NCBI RefSeq assembly: GCF_025996515.1
Contig: NZ_BLRH01000034.1
Coordinates: forward strand, 372,001 to 436,000
From: Rhizohabitans arisaemae
Lineage (GTDB): Bacteria; Actinomycetota; Actinomycetes; Streptosporangiales; Streptosporangiaceae
Reading direction: 5' to 3'
DNA length: 64,000 nt
Shown here: in pieces, positions 1 through 64,000 of the stretch
Position numbering within the stretch: position 1 is the stretch's first letter
Layout of the letters: every line of letters begins with the position of its first letter
Notes under the pieces: generated by a model
What the model was told of the DNA's origin: nothing
What the model saw: only the letters and a program-made list of their open reading frames with translations
Databases searched by the model: none
Program-made: the position numbers and the translations under genes

Positions 1-1856
1 CACTGGCCGGCGAGGAAGGCGTCGTTGCCCAGCAGGAACAGCGCTTCGATCGCCGAGGTGACGGCTCCGCCGTCGCGGCCGTGGCCGACCACGCGCCACA
101 ACCCCTCGCGGCACCGTCCCAGCCGGTCGACGTAGGAGGCGGCGACGCCGACGCGGGAGATGCGCTCGGGGATGAGCTCCTGGTTCAGGTCCGCGATGAC
201 CGTGTCCAGCCGGTCGAGCACCGGCGGCGCCAGGCGGGCCGGATCGGAGAACGTCTTGCCGAGGATGTCCAGCAGCTCGGGAGGCGCCGGCCTGAGGCGC
301 CCCATCGCCGCGTGGAAGGGTTCCCACAACTCGGCGCGTCCGCCGTAGAAGCACACCATGAGCAGCGTGTACAGGCTCTGGATCAGCGGCTTGCTCCGGA
401 CGTCGCCGGGGTCGGCCTGCATCTCCATCGCACCGACCAGCAGGCGGTGGGCGCTGTCCACATCACCGTCTCCGTTGAGCAGGTGGTAGGCGTCGGCGAC
501 CGCGGTGAGCAGCGACTCGCCTCGCCGGTCGGTGCGGCGGGCCTGCTCCAGCAGGCGCGGCGCGGCGCGTAGGTCACCGTTGGCGATCGCGCCGATGTAG
601 GCGGCTTCGCTCAGCCGTCCGGCCCGGCCGGGGCCGGCCGGGCTCAACTCGGCCGCGCGTAGGAGCAGCGTGACGGCCCGGACGCCGTCGCCACGGCACA
701 GGTTGGCGTACGCCACGGCCTGCAGCAGTGCGGCGACCTCCTCATCGGGTCCGACGGCCGCTTCGGCCAGGTGCCAGGCCCGCCGTTCCCGTTGGTCGGC
801 GAGGCGCTCGGCGAGGAGCCGGTGCGCCCGGCGGCGCTGCTCACCCGTGGACGACTCCACCACCGCCGAGCCGATCAGCGGATGGCGGAAAAGCAGCCTC
901 CCGCCTTGCTCGAATCGGACCAGCCGCGCCCGTTCCGCGGGGGCCAGCACGTCTCCCGCGTCCGGGACGTCCAGGACTCCGGTCCCGTCCAGGACGGCGA
1001 GCAGCAGCAGGTCGTACGTCGCAGCCGGCAGATCTCTGATCCGTGCGGCGAACACCGCCTGCAGGCGCCTGCCGAGCGGCAGAACCGGGGGCAGCGCGCC
1101 GCTTGAGAGCCGTTGGAGGTCGCCGAGCGCCACCGGCAACTCCAGCAAGGCCAGCGGGTTTCCCTGAGCATCGGCCAGGAGCCGCTGCCGGGTCCGGGGG
1201 GCCAGCGCCGGGAAACGGGCTTTCAGCAGCGCCGCGGCGTCCCGCTCGTCCAGCGGCTGCACCTCGTAGCCGGGCAATCCGCCGTGTTCGAAGAAGCCCT
1301 CCTCGCCCGAGCGGGACGCCGCGAGCAGTCCGACTGCACTGCCGGTGAGTCGGCGTGCCACAAAGCCCAGAACGACGGCGCTGGCCCGGTCCAGCCACGC
1401 GATGTCGTCGACGACGACCAGGAGCGGACGGGCGGCGGCGGCCTGGCGTAGGAGGACAAGAGCCGCGTTGGCCACCAGGAGCTGCCCTGGCGGCGCTCCT
1501 TCACCCAGCCCCAAGGCGACGCTCAGCGCCCGCTCGTGTACCGGGGTCAAGGTCGGCAGGTCCGCAAGCAGCGGGTGCAGGACATGGTGGAGGCCGGCGA
1601 AGCTCACCTCGGCCTCGAACTGCGAGCCGGAGGCACGCAACACCCGGTGGCCGGCCGCCAGCCCCCGCGCCGCGGCGACCTCCAGCAGCACAGACTTGCC
1701 GACCCCGGCCTCGCCCAGCAGGATGAACGCGCCGCCCTGGACTGCGGCCCGGTCGACGAAGTCGCCGATCCGGGCGATGTCCCGTTCGCGGCCGATCAGC
1801 GATTCCGCCGGATCGTTGATCGGCGAACCATGACCGAAGGGTGGTTTCCCTCCCAT
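1..1856 (-). CDS. LAL-type AAA ATPase transcriptional regulator (LuxR family), 3' end outside window
   Basis: Uninterrupted reading frame of 618 codons from ATG 1856 that runs off the left edge, so the C-terminal part, where this family carries its LuxR helix-turn-helix, is not visible. Near the N-terminus there is a Walker A P-loop, GEAGVGKS (about residues 48-55), and a Walker B stretch LLVVVDD (about 145-151) followed by WLD, the usual DDxxWLD form of STAND-type LAL regulators. The rest is helical, TPR-like sequence. Family members are about 900-1000 residues, so roughly two thirds is present. It is expected to be a cytoplasmic nucleotide-dependent activator; its target is unknown. It is transcribed in the same direction as the catabolic operon at 2-6 kb but is separated from it by a 200-base gap holding a gene remnant. 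Identification of the family is firm; regulation of the neighbours is only a possibility. Confidence 0.85.
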   Translation of the reverse strand, partial: MGGKPPFGHGSPINDPAESLIGRERDIARIGDFVDRAAVQGGAFILLGEAGVGKSVLLEVAAARGLAAGHRVLRASGSQFEAEVSFAGLHHVLHPLLADLPTLTPVHERALSVALGLGEGAPPGQLLVANAALVLLRQAAAARPLLVVVDDIAWLDRASAVVLGFVARRLTGSAVGLLAASRSGEEGFFEHGGLPGYEVQPLDERDAAALLKARFPALAPRTRQRLLADAQGNPLALLELPVALGDLQRLSSGALPPVLPLGRRLQAVFAARIRDLPAATYDLLLLAVLDGTGVLDVPDAGDVLAPAERARLVRFEQGGRLLFRHPLIGSAVVESSTGEQRRRAHRLLAERLADQRERRAWHLAEAAVGPDEEVAALLQAVAYANLCRGDGVRAVTLLLRAAELSPAGPGRAGRLSEAAYIGAIANGDLRAAPRLLEQARRTDRRGESLLTAVADAYHLLNGDGDVDSAHRLLVGAMEMQADPGDVRSKPLIQSLYTLLMVCFYGGRAELWEPFHAAMGRLRPAPPELLDILGKTFSDPARLAPPVLDRLDTVIADLNQELIPERISRVGVAASYVDRLGRCREGLWRVVGHGRDGGAVTSAIEALFLLGNDAFLAGQ

Positions 1857-1899
1857 AATCGAACCCACGGGTTTGACCTTACGCGCGGGCGGCTGTCAG

Positions 1900-2070
1900 G
1901 GCGAGATGCCCTCCTCCGAGCCGGCACTCCATGCGCGGTTGACGCGGTCCGTGCCTGGGCAGCGGCACATGGCCCGGATGAGGCGGCTGGTCGCCTTCGC
2001 CGCCCGGCGCATCGACCCTCCGGGCGACGCCGAGAACATCGTGCAAGAGGTGTTCCTGTTCTGTCAGGAC
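1900..2070 (+). pseudogene. ECF sigma factor region 2 fragment
   Basis: On the plus strand, in the gap between the LAL regulator and the hydratase, a frame encodes RRLVAFAARRIDPPGDAEN followed by IVQEVFLF. This is the pattern of sigma-70 region 2 in ECF factors (LxxxARRxxxDPxDAEDxVQExFL). It has no credible N-terminus and runs into the antisense 3' end of the hydratase gene, so only about 40 codons of a sigma gene survive. It is read as a relic rather than a gene. The match is by eye to the family motif only. Confidence 0.4.
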
Positions 2071-2864
2071 GGGTCTTTCTCAGCCAGCACCGCCGTCACC
2101 CCTCCGATCCCGGGGAAGTCCGCCGTGATGCTGTCGCCCGGCGCGATCGTGATGGCCCTGGTGATGGAGCCGGACAGCACGACCTGACCTGGCTCCAGCG
2201 ACACCCCCAGCGCACCGATGGCGTTTGCCAGCCAGGCCAGAGCGTTGAACGGTGTACCGAGGACTGCCGTTCCTGTGCCGGTTTCGGTGACCACGCCGTT
2301 CCTGATCAGCGCGCAGTTCGCGGATCGCAGGTCGACGTCTGCCGGATCGATCGGCGTGCTTCCGAGGATCGCCGCCCCAGACGATGCGTTGTCGGCAATC
2401 GTGTCGACGATCGAGATCTTCCAGTCCTGAATCCGGGAGTCGACGATTTCAAGTGCCGGCAGCAGGTATTGCACCGACCTGCCGGCGTCGTCGACAGTCA
2501 CGCCGGGTCCCCGGAGAGGGGCGCCTAGGACGAAGGCGATCTCCGGCTCGATCCGAGGCTGGATGAACCCGCGAGCGGGGATCGGTCGGTGCTCCGGGTG
2601 GAACATGCTTGTGGTCAGATGGCCGTAGTCCGGCTCGTGGACGCCCATCTGCCGCTGGATCGCGGCCGAGACGAGGCCGATCTTGTGGCCGCGGACCTGG
2701 TCTCCGGCATCGGTCCAGGACCGCACCTGCTCCTGCTGGATCCGGTAGGCGTCGGAGATGGTCGCGCCGGGGTAGGTGGTGCTCAAGGGAGGAATCGGTG
2801 TGCCCGACCGGTAGACGTCGAGCAGCGCGGCGGCCGCCTCTCGGACCTCAGAAGGCCTCATCAC
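2064..2864 (-). CDS. mhpD: 2-oxopent-4-enoate (2-hydroxypenta-2,4-dienoate) hydratase
   Basis: A 266-residue protein of the fumarylacetoacetate-hydrolase-fold hydratase/decarboxylase family, the normal length for MhpD/XylJ. It contains the family stretch MGVHEPDYGHLT, the acidic metal-binding region QPRIEPEIAFVL and VDSRIQDWK, the last being typical of hydratases rather than 4-oxalocrotonate decarboxylases. The reaction is addition of water to 2-hydroxypenta-2,4-dienoate to give 4-hydroxy-2-oxovalerate, the substrate of the aldolase encoded just upstream. The GTG at 2864 directly follows the aldolase stop codon, and an ATG at 2861 is an alternative start; GGGAAG lies 7 bases before the GTG. 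It is the last gene of a tightly coupled minus-strand operon. Confidence 0.9.
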   Translation of the reverse strand: MMRPSEVREAAAALLDVYRSGTPIPPLSTTYPGATISDAYRIQQEQVRSWTDAGDQVRGHKIGLVSAAIQRQMGVHEPDYGHLTTSMFHPEHRPIPARGFIQPRIEPEIAFVLGAPLRGPGVTVDDAGRSVQYLLPALEIVDSRIQDWKISIVDTIADNASSGAAILGSTPIDPADVDLRSANCALIRNGVVTETGTGTAVLGTPFNALAWLANAIGALGVSLEPGQVVLSGSITRAITIAPGDSITADFPGIGGVTAVLAEKDPS

Positions 2865-3869
2865 CTACGCGCTTCCCGCCCTGCTCGAAAGCTCCGCCGC
2901 CACATCGATGATCATGTCCTCCTGGCCTCCGATGACCTCGCGTCGGCCCAGCTCCAGGAGGAGCTCGCGCACGGGTACGCCGTACTTGTCCGCGGCGCGC
3001 TTCGCCGGATGGAAGAAGGTGGAGTAGAGACCCGCGTAGCCGAGCAGGAGCGCGGTCTCGTCGACGATCTGCGGTTCGGTCATCAACGGCGCGATGAGGT
3101 GTTCGGCAACCTCGACAAGTGCGAAGACGTCGACTCCCGGGCGGTGACCGGCACGCTCCAGCGCCGCCGCGAGAGCCTCCGTCTGGGCGTTGCCGGCGCT
3201 GGCTCCCAGACCTCGGAGCGACCCGTCGATGTAGGTCGCGCCGTTCTCGACCGCGGCGAGCGCGTTGCCGATGCCCACGCCCAGGTTGTTGTGGGCATGG
3301 AACCCGATGTCCGCGTGGACCGCGTCGCGCAGCGCGGCGACACGGGCTCCGGCGGAACCGGGCACGAGCGCCCCGGCGGAGTCGACCACGTAGATCACCT
3401 GTGCGCCGTAGGAGTCCAGTTTGGCAGCCTGCTCGGCGAGTGCCGCGGGTTCGAGCTTGTGGCTCATCATCAGGAAGCCCATGACGCGCATGCCGCGGTC
3501 GCGGGCATGGCGGATCGGCTGCTCGGCGCAGTCGGCCTCGGTGCAGTGCGTGGCGACACGTACCGTGGTCGCCCCGGCGTCGCGGACGGCGTCCAAGGCT
3601 GCGAGCGTCGAGATCCCCGGCACGTACAGCACGGCGATGTCCGCTCTGTCCACTGCGGCGACGGCGGCCTGCACGTACTCGACGTCCGTCGCGGCGGCGA
3701 ACCCGTACTGGATCGAGGAGGCGCCGATGCCGATGCCGTGGGCGACCTCGATGACCCGGATACCCGCCCGGTCAAGGCCTCCGGCCACCGCGCCGACCTG
3801 TTCCGGTGTGAACTGGTGCGAGACACTGCTCATGCCGTCACGCAGGCTCGTGTCCACGAGAGTGATCAT
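2865..3869 (-). CDS. mhpE: 4-hydroxy-2-oxovalerate aldolase
   Basis: A 334-residue class II aldolase of the DmpG/BphI/MhpE family. It begins [12 protein letters not shown], giving the metal- and substrate-binding RDG motif near residue 11, and carries GFHAHNNLG, the histidine metal-ligand motif, in the middle of the barrel. It cleaves 4-hydroxy-2-oxovalerate to pyruvate and acetaldehyde; in this family acetaldehyde is channelled to the partner dehydrogenase. Its ATG overlaps the stop of the dehydrogenase gene by 4 bases (3866-3869), which supports this start and a coupled complex. A longer in-frame extension upstream lies antisense to the dehydrogenase and is not coding. Function is assigned with high confidence from motifs and neighbours. 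Confidence 0.93.
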
Positions 3870-4741
3870 CGGGTGGCTCCAAAGGTCTTCTCCGCGATCC
3901 GTTCGGCGACGGCGGTTGCGGCGGCGGTGATGATGTCGAGATTGCCCGCGTACGCGGGCAGGAAATCGCCGGCGCCCTCCACCTGCACCATGACGGTGAC
4001 CAGGTCGCCGTCGACCTCCATGAATCGCAGCCGGTAACCCGGCACGTACCGTTGGACTTTGGCGACGATGTCCCGTACGGCGTGCTCGATTCGGTCGGCG
4101 TCGTTCCGGCGAACCCTCGCGTACACGGTGTCGCGCATGACCATGGGCGGATCGGCCGGATTGATCAGTGAGAACGCTTTGGCCTCGTCTACTCCGGCGA
4201 CGGCGGTCAGGGCCTGTCCGGTCTTCTCGCTGAACTCGCTGAGGTTCCACCGGGTGCCCGGACCTGCGCCGGCGCTCGCGATGGTGGCGACGATCTCGCC
4301 GTAGGAGACGTCGGCGACCTGGTCGATCGCGTACAGGAGGGGGATGGTGGCTTGTCCCGCGCAGCTGACCATGTTGAGGTTCGGTGCCTGCAGGTGATCG
4401 TCGAGGTTGACTGCGGGTACGACCCAGCGGCCGACCGACGCGGGTGTCAGGTCGATCGCGGTGATCCCCGCGGCCGCGTAGCGTGGCGCGGCCGCGGCGT
4501 GCACCTTCGCCGAGGTCGCCTCGAATACCAGCGGGGGTCGGTCCGATCGGCTGAGCAGCCAGTCGACGCCCTCCGCGGACACTTCGACGCCGAGGTCCTT
4601 CGCCCGCCGCAGGCCCTCGCTGCCGGGGTCGATTCCGATCATGAAACGCGGATCGATGAGTCCGGATCGGTGTAACTTGTAGAGCAAATCCGTTCCGATG
4701 TTGCCTGAACCGACGATCGCCGCCGGGACTTTTACGGGCAT
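3866..4741 (-). CDS. mhpF: Acetaldehyde dehydrogenase (acylating)
   Basis: A 291-residue protein of the MhpF/DmpF/BphJ family. The N-terminus has the Rossmann nucleotide-binding motif GSGNIG (residues 11-16), and the catalytic cysteine lies in [10 protein letters not shown] (Cys127). It oxidises acetaldehyde to acetyl-CoA with NAD+ and CoA, and in known systems forms a channelling complex with the aldolase encoded by the overlapping next gene. Its length is slightly under the usual 300-320, but the dimerisation and catalytic sections are complete. A 76-base gap separates it from the RidA gene upstream, so a separate promoter is possible but none is obvious. Confidence 0.93.
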
Positions 4742-4817
4742 GCGTGCGCGCTCCTTGTGACTGAAAGGTGTTGCCGTCCCCGCGGGCCGGCGGCCGGGGG
4801 TCCAGGGATTCGCGGGC

Positions 4818-5294
4818 TCAGCCGCGTGCCGACCGGTGAATCTCGACCAGAAGTTCCAGTTCGACGGGTGAGCTCAGCGGCAGCGCCGACACCCCGACCG
4901 CCGAGCGGGCATGCCGTCCGGCGTCGCCGAAGAGCTCACAGAGCAGGTCCGACGCCCCATCGCCGACCTGTGGGAGCCGGGTGAAATCGGCTGTCGACGC
5001 GACGAACACCAGGGCCTTGACCACGCGGGCCACCGCCGCCAGATCGCCGATCTCCGCCTTCAGCGCCGCCAGGGCGTTCAGCGCGCACTGGCGCGCGCAC
5101 TCGTAGGCGAGTTCCACGCCGACCGTGTCACCGAGCCGGCCGGCCGCGATCAGCCGCCCCTCCCGCAGCGGCACCTGGCCCGAGACGTGGACGTGGTCAC
5201 CGCTGCGTACGGCGGGCACGTAGGTCGCGACCGGGGGGACGACCTCCGGCAACGTCAGCCCAAGCTCCTCGAGGCGCCGTTCGGGATCTGACAT
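4818..5294 (-). CDS. RidA (YjgF/UK114) family protein, possibly 2-aminomuconate deaminase-like
   Basis: A 158-residue RidA-fold protein. It shows the family core [12 protein letters not shown] (strand and turn near the N-terminus), a central [18 protein letters not shown] helix and the C-terminal [17 protein letters not shown] section. RidA proteins hydrolyse enamine/imine intermediates; some members are 2-aminomuconate deaminases in nitroaromatic or 3-hydroxyanthranilate meta-cleavage pathways. Since the three lower meta-pathway genes follow in the same direction, a deaminase role feeding that route is a reasonable inference, not a demonstration. ATG 5294 was chosen because homologous sequence begins there; it sits 29 bases after the stop of the racemase-family gene. 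Confidence 0.8.
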
Positions 5295-5323
5295 CGTCCG
5301 CTCCGTTCCGCGGGGTCTCGGGC

Positions 5324-6046
5324 TCATCGGGGGCCGCCGCGCCAATCAGGCATCGCCCGCTCGCCGACGGCGACGTCGTAGGCCGCGCGGGCCAGCAGAC
5401 GGGTCGAATCCAACGTCGGCAGGCAGGAGACATCGGGCGTGATCAGCAACGGGATCTCGGTGCAGACGAGCGCGACCGCGTCACAGCCCCGGTCGGCCAG
5501 CCGTTCGATGACGCGCAGATACTCCTGGCGTGAGGGATCGCTGATCACTCCGTTCACCAGTTCCTTGAAAATGACCTCGTTGACGAGGTCGCGGTCGTCG
5601 GCGTCCGGCAGTTCCGCGGCGATCCCGCGGGCGGCCAGCGCCCGCGGATACAGCGGGCCGTCCATGGTGTACCTGGTGCCCAGCACGCCGACGCGGGTGC
5701 GCCCTTCGGCCGCGGCCTGGTCCGCGACGACCTCGGCGATGTGGAGACCCGGCAGTGGGAGGTCCGGGCCCGGCACCTCCAGAGCCATGTGCGCGGTGTT
5801 GTCCGGGCAGGCGAAGAAGTCGGCGCCGGCCCGGGCGAGCCGCTGCGCGCTGGTCGCCAGGGTCGCCCGGACGGTCGCGTGATCGCCGCTCTCCCAGGCG
5901 GGCATGCTGTACCCGAAGGCGATGTAGTCCAGGGTGACGTCGGGATGCTCGTTGCGACCGGTCCGGCGGAATCCCTCCTCGCAGAAGGCGAGGAAGCAAA
6001 GGGCGGCTCCTCCCGTGCTGTGGGCGAGAACTCCAAGGTGTTTCAC
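5324..6046 (-). CDS. Aspartate/glutamate racemase family protein
   Basis: A 240-residue protein with the two catalytic cysteines of the Asp/Glu racemase superfamily: Cys80 in CPDNTAH and Cys195 in VCTEIP. The fold consists of two related halves, each giving one cysteine, and family members are amino-acid racemases, maleate isomerases or arylmalonate decarboxylases. The exact substrate cannot be read from the sequence. The start is GTG 6046, with GGAG upstream. It is the first gene of the operon that faces the LysR gene, so it is probably induced with the RidA and meta-pathway genes. A maleate-isomerase-like or nitrogen-substrate role would suit the neighbouring RidA gene, but that is inference. 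Confidence 0.8.
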   Translation of the reverse strand: MKHLGVLAHSTGGAALCFLAFCEEGFRRTGRNEHPDVTLDYIAFGYSMPAWESGDHATVRATLATSAQRLARAGADFFACPDNTAHMALEVPGPDLPLPGLHIAEVVADQAAAEGRTRVGVLGTRYTMDGPLYPRALAARGIAAELPDADDRDLVNEVIFKELVNGVISDPSRQEYLRVIERLADRGCDAVALVCTEIPLLITPDVSCLPTLDSTRLLARAAYDVAVGERAMPDWRGGPR

Positions 6047-6156
6047 GACGGCTCCGGCGTTTCAAGAAATCGGGACGCCTTCATTCTTCACCGGAGGACC
6101 CCAACTTCCTACGTGGAGGCATCGATCGATATATCATCCATGCCGTGGAGGTATGG
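6047..6156. promoter_or_regulatory. Divergent promoter region between catabolic operon and LysR gene
   Basis: The 110 bases between the two GTG/ATG starts are AT-richer than their surroundings and contain the palindrome ATCGATCGAT (6121-6130) followed by ATATATC. LysR proteins normally bind T-N11-A type sites in exactly this divergent position and control both directions. GGAGG at 6147-6151 is the ribosome-binding site for the LysR gene. Confidence 0.55.
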
Positions 6157-7089
6157 ATGGATCTGCGGTTGCTGGGGTACATGGTGGCGATCGCCGAAGA
6201 GGGGTCCATCAGCGGAGCCGCTCGCCGCCTACGGCTGACCCAGCCGACCCTGAGTCGGCAGCTGCGTGAACTGGAACGACGCTTGGGGGTCGAACTGTTC
6301 GCCCGCGCCGGCCGCGGCCTCCTTCCCACCGCGGCCGGCGAGGCGCTGCTCCGGCGGGCCGTGCGCATGCTGGCCGATGCCGAGGCCACTCTGAACGACG
6401 TGCGGCTGGCCGCCGAGGGCAAGACCGGTCGGGTGACGGTCGGGTTCGCCGGATCGGGCATCAACGGCGCGCTGGGAGACGCCCTCGGCCGGCTGCGAGC
6501 AGAACTCCCCGACGTCGAACTGTCCCTGGTGGAGCTGTTCGACGACGCCGAGATGTCGGCCGGCATCCTGGACGGAAGCCTCGATGTGGCGGTGCAGCGG
6601 CTACCGGTTCGCGACGTCCGTCTCGCCACACGAGTCTGGACGCGCGAGCCGTTGACCCTCTTCCTGCCGGCCGGGCACCCACTCGCCACGACCCGTGAGC
6701 CGGCACCGGTCTCCGTACTCGGTGAGATCCCCCTGGTGCTGTGGCCACGCGAATCCGCGCCCCACGCGCACGACGAGATCACCTCGTTGTGCCACCACGC
6801 CGGGATCGTGCCGCGCGTCGGCGCGCGGGGCCGGACCGTTCAGACGATCCTCGCGCTGGTCGCCGCCGGTTTCGGTGCGGCCGTGATGGCCGACTCCTAT
6901 CGAGTGCTGCACCGCGAGGGCGTGACGTCTCGACGGCTCGCGGGTACCGCCACCACCTTGCACCTGGTCTGGCGAGACGGGGACATGGGCCCGCTTCTCA
7001 CACGTTTCATGACCGCCCTGAACGCCGTGAAGGCTCGGCATCGCGCGATGAAAGACGTAAGACGCGCGCAGGACGCACCGGCCCTTTGA
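6157..7089 (+). CDS. LysR family transcriptional regulator
   Basis: A 310-residue LysR-type regulator. The N-terminus MDLRLLGYMVAIAEEGSISG, then AARRLRLTQPTLSRQLRELE, is the winged helix-turn-helix; the remainder is a two-lobed periplasmic-binding-like effector domain. ATG 6157 is preferred over the in-frame GTG 6145 because GGAGG ends 5 bases before it and LysR proteins start at MDLRxL. It is divergent from the racemase/RidA/meta-pathway operon, the classical arrangement for an activator that senses a pathway intermediate. The effector cannot be told from the sequence. Confidence 0.9.
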   Translation: MDLRLLGYMVAIAEEGSISGAARRLRLTQPTLSRQLRELERRLGVELFARAGRGLLPTAAGEALLRRAVRMLADAEATLNDVRLAAEGKTGRVTVGFAGSGINGALGDALGRLRAELPDVELSLVELFDDAEMSAGILDGSLDVAVQRLPVRDVRLATRVWTREPLTLFLPAGHPLATTREPAPVSVLGEIPLVLWPRESAPHAHDEITSLCHHAGIVPRVGARGRTVQTILALVAAGFGAAVMADSYRVLHREGVTSRRLAGTATTLHLVWRDGDMGPLLTRFMTALNAVKARHRAMKDVRRAQDAPAL

Positions 7090-7208
7090 TCAGGTGGTCC
7101 TGGGAGCGAACAGGACGCGGGGTCGACCGAGGTCACCTACAACCCCCAAGACCGCCGTCAACGCGACGAAGATCACCCTAGCGATCGACCGTCAGGCCCC
7201 TGGGTCGG

Positions 7209-8987
7209 TCAGGCCGTTTCGGCGCTGAGGGTCTGCGCCACGGGTCGGCGGGCCGCCAGGCGTGCGGGCAGGGCGGTGAGTGCCGCCGTCGCCAGGAGAG
7301 CCGCGAGTGCGGCGCCGAGCAGCCAGGAGGAGGGGGGCTCCGCCGGATTCCCGGTGGAGAAGAGCCAGAGCAGGCCGATGCCCAGCGGGACACCGATGAC
7401 GGCGCCGGGCAGGCTGGGCAGGAGCTGGGCGGTGGACAGGCCTGCGGTGATCTGCCCGGGGGTGGCGCCGAGCGTACGTGCGACGGCCATGTTCGCCCGG
7501 GCCTCCATGGCAGTGGTCCACGTGAGCGTGACGGTGTTCACGACGGCGAGGGTGATCAACAGGATGGTGACGGTGAGCGTCAGCCGGCGGTCGTGCTCGT
7601 CGCGCAGGTTGGGCAGGGCGGTGGAGCCATCCAGGCCGTAGCCCCTCTCCGGCTGGGCGTAGAGGGTCAGCAGGGCGACGAGCGCGATCACCGTGGTGGC
7701 GGTGGAGCACGCCTGCAGCACGGCGCGGCCCGGCCGGCGGGCGGTCAGCCGCAGCCCGAGCAGCAGCAGCGCGGACAGCGCGGTGAGCCAGGGCCGGTGA
7801 CGGGGCCGGTGCGCGGTGGAGGTCAGCGCCGTGACGGTCGCCGTACGCATGGCCCGTAGCGTGGGACGCAGCGTGGACAGCACCGCCACCGCCACGGCGA
7901 GGACGGTCGCCGTGGCAACGGTGGCGCCGCCGGGCCCGACCGCGTCGCCGATCCGGCTGGCGGTGGGGCTGGCGATGGCGGGCACGGTCAGGCGGGCGAT
8001 CACCAGCCCCAGCGCGTCGCCGGCCAGCGCCAGCGCCAGGTACTCGGTGAGCAGGACGGTGGCGATCAGGCCCGGGGTGGCGCCGACGGCCTTGAGCAGC
8101 CCGGCCCGGCGCGTCTGCTCGACGGCGCGTCCCGCGGCCAGCGCCGCCACTCCGGTGACGGCCAGGAAGCCGAGCAGCCAGCTACCGACGACCAGGATCG
8201 GCTCGCTGTTCCCGAGGATGACCGTGTCCTGTTCGGCCGTGAACTGCCAGGTACGGAAGGTCACCCTGAGAGAGGAGTCGCGGTGGGCGTCCAGGAAGGC
8301 CTCGGCCGCGGCGGGGTCGCGCAGCTTGAGGTCCAGGGCCGTGGTCACCGGGAGATCGCGGGACGACGCCAGTGTCCGGGCATCGGATCGGGTCATCCAG
8401 GCCAGGCCGGTGTAGTCGCCGGGACCACCGTACGGGCCGATCTGCGCCCCCCAGGGGTAGATGGAGGTGGCCGCGGTGACGGCGATCCCGACGACGGGGT
8501 ATGACCGGCCGGCGATGGTGACGTGGTCGCCGACGCCGACGCCCAGCGCGGTGGCGAAGCCGCGTTCAAGGACCGTGCCGCCGGAGCGTACCCAACGACC
8601 CGAGGTGACCAGCGGCCGGTTGACCGTTCCGGGCCTCTCGGCGAAGCCGTGCACCACCACGGGGGACGCGATGGAATCGCGCGTGGTGAGGTCGGCGTAG
8701 ACGATCCGGTAGGGGCCATGGTGGGCGACCACTTCGGAATCGTCCGCCAGCGAGGCCAGGGCCGAGGTCACGGCGGGGCCCGTGTCGCCGGACAGTGCCA
8801 CCATGTCCGGCCCGGCGGTGGCCGCGCGGGTCTGCTCGTACAGCGCGTCGCTCACGCCGCGCAGGGACAGGCCCAGGGCCAAGGTGGCGGTGGACACGGT
8901 CACCGCGAGCAGGAGCATCGCGGCCTGGACCTTGTGCCGCCGGACGTCGGCCAGCACCAGGCGGACGACGAGCACGATGGAGCCCAT
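7209..8987 (-). CDS. ABC transporter permease, FtsX/MacB family
   Basis: A 592-residue membrane protein with an N-terminal transmembrane helix ([16 protein letters not shown]), a long extracytoplasmic domain (about 60-250), a first set of three helices with FtsX-domain character (about 260-400) and a second set near the C-terminus (about 475-585). This is the duplicated FtsX layout of actinobacterial MacB-like exporters. It is encoded 5 bases after the ATPase gene and would form the membrane part of that exporter. Substrates of such pairs include peptides, antibiotics and envelope components; none can be assigned here. Confidence 0.88.
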
Positions 8988-8992
8988 GACGT

Positions 8993-9733
8993 TCAGCCCC
9001 CCAGCCCGATCAGCCCGCCGAGCCCGCGCGTGGGGGAGCCGGCCAGCCGCGTGTCGTCGACGAACATCCCGTCGCGCATCGAGACCAGCCGATCCGCGGT
9101 GGCCGCCACCCGCTCGTCATGCGTGACGATCACGAGGGTCTGCCCCGCGGAACGCAGGTCCTCGAAGATCCTCAGCACATCGAGCGTGGCCGCGGTGTCG
9201 AGGTTGCCGGTCGGCTCGTCGGCCAGGACGACCAGCGGGTCGTTGGCCAGCGCGCGGGCGACGGCGACCCGCTGGCGCTGCCCGCCCGACAGCTGCGAGG
9301 GCAGATGCCGGGCACGGTCGGCGAGCCCGACCCGTTCCAGCAGCAGGCTCGCGCGCCGCCTGGCCTGGCGGCGCGAACGCCCGGCGAGCAGCGCGGGCAG
9401 CTCCACGTTGTCGGCCGCCGACAACTCCTCCACCAGGTGGAAGGCCTGGAAGATGAACCCCACCGACCGGCGCCGCATGCGCGCAAGAGCTCGCTCGCTC
9501 AGCGTGTCGATGCGCCGCCCGGCCACCCACACCTCTCCATCGGTGGGCCGCTCCAGGCCGCCCAGCAGGTGCAGCAGGGTCGATTTCCCGCAGCCGCTGG
9601 GCCCCATGACGGCCAGCGTCTGCCCCTGCGGCACCTCCAGGTCGACCTCGTCCACCGCGCGGACCCGGCTCTGCCCCTGACCGTGCGTCTTCACCAGGCC
9701 GTAGGCCCGGACCACGGCGCTTGACACGTTCAT
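8993..9733 (-). CDS. ABC transporter ATP-binding protein (MacB/LolD type)
   Basis: A 246-residue ATPase with every expected motif: Walker [10 protein letters not shown] (44-52), the signature [10 protein letters not shown], Walker [13 protein letters not shown] and the switch His in VIVTHDE. It powers the FtsX-type permease encoded downstream. Its start overlaps the stop of the PadR gene by 4 bases, so regulator, ATPase and permease form one operon. About 20 extra residues at the C-terminus, rich in glycine, are outside the core domain. Confidence 0.93.
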
Positions 9734-10263
9734 CCACCCTCGTCTTCGTCGTCGACCTTGGACCAGGCCCGCTCACAGGCATCCAGCCAGCGCAGGTCCG
9801 CCTGCAACCGCAGCACGACCCCTTCCAGCAGCAGGCCGGCGCCCGACCTCGCCGGCTCGGCCAGCGCCGCCTGCTGCGCCTCACGCAGGCGGCGCAGCAA
9901 CTCACGGCGCTGCGCCGCCACCAACTCCACCGGGTCGGCCAGCCGGGCCGCGGCGGCGGCGGCGAGCTTGAGATGGAACTCCGCCAGGTCCGGTTTCGGC
10001 CAGCCCACCTCGGCCAGCCAGGCGGTCACCCGTTCCTGCCCGGCCGGCGTGAGCGCGTAGACCTTGCGCTCCGGCCGCTCGGGCAGGCGGTCGGCCCGCT
10101 CACAGACGACGAGCCCCGCTCGCTCCAACCGGGCCAGCGTCACATAGATCTGGCCACGGTTCATCGCCTCACCCAGCGGGCCGAGACTGTGCCGCAGCCG
10201 AGCGTGCAAGCGGTATCCGTGCGACGGCTCCTTGGCGAGCATCGCCAGCACTGCGTCCTGCAT
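9730..10263 (-). CDS. PadR family transcriptional regulator
   Basis: A 177-residue PadR protein with the N-terminal winged helix (MQDAVLAMLAKEPSHGYRLH, then YVTLARLERAGLVVCE) and a C-terminal helical dimerisation region. PadR-like repressors placed first in an ABC exporter operon generally repress it until the exported compound binds. The 4-base overlap with the ATPase gene supports cotranscription. The upstream gap holds AACGGTTGGC and AGCGGTTACC within 30 bases of the start, a loose direct repeat that could be its operator. Confidence 0.9.
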   Translation of the reverse strand: MQDAVLAMLAKEPSHGYRLHARLRHSLGPLGEAMNRGQIYVTLARLERAGLVVCERADRLPERPERKVYALTPAGQERVTAWLAEVGWPKPDLAEFHLKLAAAAAARLADPVELVAAQRRELLRRLREAQQAALAEPARSGAGLLLEGVVLRLQADLRWLDACERAWSKVDDEDEGG

Positions 10264-10527
10264 GGCACCCCTAACGGTTGGCCAATAGATAGCGGTTACC
10301 CGTGAACGGTGTCAAACGCCACACCTGGCGATCTGCCGGACCGGCTCGCCGCCTGCCGGGGGATGGAGGGAAAGGCCGAGGTGATGGGGCGGGGCGGGGG
10401 ACCCGCCCGGCGAGGACGGTGAACCCGCGTGGAAGTCCCCACGGTTCTCATGAACGGCGCCGCGCCGCCGCCGTACCCGGCCCGGGGTATAGCTCCAGCT
10501 AGATAGAGGTTGGACTAGGCTGCTGCG
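10264..10527. promoter_or_regulatory. Divergent intergenic region between PadR operon and soxR
   Basis: This 264-base gap must carry promoters in both directions. Near the PadR start is the loose repeat CGGTTGGC/CGGTTACC. Near the soxR start is the inverted repeat TAGCT-CC-AGCTA (10490-10501), a candidate autoregulatory site. The usual SoxR box CCTCAA-n-TTGAGG is not present. The middle part is plain GC-rich sequence. Confidence 0.35.
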
Positions 10528-11040
10528 ATGACCAATCTCCCTTGGGAAGCCTCCGAGCTCACCGTCGGCCAGCTCGCCACCCGGAGCGGGGTGGCGGTGA
10601 CCGCCCTGCGCTTCTACGAGGACAAAGGGCTCATCCACAGCCGCCGGACCGCGGGCAACCAACGGCGCTACCCGCGGGACACCCTGCGCAGGGTGGCCTT
10701 CATCCGGGTCTCCCAGCGGGTCGGCATCCCGTTGAAGATGATCCGGGAGGCGCTGGCCCGGCTCCCGGACGAACGGACGCCGACCCGCCGGGACTGGGCC
10801 GAGCTGTCGGCCGCCTGGCAGGCCGAACTGGACGACCGCATCGAGCAGCTGAGGCGCCTGCGGGACGACCTCACCGACTGCATCGGCTGCGGGTGCCTGT
10901 CGCTGGGACACTGCAAGCTGTCCAACCCCTTCGACCGGCTCGGCGAGGCCGGACCCGGGCCCAGGCGGCTCCTCACCAAGGTCGACGGCGAGTACGGCGA
11001 GGTCCAGGTGGGCGGAGCGCCGGCGGCGTCGCCGAGTTGA
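10528..11040 (+). CDS. soxR: Redox-sensitive MerR regulator SoxR
   Basis: A 170-residue MerR-family protein. The DNA-binding part begins LTVGQLATRSGVAVTALRFY, followed by the wing and dimerisation helix. The C-terminal CIGCGCLSLGHC (Cys118, 121, 123 and 129) is the C-x2-C-x-C-x5-C ligand set for the [2Fe-2S] cluster of SoxR. Oxidation of that cluster by redox-cycling compounds activates transcription. In actinomycetes SoxR commonly responds to self-made redox-active metabolites and controls exporters or oxidoreductases. It lies divergent from the PadR-ABC exporter, but no standard SoxR box was found there, so its targets may lie elsewhere. Confidence 0.93.
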   Translation: MTNLPWEASELTVGQLATRSGVAVTALRFYEDKGLIHSRRTAGNQRRYPRDTLRRVAFIRVSQRVGIPLKMIREALARLPDERTPTRRDWAELSAAWQAELDDRIEQLRRLRDDLTDCIGCGCLSLGHCKLSNPFDRLGEAGPGPRRLLTKVDGEYGEVQVGGAPAASPS

Positions 11041-11444
11041 GCGCCCGGACCTCCGGCGGCCGGAGCGGTCTCGGGGTGGGACCTCCAGGGGGCCGACAGC
11101 CCTTCCGCGCGAGGCCGGCGGGGTGTTCCGGGGGGCGTCGACGGGGTTTCAAGCAGTCGCGGGAACCGACCGGGACTGCCTGCACGCCATCGGCTTGTTC
11201 TCCAACACCGGCGCCGGACCCACCACCCTCCCCGACGTTCTGATCATCGGTACTGGATCTTGTATCGACTTGGAGGTGGGATTCTCGAGTCCGCCGGGCT
11301 CGGAAAGGGTGGCGGACGGACACCGGACCCGACCAAGGACCCTTGAGTACTCCCGTTCGCGGGAAACCCGACCTGGGCGAGGCCCGGCGCGGCAACGACG
11401 TCCCGGTGGTCGGGGCGCCCGCCGGTGCCTCGGGCCGACGGGCG
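11041..11444. other. Intergenic region, no gene recognised
   Basis: About 400 bases between soxR and the DUF1048 gene, in which no frame has a family motif, a convincing ribosome-binding site or a consistent codon pattern. The stretch near 11220-11300 is distinctly less GC-rich. It probably holds the 3' regions of the two convergent units. Confidence 0.4.
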
Positions 11445-11771
11445 CTACTTTTCGGTCGTACCGGGTTTCCCGCTGATGGACTCCTGATAGACGTCCGCGT
11501 AGGTGCGCGAGTCCTTGATCAGGTCGTCGCAGAAGGCGGCGACGTCGTCGCCGATGATTTCCAGGACTCCCTTGCCGGCCGCGACGCCCTCCTCGAAGAA
11601 GTCGACGATCCCCGGGAGCAGGGGCCCGTCAGGCAAGTCGATCGGCCCGACCTTGAAGAAGTACCTCTGCATCTCCTTGTAGACGATCTGGTAGTCCGGG
11701 GGGAGCGCCTTGACCCGCGCCATGTGCGCCCGCCACTGCTTCTTGCCCTCGATGATGTCCTGGATGCCCAC
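11445..11771 (-). CDS. DUF1048 family protein
   Basis: A 108-residue soluble helical protein of the DUF1048 family (MGIQDIIEGKKQWRAHMARV, then LPPDYQIVYKEMQRYFFK). DUF1048 proteins are encoded next to PadR repressors in many Firmicutes and Actinobacteria; their biochemical role is not established. This is the second of two DUF1048 genes in tandem, one base after the first. The two are related but clearly diverged, so this is an old duplication and they may form a heteromer. Confidence 0.8.
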   Translation of the reverse strand: MGIQDIIEGKKQWRAHMARVKALPPDYQIVYKEMQRYFFKVGPIDLPDGPLLPGIVDFFEEGVAAGKGVLEIIGDDVAAFCDDLIKDSRTYADVYQESISGKPGTTEK

Positions 11772-11772
11772 G

Positions 11773-12129
11773 TCAGCCTCCTAGCCGGCCCAATTTCCTT
11801 GCGACGTTCCTGTTCAACTGCTCGCGCCACCGGTCGCGATAGGTCCGGCTCCTCTCCCCGCCGGCCAGCGCCGCGCAGAAGCCCGCGATGTCGTCACCCA
11901 GCACCTCGTGAACGCTCTGCCCGTCGGCCGCCGTCTCTTCGAGCAGCCCCAGCGCACTGTCGAGAATCGGCATCAGGTTTCGACCTGTGAAGTCCGAGTA
12001 GGGAAAGAGACGACCCTTGATCTCTTCCCACGCCGCCCGGTAGTCGGCCGGCAACGCCCCGGCCCGAACTTCGAACGCCTTCCATTCCCTGGTGAGATCG
12101 CTGCCTGTCAAGGTCTCCCAGAAGTTCAT
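11773..12129 (-). CDS. DUF1048 family protein
   Basis: A 118-residue protein beginning MNFWETLTGSDLTREWKAFE, with LPADYRAAWEEIKGRLFPYS matching the equivalent segment of the downstream DUF1048 paralogue. ATG 12129 is chosen because GGAGGGCGGGAG precedes it and it overlaps the PadR stop by 4 bases. The PadR-DUF1048-DUF1048 order is a recurrent operon type, and the products are thought to act with or downstream of the PadR switch; function is unknown. Confidence 0.8.
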   Translation of the reverse strand: MNFWETLTGSDLTREWKAFEVRAGALPADYRAAWEEIKGRLFPYSDFTGRNLMPILDSALGLLEETAADGQSVHEVLGDDIAGFCAALAGGERSRTYRDRWREQLNRNVARKLGRLGG

Positions 12130-12452
12130 CTCCCGCCCTCCTTGAGCTGGTCGATCCGTGATCTGACGTACTCCCATTTCGCCCAGAACGTCGCGAGTTC
12201 TTCGCGCCCCGCGTCGTTGAGCGCATAGAACTTGCGCGGCGGGCCCAGTCCGGACGGTCGTTTCGTCACCTGGACGAGCCCGTTCCTCTCCAGTCGCAGC
12301 AGGATGGTGTAGACCGTCCCCTCGACGACGTCGGCGAAGCCGAGTTCGTGCAGCCGGCGCGTGATGGCGTACCCGTAGGTCTCCTCGCTGCCGATGATTT
12401 GAAGCACACAGCCCTCAAGCGTGCCCTTCAGCATCTCCGTCAGGTCGTCCAT
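12126..12452 (-). CDS. PadR family transcriptional regulator
   Basis: A 108-residue short PadR protein: MDDLTEMLKGTLEGCVLQII, then YGYAITRRLHELGFADVVEG and a wing ending GPPRKFYALND. Such minimal PadR proteins (about 105-115 residues) repress their own operon. ATG 12452 fits the family start. Immediately upstream lies a perfect 23-bp palindrome (12478-12500), almost certainly its operator. It is the first gene of the PadR-DUF1048-DUF1048 operon. Confidence 0.92.
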   Translation of the reverse strand: MDDLTEMLKGTLEGCVLQIIGSEETYGYAITRRLHELGFADVVEGTVYTILLRLERNGLVQVTKRPSGLGPPRKFYALNDAGREELATFWAKWEYVRSRIDQLKEGGR

Positions 12453-12477
12453 CGTGGATCCTCTTCCGCCTCCCCCT

Positions 12478-12500
12478 AGTACTCGGTGGCACCGAGTACT
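12478..12500. promoter_or_regulatory. Perfect palindromic operator upstream of the PadR-DUF1048 operon
   Basis: Inverted repeat with 10-bp arms AGTACTCGGT and ACCGAGTACT and a 3-base spacer, 25 bases before the PadR start. There is no mismatch. A second partial half, TAGTAGTAC, abuts it. Position and symmetry fit an autoregulatory PadR operator. Confidence 0.75.
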
Positions 12501-12771
12501 ACTACACGGTACCACAGACTAGTGGCCCACGGCACCGCGTGATGTCGGCGCCTCGCCGAGAGGGTCGCCTTCCCGCCTCCGGCCCGTGGTTGTGCCGGTT
12601 TGGATACAGGACACCCCGGCCACCGGGCCCCGAATCCGGCCTGCCTGCGCCCGAACCGGAAACCTCGCCGGCGCCTCCACCGACCTCGCGCGGAAGGGTC
12701 GAACGAGGGTTTCCCCCCATTGCGACCCACCCCGTCTTCGCGCGGTCGGGTGCACCGGGTTTGACCGCAAT

Positions 12772-12789
12772 AGATTAAGATCTTAATCT
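12772..12789. promoter_or_regulatory. Perfect palindrome upstream of the TetR gene
   Basis: The 18-base self-complementary stretch built on GATTAAGATCTTAATC (12773-12788) ends 7 bases before the TetR GTG start. It is strikingly AT-rich for this genome. It is well placed to be an autoregulatory TetR operator covering the transcription start. Confidence 0.75.
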
Positions 12790-12796
12790 TACGGTT

Positions 12797-13417
12797 GTGC
12801 CCCGACGTGCCGACCCGGCCGAGCGACGCCGTCAAGTCGCCGAAGCCCTGCTCAGAGTCGTGGAAGCCGACGGACTCGACGCGGCCAGCCTCCCGGCCGT
12901 CGCCCGTGAACTCGGCGCCACCACCGGGCTGGTGCAGAAGTACTTCCGCAGCAAGGACGAACTCCTGCTGTTCGCGGCCGGACACCTCGGCGACCTGGCC
13001 CGGACCCGGGTCCACCGCGCCCTCACCGAGGCCGGGGACGTCGGGATCGAGGAGATGCTCCTGCGTGGGATGAGCGTGGTCGCCGGAGCGCACCCGGACA
13101 CGCGGGACGCCGAGGGCCGGATCTGGCTGGCCTTCGTCGCCCGGGCGGCGTTCCACCCGGGGCTGCGCGAACTCCACCTCGCCGGAGCCCGGGAGATCCG
13201 CGACCGATGCCGGAACGCCTTGGCGGAGGCCGTCCGGCGCGGCGAGGCCGACCCCGACCTCGACGTCCAGGCCGCGGCGACCGCGCTGGCCGCCTTCGCC
13301 GACGGCCTCGCCCTTCAACGGGCTCTCGAACCCGAACAGTTCACCGCGGCCGTCGTCCGCGGGCTCCTCCGCGGCTGTCTGGACAAGATCTTCGCCGCCA
13401 ACGGAGGACCGAAGTGA
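12797..13417 (+). CDS. TetR/AcrR family transcriptional regulator
   Basis: A 206-residue TetR protein starting at GTG 12797 (MPRRADPAERRRQVAEALLR). The helix-turn-helix is LPAVARELGATTGLVQKYFR, with the family's usual YF just after the recognition helix. The C-terminal half is a helical ligand and dimerisation domain. It overlaps the GAP-family gene by 4 bases, so the two form an operon; the perfect palindrome just upstream is a likely self-operator. Because the palindrome nearly touches the start codon, the transcript may be leaderless. Confidence 0.92.
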   Translation: MPRRADPAERRRQVAEALLRVVEADGLDAASLPAVARELGATTGLVQKYFRSKDELLLFAAGHLGDLARTRVHRALTEAGDVGIEEMLLRGMSVVAGAHPDTRDAEGRIWLAFVARAAFHPGLRELHLAGAREIRDRCRNALAEAVRRGEADPDLDVQAAATALAAFADGLALQRALEPEQFTAAVVRGLLRGCLDKIFAANGGPK

Positions 13418-14118
13418 ACCCGGGAACGCTCCTGGCCCTGATCGGTCTCGCCCTGCTCGACTCCACCAGCATCGGGACGCTGTTCATCCCGGTGTGGCTG
13501 CTGCTTTCACCCGGCCGGATCAACGTCGGCCGAATCCTGGTCTACCTGGGCACCGTCACGGCCTTCTACCTCGGCGCCGGGATACTTCTCACCCTCGGCG
13601 CCGGGCCGGTCATCGAAGCCGTGGGCGAGGCCGTGGACGAACGCACCCTGCTGTGGGGTCAGCTGGCCCTCGGCGCCGGACTGTTCGCGCTGAGCTACCG
13701 CTTCGACCCCAAACGCCGGCCCGCCGGAGGCCGGATCACCCGCTGGCGCGAGCGCGTGACCTCCGACTCCGGTTCACCGACCCTGCTCATGGGCCTGGCC
13801 CTGATCGCGGCGCTGGCCGAGGTCGCCACCATGCTCCCGTACCTGGCGGCCATCGGCCTGATCTCCACCTCGGAGCTGAGCCTGCCCCTCATGATCGCGG
13901 TACTGGCCGGATACTGCCTGGTCATGGTGGTCCCCGCGGTGATCCTGCTCGGAGCGCGGCTCGGCGCCGCGGCCCGGGTCGAGCCGCTGCTGGGCAGGAT
14001 CGACACCTGGATCACCGAAAAGGGCAGCAGCTGGACCGGTTGGGCGCTCGCAATCGTGGGGTTCATGCTCACCGCGAACGCCGCGGTGCTCCTGCGCCTT
14101 CCCCCGTTCTCATGGTGA
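13414..14118 (+). CDS. GAP family (SfLAP-like) integral membrane protein
   Basis: A 234-residue protein with about six transmembrane helices: MNPGTLLALIGLALLDSTSI at the N-terminus, helices near 35-60, 80-95, 125-145, 155-180 and a final one near 205-228. The pattern LLALIGLALLDSTSIGTL belongs to the GAP/sulfolipid-1-addressing protein family of actinobacteria, which is linked to glycolipid export or peptidoglycolipid addressing. The GTG start overlaps the TetR stop, so the pair is regulated together; a substrate cannot be assigned. A longer in-frame upstream extension lies inside the TetR gene and is rejected. Confidence 0.8.
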   Translation: MNPGTLLALIGLALLDSTSIGTLFIPVWLLLSPGRINVGRILVYLGTVTAFYLGAGILLTLGAGPVIEAVGEAVDERTLLWGQLALGAGLFALSYRFDPKRRPAGGRITRWRERVTSDSGSPTLLMGLALIAALAEVATMLPYLAAIGLISTSELSLPLMIAVLAGYCLVMVVPAVILLGARLGAAARVEPLLGRIDTWITEKGSSWTGWALAIVGFMLTANAAVLLRLPPFSW

Positions 14119-14397
14119 CCGCCCATCCGACTTGCCCGCCGCGCGCCCCGGACCGTCCGGCCGCGGCGGGCCGCCACCGTCCGCCGCGGCGGCGTCGCGG
14201 CAGCCGATCGACGGGCAAGTCGCGCGGGGCGCCCCATCCCGGGTCCTGGCCGGGGAATCCTGGCCGGGGCGGGGTGCCGACGCGTGATCGTCCCGCTGCG
14301 CGGGGAAGAGCTGAGCGCGGATGAACGACGTCCCGGCAATCCGCCGCTTAGGATGATTTATCCACCATCGATCGACACCGATGCCTCGGAGCAGCGC

Positions 14398-14919
14398 ATG
14401 GCCCCCACTCCGCCCGACCGCCACAGCGGCGAGGAGCTCGTTCTGCGCCCCCCGCGTCACCGGGCGGAGCGGCGCTCGATCGCCTGGTGGACGGTCCAGG
14501 CCGTCGTCACCGTGCTCCCGCCGATCCTCATCCTGGTCCTGCTCGCCGTCCTGATCCCGCCGGCCCGCCCGTGGCTGCTGCTCTCCGCGGCGATCATCGG
14601 CGGCCCCGGCCTGATCTACATCGCCGTGATGCCGATCTGGCGGTTCCGGGTGCACCGCTGGGAAACCACCGGGGACGCGGTGTTCACCCGGGCCGGGTGG
14701 GTGCGCCAGCTGTGGCGGGTCGCCCCGCTGTCCCGGATCCAGACCGTGGACACCGTACGGGGCCCGATCCAGCAGATGTTCGGGCTCTCCACCGTCGTCG
14801 TCACCACCGCCTCCGCCGCCGGCCCGGTCAGAATCGACGGACTCGACCACGAGTTCGCCCGCGGACTGGTGGAGGAACTGACCGTGATCACCCAGGCCGC
14901 CTCCGGGGACGCGACGTGA
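14398..14919 (+). CDS. Bacterial PH domain (YdbS-like) membrane protein
   Basis: A 173-residue protein with two transmembrane helices (WWTVQAVVTVLPPILILVLL and a second near 65-80) followed by one bacterial PH_2 domain, recognised from YIAVMPIWRFRVHRWETT, then VRQLWRVAPLSRIQTVDTVR and GLSTVVVTTASAAGPVRIDG. GGAG six bases before ATG 14398 decides the start. Pairs of small and large PH proteins (YdbS/YdbT) lie at the membrane and in Bacillus affect sensitivity to certain antibiotics. Its stop overlaps the start of the large partner gene. Confidence 0.85.
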   Translation: MAPTPPDRHSGEELVLRPPRHRAERRSIAWWTVQAVVTVLPPILILVLLAVLIPPARPWLLLSAAIIGGPGLIYIAVMPIWRFRVHRWETTGDAVFTRAGWVRQLWRVAPLSRIQTVDTVRGPIQQMFGLSTVVVTTASAAGPVRIDGLDHEFARGLVEELTVITQAASGDAT

Positions 14920-16424
14920 CCGAACCCGGGGAGGACTGGCGACGCCTGGATCCACGCGTCATCGGGGCCACCGGCACCTGGTGCGCACTCCTGATCGCCA
15001 CCGCCGCGGCGATCATGTGGTGGCGGGACGCCCCCTGGTGGCTGCACCTGGCCGTGCCGTTCCCGATCCTCGCCGTCGCGGGCTACGAAGCGCTCCGCTG
15101 GATCAAGACCGCCTACCGACTCACCCCCGAGCTCGTCGAGCTCAGGACGGGCGTCCTGGTACGCAGCCACCGATCGATCCCGCGGCCCCGGGTACGCAGC
15201 GTCGACGTGAGCGCCAACCCGATCCACCGCCTCTTCGGCATCGCCGTCGTCAAGGTCGGCACCGGCCACCACAGCGGCTCCCCGGCGGGCGCCGCCCTCA
15301 CCCTGGACGCCCTCGCCGTACCGGACGCCGACGCGATGCGCCGGAGGCTGATCCGCGGCGCCGACGCCGGCGAGCAGGACGTCGTCGCCCGGATCGACTG
15401 GCGCTGGCTGCGGTTCGCACCCCTGTCCGCCTGGGTGCTCCTGCTGGCCGGCAGCGCCGTGGGCGGCACCTACGAACTGCTGGACATCCTCGGAGCAGAC
15501 CCCGACACCGTGCTCATCCCGCAGCTGTTCTCCTGGCTTGGCACCGTGGACCTGCTCCCGGTCCTCACCCTGTTCGCACTGGCCGTGCTGCTGGTCGGGA
15601 TCGTCGGCGCACTCGGCCTGTACGTCGAGATGTGGTGGGACTTCCGGCTGCTCCGCGAGCCGAACGGCGCCCTGCGCGCCACCCGGGGCCTGTTCGTCAC
15701 CCGCTCGGTCACCCTGGAGGAGGAACGGCTGCGCGGCGTGGAGATCGCCGAGCCGCTGCTGCTGCGCTGGGGCGGCGGCGCCTACACCTACGCGGTGGCC
15801 ACCGGCACGGGCACCGTCGAGGAGGAGAACAGCATCTACAACGCGAGCGCCCTGCTCCCGCCCGCGCCCCTCGGCGAAGCCCACCGGGTCGCCGCGGCGG
15901 TCCTGCGCGAGGAGGAGGACCCCACCGAGGCCGTCCGCCTCATCCCGCACACCCGCCACGCGCTGACCCGGCGCCTGCGCTGGACCCTCGTCACGGGCGC
16001 GGCCCTGGCGGGCCTGCTGATCCTTCTGGGCGTGCTGCTCACCCCGGTGCTCATCACCGTCGGCTGGATCACGGGGGTCGCCGTCTGCGCCGCGGGCATC
16101 CCCTTCTCCTTCGACGCCGCCCGCAACCTGGGCCACGGCGTCACCGGCCGCTACCTGGTCACCAGGCACGGCACCCTCAAACGGCGCACCATCGCCCTGC
16201 GCCGCGACGGCGTGATCGGCTGGACCGTCACCCAGTGGGCCTGGCACCGCCGCTCCGGCCTGTGCAAGGTCACCGCGACCACCGCGGGCGGGCGCGGCGC
16301 CTACCACGTCAAAGACGTGCTGCTCCCCGAAGGCATGCGCTTCGCCGACGAATCCGTCCCCGGCCTCCTCCGGCAGTTCCTGATTCCGGCATCCTCGCAG
16401 CGGGAACAAGAGGAAGCGCCATGA
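14916..16424 (+). CDS. Bacterial PH domain (YdbT-like) membrane protein
   Basis: A 502-residue partner of the preceding gene, starting at GTG 14916 inside the TGA of its neighbour. It contains three bPH_2 modules (about 60-150, 230-320 and 400-490) separated by pairs of transmembrane helices; repeated signatures are SIPRPRVRSVDV, TRSVTLEEERLRGVEI and LKRRTIALRRDGVIGWTV. YdbT-type proteins are about 480-510 residues, so it is complete. The role in actinomycetes is unproven; the family is associated with envelope stress and peptide-antibiotic resistance in Bacillus. Confidence 0.87.
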   Translation: MTEPGEDWRRLDPRVIGATGTWCALLIATAAAIMWWRDAPWWLHLAVPFPILAVAGYEALRWIKTAYRLTPELVELRTGVLVRSHRSIPRPRVRSVDVSANPIHRLFGIAVVKVGTGHHSGSPAGAALTLDALAVPDADAMRRRLIRGADAGEQDVVARIDWRWLRFAPLSAWVLLLAGSAVGGTYELLDILGADPDTVLIPQLFSWLGTVDLLPVLTLFALAVLLVGIVGALGLYVEMWWDFRLLREPNGALRATRGLFVTRSVTLEEERLRGVEIAEPLLLRWGGGAYTYAVATGTGTVEEENSIYNASALLPPAPLGEAHRVAAAVLREEEDPTEAVRLIPHTRHALTRRLRWTLVTGAALAGLLILLGVLLTPVLITVGWITGVAVCAAGIPFSFDAARNLGHGVTGRYLVTRHGTLKRRTIALRRDGVIGWTVTQWAWHRRSGLCKVTATTAGGRGAYHVKDVLLPEGMRFADESVPGLLRQFLIPASSQREQEEAP

Positions 16425-16712
16425 TCGGCTTTGTACCGCTCCGACACCGAGGCGAGTGTTCACCGCATCGATCGAAGCGGCCCGATGAGCCGATCACTCC
16501 CGGCGGACGCTCCGGAGAACCGTCGAGGGCCACCGCCGCCCCGGCCCGCACGATCTCCGCCACGATCCCCTGATCTCACCGACCCGGGTCGACGCCGGGA
16601 ACGCGGCGGTCCTCGCATCGGCGGGGCCAGGGTTTCGCGGCTCCCCGGCCGGGCGGGACAACCCCCGGCTGACATGATCGACCTGGATCGATGGGGGCGA
16701 GGGGGCGATCGG

Positions 16713-17969
16713 GTGGACTCACCGGCGGAACCGGGGAAGTTGAGACGGCACCTGGGCCTGTTCGACGCCGTGGTGGTCGGGCTCGGGTCGATGCTCGGCG
16801 CGGGGGTGTTCGCCGCGCTCGGCCCGGGGGCGCAGGCGGCCGGGGCCGGGCTGATCATCGGGCTCGCGATCGCAGCCGTGGTCGCGTACTGCAACGCGAC
16901 CTCCTCGGCGCGGCTGGCCGCCCGGTATCCGGCCTCCGGCGGCACCTACGTCTACGGGCGGGAACGCCTTGGCGCGTTCTGGGGTTACCTGGCGGGCTGG
17001 GGGTTCGTCGTCGGCAAGACCGCGTCCTGCGCGGCGATGGCGCTCACGGTCGGCTTCTATCTCTGGCCCGAGCGGGCGCACACTGTGGCGGTCGCCGCGA
17101 CGGTCGCACTGACCGCGGTCAACTACCTCGGCGTCCGCAAGGCAGCCTGGCTGACCCGGGCGATCGTCGCCGTGGTCCTGGCGGTGCTCGCCGCCGTGGC
17201 AACCGTCGCCTTCACCGCACCCACGACCGAGGCGGCCCGGTTGCGCATCGGCTCGGACGTCACCGTCGGCGGTGTCCTGCAGGCGGCGGGGCTGCTGTTC
17301 TTCGCCTTCGCCGGGTATGCGCGGATCGCCACCCTCGGGGAGGAGGTCCGCGACCCGGCCCGTACCATCCCGCGCGCCGTCGGCCTGGCTCTCGGCATCG
17401 TCCTCGCCGTCTACGGCGTGGTCGCCGTCGCCGCCCTGGCGGTGCTTGGCCCCGGCGGGCTGGCGGCCGCCGAGGCGCCACTGTCGCAGACCGTACGGGC
17501 CGCAGGCGCGGCCTGGATGGTCCCGGTCGTCGCGGCCGGCGCCGCCGTGGCGGCGCTCGGCTCGCTGCTGGCGCTGATCCTGGGGGTGTCGCGCACCGTC
17601 CTGGCGATGGCCCGCGACCGGCGCCTGCCGCACGGACTCGCCGCCGTCCACCCCCGCTTCGGGGTGCCGCACCGCGCCGAGGCGGCCGTCGGCGCGGTGG
17701 TCGCGGTGCTGGCGGCCACGGCCGATCTGCGGGGGGCGATCGGGTTCTCCTCGTTCTGCGTGCTCGTCTACTACGCCGTGGCCAACGCCTCGGCGTGGAC
17801 GCTCACCCGCGCCGAGGGGCGTCCCGCGCGGGCCGTCCCGGTCGCCGGGGTTGCGGGCTGCCTGGTGCTGGCGTTCGCCCTCCCGGCGACCTCGGTGGTC
17901 TGGGGGGCGGCGGTCCTGGCCGTGGGCGCGGTCTTCTACGGTCTGCGCACCGGGCCGAACCGGTCCTGA
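16713..17969 (+). CDS. APC superfamily amino acid/polyamine permease
   Basis: A 418-residue, roughly 12-helix transporter. The opening LGLFDAVVVGLGSMLGAGVF is the first-helix GxG motif of APC carriers that binds the amino-acid backbone, and FFAFAGYARIATLGEEVRDP is the conserved helix 6-8 segment with the acidic residue. GTG 16713 is chosen because GAGGGGGCG precedes it and family members begin shortly before the first helix; an in-frame ATG at 16674 lacks a ribosome-binding site. It imports an amino acid or amine; the substrate is not readable. It stands alone, without an obvious operon partner. Confidence 0.87.
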   Translation: MDSPAEPGKLRRHLGLFDAVVVGLGSMLGAGVFAALGPGAQAAGAGLIIGLAIAAVVAYCNATSSARLAARYPASGGTYVYGRERLGAFWGYLAGWGFVVGKTASCAAMALTVGFYLWPERAHTVAVAATVALTAVNYLGVRKAAWLTRAIVAVVLAVLAAVATVAFTAPTTEAARLRIGSDVTVGGVLQAAGLLFFAFAGYARIATLGEEVRDPARTIPRAVGLALGIVLAVYGVVAVAALAVLGPGGLAAAEAPLSQTVRAAGAAWMVPVVAAGAAVAALGSLLALILGVSRTVLAMARDRRLPHGLAAVHPRFGVPHRAEAAVGAVVAVLAATADLRGAIGFSSFCVLVYYAVANASAWTLTRAEGRPARAVPVAGVAGCLVLAFALPATSVVWGAAVLAVGAVFYGLRTGPNRS

Positions 17970-18148
17970 TCGGCGCGACGGCCCCGCGAAATCCACGGCG
18001 CGGGTGGTCGGCGACTCCACCGAACACCCGACAGGCAACCGCTCCGACCAGTGGCACACCACCCGCTACCCCTCCCCGTAGACGATCGCTTATGTTCTTC
18101 AGCGCCCTGCCTATGGGGTGGCCCGCTTTCCGCTGCTGGGATGGGTTC

Positions 18149-18940
18149 ATGACCGACAAGCAGATTCTCGTACTCGGCGGAACCGGAAAGACCGGCCGCC
18201 GTATCGTTTCCCGCCTGCGCGACCTGGGCCACCCGGTGCGGGCCGCCTCCCGGAACGGGGAGACGCGTTTCGACTGGGACGACCCCGGCACCTGGCCGGC
18301 GGCGCTGGACGGCGTCTCGGCCCTCTACCTGATGGCCCCGCCCCTCAGCGCCGACCCGACCGAGGAGATCGACCGGCTGCTCCGCGGTTTCACCGGCCGC
18401 GTGGTCCTGCTGTCGGCGCGGGGAATGGCCTGGCATCCGGCCGAGGACGCGGTGCGGAACCGGGCCCGGGAGTGGACGATCCTGCGGCCCACCTGGTTCG
18501 CGCAGAACTTCAGCGAGGACCTGTTCGCCCCGGGCGTCGAGGCGGGGGAGATCGCCCTGCCCACCCGGGAGGGGCGTGAGCCGTTCATCGACGCCGAGGA
18601 CATCGCCGACGTGGCGGTCGCCGCGCTCACCGCCGACGGGCACGACGGCCAGACCTACGACCTTTCCGGCCCGGAGGCGATCTCGATGCGCACCGCCGTC
18701 GAGATGATCGCCGAGGCGACCGGGAAGCCGATCCGCTACCTGCACATCGAACTCGCCGACTTCCGGGAACAGCTCATCGGGCACGGGTTCCCCGGCGAGC
18801 TCGCCACGGTGCTCACGGCGACGCTGGAGGACATCGCCGAGGGCCGCAGCGAGTACATCAGCGACGGGGTGAAGCGGGCCCTCGGCCGGGAACCGCGTTC
18901 CTTCGCCGACTACGTCGCGGCCACCTGGCCCAGCCGGTAG
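18149..18940 (+). CDS. NmrA/NAD(P)H-binding family oxidoreductase
   Basis: A 263-residue atypical short-chain dehydrogenase. The N-terminal ILVLGGTGKTGRRIVSRL has the GGTGxTG nucleotide-binding motif of NmrA-like proteins; the usual Tyr-x3-Lys catalytic pair of classical SDRs is not apparent. Sequences such as ILRPTWFAQNFSEDLF and FIDAEDIADVAVAALT are typical of the quinone-oxidoreductase/NmrA group. It is expected to be a cytosolic NADPH-dependent reductase or redox sensor. The frame is open far upstream, but the family start is ATG 18149. Confidence 0.85.
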   Translation: MTDKQILVLGGTGKTGRRIVSRLRDLGHPVRAASRNGETRFDWDDPGTWPAALDGVSALYLMAPPLSADPTEEIDRLLRGFTGRVVLLSARGMAWHPAEDAVRNRAREWTILRPTWFAQNFSEDLFAPGVEAGEIALPTREGREPFIDAEDIADVAVAALTADGHDGQTYDLSGPEAISMRTAVEMIAEATGKPIRYLHIELADFREQLIGHGFPGELATVLTATLEDIAEGRSEYISDGVKRALGREPRSFADYVAATWPSR

Positions 18941-18997
18941 GCATCGCCCGCTCCTGCGGCACGGTGATTTCCGGCATCGCCGACGTAAGATCGGGAT

Positions 18998-19438
18998 ATG
19001 CCTAATCTGGGTCCGGTAGAGCTGATCTTGTGGCTCGGCGTGGTGGGCCTCCCCGTAGCGATCGTCTTGGGGGTTGTCATGATCTTCCGGCGGAGGGTCG
19101 TCAAGCAGTCCATTCCGGTGGCAGGGTCTCCGCCCGCCGTGCCGGGGGCGGATTTCGAGACGCGCGCGATGGCCCTCATCCAAAACGGGAAGAAGATCCA
19201 GGCCATCAAACTGATCCGGGAGGAGACCGGGCTCGGCCTCAAGCAGGCCAAGCACGTGGCCGACCAGATGGAGGCCGGGCGCTACGTCCCGCCTCGCCGG
19301 GCCGTGGCCGTGCCCGACCTCGCCACCCGGGTACGCGAGCTCACGGCCGCAGGCCGTACCGAACAGGCGATCCACCTGATCCGCGGCGAGACCGGCATGG
19401 GCCAGGACGAGGCCGAACACTTCATCCAGGCCCTGTAG
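18998..19438 (+). CDS. Membrane-anchored protein with two ribosomal L7/L12 C-terminal-like modules
   Basis: A 146-residue protein. Residues 8-30 form one transmembrane helix (LVELILWLG region to VVMIF), followed by a basic stop and a short linker. Residues about 53-93 read IQAIKLIREETGLGLKQAKH, which closely follows the ribosomal protein bL12 C-terminal pattern KIxVIKxVRExTGLGLKEAK. A second, more diverged copy, AIHLIRGETGMGQDEAEHFI, occupies 107-146. In bL12 this domain binds translation factors. The full bL12 N-terminal dimerisation domain is absent, so this is not the ribosomal protein. The module also occurs in some small membrane proteins; its role there is unknown. A strong hairpin follows the stop. 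Confidence 0.8.
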   Translation: MPNLGPVELILWLGVVGLPVAIVLGVVMIFRRRVVKQSIPVAGSPPAVPGADFETRAMALIQNGKKIQAIKLIREETGLGLKQAKHVADQMEAGRYVPPRRAVAVPDLATRVRELTAAGRTEQAIHLIRGETGMGQDEAEHFIQAL

Positions 19439-19452
19439 CCGAAACCGAGCGG

Positions 19453-19482
19453 GGTACGGCCTGCGGCAGCGCAGGCCGTACC
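19453..19482 (+). terminator. Intrinsic-type terminator hairpin
   Basis: Perfect 12-bp stem, GGTACGGCCTGC and GCAGGCCGTACC, with a 6-base loop, 14 bases after the stop of the L7/L12-like gene. There is no T tract, as is common for terminators of high-GC actinomycetes. It would also stop transcription coming from the opposite side. Confidence 0.75.
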
Positions 19483-19544
19483 GGGCCCGGAACGCACCGG
19501 CGGGCTCGGCGGCGTCCGGCGTCTCGGTCGCCTCCCGTGGTCCG

Positions 19545-20290
19545 AACCGGTCGTGCCGACGGTGCGGCGGGGCCGGGGGCCCACCGGTTCGCCCGGCCCG
19601 CCGACCGCATGAACTGCGGGACCGGCAGCCCCCGCACCGGCGTCGCGTCCCCACCGTGCAGCACCCGTTCGTCGGCCGGGCCGAACGACACCGTAGGGAA
19701 ACGGCAGGCCCAGAAACAGCAGGAACACCGTCACCGCGATCGCCACCGGGCGGCGTATCACCCCGAGCGCCGGCCGCCGCCGGGCCCGCCTCGGCACGTC
19801 GAACCGGTTCACCCGATGCCCGAGCAGCGCCGGCAGCGCGGGGAGCACCACCACCGCGATACCGCCGTAGGCGATCGAACCGAAGAAGTACAGGGGGAAC
19901 GCCGGCAGGGCCGACGGCGACAGCGCCACGGTGAGCGCCGAGAACACCTCCTCCGCCCGGCCGTCCGCACCGCCTCCGGCCCGTCCCGGAAACGGCCCAC
20001 GACGAACAGGCTGTCGTCGATGGCCGGACCCGGGCCCGGCGCGACGGTGACGTTCATCGCGAACACCGACACCTCGGTCACCTCCGACAGCGGCCGCAGC
20101 ACCGCCGTGGCGGACATCACCGAGATCAGCTCGACGAACGGCGGGAGCGGCGCCGCGACCGCGCTGCCGAACACCGGCACCAGGGTGACCGGGGCGACGA
20201 TCAGCTCGGCGCGGAGGAGGTCCTCGCCCGAGGTCTTCTCCACCGCCGGCTGCACCGGGGCCGTCCCGGCCACGCCGACGTCCAGCCGGG
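19545..20290 (-). pseudogene. MMPL family transporter, truncated and frameshifted
   Basis: Three consecutive minus-strand frames together give a central part of an MMPL (RND-type lipid/drug) exporter. From about 20282 to 19965 one frame reads SGEDLLRAELIVAPVTLVPV, then ATAVLRPLSEVTEVSVFAMN and IDDSLFVVGRFRDG, which matches the signature LGLGLAIDYSLFVVSRFRE. From about 19950 a second frame continues with FSALTVALSPSALPAFPLYF and IAYGGIAVVVLPALPALLGH. From about 19690 a third frame has SFGPADERVL. The N-terminal third and the C-terminal half are missing. Several normally hydrophobic positions have changed to proline or aspartate, as expected in a relic without selection. It lies next to a strong operator that may once have controlled it. 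Confidence 0.75.
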
Positions 20291-20366
20291 CGTCGGCTCT
20301 CGGGCACGGGCCCGCGTCCCCGGAAGTCTCGGTCTCCGCATGGGAACATCCGGCGGGAACAAAACG

Positions 20367-20395
20367 TCGTACAAAGTACATTGTACTTTGTACGA
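20367..20395. promoter_or_regulatory. 29-bp perfect inverted repeat (TetR-type operator)
   Basis: Fourteen-base arms TCGTACAAAGTACA and TGTACTTTGTACGA flank a single central base with no mismatch. The element sits between the decayed MMPL gene and the VOC gene, 26 bases before the TTG start of the latter. Such GTACAAAGTAC-type operators bind TetR-family repressors. No TetR gene is found next to it in this window. Confidence 0.8.
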
Positions 20396-20420
20396 AGATT
20401 TCCTACCGAGAGGGATTCTC

Positions 20421-20831
20421 TTGCGCATCACCGCTTCGGCAGTCTCGCTCAACGTCGACGACGTCCCGGCGTCCAGCGACTTCCTCACCCGCCACTTCGG
20501 ATTCACCGAGCAGATGTCCGCCGACGGCTTCTCCTCCCTGGCCAGGGAGGACTCGGGCATGAACGTGATCTTCCTGCGCCGAGGCCGGGAGTCCCTCCCC
20601 GCCGACCAGCGGGACGACCACGCCCAAGGCCTGATCCTCGCCTTCGTCGTCGACGACCTGGAAGGCGAGCTGGCCCGCCTGGAGGCCGAGGGCGTGGCGA
20701 TCACCATGCCCCTCACCGAGGAGCCGTGGGGGGAGCGCGCCTTCCAGGTGCGCGACCCGGGCGGGGTCATCGTGCAGCTCGTCGACTGGAACGGCCCGGT
20801 CGCCGAGGGCGTGGACCCGGCCGGCGCATGA
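20421..20831 (+). CDS. VOC family (glyoxalase/bleomycin-resistance fold) protein
   Basis: A 136-residue VOC protein with two beta-alpha-beta-beta-beta modules: ITASAVSLNVDDVPASSDFL opens the first and ILAFVVDDLEGELARLEAEG the second, ending in VRDPGGVIVQLVDW. The start is TTG 20421: GAGAGGGA lies 5 bases before it, and the family sequence begins exactly there, whereas in-frame ATG codons upstream fall inside the operator. Function could be metal-dependent isomerisation, dioxygenation or drug sequestration. The 29-bp operator directly upstream indicates tight repression by a TetR-type protein encoded elsewhere. Confidence 0.87.
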   Translation: MRITASAVSLNVDDVPASSDFLTRHFGFTEQMSADGFSSLAREDSGMNVIFLRRGRESLPADQRDDHAQGLILAFVVDDLEGELARLEAEGVAITMPLTEEPWGERAFQVRDPGGVIVQLVDWNGPVAEGVDPAGA

Positions 20832-20924
20832 CACCCGGCCGCACCCTGCCGTCCCGGCCGTGACGGCGAGCCGCCGCGTGGCGCGGACACCCCGCCACGC
20901 GGTGACGGGCCGACCCGGCGCCGG

Positions 20925-21110
20925 TCAGCCGGCCTGGAGCGGTTCGACGGCCAAGGCGTGCCGGAGGTGGTCGGCCTGCCGACCCGGCGGGGCACGCATC
21001 AACCGATGCCGTGAACCGGCAGCTGGAGCCTGCGCCGCTCCGATCGGACGACCTGCGGGCCAGGCCCGCAGGTCGGGCGGAAGGCCACGGCGCCGCCGGT
21101 GCACCTCGGC
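20925..21110 (-). pseudogene. Scar of a deleted FAD-linked oxidase copy
   Basis: On the minus strand this region starts with the last codons and stop of a gene identical in type to the FAD oxidase at 22.6-24.3 kb (RHALAVEPLQAG then stop, versus RHALAVEPPEAG). After about 38 bases the similarity jumps to sequence found upstream of that oxidase: 20962-21017 matches 24300-24357 almost base for base, including CATCAACCGATG. The sequences before the stop (from about 20840) also resemble those before 22614. So a second copy of this gene once stood here and its whole body was lost. Confidence 0.65.
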
Positions 21111-21250
21111 GACAAGCACCGGCGCCGACGAGTTCGCCCACCGCGCCGGGCCCGAACGGCGACGGCCTCACGCTCCGTGACCTCCGAACCGAATGATCAC
21201 GTTTTGCGGAAGGCTCGTGAAACACGCGCCTCACGCTCTAGGCTCCCGGC

Positions 21251-22456
21251 ATGCCGTCAAGGTTTCTGGTCATCGCGGTGGTGACGCTCACGCTGGCCAC
21301 GGGCTGCCGGGCAACCGAGCCGCCCCCGGAAAACCGGGCTTCCACGCCGACCGCGCCCTCCCGCGAGGCGATCGCGTTCCCCGCACCGGTGGAGATATCG
21401 CCGGGGCCGAACCGATGGACCCGGGTCCCGAAGGAGTTCGGGGAAGCGGGCGGGATGTGGAGCGTCGCGGCCACGGGGCCGAAGGACGTCTGGGTGGTGG
21501 GGACGGAGCACGCGGAGAACCCGGTCGTCTTGCGGTGGAACGGCCGACGGTGGGCCGAGGTCGTCCCCCGGGGGCCGAAATCCCCGCGGGTGGTCTCCGT
21601 CTCGCCGCGCGGCGATGTGTGGGTGTTCGGCGAGGACGCGCAGGCGTGGCGCTGGACCGGCCGCGGCTGGACTCACGTGAAGGGCCCGTCCGGGCGTCTG
21701 CTGGAAGCCGCGGTCGCGACGGCGCCCGACGAGTTTTGGATAACGGGAGCGCTCCGCGACGCAAGCCCCGACTATCAGGCCTTCCTCATGCGATGGAAGG
21801 CCGGGAAGTGGACGGACTACCAGCCGACTCCCGGCGGCAACAAGATCGAGGGGTTCAGCGCTCTGTCGCCGAACGACGTGTGGGCGGTGGGCGATTCCGC
21901 GATCATCCACTGGGACGGCACCACCTGGCACTCCCTGATCCCGGGCTACCCGGGGTATCCGGAAATCCGCGGGCATGATGTCAGGCCCGGCAGTCGACAG
22001 GTCACCTTCCTGTACGACATCGCGGCTGTGTCCCCCAGGGAGGTGTGGGTGGTGGGGGGCTTGGTGAGTTCGACCACATCCGGCGGTACGGAGTCCGATA
22101 ACTCCAACTCCGACAGAGGTGAACCCGTCGTGCTGCGCTGGGACGGGCGGCGGTGGACAGTGATGGACGTCCCGCGCAAAGACCACTCCCGTGATGATGT
22201 GTACCGCCACGATGCCTTCACCACGATCGCCGCCGACGGGCGCGGCGGTTTCTGGGTCGCCGCGCTCTTCGGCGGTTCGGAGCGGATTCTGCGCTACGAC
22301 GGGGGCTGGACGGACGAGGGAGCTCCCCCCGGCACCTCGTGGCCGGACGAAGTCGCCGACCTCGCGAAGGTTCCGGGAAGCGAACGGATGATCGCGGTGG
22401 GCAGCGAACCCGACTACGAAGAGGACAGCACAGGCTGGATCTGGATGCGCTCCTGA
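21251..22456 (+). CDS. Secreted lipoprotein with beta-propeller-like repeats
   Basis: A 401-residue protein with a lipoprotein signal: MPSRFLVIAVVTLTLATGC places the modified cysteine at residue 19. The mature part contains repeated blades with DVWVVG or DVWAVG followed by RWNGRRW, RWTGRGW, HWDGTTW or RWDGRRW, a pattern found in several actinobacterial surface proteins and suggestive of a beta-propeller. It would be anchored on the outer face of the membrane. No catalytic motif is visible. It lies alone between the FAD-oxidase scar and the intact oxidase. Confidence 0.8.
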   Translation: MPSRFLVIAVVTLTLATGCRATEPPPENRASTPTAPSREAIAFPAPVEISPGPNRWTRVPKEFGEAGGMWSVAATGPKDVWVVGTEHAENPVVLRWNGRRWAEVVPRGPKSPRVVSVSPRGDVWVFGEDAQAWRWTGRGWTHVKGPSGRLLEAAVATAPDEFWITGALRDASPDYQAFLMRWKAGKWTDYQPTPGGNKIEGFSALSPNDVWAVGDSAIIHWDGTTWHSLIPGYPGYPEIRGHDVRPGSRQVTFLYDIAAVSPREVWVVGGLVSSTTSGGTESDNSNSDRGEPVVLRWDGRRWTVMDVPRKDHSRDDVYRHDAFTTIAADGRGGFWVAALFGGSERILRYDGGWTDEGAPPGTSWPDEVADLAKVPGSERMIAVGSEPDYEEDSTGWIWMRS

Positions 22457-22613
22457 CCCGCCGTACACCTGCCTGGCGGGAGGCGACTCACCGGCTTACG
22501 GCCGGTCGGGGTGGCCCCGCGCCCGCCCGTGGAGACAGCGGGTCCGCAGCGGGACGGGTACGGCCGCGTCCTCCCGTCCCGGCGGTGGCGGCGACCGGCC
22601 GTCCCGGCGCCGG

Positions 22614-24278
22614 TCAGCCGGCCTCCGGCGGTTCGACGGCCAGGGCGTGCCGGAACACGCCGCGCGGGTCCCACCGGGCCTTCACCCGCTGAAGGCGTGG
22701 GTAGTTCTCCTTGTAGTAGAGCCGATGGGCGGACACCCCCGAGGTGTTCCACGCCGGGTCGGCCAGGTCGGCGTCCGGGTAGTTGATGTAGGAGCCGTCG
22801 CTGACCTCGCCGGGCACCGGCACGCCGCCGGTGTCGGCGTACACGTCGCGGTAGAAGCCGCGGATCCAGGCGAGGTTGGCCGCGTCGTCCTTCTCCTCAC
22901 CCCAGACGGTCTGGTAGACCGCCTTCATGACCACGTCCCGCTGGGCGATCGCGGTGGCCGCGGGCGCCACCGCGCCGACCTGGCCGCCGTAGCCGATGAG
23001 CGTGAGGCCGGCGTCCGCCCCGCCGGTGGAGTTCGTCAGGTTGCGGTGGACGGCCGCGAGCTGGGCCTGGGTGAACGAGCGACGCAGGTAGGCGGCCTTG
23101 ATCTTGTACCGCCGGTTGACCACGTCCCCCGCTTCGCCGCTGCCCGGCCAGGTCATCCGGTGCAACCACGGCATCGTCTGCCGGAACTCGGCCCCCGGGC
23201 CCAGGTCGAGGCCGGCGGTCACCGCGGCCACGAAGCCGGTCACCATGCCCTCGGCGCCGGGGATGTCCGCGTCGATCTGCGCGACCAGCATGACCGATCC
23301 GCCGGCGCGGTGCGACGCCTGGAGGATCCCGTACAGCCCGGCGTACGGCGAGCCGGGCGCGCTGTGGCGCTCGTGCCAGGTCCCGAAGTTGCGCAGCAGC
23401 CCGGTCAGCGACCGCTCGGTCAGCTCCTCCCAGGACCAGAAGACCACGTGCTGCAGCATCCGCCGCGGCGACCTGGGCAGCAGCCGGGACGGGTCGGTGC
23501 CGGCGGCGCCGGGCGTACGCAGCCAGTAGCGGGTGACCACGCCGAAGTTGCCGCCGCCCCCGCCGGTGTGCGCCCACCACAGGTCGCGGTGCGGGTCGTC
23601 CGGCTCGCGGGTGGCGACCACCGCGCGGGCGGTGCCGTGGCGGTCGACCACCACGACCTCCACCCCGTACAGGTGATCCACGACCGAACCGTGGAGCCGG
23701 GACAGCGCCCCGTACCCGCCGCCCGCGAAGTGCCCGCCGGCGCCCACTCCCGGGCAGCTGCCCCCGGGGACCGTCACGCCCCAGCCTTTGAACAGCGTCC
23801 GGTACACGTGGCCGAGGGTGGCTCCGGGCTGCACGGCGAACGCCCGCCGACCGGCGTCGTAGCCGACCGCGTCCATGGGGGAGAGGTCCAGCAGCACCCG
23901 TACCGCCGGATCGGCGGTGAAGTTCTCGAAGCAGTGCCCGCCGCTGCGCACCGCGACCCGCCGACCGGACCGCGCCGCCTCCGACACCGCGCGCACCACC
24001 TGATCGGTCGACCCGACCACGCGGATCTCCTCCGGCCGCCCGGCGAACCGGAAGTTGTTGCCACGCAGCAGATTGTCGTAGCGGAAGTCCCCGGGACGTA
24101 CCGTCACCGGTCCGAACCCCGCCGTCTCCGGCGCCCCCGACGCGGCGTCGGCACGCCACGGGTCGGCCGTCACGGCGATCGCCGCGATCGCCGCGGCACC
24201 CACCCCCGAGAGGATCCCGCGACGACTCACCGCCCCTCCGTCCGGCGGGCTCGTCGTCCCGTCGCGCACTTCTGCCAT
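22614..24278 (-). CDS. Tat-exported FAD-binding oxidoreductase (berberine-bridge-enzyme type)
   Basis: A 554-residue flavoprotein. Residues 18-45 form a twin-arginine signal (VSRRGILSG then an Ala-rich helix). The PCMH FAD-binding domain follows, with His115 in RSGGHCFENF and Cys175 in PGGSCPGVGAGGHFAGGGYG, the two residues that bind FAD bicovalently in this family. The C-terminus has the BBE segment with YINYPDADL and YKENYPRLQRVKARWDPRGVF. Enzymes of this kind oxidise alcohols, carbohydrates or secondary-metabolite rings with oxygen; the substrate is not known. It acts outside the cell. Remains of a second copy lie at 20.9-21.1 kb. Confidence 0.9.
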   Translation of the reverse strand: MAEVRDGTTSPPDGGAVSRRGILSGVGAAAIAAIAVTADPWRADAASGAPETAGFGPVTVRPGDFRYDNLLRGNNFRFAGRPEEIRVVGSTDQVVRAVSEAARSGRRVAVRSGGHCFENFTADPAVRVLLDLSPMDAVGYDAGRRAFAVQPGATLGHVYRTLFKGWGVTVPGGSCPGVGAGGHFAGGGYGALSRLHGSVVDHLYGVEVVVVDRHGTARAVVATREPDDPHRDLWWAHTGGGGGNFGVVTRYWLRTPGAAGTDPSRLLPRSPRRMLQHVVFWSWEELTERSLTGLLRNFGTWHERHSAPGSPYAGLYGILQASHRAGGSVMLVAQIDADIPGAEGMVTGFVAAVTAGLDLGPGAEFRQTMPWLHRMTWPGSGEAGDVVNRRYKIKAAYLRRSFTQAQLAAVHRNLTNSTGGADAGLTLIGYGGQVGAVAPAATAIAQRDVVMKAVYQTVWGEEKDDAANLAWIRGFYRDVYADTGGVPVPGEVSDGSYINYPDADLADPAWNTSGVSAHRLYYKENYPRLQRVKARWDPRGVFRHALAVEPPEAG

Positions 24279-24299
24279 ATGTTGTGCTCCTTTCCGACT

Positions 24300-24480
24300 G
24301 GAGGTGGTCAGCCTCCCAATCCGGCGGCACGGCGCACATCAACCGATGTCATGAACGGCGGGTGGAGCCTGCGCCCCACCGAACGGATGATCCGCCCCAC
24401 CGGACGGATGACCGGCGTACCGAACCCGCGGGTGGGGCCGAAGGCCACGACACCGCCGCCGGTGTCCCCTCGGCGACCAG
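24300..24480. repeat. Upstream flank duplicated at 20.96-21.11 kb
   Basis: The 58 bases after 24300, including GAGGTGGTCAGCCTCCC and CATCAACCGATG, recur at 20962-21017 with few changes. Weaker similarity continues through the GGCGACCAGCACCG segment near 24475. The direct repeat flanks the lipoprotein and the FAD oxidase and reflects an old duplication of the oxidase locus. It also contains a short tandem repeat, ACCGAACGGATGATCCGCCC then ACCGGACGGATGACCGGCG. Confidence 0.55.
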
Positions 24481-24590
24481 CACCGGGGTCCCGGCCGCCG
24501 TCGAGCACCGCGGCCGGCCAGGCTCTGCCCGTACCCGCCGACGATCAGGGCTACGTGCGCTCGGAGTGGGCGGGGAGGCGGACGACGACC

Positions 24591-24797
24591 TCAAGGGCGT
24601 GCGGCGTGGAGTCCTCCCGATAGCGCGGCGAGCGGCCGGTCACGGCCGAGCAGGGCGATGACGCGGTCGACGGCCGAGGCGTAGGCGCGGCGGGTGTTGG
24701 GGTTGGCCGTGCGCGAGGGGGCCGGGAAGGCGTCGGAGAATGCGGCGAGCGCAACGTGTCCGCCGCGCGGCGCGGCGACCTTCGGCGCCGCGCTCAT
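24591..24797 (-). pseudogene. Tyrosine integrase N-terminal fragment
   Basis: From ATG 24797 the frame reads VALAAFSDAFPAPSRTANPN, then TRRAYASAVDRVIALLGRD, the SAM-like core-binding domain of a tyrosine recombinase (NTRRAYxxxLxRFxxxLG). The match stops after about 60 residues at LAALSG, and no catalytic domain follows. It is the broken start of an integrase gene. It lies just upstream of the secreted-protein cluster, which has another integrase fragment on its other side. Confidence 0.55.
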
Positions 24798-24929
24798 GCC
24801 GGCCGCCGCGCGACGTCTGGGGTGACGTACCGGATAGCGTGCCGGGAGTCGCGCGGCGCCCGGCGGGTGGATCGCCTGCTCGCAGGACGGCCGTGATCGC
24901 TCATGTACATGAGCCGGCTGCGGCTTGGC

Positions 24930-24986
24930 TTACAGGCCGGTGATCTGGAGTGCGATGGTGCCGTCCTGGGCGGCAAGGCGTGCCAT
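24930..24986 (-). pseudogene. Internally deleted copy of the small secreted protein gene (18 codons left)
   Basis: An 18-codon frame, MARLAAQDGTIALQITGL, follows CACCACGAAGGG. The intact paralogue at 28005-28541 begins MTRLAA after the same CACCACGAAGGG leader and ends AQDGTIVLQITGL. The short frame therefore equals the first six and last twelve codons of that gene joined in frame, with about 160 codons missing. It may be only a deletion scar, though it still has a leader, start and stop and could be translated. Confidence 0.6.
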
Positions 24987-25042
24987 GGCATCCGGCCCTT
25001 CGTGGTGGCGGTGTAGGGGGCTGGGCGGGATCTATGAGGGTG

Positions 25043-25585
25043 TCAGGAGGTGATCTGCAGGCTGACCTGAGAGCCGAGGCCGGACAGGGTGCCCAAGCCG
25101 GCGGTGCACAGCAGGACCTCGGCCGAGGGGGCGGTGTTGACCTGGAGGAAGTTGCTGCCGGTGAACAGGCCGGAGGTGACGGTTCCGGTCAGGGTCAGCA
25201 CGATGGCCACGCCTGCGCTGACGGCGCTGTAGCTGCCGGTGGCGGTGGAGGACTGTCCGGTGTTCCAGTTGATCGTGAGGGTGAAGGTGCCGTTGGTGAG
25301 CAGGTCGGGGCAGCTTCGCGTCTGCGTCGAGACCGTGGTGCGGGTGCCGGAGGTCAGGCCGGGCTGGGTAGTGGAGACGCAGGAGCTGTACTGGTAGGTG
25401 GTGGTCACCGTCACCGACTGCGGTGTCGAGCTGAGCGGCGGGTTGTAGGTGACGATATTGCTGCTAGGCAGGGTGCAGGTGACTTCGGGCCCGCTGGCGG
25501 AGGCCGCGGTGGGCAGGGTGCCGCTGACGACCAGGGCGAGCAGGAGGGTGGAGAGCAGGGCGAGCGGGCGGCGCAGGCGGTGCAT
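25043..25585 (-). CDS. Small secreted protein, paralogue of the 28.6-kb gene
   Basis: A 180-residue protein with a Sec signal (MHRLRRPLALLSTLLLALVV, cleavage near ASA-SG about residue 31). The mature part is Ser/Thr-rich beta sequence with the segment TRSCPDLLTNGTFTLTINWN, then NTGQSSTATG and QVNTAPSAEVLLCTAGLGTL. The same order is found in the product of 28598-29146, and the cysteine pattern is shared. GGGAG precedes the ATG. Proteins like this recur in actinomycete genomes with no assigned function; an extracellular or wall location is expected. Confidence 0.75.
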   Translation of the reverse strand: MHRLRRPLALLSTLLLALVVSGTLPTAASASGPEVTCTLPSSNIVTYNPPLSSTPQSVTVTTTYQYSSCVSTTQPGLTSGTRTTVSTQTRSCPDLLTNGTFTLTINWNTGQSSTATGSYSAVSAGVAIVLTLTGTVTSGLFTGSNFLQVNTAPSAEVLLCTAGLGTLSGLGSQVSLQITS

Positions 25586-25767
25586 GGACAGCACTCCCTT
25601 TCGAATCGACCGGCCCATGGCAGGGCGTGGCGGGCGACGGTCAGGTCGGAGGTGACCGTCGCGATACGGGTGTGGTGGGCTGGAGGTGGGGTGCCGGGCG
25701 GTTGGCAATGGCGGGGGTGCCGCCGGTGCCCGGCCCGGGGTTCCCGGGCCGGGCACCGGCGGCGGGG

Positions 25768-25836
25768 TTAGAACAGGCCCATGATCTGGAAGGCGATGGT
25801 GCCGCCGCGGGCGCACCGGAGGCTGAGGGAGGCCAT
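25768..25836 (-). CDS. Possible 22-residue peptide
   Basis: A short frame, MASLSLRCARGGTIAFQIMG plus LF, with an excellent ribosome-binding site (AAGGAG, 5 bases before the ATG). Its ending GTIAFQIMGL resembles GTIVLQITGL and GTIALQITGL at the ends of the secreted paralogue and of the deletion remnant at 24.9 kb. It may therefore be another collapsed copy. The strong ribosome-binding site makes translation plausible, but nothing else supports a function. Confidence 0.35.
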   Translation of the reverse strand: MASLSLRCARGGTIAFQIMGLF

Positions 25837-25924
25837 CGTGGCTCCTTCGACATCGTGGGTTCTTTGAGCCGGGCTACCGGTAAGCCCGGGGAGGATGTTG
25901 CCCGGGGGCGGGCGCGGGTGTGGG

Positions 25925-27847
25925 TTAGCAGCTGGTGGTGGTGTCGCCCGCGTCGGCGGCGCAGGTGTCGGTACCGAGGCCGCCGTTGGCGGCGTCGCCG
26001 CCGCTGCCGTCTTGGACGTCGATGTCGTCGTTGCCGGGGCCGCCGCTCATGTCGTCGGTGCCGTCGTGGTCCAGCAGGACGTCGTTGCCGTTCTGGCCGT
26101 CGAGGGTGTCGTCGCCGGGTCCGCCGTAGATGTGGTCGGCGCCGTTGTCGAACAGGTGGAGCAGGCCGCCGAGCAGGGTTTCGCCGTCGTTGGTGTCGTT
26201 GCCCGCTTCGCCGTGGAGGTGGTCGGCGCCGTTGCCGCCGCCCATGGCGTCGTTGCCGCCGCCGCCGTACAGGGTGTCGTCGCCGTTGCCGCCGTCGACG
26301 GTGTCGTTGCCGGGACCGGCGTAAACGGTGTCGCCGTTGTTGCCCGCCTCGATGGTGTCGTTGCCGGCCAGCCCGCAAATCACATCGGCGCCGTTGGTGC
26401 CGTCCAGGTTGGTGTCGTTGCCGTTGGTGCCGGTGACGGTGCAGCCCAGCCCGTTGGCCACGGTGGTGTTCTCGGCGTCGCTGTCGTTACCCGGGGTGGG
26501 GTCGTTCTCGGTGGCGTCTACGGTGACGGTGACGGTGACGGTACCGGTCGCGGCCGGGGACAGGGTGAGGGTGACGGTCGCCGAGGCGGAGGAGGCCAGG
26601 CTACCCAGGTTGCAGGAGACCGAGCCGGTGACCGTGCACGAGCCCTGGCTGCCGGTGGCCGAGAGGATGCCGGTCGAGACGCCGGACAGGGTGATCGACG
26701 CGGTGGTCCCGGTGGCGGTGGCCGGGCCGTTGTTGGTGACGGTGACGGTGTCGGTGAAGGTGGTGCCGAGGTTGACCGGGTCGGCCGAGTCGGCCACCAC
26801 CACGCCCAGGTCCACGCCGGCCGCGCCGACCGCCCAGTCGGTGAAGTTCCCGGGAGCGCCGGTGAAGACGTTGGTCTTGCCGGTGCCGTCGGCGTTCATC
26901 GTCCACAGGGAACCGCCGCGACTGAAGGCGATCTTGGTGCCGTCCGGGGACCACAGCGGCGCGAAGTAGGAGTTGCCGCTGTCGTTGGAGATGTTGGTCT
27001 TGCCGGTGCCGTCGGCGTTCATCACATAGATCTGGTTGACCACGGGGAAGACGGCGTTCTGGTAGGTGATCTTGCTGCCGTCGGGGGCCCAGCTCGGCTT
27101 GGCCGCCTGCTGGCCGGAGACGCCGCCGGCCAGCAGGGTGCTGCCGGTGCCGTCGGGGTTGATGCTGTAGACGCCGCTGCCCAGCACGTAGGCGATCTTG
27201 GTTCCGTCGGATGACCAGACGGGCGAGTGGGCCGAGGTGCCGGTGCCGATCGCGGCGGCGTTACTGCCGTCGGCGTCCATCACCACCAGGCCGCTGCCGG
27301 GCGCAGCATAGACGATCCGGGCGCCGTCACCGGAGAAGCTCATGGTGCCGAAGCCGACCCCGGCCCCGGTGGTCAGCTGGGTGATGCCGGTGCCGTCGGC
27401 GTTCATGGAATAGATCTCGCCCCCGCTGCCGGCGTTGCGCCTGAAGATGACGGTCGAGCCGTCGGGGGAGGTGGCGGGAAAGCTGTCGTCGGCGGAGCCG
27501 CTGGTGAGCTGGGTGGCGCCGGTGCCGTCGGGGTTGACGGAGTACAGGTCGGCGGGGTCGCCGGGGCCGCTGCCCGAGGCCAGGCTGTAGAAGATCTTGC
27601 CATTGGCGCCGGGGAAGGCGGCGTGCGCGGGCGGAACGCCCACGGCCAGGCCGGTCAGGGCAAGCAGCGGCGCGACCGTCATGCGGGTGAGCCACCCGAG
27701 CGGCCGTCGGCGGTGATTCACAACCCGGCCGAATTCAGCTCCCTCCCCGGTCTCCGGCGCGGTCGTGGTGCGTGGGAGCCCATCGCGGCGCAGCCCGACG
27801 GCCGCGCGGGCTAGGCGATGTGCTCGTGCCAGGAGCGAGAGATGCAT
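25925..27847 (-). CDS. Secreted TolB-propeller, DUF11 and RTX-repeat protein
   Basis: A 640-residue exported protein. After a signal segment (residues about 43-76, ending VPPAHA-AFPG) come about six TolB/PD40 propeller blades with SVNPDGTGATQLT, SMNADGTGITQLT, WSPDGTKIAF and similar (about 80-330). A DUF11-type module follows (about 345-455, DTVTVTNNGPATATG). The C-terminus has hemolysin-type calcium-binding nonapeptides such as GGNGDDTLYGGGGNDAMGG (about 480-640). ATG 27847 has GGGAA upstream; GTG 27721 directly before the signal is an alternative start. It is likely a calcium-stabilised surface or secreted protein of the same cluster as the small paralogues. No enzymatic domain is visible. 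Confidence 0.82.
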   Translation of the reverse strand: MHLSLLARAHRLARAAVGLRRDGLPRTTTAPETGEGAEFGRVVNHRRRPLGWLTRMTVAPLLALTGLAVGVPPAHAAFPGANGKIFYSLASGSGPGDPADLYSVNPDGTGATQLTSGSADDSFPATSPDGSTVIFRRNAGSGGEIYSMNADGTGITQLTTGAGVGFGTMSFSGDGARIVYAAPGSGLVVMDADGSNAAAIGTGTSAHSPVWSSDGTKIAYVLGSGVYSINPDGTGSTLLAGGVSGQQAAKPSWAPDGSKITYQNAVFPVVNQIYVMNADGTGKTNISNDSGNSYFAPLWSPDGTKIAFSRGGSLWTMNADGTGKTNVFTGAPGNFTDWAVGAAGVDLGVVVADSADPVNLGTTFTDTVTVTNNGPATATGTTASITLSGVSTGILSATGSQGSCTVTGSVSCNLGSLASSASATVTLTLSPAATGTVTVTVTVDATENDPTPGNDSDAENTTVANGLGCTVTGTNGNDTNLDGTNGADVICGLAGNDTIEAGNNGDTVYAGPGNDTVDGGNGDDTLYGGGGNDAMGGGNGADHLHGEAGNDTNDGETLLGGLLHLFDNGADHIYGGPGDDTLDGQNGNDVLLDHDGTDDMSGGPGNDDIDVQDGSGGDAANGGLGTDTCAADAGDTTTSC

Positions 27848-28004
27848 GATGCGGGTTCCCTTTCCATGTGCCGGCCTGTCGCCGGCGAAGCCGTCACGAC
27901 GTACGTGCGAGGGTCATGAGCGCTGGTCAGCGCCCTCTTTGAGATCGCCATCGACAGGGGCGGGCCGGCTTTGGCGGTTGGTTGGGGGGTGGCTGAAGCT
28001 CGGC

Positions 28005-28541
28005 TCACAGGCCGGTGATCTGGAGGACGATGGTGCCGTCCTGGGCGGTGAGGCCTCCGGGGGTCAGGCATTGCAGGGGGTTGACGAGGAGGTAGGCCCA
28101 GGTGATGACGGCGGTGGCGCCGGTGAACTGGCCCGCGGTGACGGTGCCGGCGGCGGTGTTCTGCACGATGCCGCCGGTGGCGGTCAGAGTGCTGAGGAGG
28201 CCGGTGAGGGTGGAGGTCTGTCCGTTGTTCCAGTGGAGGACGAGTTGGCCGCCGCCGGCGGGGTTGAGCTCGACGTGGTTGCAGGAGGCGCCCGGGACAG
28301 GGTAGGAGAAGGGGCCTCCGGTGACGATGCCGGTGATGGTGGGGTCGGTGGAGGTGCAGGACGGGACGGTGTCGGTCTCGGTGACGGTGACGTTCTGCGG
28401 GGTGAGGGTCAGGCCGGGACTGAAGGTGACGTGGCTGGTGCCGGTGCAGGTGGTGGAGGAGGCCGCGCGGGCCGGGGTGGGCAGGGCGAGCGCGGCGGCC
28501 GCGAGGATGAGGGCCGGCAGGACGGCGGCCAGGCGGGTCAT
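28005..28541 (-). CDS. Small secreted protein
   Basis: A 178-residue protein with a clear signal peptide (MTRLAAVLPALILAAAALAL, cleavage near ARA-AS). The mature sequence is Thr/Ser-rich beta structure: VTFSPGLTLTPQNVTVTETD, four cysteines, LVLHWNNGQTSTLTG, ending AQDGTIVLQITGL. The layout LTLTPQ-VTV, WN-NGQTST and the C-terminal beta strand is shared with the two other small secreted proteins here, so all three belong to one family. It lies 157 bases downstream of no other gene on its strand and upstream of the RTX protein. Function unknown. Confidence 0.75.
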   Translation of the reverse strand: MTRLAAVLPALILAAAALALPTPARAASSTTCTGTSHVTFSPGLTLTPQNVTVTETDTVPSCTSTDPTITGIVTGGPFSYPVPGASCNHVELNPAGGGQLVLHWNNGQTSTLTGLLSTLTATGGIVQNTAAGTVTAGQFTGATAVITWAYLLVNPLQCLTPGGLTAQDGTIVLQITGL

Positions 28542-28597
28542 GGTGTCGTGTCCCTTCGTGGTGGTTGCGGGGTTTGCCGGGCGGGCTCCGCGGTGCA

Positions 28598-29146
28598 TCA
28601 CGTGATGGTCAGGGTGACCAGGGAGGTGACACCGGAGACGGTGCCCAGGCCGGCGGTGCACAGCAGGATGTCGGCCGAGGGCGCGGTGTTGACCTGCGCG
28701 ACCGAGCTGCCGGCGAACAGGCCGGTGGTGACGGTTCCGGTGGTGGTGAAGACGATGGCGGCGCCGGCGGTGCTCGTGGTGGTGGTGCCGGAGACGGTGG
28801 AGGTCTGGCCGGTGTTCCAGGTGATGGTGAAGGTGACGGTTCCGGAGGTGAGCAGGTCCAGGCAGCTGCGGGTCTGGGTGTTGAGGTTGGATCGGGTGCC
28901 GGAGGTCACCGCCGGCTGGGTGGCGGAGACGCACGGACTGTAGGTGGCGGAGTTGGCGACGGTGACGGTCTGCGGGGTGAGGGTCAGCGGCGGGGTGAAG
29001 GTGGCGATGTTGCCGCTGGGCGGGGTGCAGGTGATCTCCAGCGGGCCCGCCGGCGCCACGGAGGCCGCGGTGCCGGGCGCGGTGAGCATCGCCGCTGCCA
29101 GGAGCGCGCTGAGCAGGGCGGCGAGCAGGCGGGTGAGGGGGGTCAT
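28598..29146 (-). CDS. Small secreted protein, paralogue of the 25.0-kb gene
   Basis: A 182-residue protein with a signal peptide (MTPLTRLLAALLSALLAAAM, cleavage near TAA-SV). The mature part has SGNIATFTPPLTLTPQTVTV, TRSCLDLLTSGTVTFTITWN, NTGQTSTVSG and QVNTAPSADILLCTAGLGTV, nearly the same series as the 25.0-kb protein, so the two are close paralogues. Cysteines are conserved between them, suggesting disulfides. GAGGAG lies 11 bases before the chosen ATG. It is the first gene of the secreted cluster as transcribed. Confidence 0.75.
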   Translation of the reverse strand: MTPLTRLLAALLSALLAAAMLTAPGTAASVAPAGPLEITCTPPSGNIATFTPPLTLTPQTVTVANSATYSPCVSATQPAVTSGTRSNLNTQTRSCLDLLTSGTVTFTITWNTGQTSTVSGTTTTSTAGAAIVFTTTGTVTTGLFAGSSVAQVNTAPSADILLCTAGLGTVSGVTSLVTLTIT

Positions 29147-29867
29147 GGGAGGGTGCTCCTCTCGGGGCGCCACAGCACATCGTCCCGGGCGCGCCGACGC
29201 AGGGTCGGAAAGGAATAGGCAGCCTGGTGGCGGACCTGCCGTGTAGCCGCGCTGCGGTCAAGGCGCGTCCGGCACGGGCGCGGCAGGGGCCGAGGAAGGT
29301 CGACGAGTCCTCCTCACATCCACATACATCTACATCTCATCCAGGCCCCGCCCCGGCGGGCGGCCACCCGATGAAGCGGATCCGTGACAGCGCGCGCACG
29401 CACCCGGCGCAGCGGACACGCAGACCGGACTATCGGCAAGCAATGAAACAGCGCATGAAAGCACGCCACTCAGCGGCGGCGTGCCCGCGCCGTACGGTAC
29501 GGCTCAGACGCAAAGCGCCTGCGAGGCGGGGAAACCGGGGTCGGGTTTGCGATGGGCGGTACCTGTCCGCACAATGGTGCGCCCGTCCCCCAGCCCCGGC
29601 AAGACACCTGACGCCATCCGCGATTCCGCTGGCCGCATCCGGACATCAGCAACCGGGGCAAACCATCACAACCAGGACCGGCAAGCGCCAAGCCCCGGCC
29701 TGCGCCACCCCAAGCAGCGATCCCAAACCAGGCCATCAAGCCCAACCCAAATCACCCCGCGGGTGTGCGACACAGAACCTGCACCATGTGTCACAGTGAC
29801 CCTCCCCGACCGGCCCGCCCCGGCCACCGGCGCGACGACCACGGCCGGGATCGGGCCGGCGGTCGAA
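29147..29867. other. Intergenic region upstream of the secreted cluster
   Basis: About 720 bases with no recognisable gene. GC content falls, and from about 29600 the plus strand is rich in C and A. The half nearest 29146 must hold the promoter of the secreted-protein cluster. The sequence ACCATGTGTCACAGTG near 29783 precedes the integrase remnant. No tRNA or attachment-site repeat was recognised. Confidence 0.4.
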
Positions 29868-30238
29868 TGTTCTTTCGACTCCATCACCGCGGCCACCACC
29901 CGCGCCGGCTACGCCGAGACCCCTGCCCGGCTGATCGCCGTCGTCGGCCCGGCGCATCCCGTCGCCCTGACCCCCGACCGCTACGCCGCGATGACGGCGG
30001 GCGGGGAGAGCACGGCCGCCGCCACCTGACCGCGCTCGTCGCCTTCACCACCTGGGCCCAGCGCCAGGAACCGCCGGCCACCAGCCCGGCCCGCCGCCTG
30101 CAGCGCCGCAAACCTGCCCGCCGTGGCGACCGCTCCATCCCGGTCGCCCGGCTGGAGACGCTCTTCACCGACCCCGCCCACTCCCTGCGCGGACGACTGC
30201 TGTGGCGGCTCCGCCACGACACGGCCGCCCGCGCTCGT
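29868..30238 (+). pseudogene. Tyrosine integrase, frameshifted and truncated
   Basis: The plus strand first reads SFDSITAATTRAGYAETPAR, then LIAVVGPAHPVALTPDRYAA, the core-binding domain of a site-specific integrase. After a frameshift near 30000-30025 a second frame continues with HLTALVAFTTWAQRQEPPAT, then RRLQRRKPARRGDRSIPVAR, LETLFTDPAH and LLWRLRHDTAARARR, the last being the region of the first catalytic arginine. The rest of the catalytic domain is missing; the 3' end collides with the acyltransferase gene. It is a dead integrase. Confidence 0.7.
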
Positions 30239-31319
30239 AGGTGTGGAACGCCGCCCGGCACACCAGCAGCGCCGCCGCGAACACCGGGAGCCAGGCCAGG
30301 CGGGCCGCCACCCAGCCCAGATCGCCCGGGACGGTGTGCAGGCCGGGCAGCGCCGAACCGGAGAGCAGGCCGACCGCGGTGACGCCGATCAACGCGGTCT
30401 GATGCCAGAGGAAGATCGTCATGGCGGAGAGGTTGACCAGCAGCGTCGCCGCCCAGGCGGCGGGGCGGCGCAGCGCCCGGCGCAGCGGCCCCTGCAGCAG
30501 CAGGGCCGCTCCGCACTGGGCCAGCCCGAAGGCCGCGGCCGCCAGGGTCGGCGGGGACTGGTTGGAGATCGGGGCTCCGGGCACACCGACCATGGCGGCC
30601 GGATATCCGGCCCAGACCACGAGCACCGCGGCTGCGGCACCGCCCCCGAGCAGCAGCGCCCAGCCGGTCGCCCGCCGGCGCAGCTTACCCCGGGCCCAGG
30701 CCGCACCCAGGCAGTACGGGACCAGCCAGCCCGCGGCCACATTGGCCCAGCCGAGCCAGGCGGGCCCCCCGAGTCCGTACCGGATCAGGTCGACCAGGGC
30801 GACGACGGCCAGCGGCCAGAGCGGGTGCAGCCGCGCGACCAGCGGGGTAGCCGCGGTGAGCGCGGCGTAGACCAGCAGGAACCACATCGGGGACAGCACC
30901 AGCTTGACCAGCTTGTACACGGTGTCCGAATCGGTCCCGGCGGCGAGCATCGCGACCGCCGCCGCACCCCACACCGCCACCACGGGAACGACCGGCCGGA
31001 GCAGCCGGTTCATCCGGGCGGCCAGCCACCGGGGGAACGTCTGGCCCCGGTCCCGGGCACGGGCGTGCCCGGCGGCCGCCATCTGCCCGCCCACCAGGAA
31101 GAAGATCGCCATCGTCTGCAGCAGCCACGTGACGGGGGCGAGCTCGGGCAGGTGCCGCAGCGGGCTGGTGACGTGCAGCCGCCCGCTGTCGGCGAACAGC
31201 GCGGTCACCAGCCAGTGGCCGAGCACCACACCGCCGACGGCCAGGGCGCGCAGCGCGTCGACGGCGCGGTCGCGGCCGGGCGGGGTGGCCGCCTCCATCC
31301 GCCGGACCAGGTCATTCAC
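30165..31319 (-). CDS. Acyltransferase 3 (OafA/YrhL-like) membrane protein
   Basis: A 384-residue protein with about ten transmembrane helices. The first helix contains RDRAVDALRALAVGGVVLGH, the R-x10-H motif of acyltransferase-3 proteins, which transfer acyl groups to extracytoplasmic sugars, lipids or antibiotics. GTG 31319 overlaps the end of the hydrolase gene by 8 bases; ATG 31298 is an alternative. The final 20 residues (after YERGR) look unrelated to the family and overlap the integrase remnant, which suggests that the original 3' end was lost and replaced. Confidence 0.82.
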   Translation of the reverse strand: MNDLVRRMEAATPPGRDRAVDALRALAVGGVVLGHWLVTALFADSGRLHVTSPLRHLPELAPVTWLLQTMAIFFLVGGQMAAAGHARARDRGQTFPRWLAARMNRLLRPVVPVVAVWGAAAVAMLAAGTDSDTVYKLVKLVLSPMWFLLVYAALTAATPLVARLHPLWPLAVVALVDLIRYGLGGPAWLGWANVAAGWLVPYCLGAAWARGKLRRRATGWALLLGGGAAAAVLVVWAGYPAAMVGVPGAPISNQSPPTLAAAAFGLAQCGAALLLQGPLRRALRRPAAWAATLLVNLSAMTIFLWHQTALIGVTAVGLLSGSALPGLHTVPGDLGWVAARLAWLPVFAAALLVCRAAFHTYERGRPCRGGAATAVVRAGSGRGR

Positions 31320-32310
31320 CGCGGCCCGCCTCGGACGGGGCCCGGCCGGAGACGATCCGGGCGATGTTCCGCAGCGACGTCCCGTCGCGCAGGTAGTCAC
31401 TGTGGCCGCCGTCGCCCGCCGCGAAGACCCGGGCGCCGAACCGCGGGGAGACCGGGTCCGTGCCGAACCCCACGGTGGTGAACGGCAGGCGGAGCCGGGT
31501 GTAGGGCACATGGGCGATCCAGTCGCCGCCGCTCCGCCCGGCCCAGACCCTGGCCCGGGTGCGCAGCGCGGCGACGTCGTCGGCACCGGTGCCCGCGCTG
31601 CCGTACAGGACGATGTCGCCGACCTCAAGCCCGGGCGCGGCCCGGGCGCAGACCACCGTGCCGTAGGAGTGGCACAGCAGGGAGACGCGGGCCGTGGGCC
31701 GGGCCGCGGCGAGATCCCCGATGAAGGCGCGCAGGTCGGGGGCGGCCTCGTCCGCGAGTCCGGCCGTCAGCGCCGCCAGGCTTCCGGTGGCGGGCGTCCG
31801 GTAGAGCCAGGCGATCACGGCGGCGGTGTCCCCGAGCTCCCGCCGCAGGCGCAGCGCACCCCCGTGCAGCAGGCCGTACTTGTCCAGGTTGGTGTCGGAG
31901 CCGGGGACCAGCACGGCGATCCGCTCGGCACTCGGCAGGTCGCCGTGCACCTCCACGGCGCGGCCCCCGCCACGGCCGTCGAAGTACAGCAACCGCCGCG
32001 CCGGGTCGGACAGGGCGCGCAGGGCCCCGGCCCGGCTCCGATGGCCGTGCGCGACGGCCATCCGCTCGGCCGCCTCGACGGCCTGCCGGCCTGCCGCGTA
32101 CCGCTCGGCCAGCGCCTCGGGGGTCATCGCGGGCAGCCGGAGGAAGGCGACCGGGCCGGGCGCCGCGACGGCGCCGGTGTGGGCCCGGCCCATGACCGGC
32201 ACGCTCACCGAGGCGAGGACGATCAGGGTGAGCACCGCGCGGCGCAGCCGGCCGCCGGGCCGGGGCGTTCGCGAGGCCGCCGGGGCATGGGGTTTACGGT
32301 CGTCGAGCAC
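31312..32310 (-). CDS. Alpha/beta hydrolase (DUF1023 type), membrane-anchored or secreted
   Basis: A 332-residue protein with an N-terminal hydrophobic segment (RAVLTLIVLASVSVPVM, about 25-41), likely a signal or anchor. The hydrolase core includes RIAVLVPGSDTNLDKYGLL, the nucleophile elbow LLCHSYGT (Ser in HSYGT) and the late catalytic His in GDGGHSDYL. This pattern is that of the actinobacterial DUF1023 (Abhydrolase_8) group. It is coupled to the acyltransferase gene downstream, so a role in ester or acyl metabolism at the cell surface is plausible. The start is GTG 32310; its ribosome-binding site GGGAGG directly abuts it, so the exact start is uncertain. Confidence 0.82.
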   Translation of the reverse strand: MLDDRKPHAPAASRTPRPGGRLRRAVLTLIVLASVSVPVMGRAHTGAVAAPGPVAFLRLPAMTPEALAERYAAGRQAVEAAERMAVAHGHRSRAGALRALSDPARRLLYFDGRGGGRAVEVHGDLPSAERIAVLVPGSDTNLDKYGLLHGGALRLRRELGDTAAVIAWLYRTPATGSLAALTAGLADEAAPDLRAFIGDLAAARPTARVSLLCHSYGTVVCARAAPGLEVGDIVLYGSAGTGADDVAALRTRARVWAGRSGGDWIAHVPYTRLRLPFTTVGFGTDPVSPRFGARVFAAGDGGHSDYLRDGTSLRNIARIVSGRAPSEAGRGE

Positions 32311-32439
32311 CCTCCCGACGATGCCGTGGACGACGCCTGTGACACATCAGCCCACAGAGGGCATTCGATACGGCCCGCTAGAGCCGGGGACCTACGCCTG
32401 AGGGTTGACGCCTCGCCGGCCCGGGCCGGTCCGGCCCGG

Positions 32440-32994
32440 TCAGGGGGCGGCCGGGGGCGGGTCCGCCGCCTTTCCCGCGGTGGACAGCTGCTCGATCGCC
32501 CAGAGCGCCCACTCGCGCATGGCCTTGTACTGGAGCGCCCCGAACTCGGCGGCGAGCACGCCGAACCACTCGTGGCCGGGCCGGAATTCGGCGTTCTTCA
32601 CCGAGGCCTCGATGTGGTCGAGTTCGGCCGCGGCCTGGTCGGCGAGCCGGTGCAGCAGGGTGAGCGAGTCGGCGACGGAGAGGGTGGGGATGAGGAACAT
32701 CCGCAGCACCTCCACGTTGCGGACCTTGCCCCCCGTCTGGGGCGGGTCCATCATCCAGGAGCGCAGCTCGGCCCGTCCCCGCGCGGTCAGGGCGTAGGTC
32801 CGGCTGCCGCGGGCGCCCTCGGCCGTCACCTCGATGAGCCCGGCGGCCGCCATCTTGCCCAGCTCGGGGTAGATGTTGGTGTGCCCGGCCTGCCAGGCGT
32901 AGCGGCTGAGGTCGCCCTCGAACATCTTGGTGAGCTCGTATCCGGTCCGCGGTTCGAGAGCGAGCAGGCCCAGCAAGGCGTGGGGCAGGGACAT
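32440..32994 (-). CDS. PadR family transcriptional regulator (Vir-like C-terminus)
   Basis: A 184-residue PadR protein: MSLPHALLGLLALEPRTGYE, then NIYPELGKMAAAGLIEVTAE as the wing helix, and a C-terminal helical dimerisation domain ending in a proline-rich tail. The length is that of the two-domain PadR subfamily. It is divergent from the carotenoid oxygenase gene, and three GACATGTC palindromes lie in the 76 bases between them, so it most likely represses both directions. Confidence 0.92.
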   Translation of the reverse strand: MSLPHALLGLLALEPRTGYELTKMFEGDLSRYAWQAGHTNIYPELGKMAAAGLIEVTAEGARGSRTYALTARGRAELRSWMMDPPQTGGKVRNVEVLRMFLIPTLSVADSLTLLHRLADQAAAELDHIEASVKNAEFRPGHEWFGVLAAEFGALQYKAMREWALWAIEQLSTAGKAADPPPAAP

Positions 32995-33019
32995 GCCCGC
33001 ACTCTATCGGAGGGGGAGC

Positions 33020-33055
33020 GACATGTCACTTTTGACATGTCGAGATTGACATGTC
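33020..33055. promoter_or_regulatory. Three GACATGTC operator boxes at 14-bp steps
   Basis: The 8-bp palindrome GACATGTC occurs at 33020-33027, 33034-33041 and 33048-33055, each exactly 14 bases after the previous one. The third lies 15 bases before the carotenoid oxygenase start and the first 25 bases before the PadR start. The boxes resemble the ATGT/ACAT half-sites of known PadR operators. Confidence 0.8.
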
Positions 33056-33070
33056 AAAGATGACTGGTAC

Positions 33071-34453
33071 ATGCTTCCCGGCATGACCACCGACCATGAG
33101 CCCCCGCCGCACCTCACCGGGCCGCGGGCCCCCGTACCCGACGAGATCGACGCCGTCGGCCTGCCGGTCCGGGGCTCGCTGCCCCCCGAACTCAACGGCC
33201 GCTACTTCCGCAACGGACCCAACCCGCGACCGGGCGAGACCACCCCGCACTGGTTCATCGGCCCCGGGATGATCCACGGGATCCGGCTCCGCGGCGGCCG
33301 CGCCGAGTGGTACCGCAACCGCTGGGTGCGCACGGGCACCCTGGAGGGCCGGAGCCCGATCGGCCCGGACGGTGCCCGCGACCTCGCCGTCGGGATCGCC
33401 AACACCCACGTGATCCCGCACGCCGGCCGGATCCTGGCCCTGGACGAGGGGAGCTTCCCGCACGCGATCACGCCGGAGCTGGCCACGATCGGCCCGCTGG
33501 ACTTCGGGGGCCGCCTCACCACGGCCATGACCGCGCACCCCAAGGCCGACCCGGTCACCGGCGAGCTGCACTTCTACGGGCACGGCTTCGCGCCGCCGTA
33601 CCTCACCTACCACCGGCTCTCCGCCGCCGGAGAGCTCACCGTCAGCGCGGAGATCGCCGTACCCGGCCCGACGATGATCCACGACTTCGCCGTCACCGAC
33701 CGGCACGCGATCTTCCTGGACCTGCCGATCACGTTCCAGCTCGAACGGTTGTCCACCGGCATGCCGTACGGCTGGGACGACGGCTACGGGGCCCGGATCG
33801 GCGTCATGCCGCTGGACCGGCCCGGTGAGGTCCGCTGGTTCGAGGTGGAACCCGCCTACGTGTTCCACGTCGGCAACGCCCACGTCGACGCCGCCGGGCG
33901 GGTCGTGTTGGACGCCGCCCGCTACTCCGCCGCCGACGCGGTGGCCATGTGGGACGCGCCCGGCCTGGACGCCGCCGACCCCGGGGCCGGCGCCGCCGCC
34001 ACCGGCGCGGCCCGCTGGCACCGCTGGACGCTGGACCCGGCGACCGGTGCCGTCGGCGAGACCCCGCTGGACGACCGCAGCGTCGAGTTCCCCACCCTCG
34101 ACGACACCCGGGTCGGCCGCGAGGCCCGGTACCGCTACGCGGTGACCGACGTCACCGGCAAGGCCGGGATCCTGAAGTTCGACACCGCCCGCGGCACCGT
34201 CGCCGAGCACCCGATGCCCGCCGGAACCCTCCCCGGCGAGGCCGTGTTCGTGCCCTCGGCGGACCCGGGCCGGGCCGAGGACGACGGCTGGCTGCTGTCG
34301 GTCACCGTCCGCGAGGACGGGGGCCCGTCCGAGCTGCTGGTGCTGGACGCCACCGACGTCGCCGGGCCGCCGGTGGCCGTGGTGACCCTTCCCCGCAGGG
34401 TGCCGTTCGGATTCCACGGCTCCTGGATCGACGACGCCGACCTGGAGTCGTAG
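33071..34453 (+). CDS. Carotenoid oxygenase (RPE65/CCD family)
   Basis: A 460-residue non-haem iron dioxygenase. The four iron-binding histidines of the family are visible: His156 in TAHPK, His204 in MIHDF, His266 in VFHVGNAH and His449 in GFHGSW. N-terminal landmarks LPPELNGRYFRNGPNP and WFIGPGMIHG are also conserved. It cleaves double bonds in carotenoids, apocarotenoids or stilbenes; the substrate is unknown and no carotenoid synthesis genes are in the window. ATG 33071 is close behind the operator boxes and has no ribosome-binding site, so the mRNA may be leaderless; ATG 33083 is an alternative. Confidence 0.92.
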   Translation: MLPGMTTDHEPPPHLTGPRAPVPDEIDAVGLPVRGSLPPELNGRYFRNGPNPRPGETTPHWFIGPGMIHGIRLRGGRAEWYRNRWVRTGTLEGRSPIGPDGARDLAVGIANTHVIPHAGRILALDEGSFPHAITPELATIGPLDFGGRLTTAMTAHPKADPVTGELHFYGHGFAPPYLTYHRLSAAGELTVSAEIAVPGPTMIHDFAVTDRHAIFLDLPITFQLERLSTGMPYGWDDGYGARIGVMPLDRPGEVRWFEVEPAYVFHVGNAHVDAAGRVVLDAARYSAADAVAMWDAPGLDAADPGAGAAATGAARWHRWTLDPATGAVGETPLDDRSVEFPTLDDTRVGREARYRYAVTDVTGKAGILKFDTARGTVAEHPMPAGTLPGEAVFVPSADPGRAEDDGWLLSVTVREDGGPSELLVLDATDVAGPPVAVVTLPRRVPFGFHGSWIDDADLES

Positions 34454-34484
34454 GGCGACTCCGCCACCGCGCCGCTCGGGATCC

Positions 34485-34521
34485 AATGATAAGCCGACCT
34501 ATAATAGGTTGGCTTATCATT
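34485..34521 (+). promoter_or_regulatory. 37-bp palindrome centred on a TATAAT box
   Basis: Eighteen-base arms, AATGATAAGCCGACCTAT and ATAGGTTGGCTTATCATT, pair with one mismatch around a single central base. A perfect -10 hexamer TATAAT sits at 34500-34505, in the middle. GAGGAGG (34522-34528) follows immediately as ribosome-binding site for the ATPase gene. A repressor bound here would fully block the promoter. Confidence 0.8.
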
Positions 34522-34532
34522 GAGGAGGTCGC

Positions 34533-36002
34533 GTGGACAAGCCCGCGGGGATGTTCGACCGGGACTACGAGTGGGCGGAGCTGTCCAGGTTCACGGAGTA
34601 CCCCGGGCCGGAGGCGACACTGGGGATCGTGTCGGGCCGGCGCCGCCAGGGGAAGACCTTTCTGCTGGACGCGGTGTGCCGGGCGACCGGGGGGTTCTTC
34701 TTCGCCGCGACCGAGGCGACCCAGGCCGAGTCGCTCCACCAGTTCGGCACGGCGATCGCGCGGCACCTGGGGGAGGGTACCCCGCGCCGGTTCGCGGGGT
34801 GGGACGAGGCCGTCGAGGTGCTGATGTCGCTGGCGCGCGACCGGCCGACCCCGGTGGTGATCGACGAGTTCCCCTACCTGGCCAAGGCGTCCCCCCAGCT
34901 GCCTTCGCTGATCCAGCGGGCCCTTGGCCCGCAGGCGCAGCGGGCGGGCACCCCGGTCCGGCTGCTCCTGTGCGGGTCGGCGCTGTCCTTCATGGGCGGA
35001 CTGCTCGCCGGTACCGCGCCGCTGCGGGGGAGGGCGAGCCTGGACCTGGTCGTGCCCACTCTGGACTACCGGCTCGCCCGGCGGTTCTGGGAGATCGACG
35101 ACCTGCGGCTGGCGTTCCTGGTCAACGCGGTCGTCGGCGGCACCCCCGCATACCGGCGCGAGTTCACCTTCGGCGACGCGCCCCGCGACATGACCGATTT
35201 CGGGCCGTGGGTGGTGCGCAACGTGCTCAACCCGGGCAGGCCGCTGTTCCGGGAGGCGCGGTTCCTCCTCGCCGAGGAGCCCGAGATCCGGGACACCGCC
35301 CTCTACCACGGCGTGCTGTCGTCCATCGCCGACGGCAACCACACGCGGGGCGGCATCGCGGGCTACCTGGGCCGCAAGTCCACCGACCTCGGTCACGCGC
35401 TGACCGTGCTGGAGGACGTCGGTATGATCATCCGCGAGCCGGACGCGTTCCACGGGAAGCGGACGGCGTATCGGATCGCCGAGCCGATCCTCGCCTTCTA
35501 CCACGCGATCATGCGCCCGGAGTGGACGGACCTGGAACGTCCGGGATACGCCGACGAGGTGTGGAGCCGCTCCCAGGCCCGGTTCCGCGACCACGTCCTC
35601 GGACCGCACTTCGAGCATCTGGCCCGGACTTGGGCGCGCTGGCACGCGGTGCCGGACACCCTCGGCGGGAGGCGCACCCGGGTCGCCTCGGGCACCCTGT
35701 CGGACCCCGCGAACCGGACCACCCACGAGCTCGACGTCGTGGTGTTCGGCCGGGACGGCGACGGGCCGGAGCGGATTCTGGCCATCGGCGAGGCCAAGAG
35801 CGGCGACGTGCTCGGCCGGGCGCACCTGGAGCGCCTGGAACGGCTCCGGCGCCTGCTGGCGGGCCGGGACGGGCGGGCGTCCGGCGACGTGCGGCTGCTG
35901 CTGTTCAGCGGCACCGGTTTCATGCCCGCGCTCACCGAGGAGGCGTCGCGGCGGGACGACCTTCAGCTCGTCGACCCGGCCCGGCTCTACGAGGGATCCT
36001 GA
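34533..36002 (+). CDS. AAA ATPase with C-terminal DUF234 nuclease-like domain
   Basis: A 489-residue protein of the archaeal-type ATPase group (COG1672). Walker A is GRRRQGKT (35-42) and Walker B is PVVIDEFPYL (108-116). Residues about 230-330 look like a winged-helix unit (HTRGGIAGYLGRKSTDLGHA). The C-terminal DUF234 part contains HELDVVVFG and LAIGEAKSG (D-x-n-ExK), the catalytic pattern of PD-(D/E)xK nucleases. Such proteins are common in archaea and scattered in bacteria, and are suspected to act in DNA processing or defence; the biological role is not settled. GTG 34533 has a strong GAGGAGG site. It stands alone under a highly palindromic promoter. Confidence 0.85.
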   Translation: MDKPAGMFDRDYEWAELSRFTEYPGPEATLGIVSGRRRQGKTFLLDAVCRATGGFFFAATEATQAESLHQFGTAIARHLGEGTPRRFAGWDEAVEVLMSLARDRPTPVVIDEFPYLAKASPQLPSLIQRALGPQAQRAGTPVRLLLCGSALSFMGGLLAGTAPLRGRASLDLVVPTLDYRLARRFWEIDDLRLAFLVNAVVGGTPAYRREFTFGDAPRDMTDFGPWVVRNVLNPGRPLFREARFLLAEEPEIRDTALYHGVLSSIADGNHTRGGIAGYLGRKSTDLGHALTVLEDVGMIIREPDAFHGKRTAYRIAEPILAFYHAIMRPEWTDLERPGYADEVWSRSQARFRDHVLGPHFEHLARTWARWHAVPDTLGGRRTRVASGTLSDPANRTTHELDVVVFGRDGDGPERILAIGEAKSGDVLGRAHLERLERLRRLLAGRDGRASGDVRLLLFSGTGFMPALTEEASRRDDLQLVDPARLYEGS

Positions 36003-36144
36003 GCCTTTCCGGCCGCCGGATTCGGCCCGTCGGGTCACCGGAATTCGGGCGGGCCGGGAACGGCCGAATTCCGGCGGGACTCGGAGCCGAATTGTGTTTT
36101 CGGATGCCCGTCGAAGTCGGCGCCGTGTCGTATCCGGATAATCA

Positions 36145-36171
36145 TTGACAGCCGTCCTTGATTGGTATTAG
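36145..36171 (+). promoter_or_regulatory. Candidate sigma-70 promoter
   Basis: TTGACA at 36145-36150 and TATTAG at 36166-36171, separated by 15 bases, in a locally AT-rich part of the 350-base gap after the ATPase gene. It would drive the two His-rich membrane-protein genes with a leader of about 170 bases. The rest of the gap (36003-36351) shows no gene. Confidence 0.4.
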
Positions 36172-36351
36172 TTGCTTTTCAGATCACCTCACCGCCTCGC
36201 CGAATTCCGGGAAACCATGAAACCCTGACTTAAACGCGTCTGTATTCCGCTGAAACCGGCCCGTCGGCATACCGGGAGACCGCCGAGCGGTCCCGGGAGC
36301 CGGCCCACCCATCCCCGACGACGCTCCCATCCGAGACAACGGAGGTCACCC

Positions 36352-36915
36352 ATGGCGTCGCACAGCGGTCCGGCCCCTCGATCCGCAAGCCTCTTCCTCG
36401 CCCTCAACGAGCGCCACCACAAGGTCGCGCTCGGCGTCTACCTGGTGATCGTGGTCGCCCACTGGGCCGAGCACCTGGCCCAGGCCGTCCAGATCTACGT
36501 CCTGGGCTGGCCCCTGCCCGAGGCCCGGGGCGTCCTGGGGGTGCCCATCCCCTGGCTGGTCACCTCCGAGTGGATGCACTACGGCTACGCCCTGATCATG
36601 CTCGTCGGGCTCCTCCTGCTGCGGCCCGGCTTCACCGGCAGGGCGCGGACCTGGTGGAACGTCTCGCTCGGCATCCAGGTATGGCACCACCTCGAGCACC
36701 TGATCCTGCTCGTCCAGGCACTGGCCGGAGCCAACCTCCTGGGCCGGCCCGCCCCCACCAGCATCATCCAGCTGATCGTCCCCCGGGTGGAGCTCCACCT
36801 CTTCTACAACGCGCTCGTCTTCGCCCCGATGGTGGTCGCGATGCTGCTGCACCGGCGCCCCCGGGAGTCCGAGCGCACCGCCGCCCGCTGCACCTGCGCC
36901 GTCGCCACCGGGTGA
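36352..36915 (+). CDS. Integral membrane protein with HWAEH and WHHLEH motifs
   Basis: A 187-residue protein with about four transmembrane helices. Helix 1 contains VVAHWAEHLAQ, helix 3 contains IQVWHHLEHLILL, and a third histidine cluster, RVELHLFYN, lies in helix 4. The repeated H-x2-EH pattern inside helices suggests metal or haem binding in the membrane. I do not recognise an established family name. It overlaps the next gene by 4 bases, so the two products probably work together. Confidence 0.75.
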   Translation: MASHSGPAPRSASLFLALNERHHKVALGVYLVIVVAHWAEHLAQAVQIYVLGWPLPEARGVLGVPIPWLVTSEWMHYGYALIMLVGLLLLRPGFTGRARTWWNVSLGIQVWHHLEHLILLVQALAGANLLGRPAPTSIIQLIVPRVELHLFYNALVFAPMVVAMLLHRRPRESERTAARCTCAVATG

Positions 36916-37370
36916 GACCCGGCCGCCGGTTCGGCGCCTTCGACGCGGTGGTGTCGGCCGCGGGCCTGCTGCTGGTGCTGCTCGCCGTACCGGGCATCGC
37001 CCCGGCCCGGGCGGCGGCCTTCGCCGACGGACTGCCCGGAGTCTTCACCGCCCACCGCGTCGAATGCGTGCGGCACCCCGGACACGAGTCGTGCTCCTGG
37101 CTGGGGGAGTTCCGCTCCGACGACGGCGCCGTCCGCCGCGCGACGGTCGCCTTCTACGGCAGCGACCGGGACATGTTCACCGAGGGCCGGCAAACCCGCG
37201 CCTTCGACACCGGCCGCCGGGGGCACGTCTACGGCCCCGGCGGCTCCCGAGAGTGGATCGCCGTGGCCCTCCTGCTGCTCGCCGGCCTCCTGCTCACCGC
37301 CCGCCCGCTGCTGCGCCGGCGGCACCCCGGCCGTGCCCGGGTGTCCGTGGCCGGGACCGGCGACGGGTGA
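36912..37370 (+). CDS. Small membrane protein with extracytoplasmic Cys-containing domain
   Basis: A 152-residue protein starting at GTG 36912, inside the stop of the preceding gene. It has an N-terminal helix (VVSAAGLLLVLLAVPGI), an external domain of about 75 residues with VECVRHPGHESCSWLGEFRS, and a C-terminal helix (WIAVALLLLAGLLLTA) followed by a basic tail. The two cysteines could form a disulfide outside the cell. Function unknown; translational coupling points to a complex with the His-rich membrane protein. Confidence 0.7.
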   Translation: MRPGRRFGAFDAVVSAAGLLLVLLAVPGIAPARAAAFADGLPGVFTAHRVECVRHPGHESCSWLGEFRSDDGAVRRATVAFYGSDRDMFTEGRQTRAFDTGRRGHVYGPGGSREWIAVALLLLAGLLLTARPLLRRRHPGRARVSVAGTGDG

Positions 37371-37645
37371 GCGGGATCGCCGCGGCGATGTTTCGGCGGG
37401 GAGACGACCCGGCCGGGCCGACCCACGGAGCTCTCCTCCGACGTGAATACGGAAACACCACGGCTTCCCGTTTCGACAGGCGAAGGTTTGGTGAATTTTC
37501 CAGCATTTCTCCGGAAATCTGATTAGCAATATCAATTGACTGCCCTGTATTTCCGAAGTCAGAGCATTTTGGTCTTGGAGGGCAGGCGCCGCCACCTGAC
37601 GGAGTTCCCGGCCGGCCCCTTGAACGGGGCCGTGGACGAGAGGCG
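37371..37645. other. Intergenic region, no gene recognised
   Basis: A 275-base gap between convergent units, with an AT-rich stretch near 37490-37570 that includes TTGACT followed by TATTTC. No frame shows a family motif. It should contain the 3' regions of both units. Confidence 0.35.
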
Positions 37646-38854
37646 TCAGTCCCAGTTCAATCGCCGTTCCAGCAGCGCCTGCTGGGCCGGGTTGGCGGTC
37701 AGTGCCAAGGCCAGCCTGTCGCACTCCCGGGCCTGCGTCGCGTGGCCCAGTTCGCGAAGGAGCTCGGCGCGGGTGGCATGGAAGAGCGGGTAGCGCCGGA
37801 GCACCGGGCCGAGTTCCGTCAGTTCGTCCAGCGCCGCCTGCGGGCCCATCGCGTAGCGCAGGGCAACAGCCCGATGCAGCCGGGTGATGGGAGAAGGGGC
37901 CAGGTGGAGCAGCATGTCGTACAGGATCAGGATCTGGGCCCAGTCGGTGTGCTCGAAGCTGTCGGCCTCGGCGTGACAGGCCGCGATGGCCGCCTGGAGC
38001 TGGTACGGGCCCGGCCGGCGGTGGGCGCGGGCCGCACGCATCAGCAGGGCGCTCGCCGCGCTGATCTCCTGGTGGTTCCACAGGCCGCGGTCCTGGTCGG
38101 CCAGCAGGATCAGTTGTTCACGCGCGTCGAAGCGGGCGGCGCCGCGCGCCCGGTGCAGCCGGATGAGGGCCAGCAGGCCGATCACCTCCGGCTCGCCGGG
38201 CATGAGGCCGGCCAGCAGGCTGGCCAGCCATTCCGCGTCCTCGACCAGGTCGCGGGCATGGGCGCGGTCGGCGGTGCTGGACAGGTAGCCTTCGTTGAAC
38301 AGCAGGTAGATGACAGCCAAGACCTCCTCCAGCCGATCGGGCAGGTCCTCGGCGGCCGGGATGCGGTACGGGATACCCGCTTCGGTGATCTTCCGTTTGG
38401 CGCGGGTCAGGCGTTGTGCCACCGTCGTCTCCGATACCAGGAACGCGGCGGCGATCTGGGCGGTGCTCAGCCCGCACACCACACGCAGCGTCAGCGCGAT
38501 CCGCGCCGCCCGCGACAGCGCCGGATGGCAGCAGATGAAGATCAGCCGTAGCCGGTCGTCCGGCGGGGACGGCCGGATCCAGCGCAGCTGCTCCAGTTTG
38601 GCGCGATGGTTGCCCTCCCGGCGGAGCACATCCAGGCCGCGCCTGCGGGCCACGGTGAACAGCCACGCGTCCGGGCGTTCCGGCACACCCTCCTGCGGCC
38701 AGCGGCGGAGGGCGATCTCCACGGCGTCCTGGACCAGGTCCTCGGCGGCGGAGAAATCGCCCAGCAGGGAGACCAGAGACGCGGCCAGGCGGCCCGCGTG
38801 TTCACGTACCACGCGGGCCAGGACCTCCTCGCTCACCCGGAGTGGCCGGCTCAT
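37646..38854 (-). CDS. ECF sigma factor of the ECF42 type (long C-terminal extension)
   Basis: A 402-residue sigma factor. Region 2 has FSAAEDLVQDAVEIALRRWP and region 4 has LRVVCGLSTAQIAAAFLVSE, then TTVAQRLTRAKRK. Residues about 175-400 form the extended helical C-terminal domain (VIYLLFNEGYLSS, DLVEDAEWLASLLAGLMPGE and RLHRAVALRYAMG) characteristic of ECF42 factors, which lack a separate anti-sigma factor. ATG 38854 overlaps the stop of the YCII gene by 4 bases. The VOC-YCII-ECF42 order is the conserved context of this sigma group, in which the YCII (DGPF) gene is the usual target and partner. Confidence 0.9.
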   Translation of the reverse strand: MSRPLRVSEEVLARVVREHAGRLAASLVSLLGDFSAAEDLVQDAVEIALRRWPQEGVPERPDAWLFTVARRRGLDVLRREGNHRAKLEQLRWIRPSPPDDRLRLIFICCHPALSRAARIALTLRVVCGLSTAQIAAAFLVSETTVAQRLTRAKRKITEAGIPYRIPAAEDLPDRLEEVLAVIYLLFNEGYLSSTADRAHARDLVEDAEWLASLLAGLMPGEPEVIGLLALIRLHRARGAARFDAREQLILLADQDRGLWNHQEISAASALLMRAARAHRRPGPYQLQAAIAACHAEADSFEHTDWAQILILYDMLLHLAPSPITRLHRAVALRYAMGPQAALDELTELGPVLRRYPLFHATRAELLRELGHATQARECDRLALALTANPAQQALLERRLNWD

Positions 38855-39192
38855 CGGGCGGGGCGGATCTCCACGATCGGGCACGCCGGCCAGGACCTGG
38901 CCAGTTTCAGCGCCTCGTCCAGATCGGCGACCTCCACTTCGGCGAAGCCGCTGACGACCTCCTTGCCCTCCACGAACGGGCCGTCGATGACGATCGGGGC
39001 GCCGGTGCGCGGCAGCCGTACGGTGGTGGCGGTGTGGACGGGGGCCAGGTGCGTGTGATGGGTGATCTTCCCGGCGTTGTCGGCAAACCAGCGGACCACC
39101 GCCGCGTAGGCGGCCTCGCGTTCCAGGTCGCCCATCGCCTCCAGCTCTCTGGCGTACTCTTCGGTCTCCACGAACATCAGCACGTACTTCAC
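38851..39192 (-). CDS. YCII-related (DGPF) protein
   Basis: A 113-residue ferredoxin-like-fold protein. It starts VKYVLMFVETEEYARELEAM and contains VIDGPFVEGKEVVSGFAEVE, the DGPF motif that names the family. DGPF proteins are standard partners and regulon members of ECF42 sigma factors. GTG 39192 is chosen because AGGAG lies 8 bases before it; it begins 2 bases after the VOC stop. Its biochemical activity is not established. Confidence 0.87.
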   Translation of the reverse strand: MKYVLMFVETEEYARELEAMGDLEREAAYAAVVRWFADNAGKITHHTHLAPVHTATTVRLPRTGAPIVIDGPFVEGKEVVSGFAEVEVADLDEALKLARSWPACPIVEIRPAR

Positions 39193-39194
39193 CC

Positions 39195-39608
39195 TTATCG
39201 CTCCTGGCTCTGGGTGGCCGGCAGGGCGGCGTACAGGTCGACGCCGTTGCCGTCCGGGTCGGCGACCGTGGCGTGGCGCATCCCCCAGAAGGCGTCGAAC
39301 GGCTCGGCCAGGCCGCGGTATCCGGCCTCGATGAGCTCGGCGTAGGCGGTGTCCACGTCGGCGGGTGCAGGGTACTGGAAGCACAAGAGGGTACGCGGCC
39401 CGCCGGTGGGCGCGGACCAGCCCGGCAGGAACGGCGTGCGGAACGGCTCGGTGTTCAGCATCAGGTGCAGGCCGTTCGGGAGGTCGCATCCGGCGTGTTC
39501 GGGCGAGTGCGGGTCGAGCTTGAACTCCAGGCCCAACCGGGCGTAGAAGGCCATGCCGGCCGCCATGTCGGAGACGATGATGTCGATGGTGTTCAGCGTC
39601 GGTGTCAT
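39195..39608 (-). CDS. VOC family protein
   Basis: A 137-residue glyoxalase-fold protein: MTPTLNTIDIIVSDMAAGMA, then FYARLGLEFK for the first module, and ADVDTAYAELIEAGYRGLAE to VADPDGNGVDLYAAL for the second. The conserved DPDGN turn and acidic residue near the end match metal-binding VOC members. It heads the VOC-YCII-ECF42 operon and is presumably under control of that sigma factor. Substrate unknown. Confidence 0.88.
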   Translation of the reverse strand: MTPTLNTIDIIVSDMAAGMAFYARLGLEFKLDPHSPEHAGCDLPNGLHLMLNTEPFRTPFLPGWSAPTGGPRTLLCFQYPAPADVDTAYAELIEAGYRGLAEPFDAFWGMRHATVADPDGNGVDLYAALPATQSQER

Positions 39609-39829
39609 GCTCTGCTCCGTGGTTTCGGGATGGCCAGGGGCGCCGGATCGGCCACCGGCGCGAAGACCGCGCGTTCATGCGAAGGTTTCGCCGGCCGGAG
39701 ACCGGCTCTCACCTGAAAGACGATCCGCGAGACGCCGTACACGACATCACGACGAACAGATTTGGGGAGGTGCCCGCACCCTCCTCGGCCGCGTGGGTCA
39801 AGGCGCTGTGGCGCAGCGTCCACGGACCG

Positions 39830-40116
39830 CCTGGCAGCCCGGCGGTCGCCTGATCGCACGGCTCGGCGGCGCGCCGGTGCAGGACACCCGGGCCCCACCG
39901 GATTCCGGGTCCAGGTCTCCCGGCGGGCACGCCGGACCGGCGCTGCGGCCAGGCGGTGTCGGTGCGCCAGACGACGACCCTGCGGTGCCCGGCCCGGTCG
40001 ACCGAACGGCGTGCCCGCCGGTGGTCGCCCGCGCCGAACGCGGACACGTCCTGCTGGACCTGCGCACCGTCTTCCCCGACCAGGACCAGGGCCTGCTCCA
40101 CGGCCTGACGCCCTGA
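39830..40116 (+). pseudogene. selA: Possible 3' remnant of selA (L-seryl-tRNA(Sec) selenium transferase)
   Basis: The plus-strand frame ending at 40116 reads RLIARLGGAPVQDTR, later GAPDDDPAVPGPVDR, and finally RGHVLLDLRTVFPDQDQGLL. The last part follows the C-terminus of SelA (TGDPxVxGRV..xxLLLDLRTVxPEQD). The upstream body, including the PLP-binding part, is absent, and the frame has no start. A selB relic lies 2.4 kb away, which strengthens the reading. The match is by eye and needs a profile search. Confidence 0.45.
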
Positions 40117-40233
40117 CCACGGCGGCACCCGCACCGGCCGACCAAAGGAGAGCTTGAGCTCCAGCGCAGTGGAGGTTGCACGATGGTCGCACCGAGGGCG
40201 CCCGCCCCGACCGAAACGCGAAGGAACCCGCCG

Positions 40234-40599
40234 ATGGACACCGACTCCGGCTTCTACTCGATCATCGACTACACCGTCGACGGACACGGCACCCAGCGTG
40301 AGCTCGTCGCGGCGTTCGCCGAAATCCAGGAACGGTGGGTGCGTTTCCACCCGGGATACCGCTCCGCCCGCTTCCACGTGAGCACCGACGGCACCCGCGT
40401 GTACAACATCGTGCGCTGGGACAGCGAGACCGCCTACCGCGACTTCGTGGCGACCTCCGACACCGAAGGCCGGATGGCGGCGATCCAAGCCGCGCTGGAC
40501 GGCCTGTCCGGACAGGCCGAACCCCGAATGAGCGGACCGCCCACCTACACCGTCGTCCGGGAGATCGGCCCGGGACCGCGGCCCACCGACCCCTCGTGA
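40234..40599 (+). CDS. Antibiotic biosynthesis monooxygenase-like (dimeric alpha/beta barrel) protein
   Basis: A 121-residue small protein: SGFYSIIDYTVDGHGTQREL, HPGYRSARFHVSTDGTRVYN, IVRWDSETAYRDFVATSDTE. The order of strands and the HPGYRSARFHVS..VYNIVRWDS pattern fit the ABM/SchA-CurD-like dimeric ferredoxin fold. Members include cofactor-free quinol monooxygenases and cyclases. AAGGAA lies 7 bases before ATG 40234. It sits 17 bases before the DsbA-like gene and may be cotranscribed with it. Confidence 0.75.
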   Translation: MDTDSGFYSIIDYTVDGHGTQRELVAAFAEIQERWVRFHPGYRSARFHVSTDGTRVYNIVRWDSETAYRDFVATSDTEGRMAAIQAALDGLSGQAEPRMSGPPTYTVVREIGPGPRPTDPS

Positions 40600-40616
40600 C
40601 CGGAACCGGAGCAGCC

Positions 40617-41255
40617 ATGAAGATCGAGGTGTTCGCCGACGTGCTCTGCCCCTGGTGCTACATCGGCAAACGACGCCTGGCCGCGGCCCTTGCCGAACTC
40701 GGCGGCCCCGACGCGCCCGCGGTCGTCTGGCGCGCCTTCGAACTCGACCCGGGGGCGAGCCGCGTCCCCGGCCCGACCGCGGCCGAGGCGATGGCCGAGT
40801 GGTGGGGTGAAAAGGCGCCCGAGCGCGTCGCCCTGATCGGGTCCACCGGCGCCGCGGAGGGCCTGGAGCTCAACCTGCACCTCGCACGGCCGGTGAGCAC
40901 CTTCGACGCGCACCGGCTGGGACACCTGGCCGGTCGCCGTGGCCGGGCCGACGAGGTGCTGGAACGCCTGCTGCGCGCTTACCACACCGAGGGTCTCAAC
41001 GTGGCCGACCACGACGTCCTCGCGCGCCTGGGGGAGGAGGCCGGCCTGGACGGCGGGGAGGTCCGCGCGATGCTGTCCGGCGACGCCCACGCCGAGGACG
41101 TCGCCGCCGACCGCCGCCGCGCCGCCGAGCTGGGAGTGACCGGGGTCCCCTCCCTGGTGATCGGCGGTGCGCCCCCGGTCTCGGGGGTCCGGCCCGTCGC
41201 CGAGCTGCGGCGGCTGCTGGAGTCCGCCGTCATCGGGACGGTTCGGCCGGCCTAG
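40617..41255 (+). CDS. DsbA family (FrnE-like) oxidoreductase
   Basis: A 212-residue cytoplasmic thioredoxin-fold protein of the DsbA/FrnE group. It has the active site CPWC (Cys11, Cys14) in FADVLCPWCYIGKRR, an inserted helical domain, and the cis-proline loop in GVTGVPSLVIGG near the C-terminus. Family members act on disulfides or as 2-hydroxychromene-2-carboxylate isomerase-like proteins; FrnE is linked to polyketide production and oxidative stress. Fragments of second and third copies lie at 42.3 and 47.1 kb. A 10-bp stem-loop follows the gene. Confidence 0.9.
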   Translation: MKIEVFADVLCPWCYIGKRRLAAALAELGGPDAPAVVWRAFELDPGASRVPGPTAAEAMAEWWGEKAPERVALIGSTGAAEGLELNLHLARPVSTFDAHRLGHLAGRRGRADEVLERLLRAYHTEGLNVADHDVLARLGEEAGLDGGEVRAMLSGDAHAEDVAADRRRAAELGVTGVPSLVIGGAPPVSGVRPVAELRRLLESAVIGTVRPA

Positions 41256-41279
41256 GTGCCGCCGGGCCGTTCCGGACAC

Positions 41280-41310
41280 GGTACGGGCCGCGCCCGTCAC
41301 GGCCCGTACC
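41280..41310 (+). terminator. Terminator hairpin after the DsbA-like gene
   Basis: Perfect 10-bp arms GGTACGGGCC and GGCCCGTACC with an 11-base loop, 25 bases past the stop. There is no T tract. The stem resembles the GGTACGGC hairpins at 19.45 and 43.36 kb. Confidence 0.7.
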
Positions 41311-41328
41311 ATGCGGCAAATCATGGGC

Positions 41329-41345
41329 GTATCATATATTGATAC
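41329..41345. promoter_or_regulatory. Inverted repeat GTATCA-n5-TGATAC upstream of the methyltransferase gene
   Basis: The element GTATCATATATTGATAC has 6-bp arms around 5 bases and lies in the only AT-rich part of the gap, about 75 bases before the methyltransferase start. It is a good candidate operator or promoter element. A second AT-rich section, GATCGATATTC, follows. Confidence 0.5.
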
Positions 41346-41417
41346 AAAATTGTCCACGATTCGGACGATCGATATTCTCGCCGTGACCGGCCCACCCCTT
41401 CAGGAGGGACACGCCCC

Positions 41418-42215
41418 ATGTCGGTGCCGCACGCCACATACACCCACGGCCACCACGAGTCCGTCGTCCGCTCCCACGCCTGGCGCACGGCCGCCAACTC
41501 CGCCGCCTACCTGCTCCCTCACCTGCGTCCCGGCATGACCCTGCTGGACGTCGGATGCGGCCCCGGCACCATCACCGCCGACCTGGCCGCAGCGGTCGCG
41601 CCCGGAGCGGTCACCGCCGTCGACAGCGACGGCGGCATCGTCGCCCAGGCGGCCCGATCGGCCGCACCGACCGTCACCTGGCAGGTCGGCGACGTGCACC
41701 ACCTGCCCTACCCCGACGGGACGTTCGACGTCGTCCACGCCCACCAGGTCCTGCAGCACCTGGCAGACCCGGTGGACGCCCTGACCGCCATGCGCCGCCT
41801 CAGCGCCCCGGGCGGCCTGGTCGCCGCCCGCGACGCCGACTACGCCGCCTTCGTCTGGCATCCCCACGTACCCGCGCTGGACGACTGGCTGGCCCTCTAC
41901 CGCCGTGTGACCAGGGCCAACGGCGGCGAGCCCGACGCCGGGCGGCGCCTTCTGTCCTGGGCGCGCCAGGCCGGGTTCGGCGACGTCACGGCCGGCAGCT
42001 CCACCTGGTGCTTCGCCACCCCGGCCGACCGGGCCTGGTGGAGCTCCACCTGGGCCACGCGCATCACCTCCTCCACCCTGGCCGACCAGGCCCTCGCCTA
42101 CGGCCACGCCACCCGCGCCGACCTCGATCGCATGGCCGACGGCTGGCGCGAGTGGGGCATGGCGGAGGACGCCTGGTTCACCGTCGTCCACGGCGAGATC
42201 CTCTGCCGGGCCTGA
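41418..42215 (+). CDS. SAM-dependent class I methyltransferase (UbiE/COQ5-like)
   Basis: A 265-residue methyltransferase. Motif I is LLDVGCGPGTITADLAAAV (about 43-61), the acidic motif II loop is AVDSDGGIV and motif IV is FDVVHAHQVLQHLADP. The C-terminal half is a helical substrate cap with several tryptophans. AGGAGGGA lies 9 bases before the ATG. The substrate is probably a small molecule; no pathway neighbours help. An inverted repeat upstream suggests its own regulation. Confidence 0.88.
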   Translation: MSVPHATYTHGHHESVVRSHAWRTAANSAAYLLPHLRPGMTLLDVGCGPGTITADLAAAVAPGAVTAVDSDGGIVAQAARSAAPTVTWQVGDVHHLPYPDGTFDVVHAHQVLQHLADPVDALTAMRRLSAPGGLVAARDADYAAFVWHPHVPALDDWLALYRRVTRANGGEPDAGRRLLSWARQAGFGDVTAGSSTWCFATPADRAWWSSTWATRITSSTLADQALAYGHATRADLDRMADGWREWGMAEDAWFTVVHGEILCRA

Positions 42216-42299
42216 ACCCGCCGGGCGGCGGGGTCGGCCTGCGGGAAGCCCACCCAGGCGACGGGGCTCCGCTCCACCGCCCGCGCCTCACCCCCGGGC

Positions 42300-42440
42300 C
42301 GCGCTGTCCGGCGACGCCCACGCCGAGGACGTCGCCGCCGAGCTGGGAATGACCGGGGTCCCCTCCCTGGTGATCGGCGGCGCGCCCCCGGTCTCGGGGG
42401 CCCGGCCCGTCGCCGAGCCACGGCGGATACCTGAGCTCAC
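42300..42440 (+). pseudogene. C-terminal fragment of a second DsbA-like gene copy
   Basis: The frame reads ALSGDAHAEDVAAELGMTGV, then PSLVIGGAPPVSGARPVAEP, nearly identical to residues about 150-205 of the intact DsbA-like protein but lacking the DRRRA segment (15 bases deleted). DNA identity to 41069-41215 is very high, so this is a recent partial duplication. It has no start and no active site. Confidence 0.75.
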
Positions 42441-42520
42441 CGCCACAGCCGCGAACCGGACGGCGCATGCCGCCCGTACGTTCCCGAGGCCGCCCTCCGT
42501 TCCCGAGGCCGCCCTCCGGG

Positions 42521-43316
42521 TCAGCGGGGGCGCATCCGACGGGTCGCGGCGTCGACCCGTACCGTGTGGCCGTGGCCGTCCAGATACTCCAGCAGCGGGA
42601 TGACCACCCGGCGGGAGGTGCCCAGCACACTGCGGGCCTGGCTCGCGGTGAACGGCTGGGGGAGCAAGGTCAGGACCTCCACCGCCCGCGCCTCCGCCGA
42701 AACCGGCAGCACCACCCCATCGGCCAGCCGGAGCAGGGCACCCGCCCGCGCCGCGGCCGCCACCGACGCGGAGGTGAAGCCCAGCTCGGCGAGACGACCT
42801 CGGCCCGTGCGGGGGGCAGCGCGGCGACGAGCCTGTCCAGCACACCGAGAAGGTCGTCGACGCCTTCACCGGTGGCGCCGCTGACGGTGACGGCCTCCAC
42901 CCGCCCCAGGCAGGTCTTGGCGATCTCGGCGGCGGCCTCGCCGAGGGCCGGCCGCGGGTCGGCGCGGTCGCGTCGGGTGACGACCAGGAGCCCGTGGCCG
43001 ATGCCCAGGGCGTCGACGGCCGCCAGGTGCTCGGCCGACTGCGGCATCCATCCATCGTCGGCGGCGACGACCATCATGACGGCGGGCACCGGGCCGACAC
43101 CGGCGAGCATGGTGGTGAGGAAGCGCTCGTGACCCGGGACGTCGACGAAGGCGAGTCGTTCACCCGAGGGGAGGGTCCGCCAGGCGAACCCCAGGTCGAA
43201 GGTGAGGCCGCGGCGGCGTTCCTCCGCCCACCGGTCTCGGGTTCCATGCCGGTGAGGGTATGGACGAGCGTCGACTTGCCGTGGTCGACGTGGCCCGCGG
43301 TCGCGACGACGTGCAC
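42521..43316 (-). pseudogene. selB: selB, selenocysteine-specific elongation factor, frameshifted and internally deleted
   Basis: GTG 43316, after GGGAGG, starts HVVATAGHVDHGKSTLVHTL, the SelB G1 motif region. Near 43237 a frameshift moves the match to another frame: WAEERRRGLTFDLGFAWRTL, FVDVPGHERFLTTMLAGVGP, then MMVVAADDGWMPQSAEHL and later LGRVEAVTVSGATGEGVDDL. Right after about 42800 the sequence jumps to the C-terminal winged helix of SelB (AGALLRLADGVVLPVSAEAR, ASQARSVLGTSRRVVIPLLE), again in the other frame, ending at 42521. Domains II, III and most winged helices (over 250 residues) are missing. The gene cannot make a working factor. Confidence 0.85.
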
Positions 43317-43357
43317 GTGCGCCTCCCCTCGTATCCTGCGACCCGGGGGAGGAGCCC

Positions 43358-43377
43358 GGTACGGCCTGCGCCGTACC
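43358..43377. terminator. Hairpin between selB relic and zinc-finger-like gene
   Basis: Arms GGTACGGC and GCCGTACC with loop CTGC, 8 bp perfect. A second partial copy of the arm, GGTACGGCCTGCGGCC, lies at about 43411-43426. The stem is of the same type as those at 19.45 and 41.28 kb. Confidence 0.5.
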
Positions 43378-43446
43378 CGAGACGGACTATAGCGTTCCGG
43401 TATCACCCCGGTACGGCCTGCGGCCCGGGAGCGCATAATCGTCCCC

Positions 43447-43608
43447 GTGGACGGCATACGGTGCGGGGTCTGCCTGGGCGAAGGCGGCTACCACCAGGAA
43501 TCCGATTTCAAGCCCGGGAACCGGGTCTGGGTCACATGTGAAGCGTGTAACGGCACTGGGTGGCTGAAACCCCCCAAAACCATAAGGCCCACCCGGGGAT
43601 CCGCATGA
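43447..43608 (+). CDS. 53-residue zinc-finger-like protein (DnaJ-type CxxC pairs)
   Basis: A short frame from GTG 43447, VDGIRCGVCLGEGGYHQESD, then FKPGNRVWVTCEACNGTGWL and a basic tail. It has two CxxC pairs (CGVC and CEAC), the second followed by NGTGW as in DnaJ CxxCxGxG zinc modules, so it should bind one zinc ion. Its TGA overlaps the ATG of the methyltransferase gene by 4 bases, which argues strongly for a real, coupled gene. It does not look like a graspetide precursor. Function unknown; it may be an accessory or substrate-handling partner. Confidence 0.7.
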   Translation: MDGIRCGVCLGEGGYHQESDFKPGNRVWVTCEACNGTGWLKPPKTIRPTRGSA

Positions 43609-44753
43609 CGGCTTGGGAAGGACCGGCCCGGGCACTCGCCGACACGACGACGCCACGCGGCTCCCACTGGCGTGAGCTGGTGGCCACCACACCCCGGCAT
43701 CTCCTTGTGCCCCACTGGTGGGACGAACCTCACTACACCGCACAGGACGGACCGAGCCATCCCGAGGCATGGCTCCGCGCCGCCTACAGCGACACCAGCC
43801 TGGTCACCCGCGCGGGGGCGACGCACGCCGACCGCATCACCCCCGGCACCCACCTCAACCCCTTCAAGGCCCGCCCCACCTCCTCCTCCACGCTTCCCTC
43901 CCTCGTCGTCCACCTGCTCCGGCTCGCGGAGCTCTTCGAAGGCGCGGACGTCCTGGACGTGGGGACCGGATCCGGATACAGTGCCGCCCTGCTCTGCCGG
44001 CACCTGGGCGACCGCCGCGTCACCAGCCTCGACATCGACCCCTATCTGGTGGACACGGCCGCCGAACGCCTGGACCGTCTCGGCTTGCGTCCGACGCTGC
44101 ACACCGCCGACGCAGGCGGACCGATCCCCGGAACCTACGACGCGATCGTCGCGATGGTCGCGGTCCGCCCGATCCCACCCACCTGGCCTGCCGCGCTCCG
44201 GCCAGGTGGACGGCTGGTCACCACGATCGCCGGCACCGGCCTGCTGGTGACCGCCGTCAAACACCCCGACGGCCGCCTGCGCGGCCGGATCGAACCGCAG
44301 GGCGCGGGATTCATGCCCGCCAGAACAGGGGAGGACTACCCGGCGGCCGACCCGACGCGTTTTCTGGCCCTGCGCGACGCGTCCCCCCACGGCGACGTCG
44401 TCGAACCCAGCCCCTACCCGATCCCCGACGTGAACGCCGCCACGGAACTCCGGGACCTGCTGGAGGTGACCGCTCCGGGCATCGAACACCGCTACCTCCG
44501 CGGACTCCCGGGAGGCCCCGACACCGCGTGGATGTCGCACCACGACGGCTCGTGGGCCCGCGCCACCGCCTACCCCGGGCAACGTCCGCTCGTGCACCAA
44601 GGCGGGCCGCGCCGGCTGTGGAGCACCCTGGACTCGCTGCGGGACCGCTGGCTGAGCCACGGGCGCAACCCCCTGAACGGAGCACGCGTCGACATCGATC
44701 CGGACGGCGTGATCCACCTCGGCGACGAGCACTGGTCGGCCACACTGACCTGA
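43605..44753 (+). CDS. Protein O-methyltransferase of the graspetide (ATP-grasp peptide maturase) type
   Basis: A 382-residue protein-isoaspartate-methyltransferase-like enzyme. Conserved features are the entry region WRELVATTPRHLLVPHWW, AYSDTSLVTRAG, PTSSSTLPSLVVHLL, motif I VLDVGTGSGYSAALLCRHLG, the acidic SLDIDPYLVD and AVRPIPPTWPAALRPGGRL. This set and the long C-terminal half are typical of methyltransferases found with ATP-grasp graspetide maturases, where they convert Asp to isoAsp or aspartimide. No precursor peptide and no ATP-grasp ligase are nearby, so it appears to be an orphan. ATG 43605 overlaps the upstream zinc-finger-like gene. Confidence 0.85.
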   Translation: MTAWEGPARALADTTTPRGSHWRELVATTPRHLLVPHWWDEPHYTAQDGPSHPEAWLRAAYSDTSLVTRAGATHADRITPGTHLNPFKARPTSSSTLPSLVVHLLRLAELFEGADVLDVGTGSGYSAALLCRHLGDRRVTSLDIDPYLVDTAAERLDRLGLRPTLHTADAGGPIPGTYDAIVAMVAVRPIPPTWPAALRPGGRLVTTIAGTGLLVTAVKHPDGRLRGRIEPQGAGFMPARTGEDYPAADPTRFLALRDASPHGDVVEPSPYPIPDVNAATELRDLLEVTAPGIEHRYLRGLPGGPDTAWMSHHDGSWARATAYPGQRPLVHQGGPRRLWSTLDSLRDRWLSHGRNPLNGARVDIDPDGVIHLGDEHWSATLT

Positions 44754-44800
44754 CCACCACAGCGGAGAAGCCGCCAAACCACACGACCTTCCCATCGAAC

Positions 44801-44830
44801 CTGTACGGCCGACACGGCGAACGCCGTCCA
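44801..44830. repeat. Intergenic TGTACGGC/GACrCGGC hairpin element, copy 1
   Basis: CTGTACGGCCGACACGGC followed by GAACGCCGTCC, between the convergent methyltransferase and membrane-protein genes. It forms a short stem (ACGGC and GCCGT). Similar elements lie at 47490, 49081 and 50347, always outside intact genes. Confidence 0.5.
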
Positions 44831-44871
44831 CACCGCGGCACCCGGAACACCGTGACCGGACGTTCGCCGGC

Positions 44872-45576
44872 TCAGTGGACTCCCGGACGCCGTACCCTTT
44901 CCTCGCCGTTCCCCGGGTGCTCCCGGCCGCGGAGGTACCGAAAGCCCAGCAGGCCGTACCAGGCCATGACGGGCAGCTGAAGGGCGTACCCCAGCTGCTC
45001 AACCGCCCCCGGCAGCCCTTCCGTGCCGGTGGTCCAGGGCAGCACGACGGCCGCCAGGCCGCACACCACCGCGAGACCGCCGGCCCGGCGCATCGCCCGC
45101 GACATGCGCAGCCCCGCCACGGCGGCGACCGTGGCGGCGACCCACAACAGTCCGGCGAGATTCACCCCCCACTTGGCCGTCAGCAGCACGGCGCGGACCG
45201 TGCCCTCGGCGGCCGGATCGCCCGCCAGCTGGGTGACGGCGAGATTGCCGGCGTTGTGAAGGACGCCGGCCAGCCCGGCACAGGCCAGCAGGCCGCCGGC
45301 GAGGACCGCCACGTGCGGCCGCGACGCCGGGACCGAGCCGGCGATCAGCAGCCCCGCCGCGGTCATCGCCGACCAGCCCGCCACGTCGAAGGCGAGCTCG
45401 CCTAGATGCAGCCCCACCTTGCCGGACACGGCCGCAAGAGCGGCGGCGGGATCTTCCGGGTTCAGGGTCAGCCCCGACGGCACGACAATGGCGACGGCGG
45501 CGAGCAACGCCACCAGAGAGATCAGCAACAGTGCGCCGGCCAACCGCGTGCCCGGGGCCGAATCAGTACGGGTCAT
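44872..45576 (-). CDS. Seven-helix integral membrane protein, copy 1
   Basis: A 234-residue protein with about seven hydrophobic helices, starting RLAGALLLISLVALLAAVAI. I do not assign a family with certainty; the pattern is like DUF4386-type proteins. It is about 90% identical to the product of 47572-48246 and differs mainly in the C-terminal tail (HPGNGEERVRRPGVH here). Both copies are divergent from a MerR gene across an identical 43-base spacer, so the pair is regulated by MerR. The MerR copy beside this gene is broken. Confidence 0.78.
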   Translation of the reverse strand: MTRTDSAPGTRLAGALLLISLVALLAAVAIVVPSGLTLNPEDPAAALAAVSGKVGLHLGELAFDVAGWSAMTAAGLLIAGSVPASRPHVAVLAGGLLACAGLAGVLHNAGNLAVTQLAGDPAAEGTVRAVLLTAKWGVNLAGLLWVAATVAAVAGLRMSRAMRRAGGLAVVCGLAAVVLPWTTGTEGLPGAVEQLGYALQLPVMAWYGLLGFRYLRGREHPGNGEERVRRPGVH

Positions 45577-45619
45577 GTCCGGCGACGCTAGAACCCTGAC
45601 GCGGGGAGAAGGTCAACAC
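45577..45619. promoter_or_regulatory. MerR divergent promoter, copy 1
   Basis: The 43 bases between the membrane-protein start and the MerR start are the same as those at 48247-48289, base for base, including CTAGAACCCTGACGCGGGG and AGAAGGTCAAC. Such strict conservation next to more diverged coding sequence suggests that the operator still functions. Confidence 0.6.
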
Positions 45620-45815
45620 ATGCGGAGGATCGGACGGCTGGCGCGGCTGGCCGGAGTGTCGGAACACACCCCGCGGCTTGATCGCCGAGACCATCGACGC
45701 GCCCCGGACACACACACCTGGAACAGGTGCTGAGCGAAACGGTCGTGGCCCTCAGCGCGGCGGCGGCCCGGGCCGAGGAGCACCCGGCCACGCCGACACC
45801 GATCCTCGCTCCGTC
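45620..45815 (+). pseudogene. MerR family regulator, copy 1, internally deleted
   Basis: It starts RRIGRLARLAGVSE like the intact MerR at 48290 but after codon 17 jumps to the equivalent of its codon 64 or so (LIAETIDAP), with about 130 bases lost. A second gap of about 20 bases follows, and the sequence ends near 45815 where the copy 2 equivalent continues for 440 more bases. The frame is lost after the first junction. It therefore lacks most of the helix-turn-helix wing and all of the effector domain. Confidence 0.8.
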
Positions 45816-45863
45816 CGATCGATCCGAGCCCGGGAGGTGCTGTGCCTGGAAAGTCGTGCCTTC

Positions 45864-47000
45864 TCAGCGATCGTAGGGGTCGGTCAGGGCCAGGGGGGTT
45901 CGGGCGGCCTCCAGGACGGCTTCGGGGAAGGCGGGCCCAGCTGTGTAAAAGCGGGCGCGGGTATGACCGACCGGGGTGAGCATCCCGGCCGTGCCCAGGT
46001 CGCGCAGGTCCCGTTGAGCTTGCTGGCGGCTCAGCCCCTCGGCTCGTTCGTAGCGGGTGCGGCGTACCCGGCCCGACATGGCCACGTCGTGCAGAGCGGT
46101 GACGACACGTTCGTCCATGCCCCTTCGTTCCGCGACTTCGCCGAGCAGCGTCCAGACACGGGTGGAGCGGTCGAGCCGGTTCTTCACCGTCTGCGCCTGC
46201 TGATGGTAGGCGGTGAGGTTGAAGCGGATCCAGTCGGCCACGTCTTGGTCGGGCTGATACGCGGGACCCCGCCGGGCGAGCACGGCGTAGTACTCCCACG
46301 TGTTGCCCGGCCGCCCCAGCCATGCTTCGATGGAGGAGAACTCGGGGGAGAGCACGCCATCCCTGGCGATCACCAAGGTTTGCAGGGAACGCGACATCCG
46401 CCCGTTGCCGTCCGCCCAGGGGTGGATCGAGACCAGATGGAGATGGGCCATCGCGGCCCTGATCAGCGTGTGCGAGCCGTCGTCGGTGTTAAGCCAGTCG
46501 GCCAGTTCCCGCATCAAGGCGGGGACGGCGCGGGCTTCCGGAGCCGTGTAGGCCGCGATGCTCGGGTCACGCGCGTCGGTGACGTAAACGGGACCTGGGC
46601 GCCACTGCCCCGCAGGCTTGCGCGGCACGTGCCGGTGCCCTTGGAGCATCCAGTGCAGGGCGTTGAGCAACCCTGTCTCATACCTGAAGTCCGCCACATC
46701 GTGAAGGGTCTGGATGTAGGTCATCGTCCGCTGACAGGCGAGGGTCTCCTCGCGGTTCTCATCGGAGACGTCCACGTCACGCTCGCCCTCAAGCAGATCC
46801 TCGACGTCGATCGTGGACACCTTGAAGCCCTCGATCGAGTTCGACGCCGCGACCGCGTCGGCGGTGAGGAACCCGCGCAACCCTTCGGTCCATTTGCTCG
46901 GAGTGGACCGTACCTGCTGGCGGAGGTTGAGGCGCGCCGTCTCGATCTCGTCGAGAACTCTCTGATCGGCGTCAGCGAGTGGAGGTGTCGGGAAGAGCAT
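45864..47000 (-). CDS. Fic family protein (class II, self-inhibited AMP transferase)
   Basis: A 378-residue Fic protein. The catalytic motif HPWADGNGRMSR (193-204) matches HPFx[D/E]GNGRxxR with Trp for Phe. The inhibitory helix motif SNSIEG (53-58) lies N-terminal to the Fic core, so it is class II. The N-terminal Fic_N domain and a C-terminal winged-helix region (LSRQQAQRDLRDLGTAGML) complete the layout. Fic proteins transfer AMP from ATP to protein hydroxyls. The start is taken at ATG 47000, just inside two ATGACG-type palindromes; there is no ribosome-binding site, so translation may be leaderless. The winged helix could bind these palindromes. Confidence 0.9.
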   Translation of the reverse strand: MLFPTPPLADADQRVLDEIETARLNLRQQVRSTPSKWTEGLRGFLTADAVAASNSIEGFKVSTIDVEDLLEGERDVDVSDENREETLACQRTMTYIQTLHDVADFRYETGLLNALHWMLQGHRHVPRKPAGQWRPGPVYVTDARDPSIAAYTAPEARAVPALMRELADWLNTDDGSHTLIRAAMAHLHLVSIHPWADGNGRMSRSLQTLVIARDGVLSPEFSSIEAWLGRPGNTWEYYAVLARRGPAYQPDQDVADWIRFNLTAYHQQAQTVKNRLDRSTRVWTLLGEVAERRGMDERVVTALHDVAMSGRVRRTRYERAEGLSRQQAQRDLRDLGTAGMLTPVGHTRARFYTAGPAFPEAVLEAARTPLALTDPYDR

Positions 47001-47035
47001 GACGTCATCATGGAATGACGCAATCAATGCGTCAT
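46999..47035. promoter_or_regulatory. Paired ATGACG palindromes at the Fic gene start
   Basis: ATGACGTCAT at 46999-47008 is a perfect 10-bp palindrome that includes the start codon. Six bases further lies a second one with 8-bp arms ATGACGCA and TGCGTCAT around five bases (47015-47035). The shared ATGACG half-site suggests two operators for one regulator, possibly Fic itself. Confidence 0.65.
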
Positions 47036-47044
47036 CGCCCCCTG

Positions 47045-47480
47045 GCTGGTGAGGTATTCGCCGACGTACCCTGCCCCTGGTGCTACATCGGCAAACGGCG
47101 CCTGGCCGCGGCCCTTGCCGAACTCGGCGGCCCGAGGCGCCGACGGTCGTCTGGCGCGCCTTCGAACTGGACCCGGGGGCGAGCCGCGTCCCCGGCCCGA
47201 CCGCGGCCGAGGCGATGGCCGGATGGTGGGGTGACCAGGCACCCGAGCGCATCGCCCTGATCAGGTCCGCCGGCGCCGCCGACGGCCTGGAGCTCAACCC
47301 TGCACCTGGCGCGGCCGGTGAGCGCCTTCGACGCACACCGGCTGAGCCACCCGCCCGCCGCGGCCGGGCCGGCGATGTGCTGGAACGCCTGCTGCGCGCC
47401 TACCACACCGAGGGTCTCAACGTGGCAGACCACGGCGTCCTGCGGCGCCGGTGGGAGGAAGCTGGACTGGACGACCTTCG
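47045..47480 (+). pseudogene. N-terminal fragment of a third DsbA-like gene copy
   Basis: The sequence aligns with codons 3 to about 150 of the intact DsbA-like gene at 40.6 kb: EVFADVPCPWCYIGKRRLAA in one frame, VVWRAFELDPGASRVPGPTA in another, FDAHRLSHPPA in the third and LERLLRAYHTEGLNVADHGV back in the second. At least three frameshifts separate these parts, and the match stops at EEAGLDDLR. The CPWC site is still present, but the product would not be functional. Confidence 0.82.
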
Positions 47481-47489
47481 TATGGGACG

Positions 47490-47520
47490 TCCGTACGGGC
47501 GACGCGGCGCACGCCGTACC
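47490..47520. repeat. Intergenic TGTACGGC/GACrCGGC hairpin element, copy 2
   Basis: TCCGTACGGGCGACGCGGC followed by GCACGCCGTACC. GTACGG (47493-47498) pairs with CCGTAC (47514-47519). It marks the end of the DsbA-like remnant and precedes the second membrane-protein gene. Confidence 0.45.
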
Positions 47521-47571
47521 CGCCCCGGTTCACCGGCTCCTGGGAAAGGTCCCGGTCACAGTACCTTTCCC

Positions 47572-48246
47572 TCACCGTTCGCCGCCGCGGAGGTACCGAA
47601 AGCCCAGCAGGCCGTACCAGGCCATGACGGGCAGCTGGAGGGCGTACCCCACTTGCTCCACCGCCCCCGGCAGTCCCTCCGTGCCGGTGGTCCAGGGCAG
47701 CACGACGGCCGCCAGACTGCACACCACCGCGACAGCACCGGCCCGGCGCATCGCCCGCGACAGGCGCAGCCCCGCCACGGCGGCGACCGTGGCGGCGGCC
47801 CACAACAGGCCGACGAGATTCACCCCCCACTTGCCCGTCAGCAGCAGGGCCTGGACCGTAACCTCGGCACCCGGTGCGGCCGGGTCGCCCGCGAGCTGGG
47901 TCACGGCCAGGTTGCCGGCGTCGTGCAGCACACCGGCCAACCCGGTGCACGCCAGCAGGCCGCCGGCGAGGACCGCCACGTGCGGCCGCGACGCCGGGAC
48001 CGAGCCGGCGGCGACCAGCAGCCCCGCCGCGGTCATCGCCGACCAGCCCGCCACGTCGAAGGCGAGCTTGGCCAGGTGCAGCCCCACCCTGTCGGACACG
48101 GCCGCAAGGACGGCGGCGGGATCTTCGGGGTTCAGGGTCAGCCCCGACGGCACGAGAATGGCGACGGCGGCGAGCAACGCCACCAGAGAGATCAGCAACA
48201 GTGCGCCGGCCAACCGCATGGCCGGGACGGAATCAGTACGGGTCAT
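47572..48246 (-). CDS. Seven-helix integral membrane protein, copy 2
   Basis: A 224-residue paralogue of the protein at 44872-45576, with the same helices (ALLLISLVALLAAVAILVPS, then VAGWSAMTAAGLLVAAGSVP and WGVNLVGLLWAAATVAAVAG) and a shorter C-terminus ending YLRGGER. It is divergent from an intact MerR gene and shares the 43-base spacer, so this copy is the one with a working regulator. The high DNA similarity of the two loci shows a recent block duplication. Confidence 0.78.
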   Translation of the reverse strand: MTRTDSVPAMRLAGALLLISLVALLAAVAILVPSGLTLNPEDPAAVLAAVSDRVGLHLAKLAFDVAGWSAMTAAGLLVAAGSVPASRPHVAVLAGGLLACTGLAGVLHDAGNLAVTQLAGDPAAPGAEVTVQALLLTGKWGVNLVGLLWAAATVAAVAGLRLSRAMRRAGAVAVVCSLAAVVLPWTTGTEGLPGAVEQVGYALQLPVMAWYGLLGFRYLRGGER

Positions 48247-48289
48247 GTCCGGCGACGCTAGAACCCTGACGCGGGGAGAAGGTCAACAC
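48247..48289. promoter_or_regulatory. MerR divergent promoter, copy 2
   Basis: This 43-base spacer separates the intact MerR gene from membrane-protein copy 2. It includes GCGGGGAGAAGG, which serves as the ribosome-binding region for the MerR gene. It is identical to 45577-45619. Confidence 0.6.
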
Positions 48290-49042
48290 ATGTGGAGGAT
48301 CGGACGGCTGGCACGGCTCGCCGGGGTCTCGGAACGCACCCTCCGGCACTACGACAGAATCGGGCTGCTGTCACCGGCGGCGGTGGACGGCGTCACCGGA
48401 TACCGCTGGTACGGCACGGCCGAACTGGTGCGGCTCGACCGTATCCGGGGGCTGCAACACCTCGGCCTGAGCCTGCGGCTGATCGCCGAGACCATCGACG
48501 CCCCGGACTCGCACCTGGCACAGGCGCTGGGTGAAACGGTCGCGACCCTGCACCGTGACATCGCGGCTCTCAGCGCGGTGGCGGCCCGGGCCGAGGAGTA
48601 CCTGACCACGCCGGCACCGATCCTCCCGCAGCAGACCACGGTCCCCGCACGACGACTGCGGGTACGCCACCTGACCGTCGCCCATCCGGCCGAACTGGCC
48701 GACCACTGCGCCGCCGACGCGGCTGTCCTGCTCACCTGGCTGCGGGGCCGGCCCTCCGGCGAATTCACCGCGGCCCTGACCACCGCACGGGGAGGCCGGT
48801 GGCTGGCCCTGCCGGCCCGTACCGCGGTCCGCGTCGTGGTGCCCCCGGGCACCGGTGTCGTCGACGCCGGCCGGTACCTGTTCGACTGGCTGCACCACCG
48901 TGGCCTGACCGTCTGCGGCCCCACCCTGGAGGAGCACCTCGTCGACGACGACGGCGACCGCGCGACCGTCCTGGAGGTACCGGTCCAGGCCGGGCCGACG
49001 CCGCCGTCCACCGCGCTCCCACTAAGGGCAATACCGTCATGA
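48290..49042 (+). CDS. MerR family transcriptional regulator with effector domain
   Basis: A 250-residue MerR protein: MWRIGRLARLAGVSERTLRH, YDRIGLLSPAAVDGVTGYRW for the helix-turn-helix and wing, then a coiled helix (about 75-110) and a C-terminal half (RRLRVRHLTVAHPAELADHC to VEVPV) that looks like the GyrI-like/effector-binding domain of BmrR and TipA-type regulators. Such proteins sense drugs or metabolites and distort their promoter. The divergent membrane protein is its likely target. Copy 1 of this gene at 45.6 kb is broken. Confidence 0.9.
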   Translation: MWRIGRLARLAGVSERTLRHYDRIGLLSPAAVDGVTGYRWYGTAELVRLDRIRGLQHLGLSLRLIAETIDAPDSHLAQALGETVATLHRDIAALSAVAARAEEYLTTPAPILPQQTTVPARRLRVRHLTVAHPAELADHCAADAAVLLTWLRGRPSGEFTAALTTARGGRWLALPARTAVRVVVPPGTGVVDAGRYLFDWLHHRGLTVCGPTLEEHLVDDDGDRATVLEVPVQAGPTPPSTALPLRAIPS

Positions 49043-49081
49043 CCAGCGAAAACTTGCTTCCACGACCATCGCCTGGAGTCC

Positions 49082-49128
49082 TGTACGGCGGACGCGCCGC
49101 AAACCGTGCGCACCGCGGCAGCCGTACA
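49082..49128. terminator. Stem-loop with TGTACGGC arms between convergent genes (element copy 3)
   Basis: TGTACGGC (49082-49089) pairs with GCCGTACA (49121-49128); the loop contains GGACGCGCCGC as in the other element copies. It lies between the convergent MerR and phosphotransferase genes, the place for a bidirectional terminator. Confidence 0.55.
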
Positions 49129-49158
49129 CGGCAGGGGAGGAGCGGCAGGCGCGGCCGG

Positions 49159-50115
49159 TCAGTGCAGTGCCCACCAGCATGCGGCCAGAGAGCCGAGCGT
49201 GGGATCGGGCGGTGCGGGCAGCCGCGTCAAGTACCAGTCGAGGCTGCTGTAGCGGTGCAGCAGTGTGTAGGCCAGCAGCCGTCGCTGCAGCGCCTCATCG
49301 AGGTCGGTCGGGTCGTAACCGTAGGCGATCATCAAGCGGCGCAGGAGGTTCCCCTCGCCGCAGGAGACGAACAGTCCGACCGCCACGAACTCGTACTCAC
49401 GCGCGCCCAGCATCGCGGGCTCGAAGTCGAACAGTCCGGACAGTCTCCAACCGCCCGGCCCACGGGTGACACGGAGATGCTCCCGCATGACCTCGGTGTG
49501 CAGGAGGACCGGCGGCGACGGCGGAAGCGTGACGCTGTCGAGGAAGTCCGGGATCTGGGCCAGCCAGACCTCGTCAAGTCCGTCCGCGCGGTGATGGGCG
49601 ACGCACTTCTCCCGTTGGTCCCGGAGGAAACCCTGCCAGTCCGGAGGGCCGAGTGAGCCGACTTCGGGGGAGGGGACGGCGTGCAGCGCCGCCAGCGTCT
49701 CCCCGAGGACGTCGGCGAGTCCTTCCCGATCCCTTTCCGGGATCCCCGGCCAGGCGGTGGCCAGGCTCTCGCCCGGCAGGCGCGACATGAGGACGTAGCT
49801 CCAGCCCTCGAACTCTCCGGCCCGTTCGACCTCGGGCGTCGGAATGGGGAGCCGCCCCCGGACGACCTGAAGGACGTCGCTTTCCACCTCGAAGTGCTCG
49901 CGCCGGTAGACGTCCGGGTAGAGCTTGAGTACATGCCGGTCACCCACGGCGTAGACGGGCAACGAACCGTCACTGAAGCGCTCGACGCCGAGTCCGCGCA
50001 ATCCGAGCCGTCCGACCAGCTCCACCACTCCGGGGCGAAGGAGCTCTTCATCCTGGTGAACGGCCAGGAACTGCTCTTCGGTCACGGCTGCGGGCAAAAG
50101 CGTGTCACGGGACAT
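49159..50115 (-). CDS. Aminoglycoside phosphotransferase (APH) family protein
   Basis: A 318-residue kinase-fold protein. The N-lobe nucleotide-binding part includes VERFSDGSLPVYAVGDRHVL with Lys in HVLKLYP; the C-lobe has SPPVLLHTEVMREHLRV at the catalytic loop and SGLFDFEPAML at the metal-binding DFx site. The usual HGDxxxxN catalytic motif reads HTEVMREH here, so the base and metal ligand are altered, although HTE-type loops occur in some actinobacterial members. It may phosphorylate an antibiotic or another small molecule, or be non-catalytic. ATG 50115 fits the family start. Confidence 0.8.
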   Translation of the reverse strand: MSRDTLLPAAVTEEQFLAVHQDEELLRPGVVELVGRLGLRGLGVERFSDGSLPVYAVGDRHVLKLYPDVYRREHFEVESDVLQVVRGRLPIPTPEVERAGEFEGWSYVLMSRLPGESLATAWPGIPERDREGLADVLGETLAALHAVPSPEVGSLGPPDWQGFLRDQREKCVAHHRADGLDEVWLAQIPDFLDSVTLPPSPPVLLHTEVMREHLRVTRGPGGWRLSGLFDFEPAMLGAREYEFVAVGLFVSCGEGNLLRRLMIAYGYDPTDLDEALQRRLLAYTLLHRYSSLDWYLTRLPAPPDPTLGSLAACWWALH

Positions 50116-50347
50116 GGAGCAACGGTAGGCAGACCCATCGGAGCGATCAACGGGATTTCCCTCACGTCCTCCTGCGACGTGGTGGGGTGGCCGAGGACGG
50201 ATCGGTACTCCAGTGCGACAGGGGTGAGATTCCGGACTTGTCCCACTCCGTGATGGAGTTCGTGCAGCCGGGCACGGTATCGAGCATCTGTGCGAAGCAA
50301 TCGTCGGAGCCAGGGGAGTGGGTGTCTTGGGCACGGCAACCGTGCTG

Positions 50348-50376
50348 TGTACGGCCGACGCGGCACGTGCCGTACA
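50348..50376. repeat. Intergenic TGTACGGC hairpin element, copy 4
   Basis: TGTACGGC (50348-50355) and GCCGTACA (50369-50376) are perfect 8-bp arms around CGACGCGGCACGT. The surrounding 50116-50539 gap has no recognisable gene; the upstream part must hold the promoter of the phosphotransferase gene. Confidence 0.5.
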
Positions 50377-50539
50377 GCGCGGGGAAGAGTGCGGCCGATC
50401 CCATGCGGCTGGACGGTTCAAGGTCGCCGTCTCGATGGGGGAGCACAGCTATCGCGTCGGGTAGGGCTGGCGCGCGGCAAGCCGTATGAATCCCTGCAAA
50501 CCATCAAGGCCGGAAGCATGATCCGTTTAGGATGCCCGA

Positions 50540-51196
50540 GTGTCTGACCCCTATTGGAACCACAACGTGCACTACCAGCCGCTGATCCTGGACCTGATCC
50601 CGGATGGGTGCAAGCGGGCGCTGGACGTCGGGTGCGGTGACGGGCTGCTTGTGCGGAAACTGGCCGCGCGGATCCCGGTCGTGACGGGAGCCGACCGGTC
50701 CGCGGAGATGATCGGCCTGGCACAGGCGGAGAGCCGGCATCTGCACAACGTCACCTTTGTGGAGGCGGACTATCTCGACGACGCGCACGGACTACTCTCC
50801 GAAGGCAGGTACGACCTGGTTATCGCGGTCTCGGTGGTCCATCACGCCGACTTCGGCCGGGCCCTGGAAGGCTTGGCACGGCTGCTCACACCCGGCGGGC
50901 GGATGATCGTGGTCGGCCTCGGCAAGAACCGGTCCGCAGTGGACTGGATCGCCGGCGGCGTTGCCCAGGTCGTCTCCCGAATCGTCAGGCGACCCCACGG
51001 CGGCAAGCGCGGCCCTCACGGCATGCCCGCCATGGACCCCATCATGAGCTGGGGCCAGACCGCCCGGGAGGCCCGGGCGATCCTCACCGGCTGCCGCTGG
51101 CGCCGTCTGCTCCTGCGACGCTACCTGCTGGTCTGGGACAAACCCTGGCACCTGCCATCGGAGAGGTCGCTTCGTCAGGAGGGTTCACGGAGGTAG
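50540..51196 (+). CDS. SAM-dependent class I methyltransferase
   Basis: A 218-residue methyltransferase starting at GTG 50540 with AGGA eight bases upstream. Motif I is ALDVGCGDGLLVRKLAARIP, the acidic loop is GADRSAEMI, motif II ends NVTFVEADYLDD, and YDLVIAVSVVHHADFGRALE is motif IV. The C-terminal part (GKNRSAVDWIAGGVAQVVSR) is like small-molecule methyltransferases of the UbiE group. Its 3' end overlaps the convergent acetyltransferase gene by 22 bases. Confidence 0.87.
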   Translation: MSDPYWNHNVHYQPLILDLIPDGCKRALDVGCGDGLLVRKLAARIPVVTGADRSAEMIGLAQAESRHLHNVTFVEADYLDDAHGLLSEGRYDLVIAVSVVHHADFGRALEGLARLLTPGGRMIVVGLGKNRSAVDWIAGGVAQVVSRIVRRPHGGKRGPHGMPAMDPIMSWGQTAREARAILTGCRWRRLLLRRYLLVWDKPWHLPSERSLRQEGSRR

Positions 51197-51624
51197 CGGC
51201 GGAACCCGCGAGCCAGCGGCCGGAAGCCGCAGGATTCGTAAAAGGAATGGGCATCCTCGGCACGTGCCGACAGCAGTTGGACTTTGTAGCACCCTGCGGA
51301 ACGGGCGAGGGTGACCGCGGCCTCCAGCAGCCCGGTCCCGATCCCGCGGCGCCGGTGGGCCGCGCTCACCACCACGTTCTCCACCAGCATGTGCGGGCTC
51401 GCCCCCCGGGTGAGGTTCGGCGACACCGTGCAGTCCACGGTGCCCACCAGGGTGCCGTCGGTCTCGGCCACCAGCACGACTCGGCCGTCCTGCCGGGTCA
51501 TCGCCGTCCACGTCCTCCCGGCTACCTCCGGGGGCAGCGGCGGATCGTCTGGGTGGAGTTCCGCGTAGAGCTCCAGGAGTGACACCAGGTCCGCCTCGAC
51601 GGCCGGTCGTATCGTGAACGACAC
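51175..51624 (-). CDS. GNAT family N-acetyltransferase
   Basis: A 149-residue GNAT enzyme. Motif A with the acetyl-CoA pyrophosphate loop is VVSAAHRRRGIGTGLLEAAV (RRxGxG/A), followed by GCYKVQLLSARAEDAHSFYE and the C-terminal SCGFRPL. The N-terminus FTIRPAVEADLVSLLELYAE is the usual opening. GTG 51624 with GGCGGAG upstream is the likely start, because the 19 codons before it lack family similarity. The substrate amine is unknown. Confidence 0.88.
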   Translation of the reverse strand: MSFTIRPAVEADLVSLLELYAELHPDDPPLPPEVAGRTWTAMTRQDGRVVLVAETDGTLVGTVDCTVSPNLTRGASPHMLVENVVVSAAHRRRGIGTGLLEAAVTLARSAGCYKVQLLSARAEDAHSFYESCGFRPLARGFRRYLREPS

Positions 51625-51701
51625 AGGACTCCGCCTTCCTCTGCGACAAAGATCAGACCGACCATAACAACCGCGAACCACCCCGATTCAGACAAAGCTC
51701 T

Positions 51702-51733
51702 ATACCGGACAGAATCCACCTTCTGTCCGGTAT
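51702..51733. promoter_or_regulatory. Perfect 13-bp inverted repeat, operator or terminator
   Basis: Arms ATACCGGACAGAA and TTCTGTCCGGTAT with a 6-base loop. It lies 78 bases upstream of the acetyltransferase start. A TTTTT run follows on the plus strand at 51738-51742, so it would also fold as an intrinsic terminator in that direction, although no plus-strand gene ends just before it. Confidence 0.55.
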
Positions 51734-51943
51734 GGCATTTTTGGGGGCTGGGTGGTCTGCCGAAGTCGCCGGAGACCCATCAGGAGCCGACGACGCCGTT
51801 CTCCGTGGCGCCGCCCCTCAACCCGGCGCCCGCCCGTACCGCGACGGATCCCGGGCGGGCGTGGAACCGGTGTGACCGATCGGGGTGCCGATGATCAGGC
51901 GGCGGATCTCCGAGGTTCCCTTGATCCGGCGGGCATGGGCCGG

Positions 51944-52900
51944 CTACTCGGTGACGACGGCGTCTCGTGGACCCCCGTAGAGGGGGTTCCTGTCGTAGCG
52001 CTTGTCGGTGACGAGCAGTCGGATGACCCCCTTGGCGTTTTCCTCCGCTTCCCAGACGATCCAGTCGTCGCCGACGGGTTCCTCCTGGGTGCGTCCCTTG
52101 CCCAAGAAGCCCCCAGGGTGTCCCTGCGGGACGTCCAGGACCATGAAGACGACCTTCTTACCGCGTTTCCTGAGCTCCGGCAGAACCTCGCCGACGGTCT
52201 TCTCGTCCACGCGGAACCCCTCGAGGGAGCGACCCTTGACGGTCGCCGGGACGAATTCCTGCTCGATCGCTCTCGGCCTGGGATCGGGAACGGGCTCGCA
52301 GGGCGTGATCGGGCCCTCCATCAGATAGGTGCTGGTACTGCTCCCATGCCCGGTCGCGGGGGCGCTGATGGTCCAGACGAAGGTCTGGCCCGGCCTGAAC
52401 AACGTGGTGTCGATCCGCATCTGCCAGCCCAGCTTTTCGCCGGGAATGTTCTCCGGCACGCTGTACAGGTTCCCGGGGATGTCCTTCACGTATTTCCCGC
52501 GCGGCCGGCGGCACTCCTGCCCCCAGGGGACGAAGTCGACGATGGCGGGAACCCCGAGCTCCTGCAATCGATTCCTCAGGCCTACGGCATCACGGAAGTC
52601 GCGGATCTGGATGGTCACCTTCCCGTCGGCGGCCTTGGCGACGGCCCAGGAGCTCGACACCTCGTTCTCCAGCAGACTCGGGCCCACCACCGCGCCGGTG
52701 GCGAGCACGACCGCGGCCGCCAGTCCCAGGGCCGGCCGCCGGGGGGCGCGTCGGCGGGTCCCCGGGACCGCACCCGGCTTCTCCGCGGTGATCGCGGCCA
52801 GCAATGCCCGCGCCTCCGCGCCGGTCGGGTCGCCTCCCGGTCCGCCGGGTTCGACCCTGGCCAGCGGCTTCAGCAGCTCGATCTCGTCGATGTGCTTCAT
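51944..52900 (-). CDS. Membrane-anchored extracytoplasmic protein, probable partner of the ECF sigma factor
   Basis: A 318-residue protein. The N-terminal 55 residues are cytoplasmic and include IDEIELLKPLARVEPGGPGG, followed by one transmembrane helix (PALGLAAAVVLATGAVVGPS) and an external domain of about 240 residues. It resembles the CU044_5270-type proteins that follow SigE-like ECF genes in actinomycetes. Its ATG overlaps the sigma gene stop by 4 bases. An anti-sigma or signal-sensing role is inferred from position and topology; no zinc-binding HxxxCxxC anti-sigma motif is present. Confidence 0.7.
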   Translation of the reverse strand: MKHIDEIELLKPLARVEPGGPGGDPTGAEARALLAAITAEKPGAVPGTRRRAPRRPALGLAAAVVLATGAVVGPSLLENEVSSSWAVAKAADGKVTIQIRDFRDAVGLRNRLQELGVPAIVDFVPWGQECRRPRGKYVKDIPGNLYSVPENIPGEKLGWQMRIDTTLFRPGQTFVWTISAPATGHGSSTSTYLMEGPITPCEPVPDPRPRAIEQEFVPATVKGRSLEGFRVDEKTVGEVLPELRKRGKKVVFMVLDVPQGHPGGFLGKGRTQEEPVGDDWIVWEAEENAKGVIRLLVTDKRYDRNPLYGGPRDAVVTE

Positions 52901-53445
52901 AGCGGCCTCTCCGCCGGCGTCAGCCGGCTCTCTGTCGTGTACCGGATGTCTGCTTGGGCGAGGGCGCGGGAAAGGCGCCTGCGGGCGCGGTGGAGTCTGA
53001 CGCGTACGGCGTTGCGGGAGAGGCCGAGTACCGTCGCGATCTCCTCGCGATCCAGGCCCTCCCAGGCGACCAGTGTCAGCACCTCGCGGTCATCGTCGGA
53101 CAGGGTCCGGAAGACCTGGCCGATCGCTTGGAGTTCGACCTTGCTGTCCGGGGAGTCTCCGTACAGGTCGGCCATCGCGGCGTCGAGCCCGACGTGGCGT
53201 GCCCGTCTGCGGTTGGCGCCCCGGTGGTGGTTGGCCAGCACCTTGCGCGCCGCGCCGTACAGCCAGAGTGTGGCCTCCTCCCCCTCGGGTAGCTCGTCCA
53301 CGCGCCGCCAGGCGGCGGTGAAGGTCTCCGCGACCACGTCGGCCGCGTCCTGCGGCGAGTCGCAGCGGCGTGCGGCGTAGGCGGTGATCAGGCCGTAGGC
53401 CTGGTGGTAGGCGGCCTCGAATCTGGCCAGCCGTTCATCGTCCAC
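52897..53445 (-). CDS. ECF RNA polymerase sigma factor (SigE-like)
   Basis: A 182-residue sigma-70 factor with region 2 (YGLITAYAARRCDSPQDAAD, VVAETFTAAWRRVDELP) and region 4 (LSDDDREVLTLVAWEGLDRE, EIATVLGLSRNAVRVRLHRA). It has the usual length and order for ECF factors. GTG 53445 is the start. The gene downstream overlaps it and encodes a membrane protein that probably controls its activity. No promoter match could be assigned with confidence in the 360-base upstream gap, which otherwise shows no gene on this strand. Confidence 0.9.
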   Translation of the reverse strand: MDDERLARFEAAYHQAYGLITAYAARRCDSPQDAADVVAETFTAAWRRVDELPEGEEATLWLYGAARKVLANHHRGANRRRARHVGLDAAMADLYGDSPDSKVELQAIGQVFRTLSDDDREVLTLVAWEGLDREEIATVLGLSRNAVRVRLHRARRRLSRALAQADIRYTTESRLTPAERPL

Positions 53446-53723
53446 GGGTGGTTCCCACGAAGCTCTCCTTCATCAATTCACTGAACCGACAACCCTCCTT
53501 ATGTGCGCGGTCGGCCCATCGTTTCCAGCCACGGTGAACAAGTTGTCCCGGCTTGGTGGTTGTGCTCTGCGTGAGGGGTGCGGGCGGACACCTATCACGG
53601 TGGCCCTGCTCCATGGCGGGGTGCGTTCCGTTTCGGTCGGCCGAGTCATGTGCTGGGCTTGGACGTGTGCTCCCGTGCCGCACCTCATGTGCGCCCCGGT
53701 GACCGCTCCGGCGGATCCGGTCC

Positions 53724-53750
53724 TGTTACCTTTGCCCGTCGGCACTCGTC
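53724..53750 (+). promoter_or_regulatory. ECF41-type promoter for the VOC-sigJ unit
   Basis: TGTTACC (53724-53730) and CGTC (53747-53750) are separated by exactly 16 bases. This fits the published ECF41 consensus TGTCACA-n16-CGTC with two changes in the -35 element. It lies 58 bases before the VOC start, upstream of the only ECF41-type sigma gene in the window, so the unit is likely self-activated. Confidence 0.6.
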
Positions 53751-53808
53751 ATGGGTGCGACGGCCGGAAACGGGCGGTCGTCACACCGACGAGTGAATCG
53801 AGAACAGG

Positions 53809-54183
53809 ATGCTGACCACCATCATGTACGTGACGGTCTACGTCACCGATCAGGACCGCGCGCTGGAGTTCTACACCGAGGGACTCGGCCTGGAGAAGCG
53901 GATCGACTTCCCGGGGCCCGACGGGCGCTTCCTCACCGTCGGCGTTCCCGGCAGCCCGGTGCAGATCCTCCTGTGGTCGCATGCGGCCGCCGCGGGACGG
54001 CCGGGCGCGCCCGGTCCGCTGATCCTCGAGTCCGATGATCTGCGAAAGGATTTCGAGATCCTGCGTCGGCGCGGCGTCGTCTTCGAGGAGTCCGAACCCG
54101 TGGACTATCCGTTCGGGGTCCGCGTCGAGGCGGTGGACCCGGACGGCAACCGGGTCTCGCTCCGTCAGCCGCGGAAGCCGTGA
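53809..54183 (+). CDS. VOC family protein
   Basis: A 124-residue glyoxalase-fold protein (MLTTIMYVTVYVTDQDRALE, FYTEGLGLEKRIDFPGPDGR, and DYPFGVRVEAVDPDGNRVSL). The D-PDGN turn with the nearby acidic residue is conserved. Its stop overlaps the GTG of the sigma gene by 4 bases. Such small enzymes are common partners and targets of ECF41 sigma factors. Substrate unknown. Confidence 0.88.
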   Translation: MLTTIMYVTVYVTDQDRALEFYTEGLGLEKRIDFPGPDGRFLTVGVPGSPVQILLWSHAAAAGRPGAPGPLILESDDLRKDFEILRRRGVVFEESEPVDYPFGVRVEAVDPDGNRVSLRQPRKP

Positions 54184-55055
54184 CCGCCGATCCGTCCGGC
54201 CTGGTGGCCGAGGCGTTCGAAGCCCAGCGCGATCGGCTGCGCGCCCTCGCGTACCGCGTGCTGGGCTCGCACGCCGACGCCGAGGACGTGGTCCAGGAAG
54301 CCTGGATGCGTCTCGTCCGCCAGGACGGGGCGTCCATCGGCAATCTGGCGGGCTGGCTGACCACTGTGGTCGGCCGGATCAGCCTGGACCTTCTCAGATC
54401 CCGTCAAGCCCGCCCGGAAACCGCCTATGGGCACGGGTTCGCGGAGCTCGTGGTGACGCCCGGCGGCGACCCCGCGCCGGACGAGCAGGTGGCGCTGGCC
54501 GATTCGGTCGGCTTCGCCCTGCTCGTCGTGCTCGACTCGCTCACCCCGGGCGAGCGCCTGGCGTTCGTCCTGCACGACATGTTCGCGGTCCCGTTCCAGG
54601 AGATCGGCCAGATCCTGGGCAAGTCCGCCGACGCCACCAAGATGATCGCCAGCCGCGCCCGCCGCAAGGTCCAAGCCGTGGACCGGCCGGCGTGCCCCGG
54701 CCGCGAGCACCGGGAGGTCGTCCGGGCGTTCCGCGCCGCCGCCCTCGGCGGGGACTTCGAAGCGCTGCTGCGGGTTCTGGACCCGGACGTGAAGCTGACC
54801 GTCGACACTCCTGGCGGCGTGGTCGTCACCCTGGGCGCGACCAAGGTCGCCGCCGGCGCCCGCATGTTCTCCGGTGAGGCCGCCCGCCACCGGCCCGTGC
54901 TGGTCAACGGCGTCCCCGGCCACATGTCCTGGCGTCCCGACGGAACCCCTCTCTCGGTCGTCGCCTTCACGGTCGCCGAAGGCCGGATCACCGGCATCCA
55001 CATCATCGTCGACCCGGCCAAGCTCGCCTCGATCCGTCTGCCCGACCCGGCCTGA
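54180..55055 (+). CDS. ECF41 (SigJ-type) sigma factor with SnoaL-like C-terminal domain
   Basis: A 291-residue sigma factor. Region 2 is YRVLGSHADAEDVVQEAWMR and region 4 is LVVLDSLTPGERLAFVLHDM, FAVPFQEIGQILGKSADATK. Residues about 175-290 form the SnoaL-like domain (VRAFRAAALGGDFEALLRVL, DPDVKLTVDTPGGVV) that replaces an anti-sigma factor and tunes activity in ECF41. The end IVDPAKLASI corresponds to the NPDKL motif. The GTG start overlaps the VOC gene. A matching promoter lies upstream of the unit. Confidence 0.92.
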   Translation: MTADPSGLVAEAFEAQRDRLRALAYRVLGSHADAEDVVQEAWMRLVRQDGASIGNLAGWLTTVVGRISLDLLRSRQARPETAYGHGFAELVVTPGGDPAPDEQVALADSVGFALLVVLDSLTPGERLAFVLHDMFAVPFQEIGQILGKSADATKMIASRARRKVQAVDRPACPGREHREVVRAFRAAALGGDFEALLRVLDPDVKLTVDTPGGVVVTLGATKVAAGARMFSGEAARHRPVLVNGVPGHMSWRPDGTPLSVVAFTVAEGRITGIHIIVDPAKLASIRLPDPA

Positions 55056-55070
55056 GCCGGTGCCGTCAGG

Positions 55071-55108
55071 GTGGGGGCGGAATCGGTGGGTTCGGCCCCC
55101 GCCCCCAC
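55071..55108 (+). terminator. Terminator hairpin after the ECF41 gene
   Basis: Perfect 10-bp arms GTGGGGGCGG (55071-55080) and CCGCCCCCAC (55099-55108), with an 18-base loop, 15 bases past the stop. No T tract is present. Confidence 0.65.
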
Positions 55109-55210
55109 GGTCAGGTTCGATCGGCGGACTCAGCCCGCAGGAGGTCAGGCGGATGATCGCCGGCCTGGCGGCAGGCCGGCGTCGCGTCCTGGCTTGGACC
55201 GGGCCGGCTG

Positions 55211-55507
55211 TCAGTCCGCCTCAGGCCGGTTGTTCTTGCCGTCCAGCCACAGGGTGTCGGACTCGTCGCGATGGGTACCCGAGGTCCCGACATGCTTGGC
55301 GTCGATCTTCGGACCTTTCTTGATCACATGCACCAGCGCCATCGCGTGCCCGCGGCCGAGGTCGTAGTCCTGCTTCAGCCACTCGACGATCGCCCCCGCC
55401 TTGGTGGAGGGGTCGTCGAAGCCGCGTTCCTTCGCCAAGGCGATGAACTCGCGGGGCGTCAGCCCGGTCTTGTCCTCGATGTTGTCCAAGTAGGCCTGGA
55501 ACGACAT
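55211..55507 (-). CDS. DUF4287 domain protein
   Basis: A 98-residue protein, MSFQAYLDNIEDKTGLTPRE, FIALAKERGFDDPSTKAGAI, VEWLKQDYDLGRGHAMALVH, then VIKKGPKI. This is the DUF4287 helical domain seen in many actinobacteria, often with DUF5655. ATG 55507 is chosen because GGAGAGA precedes it closely and the family starts with MSFQAY. It is monocistronic, with a soluble cytoplasmic product. The function is not known. Confidence 0.85.
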   Translation of the reverse strand: MSFQAYLDNIEDKTGLTPREFIALAKERGFDDPSTKAGAIVEWLKQDYDLGRGHAMALVHVIKKGPKIDAKHVGTSGTHRDESDTLWLDGKNNRPEAD

Positions 55508-55551
55508 GACTCTCTCCACTCAATTCGGGATATTCCAGTCATAGTCTCCCA

Positions 55552-55710
55552 TTAGTGGTTGGCCCCGGTTTGCGGGCCGGCGGGAGGTTGGCGGACGACG
55601 GCCAGGCCATGCGCGGCGTACACCCTTCGCCCGGTTGGGTGACCTGGCGCGCCCACCGTGACGGCAATCACCCCTTCCACCTCTCCCACGGATTGCGCGA
55701 TAAGACACAT
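55552..55710 (-). CDS. Possible 52-residue protein
   Basis: A frame from ATG 55710, MCLIAQSVGEVEGVIAVTVG, APGHPTGRRVYAAHGLAVVR and a proline-rich end. It begins in an AT-rich section (TTGACATA directly before the ATG) and has amino-acid composition suggestive of a real small protein, but no ribosome-binding site and no recognised family. It fills most of the gap between DUF4287 and the next gene. Weak call. Confidence 0.3.
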   Translation of the reverse strand: MCLIAQSVGEVEGVIAVTVGAPGHPTGRRVYAAHGLAVVRQPPAGPQTGANH

Positions 55711-55864
55711 TATGTCAAGTAGCTTGAGAAGTGGCGGGCATGCCGTCAACCTTTTCCTACGTATCCCGCACGGATGATTACGTTGCGTTAGGCTGACGTT
55801 TGTGGCCGTGCACCACAGTCGGCGCCGCGCAATCAAACAGCCAGACAGGTCTGGGTGAGGTCGC

Positions 55865-56539
55865 ATGCCTGGAGACAGACGTTCGGACGCCGAGGACAGG
55901 CGGCACCGCGAATCCGTCCGCTGGGCGAAGGCCGGAGCCTGGGCCGGGATCATCGGTGCCTGCATCGCCGCCGCGGTGTGGGTGGTCGACAAGGTCACGG
56001 CCGAGGAGAAGCCGGCCGCCGCGACGTCCACGCCCGTGCCCGGCGCCCCGTCGGCGTCGCCTTCCTCCGGTTCGCACGGGGTCACCGCAACCGCTCCCCC
56101 GGCGCCCTCCACACCCACCGCAGAATCCGGCTACGTGGCGAAATATCGTGACAAGCTCCTCTTCTTTCCTGATCCGCTGGCCAACAACCAGGCCGCCGAT
56201 CTCGACGTCCCCGTCGTCGGCTACGTCGAGAAGATCGACAGCGACGACTACGACGTGCGATGGGAGTACGGCACCGGCCTGACCGGCGGCCACTCGGGCT
56301 TCTTCGGCACCACCGACTCCGACGACCCCACCCCGGGACGGTGCGCGGCCGACGCCCGGGAACGCTCCGCGGGGACGATCGAGGCCAAGGACCTCATCCC
56401 CGGCAAGAGCCGGTTCTGCGTGGTCACCACCGAGGGCGACGTCGCCTGGATGAAGCTCACCCGCAAACAGGGAGGAGGCTCCGACGCCGATCGGGCGCGT
56501 CTCACCTTCACCACCCGCCTCTGGACGGTGAACCCCTAG
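55865..56539 (+). CDS. Single-pass membrane protein with external domain
   Basis: A 224-residue protein: a charged N-terminus, one transmembrane helix (AGAWAGIIGACIAAAVWVVD, about 23-42), a Pro/Ser/Thr-rich linker (about 50-90) and an external domain of about 130 residues with two cysteines (CAADARERS and FCVVTTEGDVAWM). No family is recognised with certainty. Similar architectures accompany actinobacterial NACHT or TIR-type proteins, but none is encoded here. GAGGT lies 7 bases before the ATG. Confidence 0.7.
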   Translation: MPGDRRSDAEDRRHRESVRWAKAGAWAGIIGACIAAAVWVVDKVTAEEKPAAATSTPVPGAPSASPSSGSHGVTATAPPAPSTPTAESGYVAKYRDKLLFFPDPLANNQAADLDVPVVGYVEKIDSDDYDVRWEYGTGLTGGHSGFFGTTDSDDPTPGRCAADARERSAGTIEAKDLIPGKSRFCVVTTEGDVAWMKLTRKQGGGSDADRARLTFTTRLWTVNP

Positions 56540-56619
56540 CACGGCGACGTCGTACGTCCAAGGCTGCGGTCATCCGCTTCCCGATCGAGGTGCTCCGGTC
56601 CGAGCCGGAGGTCGCTCCC

Positions 56620-57036
56620 CCGGCGTGACCCCCGCAGGGACCCGGGGAGTGCACCGTCCCCGGGCAAAGCGCTCCCGGGCCGCCTGACCCAGGCACATCC
56701 CGTTGACGAAGGCGAACCGGCCGCCGTCCACGGGCTTGTGGAAGGCGACCTTGACGTCGCACGGCGGGATCGAGCGGCATCCCTTCGCGTGGGCGATGCC
56801 CATCTGATCGGCGGCTATCCGGTCGCCGTCGACCCAGACCTCGAAGTTCGCCGCGTAGACGATGTGTGCGGGAAGTCGGAGGAGTCCTCGGGCATCCCCG
56901 GAATGGGAGGCCGGTCGGCGACGGTGATGCTCTTCGGCCGGGCACCTGCCGGCGCGGGCGGTGATCCGCCGGGGCTTCCCGGCCGCTCCCCCGCTCCGGT
57001 GCGGGCCCCGCCGGACGGCGGCGGCCCGGTGCGCAC
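56620..57036 (-). pseudogene. Frameshifted 3' remnant of an unknown secreted or membrane-protein gene
   Basis: From about 57036 one minus-strand frame gives a Pro/Gly-rich linker, then KSITVADRPPIPGMPEDSSD and FPH. At about 56865 the coding pattern switches frame and continues IVYAANFEVWVDGDRIAADQ, MGIAHAKGCRSIPPCDVKVA, FHKPVDGGRFAFVNGMCLGQ. The second part has an orderly domain with three cysteines. A linker plus a small external domain suggests the end of a membrane kinase or similar protein. No start remains, and the 5' side abuts the ABC gene. Confidence 0.4.
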
Positions 57037-57045
57037 CGGCCCGGG

Positions 57046-57828
57046 TCAGGACGCCCTCCCGATGGGGACGACCAGCGGGGCGCCCGACACCGGGCACGGC
57101 ACCACCTTGGCCTCAAGTCCGAAAACGGCGAGCAGCATCTCCTCGGTGAGGACCTCCCGCGGGGTGCCGGCGGTGACGATCCGGCCGTCGCGCATGGCGA
57201 CGAGCCGGTCGGCGTAGCGGGCGGCGAGGTTCAGGTCGTGCAGCACCATCACGATGGTGCTGCCTCCCCGGCCGTGCAGCCGCCGCACCAGGTCGAGGAC
57301 CTCGACCTGGTGCGCCAGGTCGAGGAAGGTGGTGGGCTCGTCCAGCAGAAGCAGGTCGGTGCCCTGGGCGAGGGCCATGGAGATCCAGGCGCGCTGGCGC
57401 TGGCCGCCCGAGAGCTCGTCCAGGGGCCGCTCGGCGAGGTCGAGCAGCCCGGTCAGCTGGAGCGCCTCGGCGACGACGCCCTCGTCGTCGGACGACCACT
57501 GGCGATACCAGCTCTGGTGCGGGTGCCGGCCCCGGGCGACGAGGTCGGCCACGGTGAGTCCCTCCGGAGCCGTGGGCGTCTGCGGAAGGATGCCCAGGAT
57601 CTTGGCGACGTCCCGGCCCGCAAGCCGGTCGATGCGCTTGCCGTCGAGCAGGACCCGGCCGCCCGTCGGCTTGAGGAGCCGGCCCAGCGCGCGGAGCAGG
57701 GTGGATTTCCCGCACCCGTTGGGGCCGATGATCGTGGTGACGGTACCGGTCTCGATGCCCAGGTCTAGCCCGTCGACGACGGTACGGTCGCCGTATCCGA
57801 GGGTGACGTCGACGGCTTGGAGTCTCAT
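57046..57828 (-). CDS. Iron-siderophore ABC transporter ATP-binding protein (FepC/FhuC type)
   Basis: A 260-residue ATPase: Walker [10 protein letters not shown] (35-43), signature [11 protein letters not shown], Walker [14 protein letters not shown] and the switch VLHDLNLA, all in the form usual for siderophore importers. The segment [18 protein letters not shown] is typical of FepC-like proteins. GGAGGACAGCCC precedes ATG 57828. It is the last gene of the minus-strand permease operon and energises uptake of ferric siderophore bound by the lipoprotein encoded at 60.1 kb. Confidence 0.93.
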
Positions 57829-57854
57829 GGGCTGTCCTCCGCTTGGGGTCTCAC

Positions 57855-58937
57855 TCAGGCCCGCCGTTCCCGGCGGATACGGATGAGCAGGTAGACGAGG
57901 TACGGGGCGCCGATGACGGCGGTGACCACGCCGACGGGGAGTTCGACGGGGCTGAACAGGGTACGGGCCACCAGATCGGCCGCGACGGTCAGCACGGCGC
58001 CGGTCAGGGCGGACACGACGAGCGGAGGCTGGGGCGTGCCGGCCACCCGCAGGGCGATCTGTGGGGCGGCGAGGGCGACGAAGGCGATGGGGCCCGCCGA
58101 CGCGGTGGCGACGGCGGCGAGGAGCACGGCGATGAAGATCAGCACGCTTCGGGCGTGATTCGTGCGCACGCCGAGCCCGGTGACGGTGTCGTCGCCGAAG
58201 CGCAGCGCGGCCAGGGAACGGCTGCCGAACAGGGCGGCGGGGACCAGGACCGCGAGGGCGAGCCCGACGGGCAGCACGTGCTCCCAGCCGCGTGCGTGGA
58301 GGGAGCCGCTGATCCACACCATCGCCCTGCCGCTGTCGTTGACGTCGCCCACGGTCAGCAGCCAGTACTTGACGTTGCTGAAGACGGCGGCGACGCCGAT
58401 GCCGACCAGCACCAGCCGATGTCCTTCGAGGCCGCGCCGCCAGGCCAGGGCGTAGACGGCGGCGGCGCCGAGCAGGCCGCCCGCCAGGGCGACGGCGGGG
58501 ACGCCGAGGAGGGACAGGCCGCCGCTGACCCCGCCGTAGGCGGCGCCGGTCAAGACGATCAGCGCGACCACGGCGACGCTGGCACCCTGGGTGACGCCGA
58601 GAACGTCGGTGCTGGCCAGCGGGTTCCGGGCGATGGCCTGGGTGATCGCGCCGGACAGCGCCAGCGCGGCGCCGACCAGGGCTCCGGTGAGGGCTCGGGG
58701 CAGGCGGAGTTCCCTGACGACGAAGCTGTTCGGGGTGTCGCCGAAGGTCGCGGCGGCCACGTCCCCGACCGTCAGGGGGATGTCGCCGATGGTCGTGCTC
58801 AGGGCCATCAGCGAAAGCAGTGCGGCCGCTCCGGCCAGGGTGAGGACGAGGGCTCGCAGGCGCACGAGCCAGGACACCCCGCGCAGGCGCAGGGCTTTCC
58901 CGGCGGTGATCCTGGTCACCGGCGCGGGGGCGTTCAC
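57855..58937 (-). CDS. Iron-siderophore ABC transporter permease (FecCD family)
   Basis: A 360-residue membrane protein with about nine or ten helices. FecCD landmarks are [43 protein letters not shown], and near the end AAPQIALRV (the ATPase-contact loop) and [23 protein letters not shown] 58937 overlaps the stop of the first permease by 4 bases. With its neighbour it forms the heterodimeric channel of the importer. Confidence 0.93.
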
Positions 58938-59986
58938 AGGCGCACCTGGTTTCTGCGGCGTACCAGGGCCACGAAGAACGGTGCGCCGATCAGCGCCAGC
59001 ACCACGCCCACCTCCAGTTCGCCCGGGAGCGCCACCACGCGGCCGATGACGTCGGCGGTCAGCAGCAGGATCGCCCCGAGCAGCCCGGAGTAGGGCACGA
59101 GCCATCGGTGGTCCGGGCCCGCCAGCGGCCGGACCATGTGCGGCACCATCAGCCCGACGAACGCCACGGCTCCGCAGGCGGCCACGGAGGCCCCGGTGAG
59201 CAGGGTGACGGCGACGATCCCGACGGCGCGGGTGACGGCGACGTTCTGCCCGAGGGAGCAGGCGACGTCTTCGCCGAGGGCGAGGGTGTTGAGGCCGGGG
59301 GCGCCTGCCAGGGCGATCAGCAGCCCGGCGGCCGCGAACGGGAGCACCTGCCAGAACACGGTCTCACCGCGCCCGGCGACGGACCCGGCCTGCCAGAAAC
59401 GGAACACGTCCATCGCCTGTTCGTCGAGGAGCACCACGGCCGAGGTGAAGGCGTACAGGAAGGCGCTGACCGCGGTCCCGGCGAGGGCGAGGGTGACGGG
59501 GGTGGACCCGCTTCTGCCGCCGCCCGCGGTGCCGAGGGCGAAAACCCCGGCGCTGGCCAGGAGTGCGCCTGCCAGACCGAACCAGATGTAGGTGTGGAGT
59601 CCGGTCATGTCGAACACCAGGATGCTGACGACCATGGCGAACGCCGCTCCCTGGGTGACACCGAGAAGCCCGGGGTCGGCCAGCGGGTTGCGGGTGTGGC
59701 CCTGCATCAGTGCTCCGGCCACGCCGAGGGAGATGCCGGCCAGGACGCCGAGCGCGGTGCGCGGCACGCGCAGGGAGCGGACCACGATGTCGCTTTCGCC
59801 GCCGGTGGGGGCGGTGAGCGCCAGCCACACGTCGCCGGGCGCGACGGGGTTTGCGCCGACGGCGAGGCTGAGGACCACGGTCAGGGCCAGGATCGCGGTC
59901 AACACGCCGAGGGCGAGGGTTCTGCGCCGTCGGATGCGACGGAGCCGTCCCTTTGCCGGGGGGCGCGCGAGCGCCGCTGTACTCAC
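58934..59986 (-). CDS. Iron-siderophore ABC transporter permease (FecCD family)
   Basis: A 350-residue permease with the same landmarks: [60 protein letters not shown] and [20 protein letters not shown]. The start is GTG 59986 with GAGGAG upstream. It is the first gene of the operon, divergent from the binding-protein gene, and the iron box between them should control both. The partner permease overlaps it by 4 bases. Confidence 0.93.
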
Positions 59987-60089
59987 CAGCCGTGCTCCTC
60001 TCCGGTTCGCTCGCGGGTCCGCTGCCGGACACGCACGGAAGCCCCATTTCGGTTATGCGGGACCCAGGGGATTATGTCAGGCAAAGTAT

Positions 60090-60120
60090 GGCTAACCTTA
60101 GTTAGGTTAGCCTTGCCTTT
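60090..60120. promoter_or_regulatory. DtxR/IdeR-type iron box between divergent siderophore-import genes
   Basis: GGCTAACCT (60090-60098) and AGGTTAGCC (60104-60112) form a perfect 9-bp inverted repeat around 5 bases. The sequence TTAGGTTAGCCTTGCCTTT (60102-60120) matches the 19-bp iron-box consensus TTAGGTTAGGCTAACCTAA at 13 or more positions, so two overlapping sites are likely. Iron-loaded DmdR/IdeR would repress both the permease operon and the binding-protein gene. Confidence 0.8.
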
Positions 60121-60136
60121 ACTTAGGGAGTGTCCA

Positions 60137-61147
60137 ATGAGACGGTTTCGGGCCCTGGCCACCGGGGCGGCGGCAGCCGTACTTTCCCTGGGACTCGCCG
60201 CCTGCGGGTCGAGCACCCCCACACCGGTCGGCTCGCCCGCGGCGGAAGGCGGAGCCCCCGCCGCGGGCGCGGCGTTCCCGCGCACCGTCAAACACGCCAT
60301 GGGCGAAACGAAGATCCCGGCGCAGCCCAAGCGGGTCGTCGCCCTGGACCAGAGCTTCGTCGACGCGGTGCTCAGCCTGGAGACCGAGCTCATCGGCTTC
60401 ACCGAGTACCGCTCGATCGCCGGCAAACTGCCCTCGTACCTGGATTCCGTCCAAGGACACGCCGCGCAGGCCGTCACCGTGGGCACCCTGGAGAGCCCCA
60501 GCCTGGAGAAGATCATCTCGCTGAAGCCGGACCTGATCGTATCGGCCAAGGTCCGCCACGAGGCGCTCTACGCCAAGCTCTCCCAGATCGCGCCGACCGT
60601 GTTCGGCGAAACCACCGGCGCCATCTGGAAGGACAACATCCGCCTCGTAGGCCAGGCCGTCGGCAAGGAGGACCTCGCCGATCAGACGATCGCGAAGTTC
60701 GAGCAGCGCGCCGCGGCCATCGGCAAGTCCATCGCCGGGGCGGGCGGCGGGACGATGCCGGCCGTCTCGGTCGTCCGGTTCGTCGACGAGCCCACCGCCC
60801 GCCTCTACGTCGAAAACTCCTACTCCGGCATCGTGCTCAAGGACGTCGGCTTCCGCCGGCCCGAAGGCCAGCCCACCACCACCGACACCATCAACGTCGA
60901 CATCAGCGAGGAACGCATCCTCGACCTCGACGCGGACCACATTTTCATCGCGGTCCGCATCGAGGACGGCACCGACAAGAACGCCACCGGCGACAAGTTC
61001 ATGGCCAACCCCCTCTGGGGACGCCTCAAGGGCAAGAAGCACGACGTCAGCGACACCACATGGATGAGCGCCGTCGGCCTCCAAGGGGCACACGCGATGC
61101 TCGACGACCTGGCGAAGCTGTTCAACGTGGACCCCGCCAAGGCGTAG
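60137..61147 (+). CDS. Iron-siderophore ABC transporter substrate-binding lipoprotein
   Basis: A 336-residue lipoprotein with a signal ending LSLGLAACGSS (modified Cys at residue 23). The mature protein is a class III (FepB/FecB-like) binding protein: RTVKHAMGETKIPAQPKRVV, ALDQSFVDAVLSLETELIGF, SLEKIISLKPDLIVSAKVRH. It captures ferric siderophore outside the membrane and passes it to the FecCD permeases. AGGGAG lies 6 bases before the ATG. It is divergent from the permease operon and lies right behind the iron box. Confidence 0.93.
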   Translation: MRRFRALATGAAAAVLSLGLAACGSSTPTPVGSPAAEGGAPAAGAAFPRTVKHAMGETKIPAQPKRVVALDQSFVDAVLSLETELIGFTEYRSIAGKLPSYLDSVQGHAAQAVTVGTLESPSLEKIISLKPDLIVSAKVRHEALYAKLSQIAPTVFGETTGAIWKDNIRLVGQAVGKEDLADQTIAKFEQRAAAIGKSIAGAGGGTMPAVSVVRFVDEPTARLYVENSYSGIVLKDVGFRRPEGQPTTTDTINVDISEERILDLDADHIFIAVRIEDGTDKNATGDKFMANPLWGRLKGKKHDVSDTTWMSAVGLQGAHAMLDDLAKLFNVDPAKA

Positions 61148-61459
61148 GCGCATCCCAGGCCCCGGACCCGGCCGCATCTCCGGGGCCTGCTTCGGAAGCC
61201 GCGTTCCGCACCGCCGCGCCGGGTCCGGCGACGCCGGTCGGTCAAGGGGTTGAGGGAAAACCCTGAGAAGATCACAGGGATCGCCACGATGTGGCGACGG
61301 CCCGTCCCGGCGCATGGTTGAGCCGATGGACCGAGGGTGCGGGCTTCGCCCCGTACCGGATCGCGAGCAATCGGAGAGCACCATGCGTGTGATGAGGAAT
61401 CCGCTGCTCGGCGCGGCGCCCGCCGCGTCGGCGTCGGCGTTCGGTGGGAGGAGCCTCGG

Positions 61460-61942
61460 GTGAAGGGATTCCTGACGCTCTTTGCGATCGTTGTCGTCGC
61501 GTTTCTGGGGGTCGTCGCCGTACAAAACGGGTTGATCTCCTTGCCGTCGCCCGGCCAGGGGTCGGACGGCTCGGGCCGGGGCGAGCCACCCCCTCAGCCG
61601 CCCAGGCGGCCGGAGAAGACTCCGTCGCCCACGACGGAACCCCCTCCCCCGGTGCAAAAACCCAAGACGCCGCAGGGCCCGCCGCGGCTCGGCCACTGCC
61701 TCAACCCCTCCCCGACCATCAGCTGCCAGATCGACGGCGCGGGTTTCGAGCCGGAGGAGACGGTCGACCTGTTCTACACGTATCCCTCCTCCGCCGAGGC
61801 CCGGTACGAGGTCGTCGCGTCCGACGAAGGTGCCTTCGCCTACGCCGTCCTCCGCGCGGACGTGCCGGGGACGGTTCGGGTACGGGCCGTCGGCCGGTCT
61901 TCGGGGCGCACCGCCGAGATCTCGTTCGTCACGAGCGACTGA
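61460..61942 (+). CDS. Membrane-anchored protein with proline-rich linker and small external domain
   Basis: A 160-residue protein: an N-terminal hydrophobic helix (MKGFLTLFAIVVVAFLGVVA), a proline-rich linker (about 38-75, PPPQPPRRPEKTP) and an external immunoglobulin-like domain, GHCLNPSPTISCQIDGAGFE, PEETVDLFYTYPSSAEARYE ending in VRAVGRSSGRTAEISFV. The external domain has two cysteines and looks like the beta-sandwich modules of surface proteins. GGGAGGAG before GTG 61460 fixes the start. Function unknown. Confidence 0.75.
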   Translation: MKGFLTLFAIVVVAFLGVVAVQNGLISLPSPGQGSDGSGRGEPPPQPPRRPEKTPSPTTEPPPPVQKPKTPQGPPRLGHCLNPSPTISCQIDGAGFEPEETVDLFYTYPSSAEARYEVVASDEGAFAYAVLRADVPGTVRVRAVGRSSGRTAEISFVTSD

Positions 61943-62032
61943 CGGCCGGCTCCGCCCGTACCGGGCCCGGACGATCCCACCGATCGGGACAGAGCGCTGC
62001 CACACTGGTGGCCGGAGGAGTCGGGAGGTTTC

Positions 62033-62707
62033 ATGCGCGTCGTGATCTGTGATGATTCGGCGTTGTTCCGCAGGGGGCTCGCCCTGCTGCTGCGGCATCT
62101 GGGCGTCGAGGTGGTCGCCGAGATCGCGGACGTGGGCGAGCTGCGGCCCCGGCTCGCCGCCGAGCGGGTCGACGTCGTGATCCTGGACATCCGGATGCCG
62201 CCGACCTTCACCGACGAAGGGCTGACCGAGGCCGTCGGGCTCCGGGCGCGGTTCCCGGAGCTGGGGGTGCTGGTCCTGTCGACGTACGCCGAGGCCGCGT
62301 ACGCGACGCGTCTGCTGGAGGCGAGCCCGCGCGGGGTCGGCTACCTCCTCAAAGACAACGTGGAGAATCCGAGCGCCTTGCGGGACGCGCTGGAGCGGGT
62401 CACCTCGGGTGGCGCCGTGGTCGACCCGGAGATCATCGGCATGCTGGTGCGGGCGCGGCACGAGGAGACGCTGGTGAACCGGTTGACCGACCGGGAGCGG
62501 GAGGTCCTCGCGCTGATGGCCGAGGGGCGGTCGAACGCGGCGATCGCGCGGCGGCTGTTCGTGGGGGCCAAGACGGTGGAGGCACACATCGCGGCGGTCA
62601 TGACCAAGCTGGACCTGCGTCCGGAACCGGAGGACAACCGGCGGGTGCTGGCCGTGCTGACCTGGCTGCGGCTCGGCGGCGGGCCACTGGAACGCGTCGG
62701 CGGGTGA
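62033..62707 (+). CDS. Two-component response regulator, NarL/LuxR family
   Basis: A 224-residue response regulator. The receiver domain starts MRVVICDDSALFRRGLALLL with the acidic pair at 7-8, the phosphorylated Asp at about 52 in VVILDIRMPP, and Lys in YLLKDN. The C-terminal LuxR helix-turn-helix is LTDREREVLALMAEGRSNAA, IARRLFVGAKTVEAHIAAVM. The convergent histidine kinase of the NarX type at the end of the window is its natural partner. Targets unknown. Confidence 0.93.
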   Translation: MRVVICDDSALFRRGLALLLRHLGVEVVAEIADVGELRPRLAAERVDVVILDIRMPPTFTDEGLTEAVGLRARFPELGVLVLSTYAEAAYATRLLEASPRGVGYLLKDNVENPSALRDALERVTSGGAVVDPEIIGMLVRARHEETLVNRLTDREREVLALMAEGRSNAAIARRLFVGAKTVEAHIAAVMTKLDLRPEPEDNRRVLAVLTWLRLGGGPLERVGG

Positions 62708-62929
62708 GCGGGCCTGGGTCGGCCCCGGCGAGCTTGGCAAACGGCGGAAGGGTGCCGCCGACGGTGCGCTCCGGCTCCGGCGCGGTAGGCCCGTGCCGCC
62801 GTCTGGGCGCCTCAGGTTGAGCCTCGGCCTGGTTGCGGGAGCGGTCGTGGCAGCCCCGAGGTTGCGGCACACCTTACCCGGCTCCGGGTGCCGCCCCGTC
62901 GCCCGCCTTGGCCGTACGGCGTGCGCGGC

Positions 62930-64000
62930 TCAGCCGGCGGGCCGGGCGGGGATCCGACCGGAGACCGCGGTGCCCTCCCCCGGTGCGGACTCGACGGTGA
63001 GCACGCCGCCGACGGCGCCGAGCCGGTCGCGCATGTTCACGAAACCGTGTCCCTGCCCGGCCCCGGGGGTGAAGCCGCGGCCGTCGTCGCGGACCTCGAA
63101 GCGGAGCTCCTCCTCTTCGGCGTGGATCCGCACCTGGACGAAGGCGCCGGGACCCGCGTGCTTGGCCGCGTTCTGGACGGCTTCCAGGCAGCAGAAGTAG
63201 ACGGCGGCCTCGACCTGTTCGGGATAGCGGTACGGCAGGTCGGCGGTGACGCGGTGGCGCAGCGGCAGGCGCCGGGTGGCCGAGCGGAGGGCTTCGCCGA
63301 GGCCGTGGGCGCGCAGCAGCGGCGGGTAGATGCCGTGGGCGAGTTCACGGAACGCCGCGTTGGTGGCGCGGACGACGCCGCGCAGCTCCTGAAGGAGTTC
63401 GGCCGCCGCGGCCGGGTCGGATTGCACGATCGCGCAGGCCAGGCCGAGTTTGACCGAGAGGGTGACCAGATGCTGCTGGGCTCCGTCGTGCAGGTCGCGT
63501 TCGATGGCACGGCGGGAGGCGTCGGCGGCGGTGACGATCCGCAGGCGGGAGGCGCGCAGCTCGGCGTTGCTGCGCCGGAGCTCCTCCAGCGACGCCTGGA
63601 GGGCGGAGTCCAGCCGCAGGGTGTGCAGGGCGAGGCCGACCTGGCGGGCGAGTTCGATGAGCACGCGGTTCTCCGCCTCGGTGAACTCGGGCGCCTCCGG
63701 GGTCCGCCGGACGACAAGCAGTCCGAGCAGGTCGCCGAGGTGCGCGGCCGGGACGACGCGGACCGGCGCCTGCCGCGGGTGACCGGCGAGCAGGTGGGGC
63801 AGCCACACCTCCGCCCAGGCGGCTCCCCCGATCGGGGTGCGCCCGACGACGAGCCGTTCCTTGTCGGTGAGGGTGAGCCGCGCGGCGGGGAGTTCGGGCA
63901 CGCTGACCGTGCGGCGGAGCATCCCCTCGGTTCCGACCCAGACCTCCGCGCCGGCCGGTCCCAAGGTGGCTTTGAGGGACTCCGTCAGCTGGAGCATCAG
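62930..64000 (-). CDS. Sensor histidine kinase (HisKA_3 type), 5' end outside window
   Basis: The frame is open from 62930 to the window end; the visible 356 codons start inside the protein, since the first helices or membrane part would lie beyond 64000. A GAF-like domain (about 10-125 of the visible part) is followed by a coiled region, the dimerisation helix with ERDLHDGAQQHLVTLSVKLG (phosphorylated His about 170), and an HATPase domain with VQNAAKHAGPGAFV (N box), VRDDGRGF (G1) and GHGFVNMRDRLGAVGG (G2). It should phosphorylate the NarL-type regulator encoded convergently. Confidence 0.9.
   Translation of the reverse strand: MMLQLTESLKATLGPAGAEVWVGTEGMLRRTVSVPELPAARLTLTDKERLVVGRTPIGGAAWAEVWLPHLLAGHPRQAPVRVVPAAHLGDLLGLLVVRRTPEAPEFTEAENRVLIELARQVGLALHTLRLDSALQASLEELRRSNAELRASRLRIVTAADASRRAIERDLHDGAQQHLVTLSVKLGLACAIVQSDPAAAAELLQELRGVVRATNAAFRELAHGIYPPLLRAHGLGEALRSATRRLPLRHRVTADLPYRYPEQVEAAVYFCCLEAVQNAAKHAGPGAFVQVRIHAEEEELRFEVRDDGRGFTPGAGQGHGFVNMRDRLGAVGGVLTVESAPGEGTAVSGRIPARPAG

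Follow-up and report, generated by a model that had tools for sequence, protein, structure and literature searches.

The gene at 34533-36002 of the window, by which we mean the whole 64-kb stretch of DNA that was analysed, is best explained as a self-contained unit of one gene, whose product combines a STAND/NB-ARC-like ATPase with a winged helix and a PD-(D/E)xK domain and which has a private putative operator. This operator lies over the core promoter, with the -10 box at the spacer of two 10-bp dyads that repeat every 15 bp, and remote relatives of the gene in Bacteria and Archaea share the geometry of this operator but not its sequence. In our opinion the data as a whole are best explained by a protein that binds its own operator and represses itself, and we regard this as rather probable. 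The initial annotation had already considered that the protein may regulate itself; with an operator that is private and paralogue-specific, this has become the likeliest reading. The features around the gene are as follows.

34484..34522, + strand: 39-bp palindrome CAATGATAAGCCGACCTATAATAGGTTGGCTTATCATTG, a putative operator that is kept together with the gene in an alignment of 12 orthologues
34491..34500, + strand: left half of the 10-5-10 core, a 10-bp dyad unit AAGCCGACCT, placed by geometry
34506..34515, + strand: right half of this core, a 10-bp dyad unit AGGTTGGCTT offset by 15 bp from the left unit, placed by geometry
34500..34505, + strand: TATAAT, putative -10 box, at the spacer that separates the two dyad units
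34522..34528, + strand: ribosome-binding site GAGGAGG, read from the sequence
34533..36002, + strand: coding sequence beginning with GTG, for a protein of 489 aa with a STAND-type ATPase, a winged helix and a PD-(D/E)xK domain
36038..36074, + strand: palindrome 36 bp past the stop codon, possible transcription terminator

The palindrome before the gene has two 19-nt arms with 1 nt between them, 18 of the 19 pairs being complementary (95%), and it adjoins the ribosome-binding site of the 489-aa gene directly. It had been described as a 37-bp palindrome centred on TATAAT; the palindrome is real and TATAAT is indeed its centre, but the length is 39 bp. The strong ribosome-binding site said to follow it is there as well, GAGGAGG lying 4 nt 5' of the GTG at 34533. 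In 100 dinucleotide shuffles of the gene's own 90-bp upstream stretch, no palindrome as good was obtained (p=0.010). Only one palindrome of the 64-kb window is stronger, a GC-rich hairpin at 25719-25763, and by the score of its 10-5-10 core (19.3) the site before the gene stands at the top of the window.

The gene directly upstream (33071-34450, +) is of the RPE65 (carotenoid-oxygenase-like) type. Since the ATPase gene follows the RPE65 stop on the same strand, the palindrome is shared with no divergent gene. The window holds other sites of this general kind. GTCACTTTTGACATGTCGAGATTGACATGTCAAAGATGAC is a palindrome at 33025-33064, flanked on one side by the RPE65 gene and on the other by a divergent PadR gene (32440-32994, -); it is probably the PadR operator, and the PadR gene is kept beside RPE65 relatives in 8 of 11 inspected loci. 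An AT-rich 41-bp palindrome, AAAACGTCGTACAAAGTACATTGTACTTTGTACGAAGATTT, lies at 20361-20401, at the start of a small ORF (20340-20831) which, from reading its sequence, looks like a glyoxalase/VOC gene. Finally, TGGCTAACCTTAGTTAGGTTAGCCT at 60089-60113 resembles the actinobacterial iron box.

Genes for such ATPases are patchy in the host family: 23 of 61 genomes have matches, from 1 to 7 each. The family survey comprises 65 distinct full-length relatives, 5 partial rows of 70 being left out and locus L123 being dropped as a duplicate of L085, which changed the main count from 50/66 to 49/65. Of the 65 relatives, 49 have a palindrome at p<0.05 within 110 bp of the start; among the other genes of these loci, which served as a control, the figure is 19 of 233. 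The concern that the palindrome might not be conserved with the gene can hence be set aside. The palindromes are also confined in position. At -85..-5 they occur before 50 of the 65 survey genes, whereas control stretches of the same genes gave 3/64 (-165..-85), 5/64 (-245..-165) and 2/65 (inside the gene). The set of relatives that includes the genome's own paralogues has palindromes in 37 of 62 cases, plasmid-borne homologues in 6/6 (first set) and 11/16 (further set), and DUF234 genes in 14 of 22 usable ones. About a quarter of the survey genes, among them paralogue L007, are without a significant palindrome, and significance varies with the length of the stretch (for L006, p is 0.02 at 90 bp and 0.10 at 110 bp). 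Some of these ATPase genes stand side by side in pairs, namely at G017:C266 and G020:C45 (L084/L108 and L085/L123), one genome having a convergent pair and the other a tandem one.

When the palindromes are placed side by side, a common plan becomes visible: two or three dyads of about 10 bp, of the form AAnnnnnnTT, with 5 bp between them, so that the pattern repeats every 15 bp. The letters themselves differ, as the following examples illustrate.

Window gene: AAGCCGACCT-ATAAT-AGGTTGGCTT
Cetobacterium: AATTTGAATT-ATTAT-AATTTAAATT
Mesorhizobium: AACCTTGATT-ACCGT-AATCAGGATT
DUF234 actinomycete: AATCGCGATT-TGACA-AATCGCGATT

The repeat is also found by a test that is blind to palindromes, in which the upstream stretch is matched to itself at each lag. 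At lag 15 this self-match has z 15.7 in the 65 survey genes, 8.8 in 56 further relatives and 6.7 in the six plasmid-borne homologues. Out of sample, the signal recurred in 16 further plasmid-borne homologues, with z 8.5 for lag 15 and 4.1 for lag 30; this set spans haloarchaea, alphaproteobacteria, Phocaeicola, Cetobacterium, Vescimonas, M. jannaschii and two actinomycetes. The 22 plasmid-borne relatives in which the 15-bp signal is seen were hand-picked for taxonomic spread from 133 records; they are mostly haloarchaeal, with alphaproteobacterial, Bacteroidota, Fusobacteria, Rhodothermus and M. jannaschii members besides. The Rhodothermus marinus homologue, on plasmid pRMAR01 (L074), lies directly after csm5 of a type III-A CRISPR locus. 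An independent sample consists of DUF234 genes taken from 198 Actinomycetota genomes, in which 22 of 29 were usable (the others were lost because the start could not be placed or the upstream stretch was too short); here lag 15 has z 11.7, while z stays at or below 1.7 for the remaining lags between 8 and 23. Control genes behave differently: lags 12, 15 and 18 are raised alike, which is a pattern of coding DNA, and their upstream stretches are in part coding because their starts were taken as the first ATG or GTG of long ORFs. In a comparison with 2820 shuffles, the 10-5-10 score, whose A/T edge term was tuned on the same data, lies above the 95% point for 90 of 141 upstream stretches, above the 99% point for 68 and above the highest shuffled value for 30; the lag-15 test was re-run on genes not used before.

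What reads these sites? The gene had been called an orphan. A regulator is indeed absent next door, but the gene is not alone in its genome, which has five more full-length paralogues. Four of the five carry a palindrome of their own just 5' of the start, each a different one, and for the fifth (L007) the upstream palindrome test was not significant. If one regulator per genome were responsible, the paralogues should share their sites; the sites differ, which disfavours a single shared reader. Operators within one genome are no more alike than operators from different genomes at equal protein identity, and operator similarity tracks protein similarity (Mantel r 0.61, p<=0.001), a co-divergence that arises partly because of shared descent. 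The window operator pattern, with up to three mismatches allowed, occurs in the 8.3 Mb of the genome only here and at one other place, L162 (G000:C23:98752-98786). That is a long multi-unit array of the same type, before an ATPase-like stretch of about 120 bp in which the N-terminal ~45 residues of these ATPases can be recognised (40% across 45 aa, E 0.02) in a frame broken by stops, with nine residues identical to a relative; it is, to judge from its sequence, a probable decayed paralogue.

The neighbours do not offer a reader either. None of the five flanking proteins of the window occurs in the loci of ATPase relatives. The upstream gene has relatives at 15 places beyond the host genome; 11 of these loci were inspected, and the ATPase is absent from all 11. 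Whatever reads the operator has to move together with it; the ATPase alone does so, and it has a winged helix, thus it is the likely reader. A separate transcription factor encoded elsewhere, for instance of the MarR or TetR type, could act through the palindrome instead, and repressors of that sort typically use palindromic operators of similar length. However, such a factor would have to cope with the differing upstream sites of six paralogues in one genome, with their lack of any extra likeness within the genome, with a pattern that recurs only before one probable remnant, and with relatives at about 25-30% identity in other phyla that retain the 15-bp geometry. We consider it quite unlikely.

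Which part of the protein might contact the operator was approached by a sliding partial Mantel scan of protein against operator. It peaks at residues 439-453 (r 0.29), a loop of the nuclease domain with indels; the winged-helix window 256-270 comes second and is borderline (r 0.197, the 95% point of the permutations being 0.196).

The repeated dyads look like iterons, and this raises another question, whether the array is a working site at which the ATPase-nuclease assembles and cuts or moves DNA, be it as a mobile gene with its recognition site or as an iteron-like origin. The patchy distribution and changing context of the gene speak in favour, as do its absence beside the inspected relatives of the upstream gene and the related genes on plasmids (133 records). 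On the contrary, the array is one-sided: in the 65 family relatives its centre is upstream of the start at a median distance of 32 bp, in clade A it covers the -10 box, and significant palindromes in the 80 bp after the stop are fewer (14/65), these being probably terminators. Hence a working site appears to us an unlikely interpretation.

It may also be asked whether the palindrome works as RNA, as a 5' leader hairpin for translation or transcript stability. Clade A does show compensatory changes (covariation 0.230 versus 0.171 in shuffled data, reached in 2/500). Yet TATAAT is central, so the left arm would not be transcribed and the transcription start is expected inside the palindrome; moreover a hairpin needs no 15-bp repeat. 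Among mismatched arm pairs, G-T (118) is scarcely above A-C (95), and this near equality fits a DNA dyad, not an RNA hairpin. We find a role as RNA very improbable.

TATAAT or TATTAT is found at the spacer position in 12 of 12 clade A genes, and one mark of an autorepressor, a dyad over its own promoter which is kept with the gene, is found here. Binding over a -10 box normally blocks RNA polymerase; with the hexamer at the spacer in all twelve orthologues, binding should do so here. It is this position, with the core covering the -10 box itself, that argues against the opposite sign of control, in which the ATPase would use the operator to activate its gene or to sense its dose, a positive autoregulation like that of STAND activators. 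For activation it can be said that a -35 hexamer partnering the TATAAT at 34500-34505 was looked for upstream and none was found, so the promoter may need an activator. Further, IniR, a mycobacterial STAND ATPase regulator whose ATPase domain is predicted to be SSO1545-like, binds and activates the iniBAC promoter, according to the accessible part of PMC5760070. All in all, we attach only a small likelihood to positive autoregulation.

Repression by the protein itself, the reading that we prefer, would work in the following way. The protein would read its own operator, probably via the winged helix, sitting there as a dimer or as a higher oligomer stacked in 15-bp steps, and the bound protein would shut off its own promoter. 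Such negative autoregulation would hold a potentially toxic nuclease at a low level. Less certain is how the system might be switched on: a trigger, such as foreign DNA or a phage product, may be sensed via an ATP-driven conformational change that takes the protein off the operator. The release would then raise both synthesis and nuclease activity and so perhaps provide defence against invading DNA, which is less certain too and a guess.

A bolder version can be imagined, although we think it improbable: an NLR-like 'guard' nuclease for which the guarded object is its own promoter. The ATPase would be parked as an oligomer on the 15-bp-repeat operator, and loss of the operator state during infection, through degradation of host DNA, takeover of transcription or competing incoming copies, would release and at the same time induce the nuclease. 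If this were true, the 15-bp dyad rule would be general to the ATPase-nuclease family in Bacteria and Archaea, and family members would be recognisable by their promoters.

The features of the protein itself are these.

34635..34658, + strand: Walker A, residues 35-42, GRRRQGKT
34854..34871, + strand: Walker B, residues 108-113, VVIDEF
35295..35477, + strand: winged helix-turn-helix, residues about 255-315, from the secondary structure of the model
35565..35999, + strand: PD-(D/E)xK nuclease-like domain, residues about 345-489, from the structure model
35613..35615, + strand: E361, conserved acid of the first helix (64/65 family relatives, 20/20 distant)
35733..35735, + strand: D401 (65/65 family relatives, 19/20 distant)
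35790..35798, + strand: E420-A-K422, the ExK motif (E in 65/65 and 20/20, K in 63/65 and 20/20)

The AlphaFold2 model of the protein is confident (pLDDT 91.5) and shows, in this order, an ATPase domain carrying both Walker motifs, a helical region, the winged helix and a C-terminal alpha/beta domain. The traits of a STAND ATPase, Walker A and B within an NB-ARC-like fold with a winged helix, are thus all present. Paralogues L004, L006 and L007 give weak profile matches of the HTH_5/MarR_2 kind. For residues 3-326 the best solved folds are the archaeal STAND ATPases 2qen and 2fna, followed by NLR proteins, which bears out the earlier designation of the protein as an archaeal-type ATPase.

The PD-(D/E)xK features that had been noticed at the C-terminus hold up as well. 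Modelled alone, this domain has a pLDDT of 92.6 and its matches in the PDB are mostly PD-(D/E)xK nucleases: 1y88, of the PD-(D/E)xK fold (Z 11.2, rmsd 2.8, 111 aligned), 2vld (Z 10.6, rmsd 3.4, 107 aligned), Can2 8bao (Z 9.9, rmsd 5.1, 131 aligned) and MspJI 4f0p (Z 9.3, rmsd 3.5, 119 aligned). Both the motif residues (E, D, ExK) and the core fold of such nucleases are therefore found in the protein. Walker A/B and E361, D401 and E420-x-K422 are conserved across 62 homologues, and the worry that nuclease residues could be missing in homologues is not borne out, these being kept in 63-65 of 65 family relatives and 19-20 of 20 distant ones. The ATPase and nuclease residues are intact, and the protein may cleave DNA.

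The protein family is already known, as candidate defence (PDC-S27) and as archaeal-type ATPases. The PADLOC profile of PDC-S27 (PDLC04984) matches the window protein with E 2.1e-15, over residues 8-216 only. PDC-S27, a candidate defence gene composed of ATPase_2 (PF01637) and DUF234 (PF03008), has the same domain order as the window protein. In contrast to it, the window protein, which sits on an actinobacterial branch, matches neither PF01637 nor PF03008 in a Pfam profile search at E up to 10; the paralogues L006 and L007 stand for PF01637 at 32.8 bits versus 33.2, or at 34.8 and 35. By tblastn, at least 80% of the query is covered in 70 of the 133 plasmid records, and full-length matches at about 25-31% identity come from haloarchaea and other phyla. 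Six of the six distant full-length homologues that were scanned have both PF01637 and PF03008 over the Pfam cut-off, and they match PDC-S27 at 1e-41 to 1e-55. Because the window protein itself matches neither of these two Pfam families but its full-length homologues carry both domains, we call it a relative and not a Pfam-defined member.

A link between a PF01637-like ATPase module and a PD-(D/E)xK family has been described before (accessible text of PMC1913061). PDC-S27 itself was detected 3503 times in archaea and 4562 times in bacteria, and for most such defence candidates experimental validation is pending, as stated in the part of PMC12988326 that is accessible; the literature searched, this part included, contained no experimental proof of defence by PDC-S27 and no tested function for these thousands of genes. 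For the window protein, a defence role would be suggested solely by the remote match to PDC-S27. Regarding a private operator, a 15-bp operator or autoregulation of the PDC-S27-type family, no description was found in the literature searched, in which subscription papers are scarcely covered.

Why should this matter? With a fixed 15-bp spacing and a drifting sequence, the promoter of each such gene predicts which DNA its protein targets, and the spacing points to an NB-ARC-like winged helix that would contact DNA within an ordered oligomer. A private operator is also a possible reporter for finding the trigger. Further, an apoptotic-type STAND fold would be linked to promoter binding and nuclease output within one polypeptide, and the spacing shared by distant relatives suggests that a little-studied candidate anti-virus family controls its own genes.

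Among known systems, the DUF4143 ATPases, a PDC-S01-like sister family, are close in design, being single-gene ATPases with a PD-(D/E)xK-type partner domain. They differ in their upstream stretches: palindromes are found in 4/16 usable genes of the host family and 8/23 of the phylum sample, and the self-match at lag 15 has z 2.9 in the host-family sample and z -1.7 in the larger phylum sample. DUF4143 genes of the host family (loci L174-L198, 16 of 25 usable) show an upstream self-match at 23 bp instead (z 11.5). A 23-bp period as a rule for DUF4143 was dropped, z being 0.8 in the phylum sample (23/29 usable); an operator geometry peculiar to the sister family may exist in the host lineage only.

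IniR is like the window protein in that its ATPase domain is of the SSO1545 type and that it is a promoter-binding STAND ATPase. It is unlike it in its C-terminal DNA-binding domain, which is of another type, and no nuclease is mentioned in the accessible text of PMC5760070, from which IniR is known to regulate an operon, self-regulation not being known from it.

The closest folds are those of two archaeal proteins. PABY2304 (2qen) aligns with residues 3-326 at Z 20.4 and rmsd 3.4 over 299 residues, and SSO1545 (2fna) at Z 19.7 and rmsd 3.5 over 297. Their chains have 350-352 residues and the alignment stops at residue 326, leaving the nuclease domain of the window protein outside. In STAND proteins of the NLR type the winged helix is mostly structural or serves signal relay, which speaks against the winged helix as the reader of the operator. 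The NLR/NB-ARC receptors (RPP1, CED-4, NRC) are without a nuclease and without an operator, unlike the window system, but the NB-ARC of potato Rx1 binds DNA, as the accessible portion of PMC4599002 reports, and they share with the window protein the fold of ATPase plus winged helix (RPP1 7crc: Z 16.7, rmsd 3.8, 288 aligned).

Follow-up and report, generated by a model that had tools for sequence, protein, structure and literature searches.

A two-gene unit at positions 43447–44753 of the window (the whole 64,000-nucleotide stretch of Rhizohabitans arisaemae DNA analysed here) most plausibly represents a cysimiditide (type II pamtide)-like system. With a probability of about 0.78, its small zinc-ribbon protein would be a substrate that is methylated at Asp20 (D20) and converted through an aspartimide mainly to isoaspartate. 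The two genes and their motifs are present, D20 is invariant among the methyltransferase-adjacent zinc ribbons aligned, and an Asp at this position (+11) co-occurs with an adjacent methyltransferase. Judged from the sequence, the pair is a probable addition to a known class, with an enzyme apparently from a branch other than that of the typical pairs seen.

Pamtides were defined as two-gene units of a precursor and a methyltransferase when PIMT homologues with a C-terminal extension were mined (Lee 2023, PMC10787088). Type II precursors follow the pattern CxxCxGxG-D-CxxCxGxG. In the FcaA/FcaM system of Frankia casuarinae, the conversion of Asp to isoAsp via a methyl ester and an aspartimide was established in vitro and by NMR, and it requires zinc and free cysteines (PMC10787088). 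A review (PMC13001092) equates type II pamtides with the cysimiditides of Zhu 2025 and adds two more examples, the TceA and NalA systems. The published type II pamtide list has 125 entries. The 2023 survey, whose tree comprises 9,408 enzymes, also contained 249 radical-SAM-PAMT pairs for which no precursor was found (Lee 2023, PMC10787088).

The upstream gene (43447..43608, + strand, GTG start) encodes a 53-residue zinc-ribbon protein, the probable substrate or precursor: MDGIRCGVCLGEGGYHQESDFKPGNRVWVTCEACNGTGWLKPPKTIRPTRGSA. Its knuckles, C6-x-x-C9-x-G-x-G and C31-x-x-C34-x-G-x-G, form two CxxCxGxG motifs, and 15 residues follow the second. D20 (codon GAT, 43504..43506, + strand) lies at +11 from C9, the second Cys of the first CxxC, in the context ES-D-FKPG, where Phe at n+1 is atypical. 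The match to the DnaJ zinc-ribbon family PF00684 is weak (E 1.7e-4, 22 bits, below the Pfam cut-off of 32.7). The stop of the small gene and the start of the methyltransferase gene share an ATGA overlap (43605..43608, + strand), as in translational coupling. The sequence-only reading had described a zinc-finger-like protein "fused in operon" to the enzyme; both ORFs are real and translationally coupled, but the proteins are separate. By sequence comparison, the small ORF is a real gene and no chance ORF, because the arrangement has a counterpart: 45 kb away on this contig, a methyltransferase paralogue (54% identical) likewise follows directly on a zinc-ribbon gene (MEGKEQCGSCLGEGSVEDDLDGQDAQIKAATRRNCLPCDGTGWVKRLF).

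A CATAAT at 43434–43439 lies 7 bases before the GTG, as for a leaderless transcript; a scan of the locus for sigma-70-like promoters and terminators found neither, nor any full sigma-70-like consensus site. On the minus strand, 42521–43457 contains SelB-type GTPase-like pieces (HVVATAGHVDHGKSTLVHTLTGMEPE...) in several frames, as if a gene had been broken, the translations being judged by eye.

The downstream gene (43605..44753, + strand) encodes a 382-residue protein L-aspartyl O-methyltransferase (PAMT, a PIMT homologue) with a C-terminal extension and the SAM motif VLDVGTGSGYSAALL. Its C-terminal motif is WLSHGRNP, that is WxxxGxxP, a form that 94 of the 123 relatives in its branch share; WxxxGxP is found in 10 of 15 enzymes of typical zinc-ribbon pairs, and the WXXXGXP motif of lassimiditide, graspimiditide and imiditide enzymes is absent near the C-terminus of the window methyltransferase. 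Single-sequence structure prediction of the two proteins (pLDDT 60 and 34) was too poor for use, and a search of named genomes with the enzyme returned no match.

A general protein-repair PIMT, returning isoaspartate to aspartate beside an unrelated small gene, would account for the PCMT domain match (Pfam, E 1.6e-15) and for the best PDB match, 1dl5, the PIMT of T. maritima. This explanation is highly improbable: the RiPP-associated family TIGR04188 ("ATP-grasp peptide maturase system methyltransferase") matches far better and over the whole length including the extension (252 bits, E 8e-75, residues 11–368), and several such paralogues occur in one genome. The TIGR04188 score falls short of the curated 380-bit cut-off. 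The earlier description of the enzyme as graspetide-like is borne out at the level of a PIMT-type, RiPP-associated enzyme. Its remark that the locus lacks an ATP-grasp ligase also stands: neither an ATP-grasp ligase nor a graspetide precursor was found near the methyltransferase, no ATP-grasp gene lies on the whole contig, and the two ATP-grasp genes of graspetide type in the genome both lie on another contig, C28.

The evidence on the substrate comes mainly from comparison of zinc ribbons. A zinc-ribbon profile was searched over 343 genomes of the family, and the neighbourhoods of the matches were then inspected. All 19 distinct zinc ribbons with an Asp at +11, counted as for D20, have an adjacent methyltransferase; in 18 it lies within 1.1 kb downstream on the same strand, and at the remaining locus (L129) it directly precedes the ribbon. 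Where +11 is Asn-Gly (30 ribbons) or Glu (4), a methyltransferase adjoins in 0 of 34, within flanks of about 1.5–2.5 kb. The association gives a Fisher p of 8e-15 with loci counted regardless of relatedness; the rule was suggested by roughly the first eight ribbons, and the rest, which make up about half of the 19, were at loci examined afterwards. When 12 methyltransferase-adjacent ribbons were aligned, the only invariant positions were C, C, G, G, D, C, C, G and G, the D being D20. The residue after this Asp is mostly Gly; three ribbons have Ser or Asn there, the window ribbon has Phe, and a further one (L085) has Trp. A scan for the FcaA peptide ITVTSDGK, meant to test the +11 rule on an experimentally modified Asp, gave 23 stretches, none of them a zinc ribbon, and thus missed its target.

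These comparisons suggest that D20 is probably the modified residue of the small protein. They also bear on the possibility that the zinc ribbon is an adaptor or regulator bringing the methyltransferase to another protein instead of being its substrate. Binding to other proteins is common among DnaJ-type zinc ribbons, and the closest relatives of the enzyme work with larger partners, radical-SAM proteins. An adaptor would, however, not need an invariant Asp between the knuckles, the Asp is present only beside a methyltransferase among the sampled ribbons, and in a characterised relative the Asp between the knuckles is the modified residue; the adaptor role is thus unlikely. The sequence-only proposal that the small protein is a substrate is very probably right. 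The accompanying view of the enzyme as an orphan with no precursor does not hold, the small protein being the likely precursor.

A separate observation concerns a zinc-ribbon family without neighbouring methyltransferases (CGTCLGAGGEWxExNGxK...; L103–L106, L108, L110, L113, L114, L118, L123–L127 and L156–L183), which has Asn-Gly exactly at the Asp position. No other residue pair forms isoaspartate spontaneously as readily as Asn-Gly. After these Asn-Gly ribbons there is mostly a second zinc ribbon starting TDPITCPEC.

The genome itself, the only one representing its genus, carries three full-length paralogues of the window methyltransferase (53–56% identity) plus a broken copy. At about 45% identity, the ribbon of the sister pair retains D20 and the full set of eight Cys/Gly motif residues, with D-G where the window ribbon has D-F. 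Each of the other two full-length paralogues is preceded by a radical-SAM gene, as is a fifth, more distant methyltransferase on contig C59. The broken copy (G000:C59:114-1257; L005, L098) lies near the start of C59 and is spread over several frames. Its presence in the same genome, together with the lack at the window locus of the radical-SAM or ATP-grasp partner of most relatives, would fit a decaying or orphaned graspetide- or radical-SAM-type methyltransferase placed behind a zinc-ribbon gene by chance. Such decay is quite unlikely here, since both ORFs are intact and overlap at ATGA, and the same arrangement recurs at the sister paralogue, where D20 and every motif residue are conserved.

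The lineage of the enzyme appears unexpected for the class. A family search with the window enzyme found matches with an E of 1e-70 or lower in 67 of 343 genomes. The upstream partners of its close homologues are mostly radical-SAM genes, with ATP-grasp genes in several members of the sampled family f18, where they precede seven relatives; a zinc-ribbon gene lies upstream only at the two own-genome loci and at L085. The survey of homologues for the small gene that the sequence-only reading had proposed therefore gives a divided answer: most close homologues have radical-SAM or ATP-grasp genes instead, and only the sister paralogue and the L085 genome share the small gene. At L085 (contig G061:C12), genes for a zinc ribbon, a radical-SAM protein and a methyltransferase stand in a row, and the ribbon has Asp-Trp at +11.

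The window enzyme is 51–58% identical to radical-SAM- and graspetide-associated methyltransferases and 31–33% identical to those of typical zinc-ribbon pairs, five of which were compared directly. The typical pairs are L111, L115, L119, L128, L129 and ten more, whose branch may be that of FcaM, TceM and NalM. Quick trees group the window enzyme with its sister paralogue (support 95–98) on the radical-SAM/graspetide side and place the typical pairs beyond a long branch (support 100). A tree that puts all zinc-ribbon enzymes to one side of a branch is not rejected by an AU test (p 0.67) and is even slightly better. Because a single zinc-ribbon grouping is not rejected, the window pair may sit at the junction between the typical and the radical-SAM/graspetide branches. 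A claim of independent origin for the window pair was dropped on the same AU result. A second zinc-ribbon pamtide lineage is a tentative proposal, somewhat doubtful on balance: an enzyme of the radical-SAM/graspetide branch would have separately taken a zinc-ribbon substrate and would act on Asp-Phe, so that what lasts as the product may be either a methyl ester or else a slow aspartimide.

Comparison with known systems places the pair closest to the cysimiditides/type II pamtides. Like these, it is a two-gene unit of a zinc-ribbon precursor (CxxCxGxG-Asp-CxxCxGxG) and an adjacent PIMT homologue with a C-terminal extension, without another primary RiPP enzyme. It differs in its enzyme, at 31–33% identity to those of the typical-looking pairs in the genome family searched and 51–58% to another branch, in Asp-Phe instead of Asp-Gly, in WxxxGxxP instead of WxxxGxP, and in the 15-residue tail. 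The imiditides/type I pamtides (NmaA-NmaM, SpaA-SpaM) are likewise two-gene units with the methyltransferase as sole modifying enzyme, but their precursors are linear, rich in Gly, Pro, Asp and Lys, and without the cysteine motifs of the window. Graspetide-associated methyltransferases (TIGR04188; SsfM, AmdM type) share full-length similarity and the same branch, whereas the window locus has no ATP-grasp ligase or graspetide precursor and scores under the TIGR04188 cut-off. The radical-SAM-PAMT pairs form the branch closest to the window enzyme and include two near own-genome paralogues; in the window, the zinc-ribbon gene replaces the radical-SAM gene. The idea of a variant isoaspartate chemistry outside graspetides is correct as to Asp/isoAsp chemistry without an ATP-grasp ligase. 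It is not new, type II pamtides/cysimiditides having been described in 2023 and 2025.

By analogy with the characterised relatives, from which zinc binding, methylation and aspartimide/isoAsp formation are carried over to the window pair, the small protein would fold as a zinc ribbon whose two CxxCxGxG knuckles hold one metal ion, and the strand-turn-strand between them would be presented as a hairpin. The downstream methyltransferase would recognise the folded hairpin and methylate the D20 side chain, after which the methyl ester would close spontaneously to an aspartimide that opens mainly to isoaspartate. Asp-Phe is an unfavourable context for aspartimide ring closure. Since D20 precedes Phe and not Gly, general aspartimide chemistry suggests that the ring may close more slowly and the methyl ester may persist for longer. 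Counted against the cysimiditide-like reading are the 31–33% enzyme identity to typical pairs, the Asp-Phe site and the close homologues elsewhere without the small gene.

Of 61 radical-SAM proteins encoded beside methyltransferases of the window branch (L003 and L004 in the own genome, with relatives among L021–L095 and L130–L243), 56 carry D-G/S-x-D-C-x-P in their tails. The motif occurs in 0 of 20 homologous radical-SAM loci (44–51% identity) that were chosen for lacking a near window-type methyltransferase; no methyltransferase was found nearby at 16 of these (some at contig ends or incomplete), 3 have one of the more distant L006 type, and at 1 a typical zinc-ribbon pair lies 3.5 kb away. 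On this pattern, the tail of the radical-SAM protein may be the candidate missing substrate of the radical-SAM-PAMT pairs.

A pair found by eye is thereby placed in a known but young class (2023–2026 literature), and the cysimiditide/type II pamtide class would gain members outside the enzyme lineage of its typical pairs. The comparison yields a sharp search rule for more such pairs: Asp at +11 goes with a neighbouring methyltransferase, and Asn-Gly or Glu there goes without one. For the radical-SAM-methyltransferase pairs, left without a substrate in the 2023 survey, it suggests a candidate.
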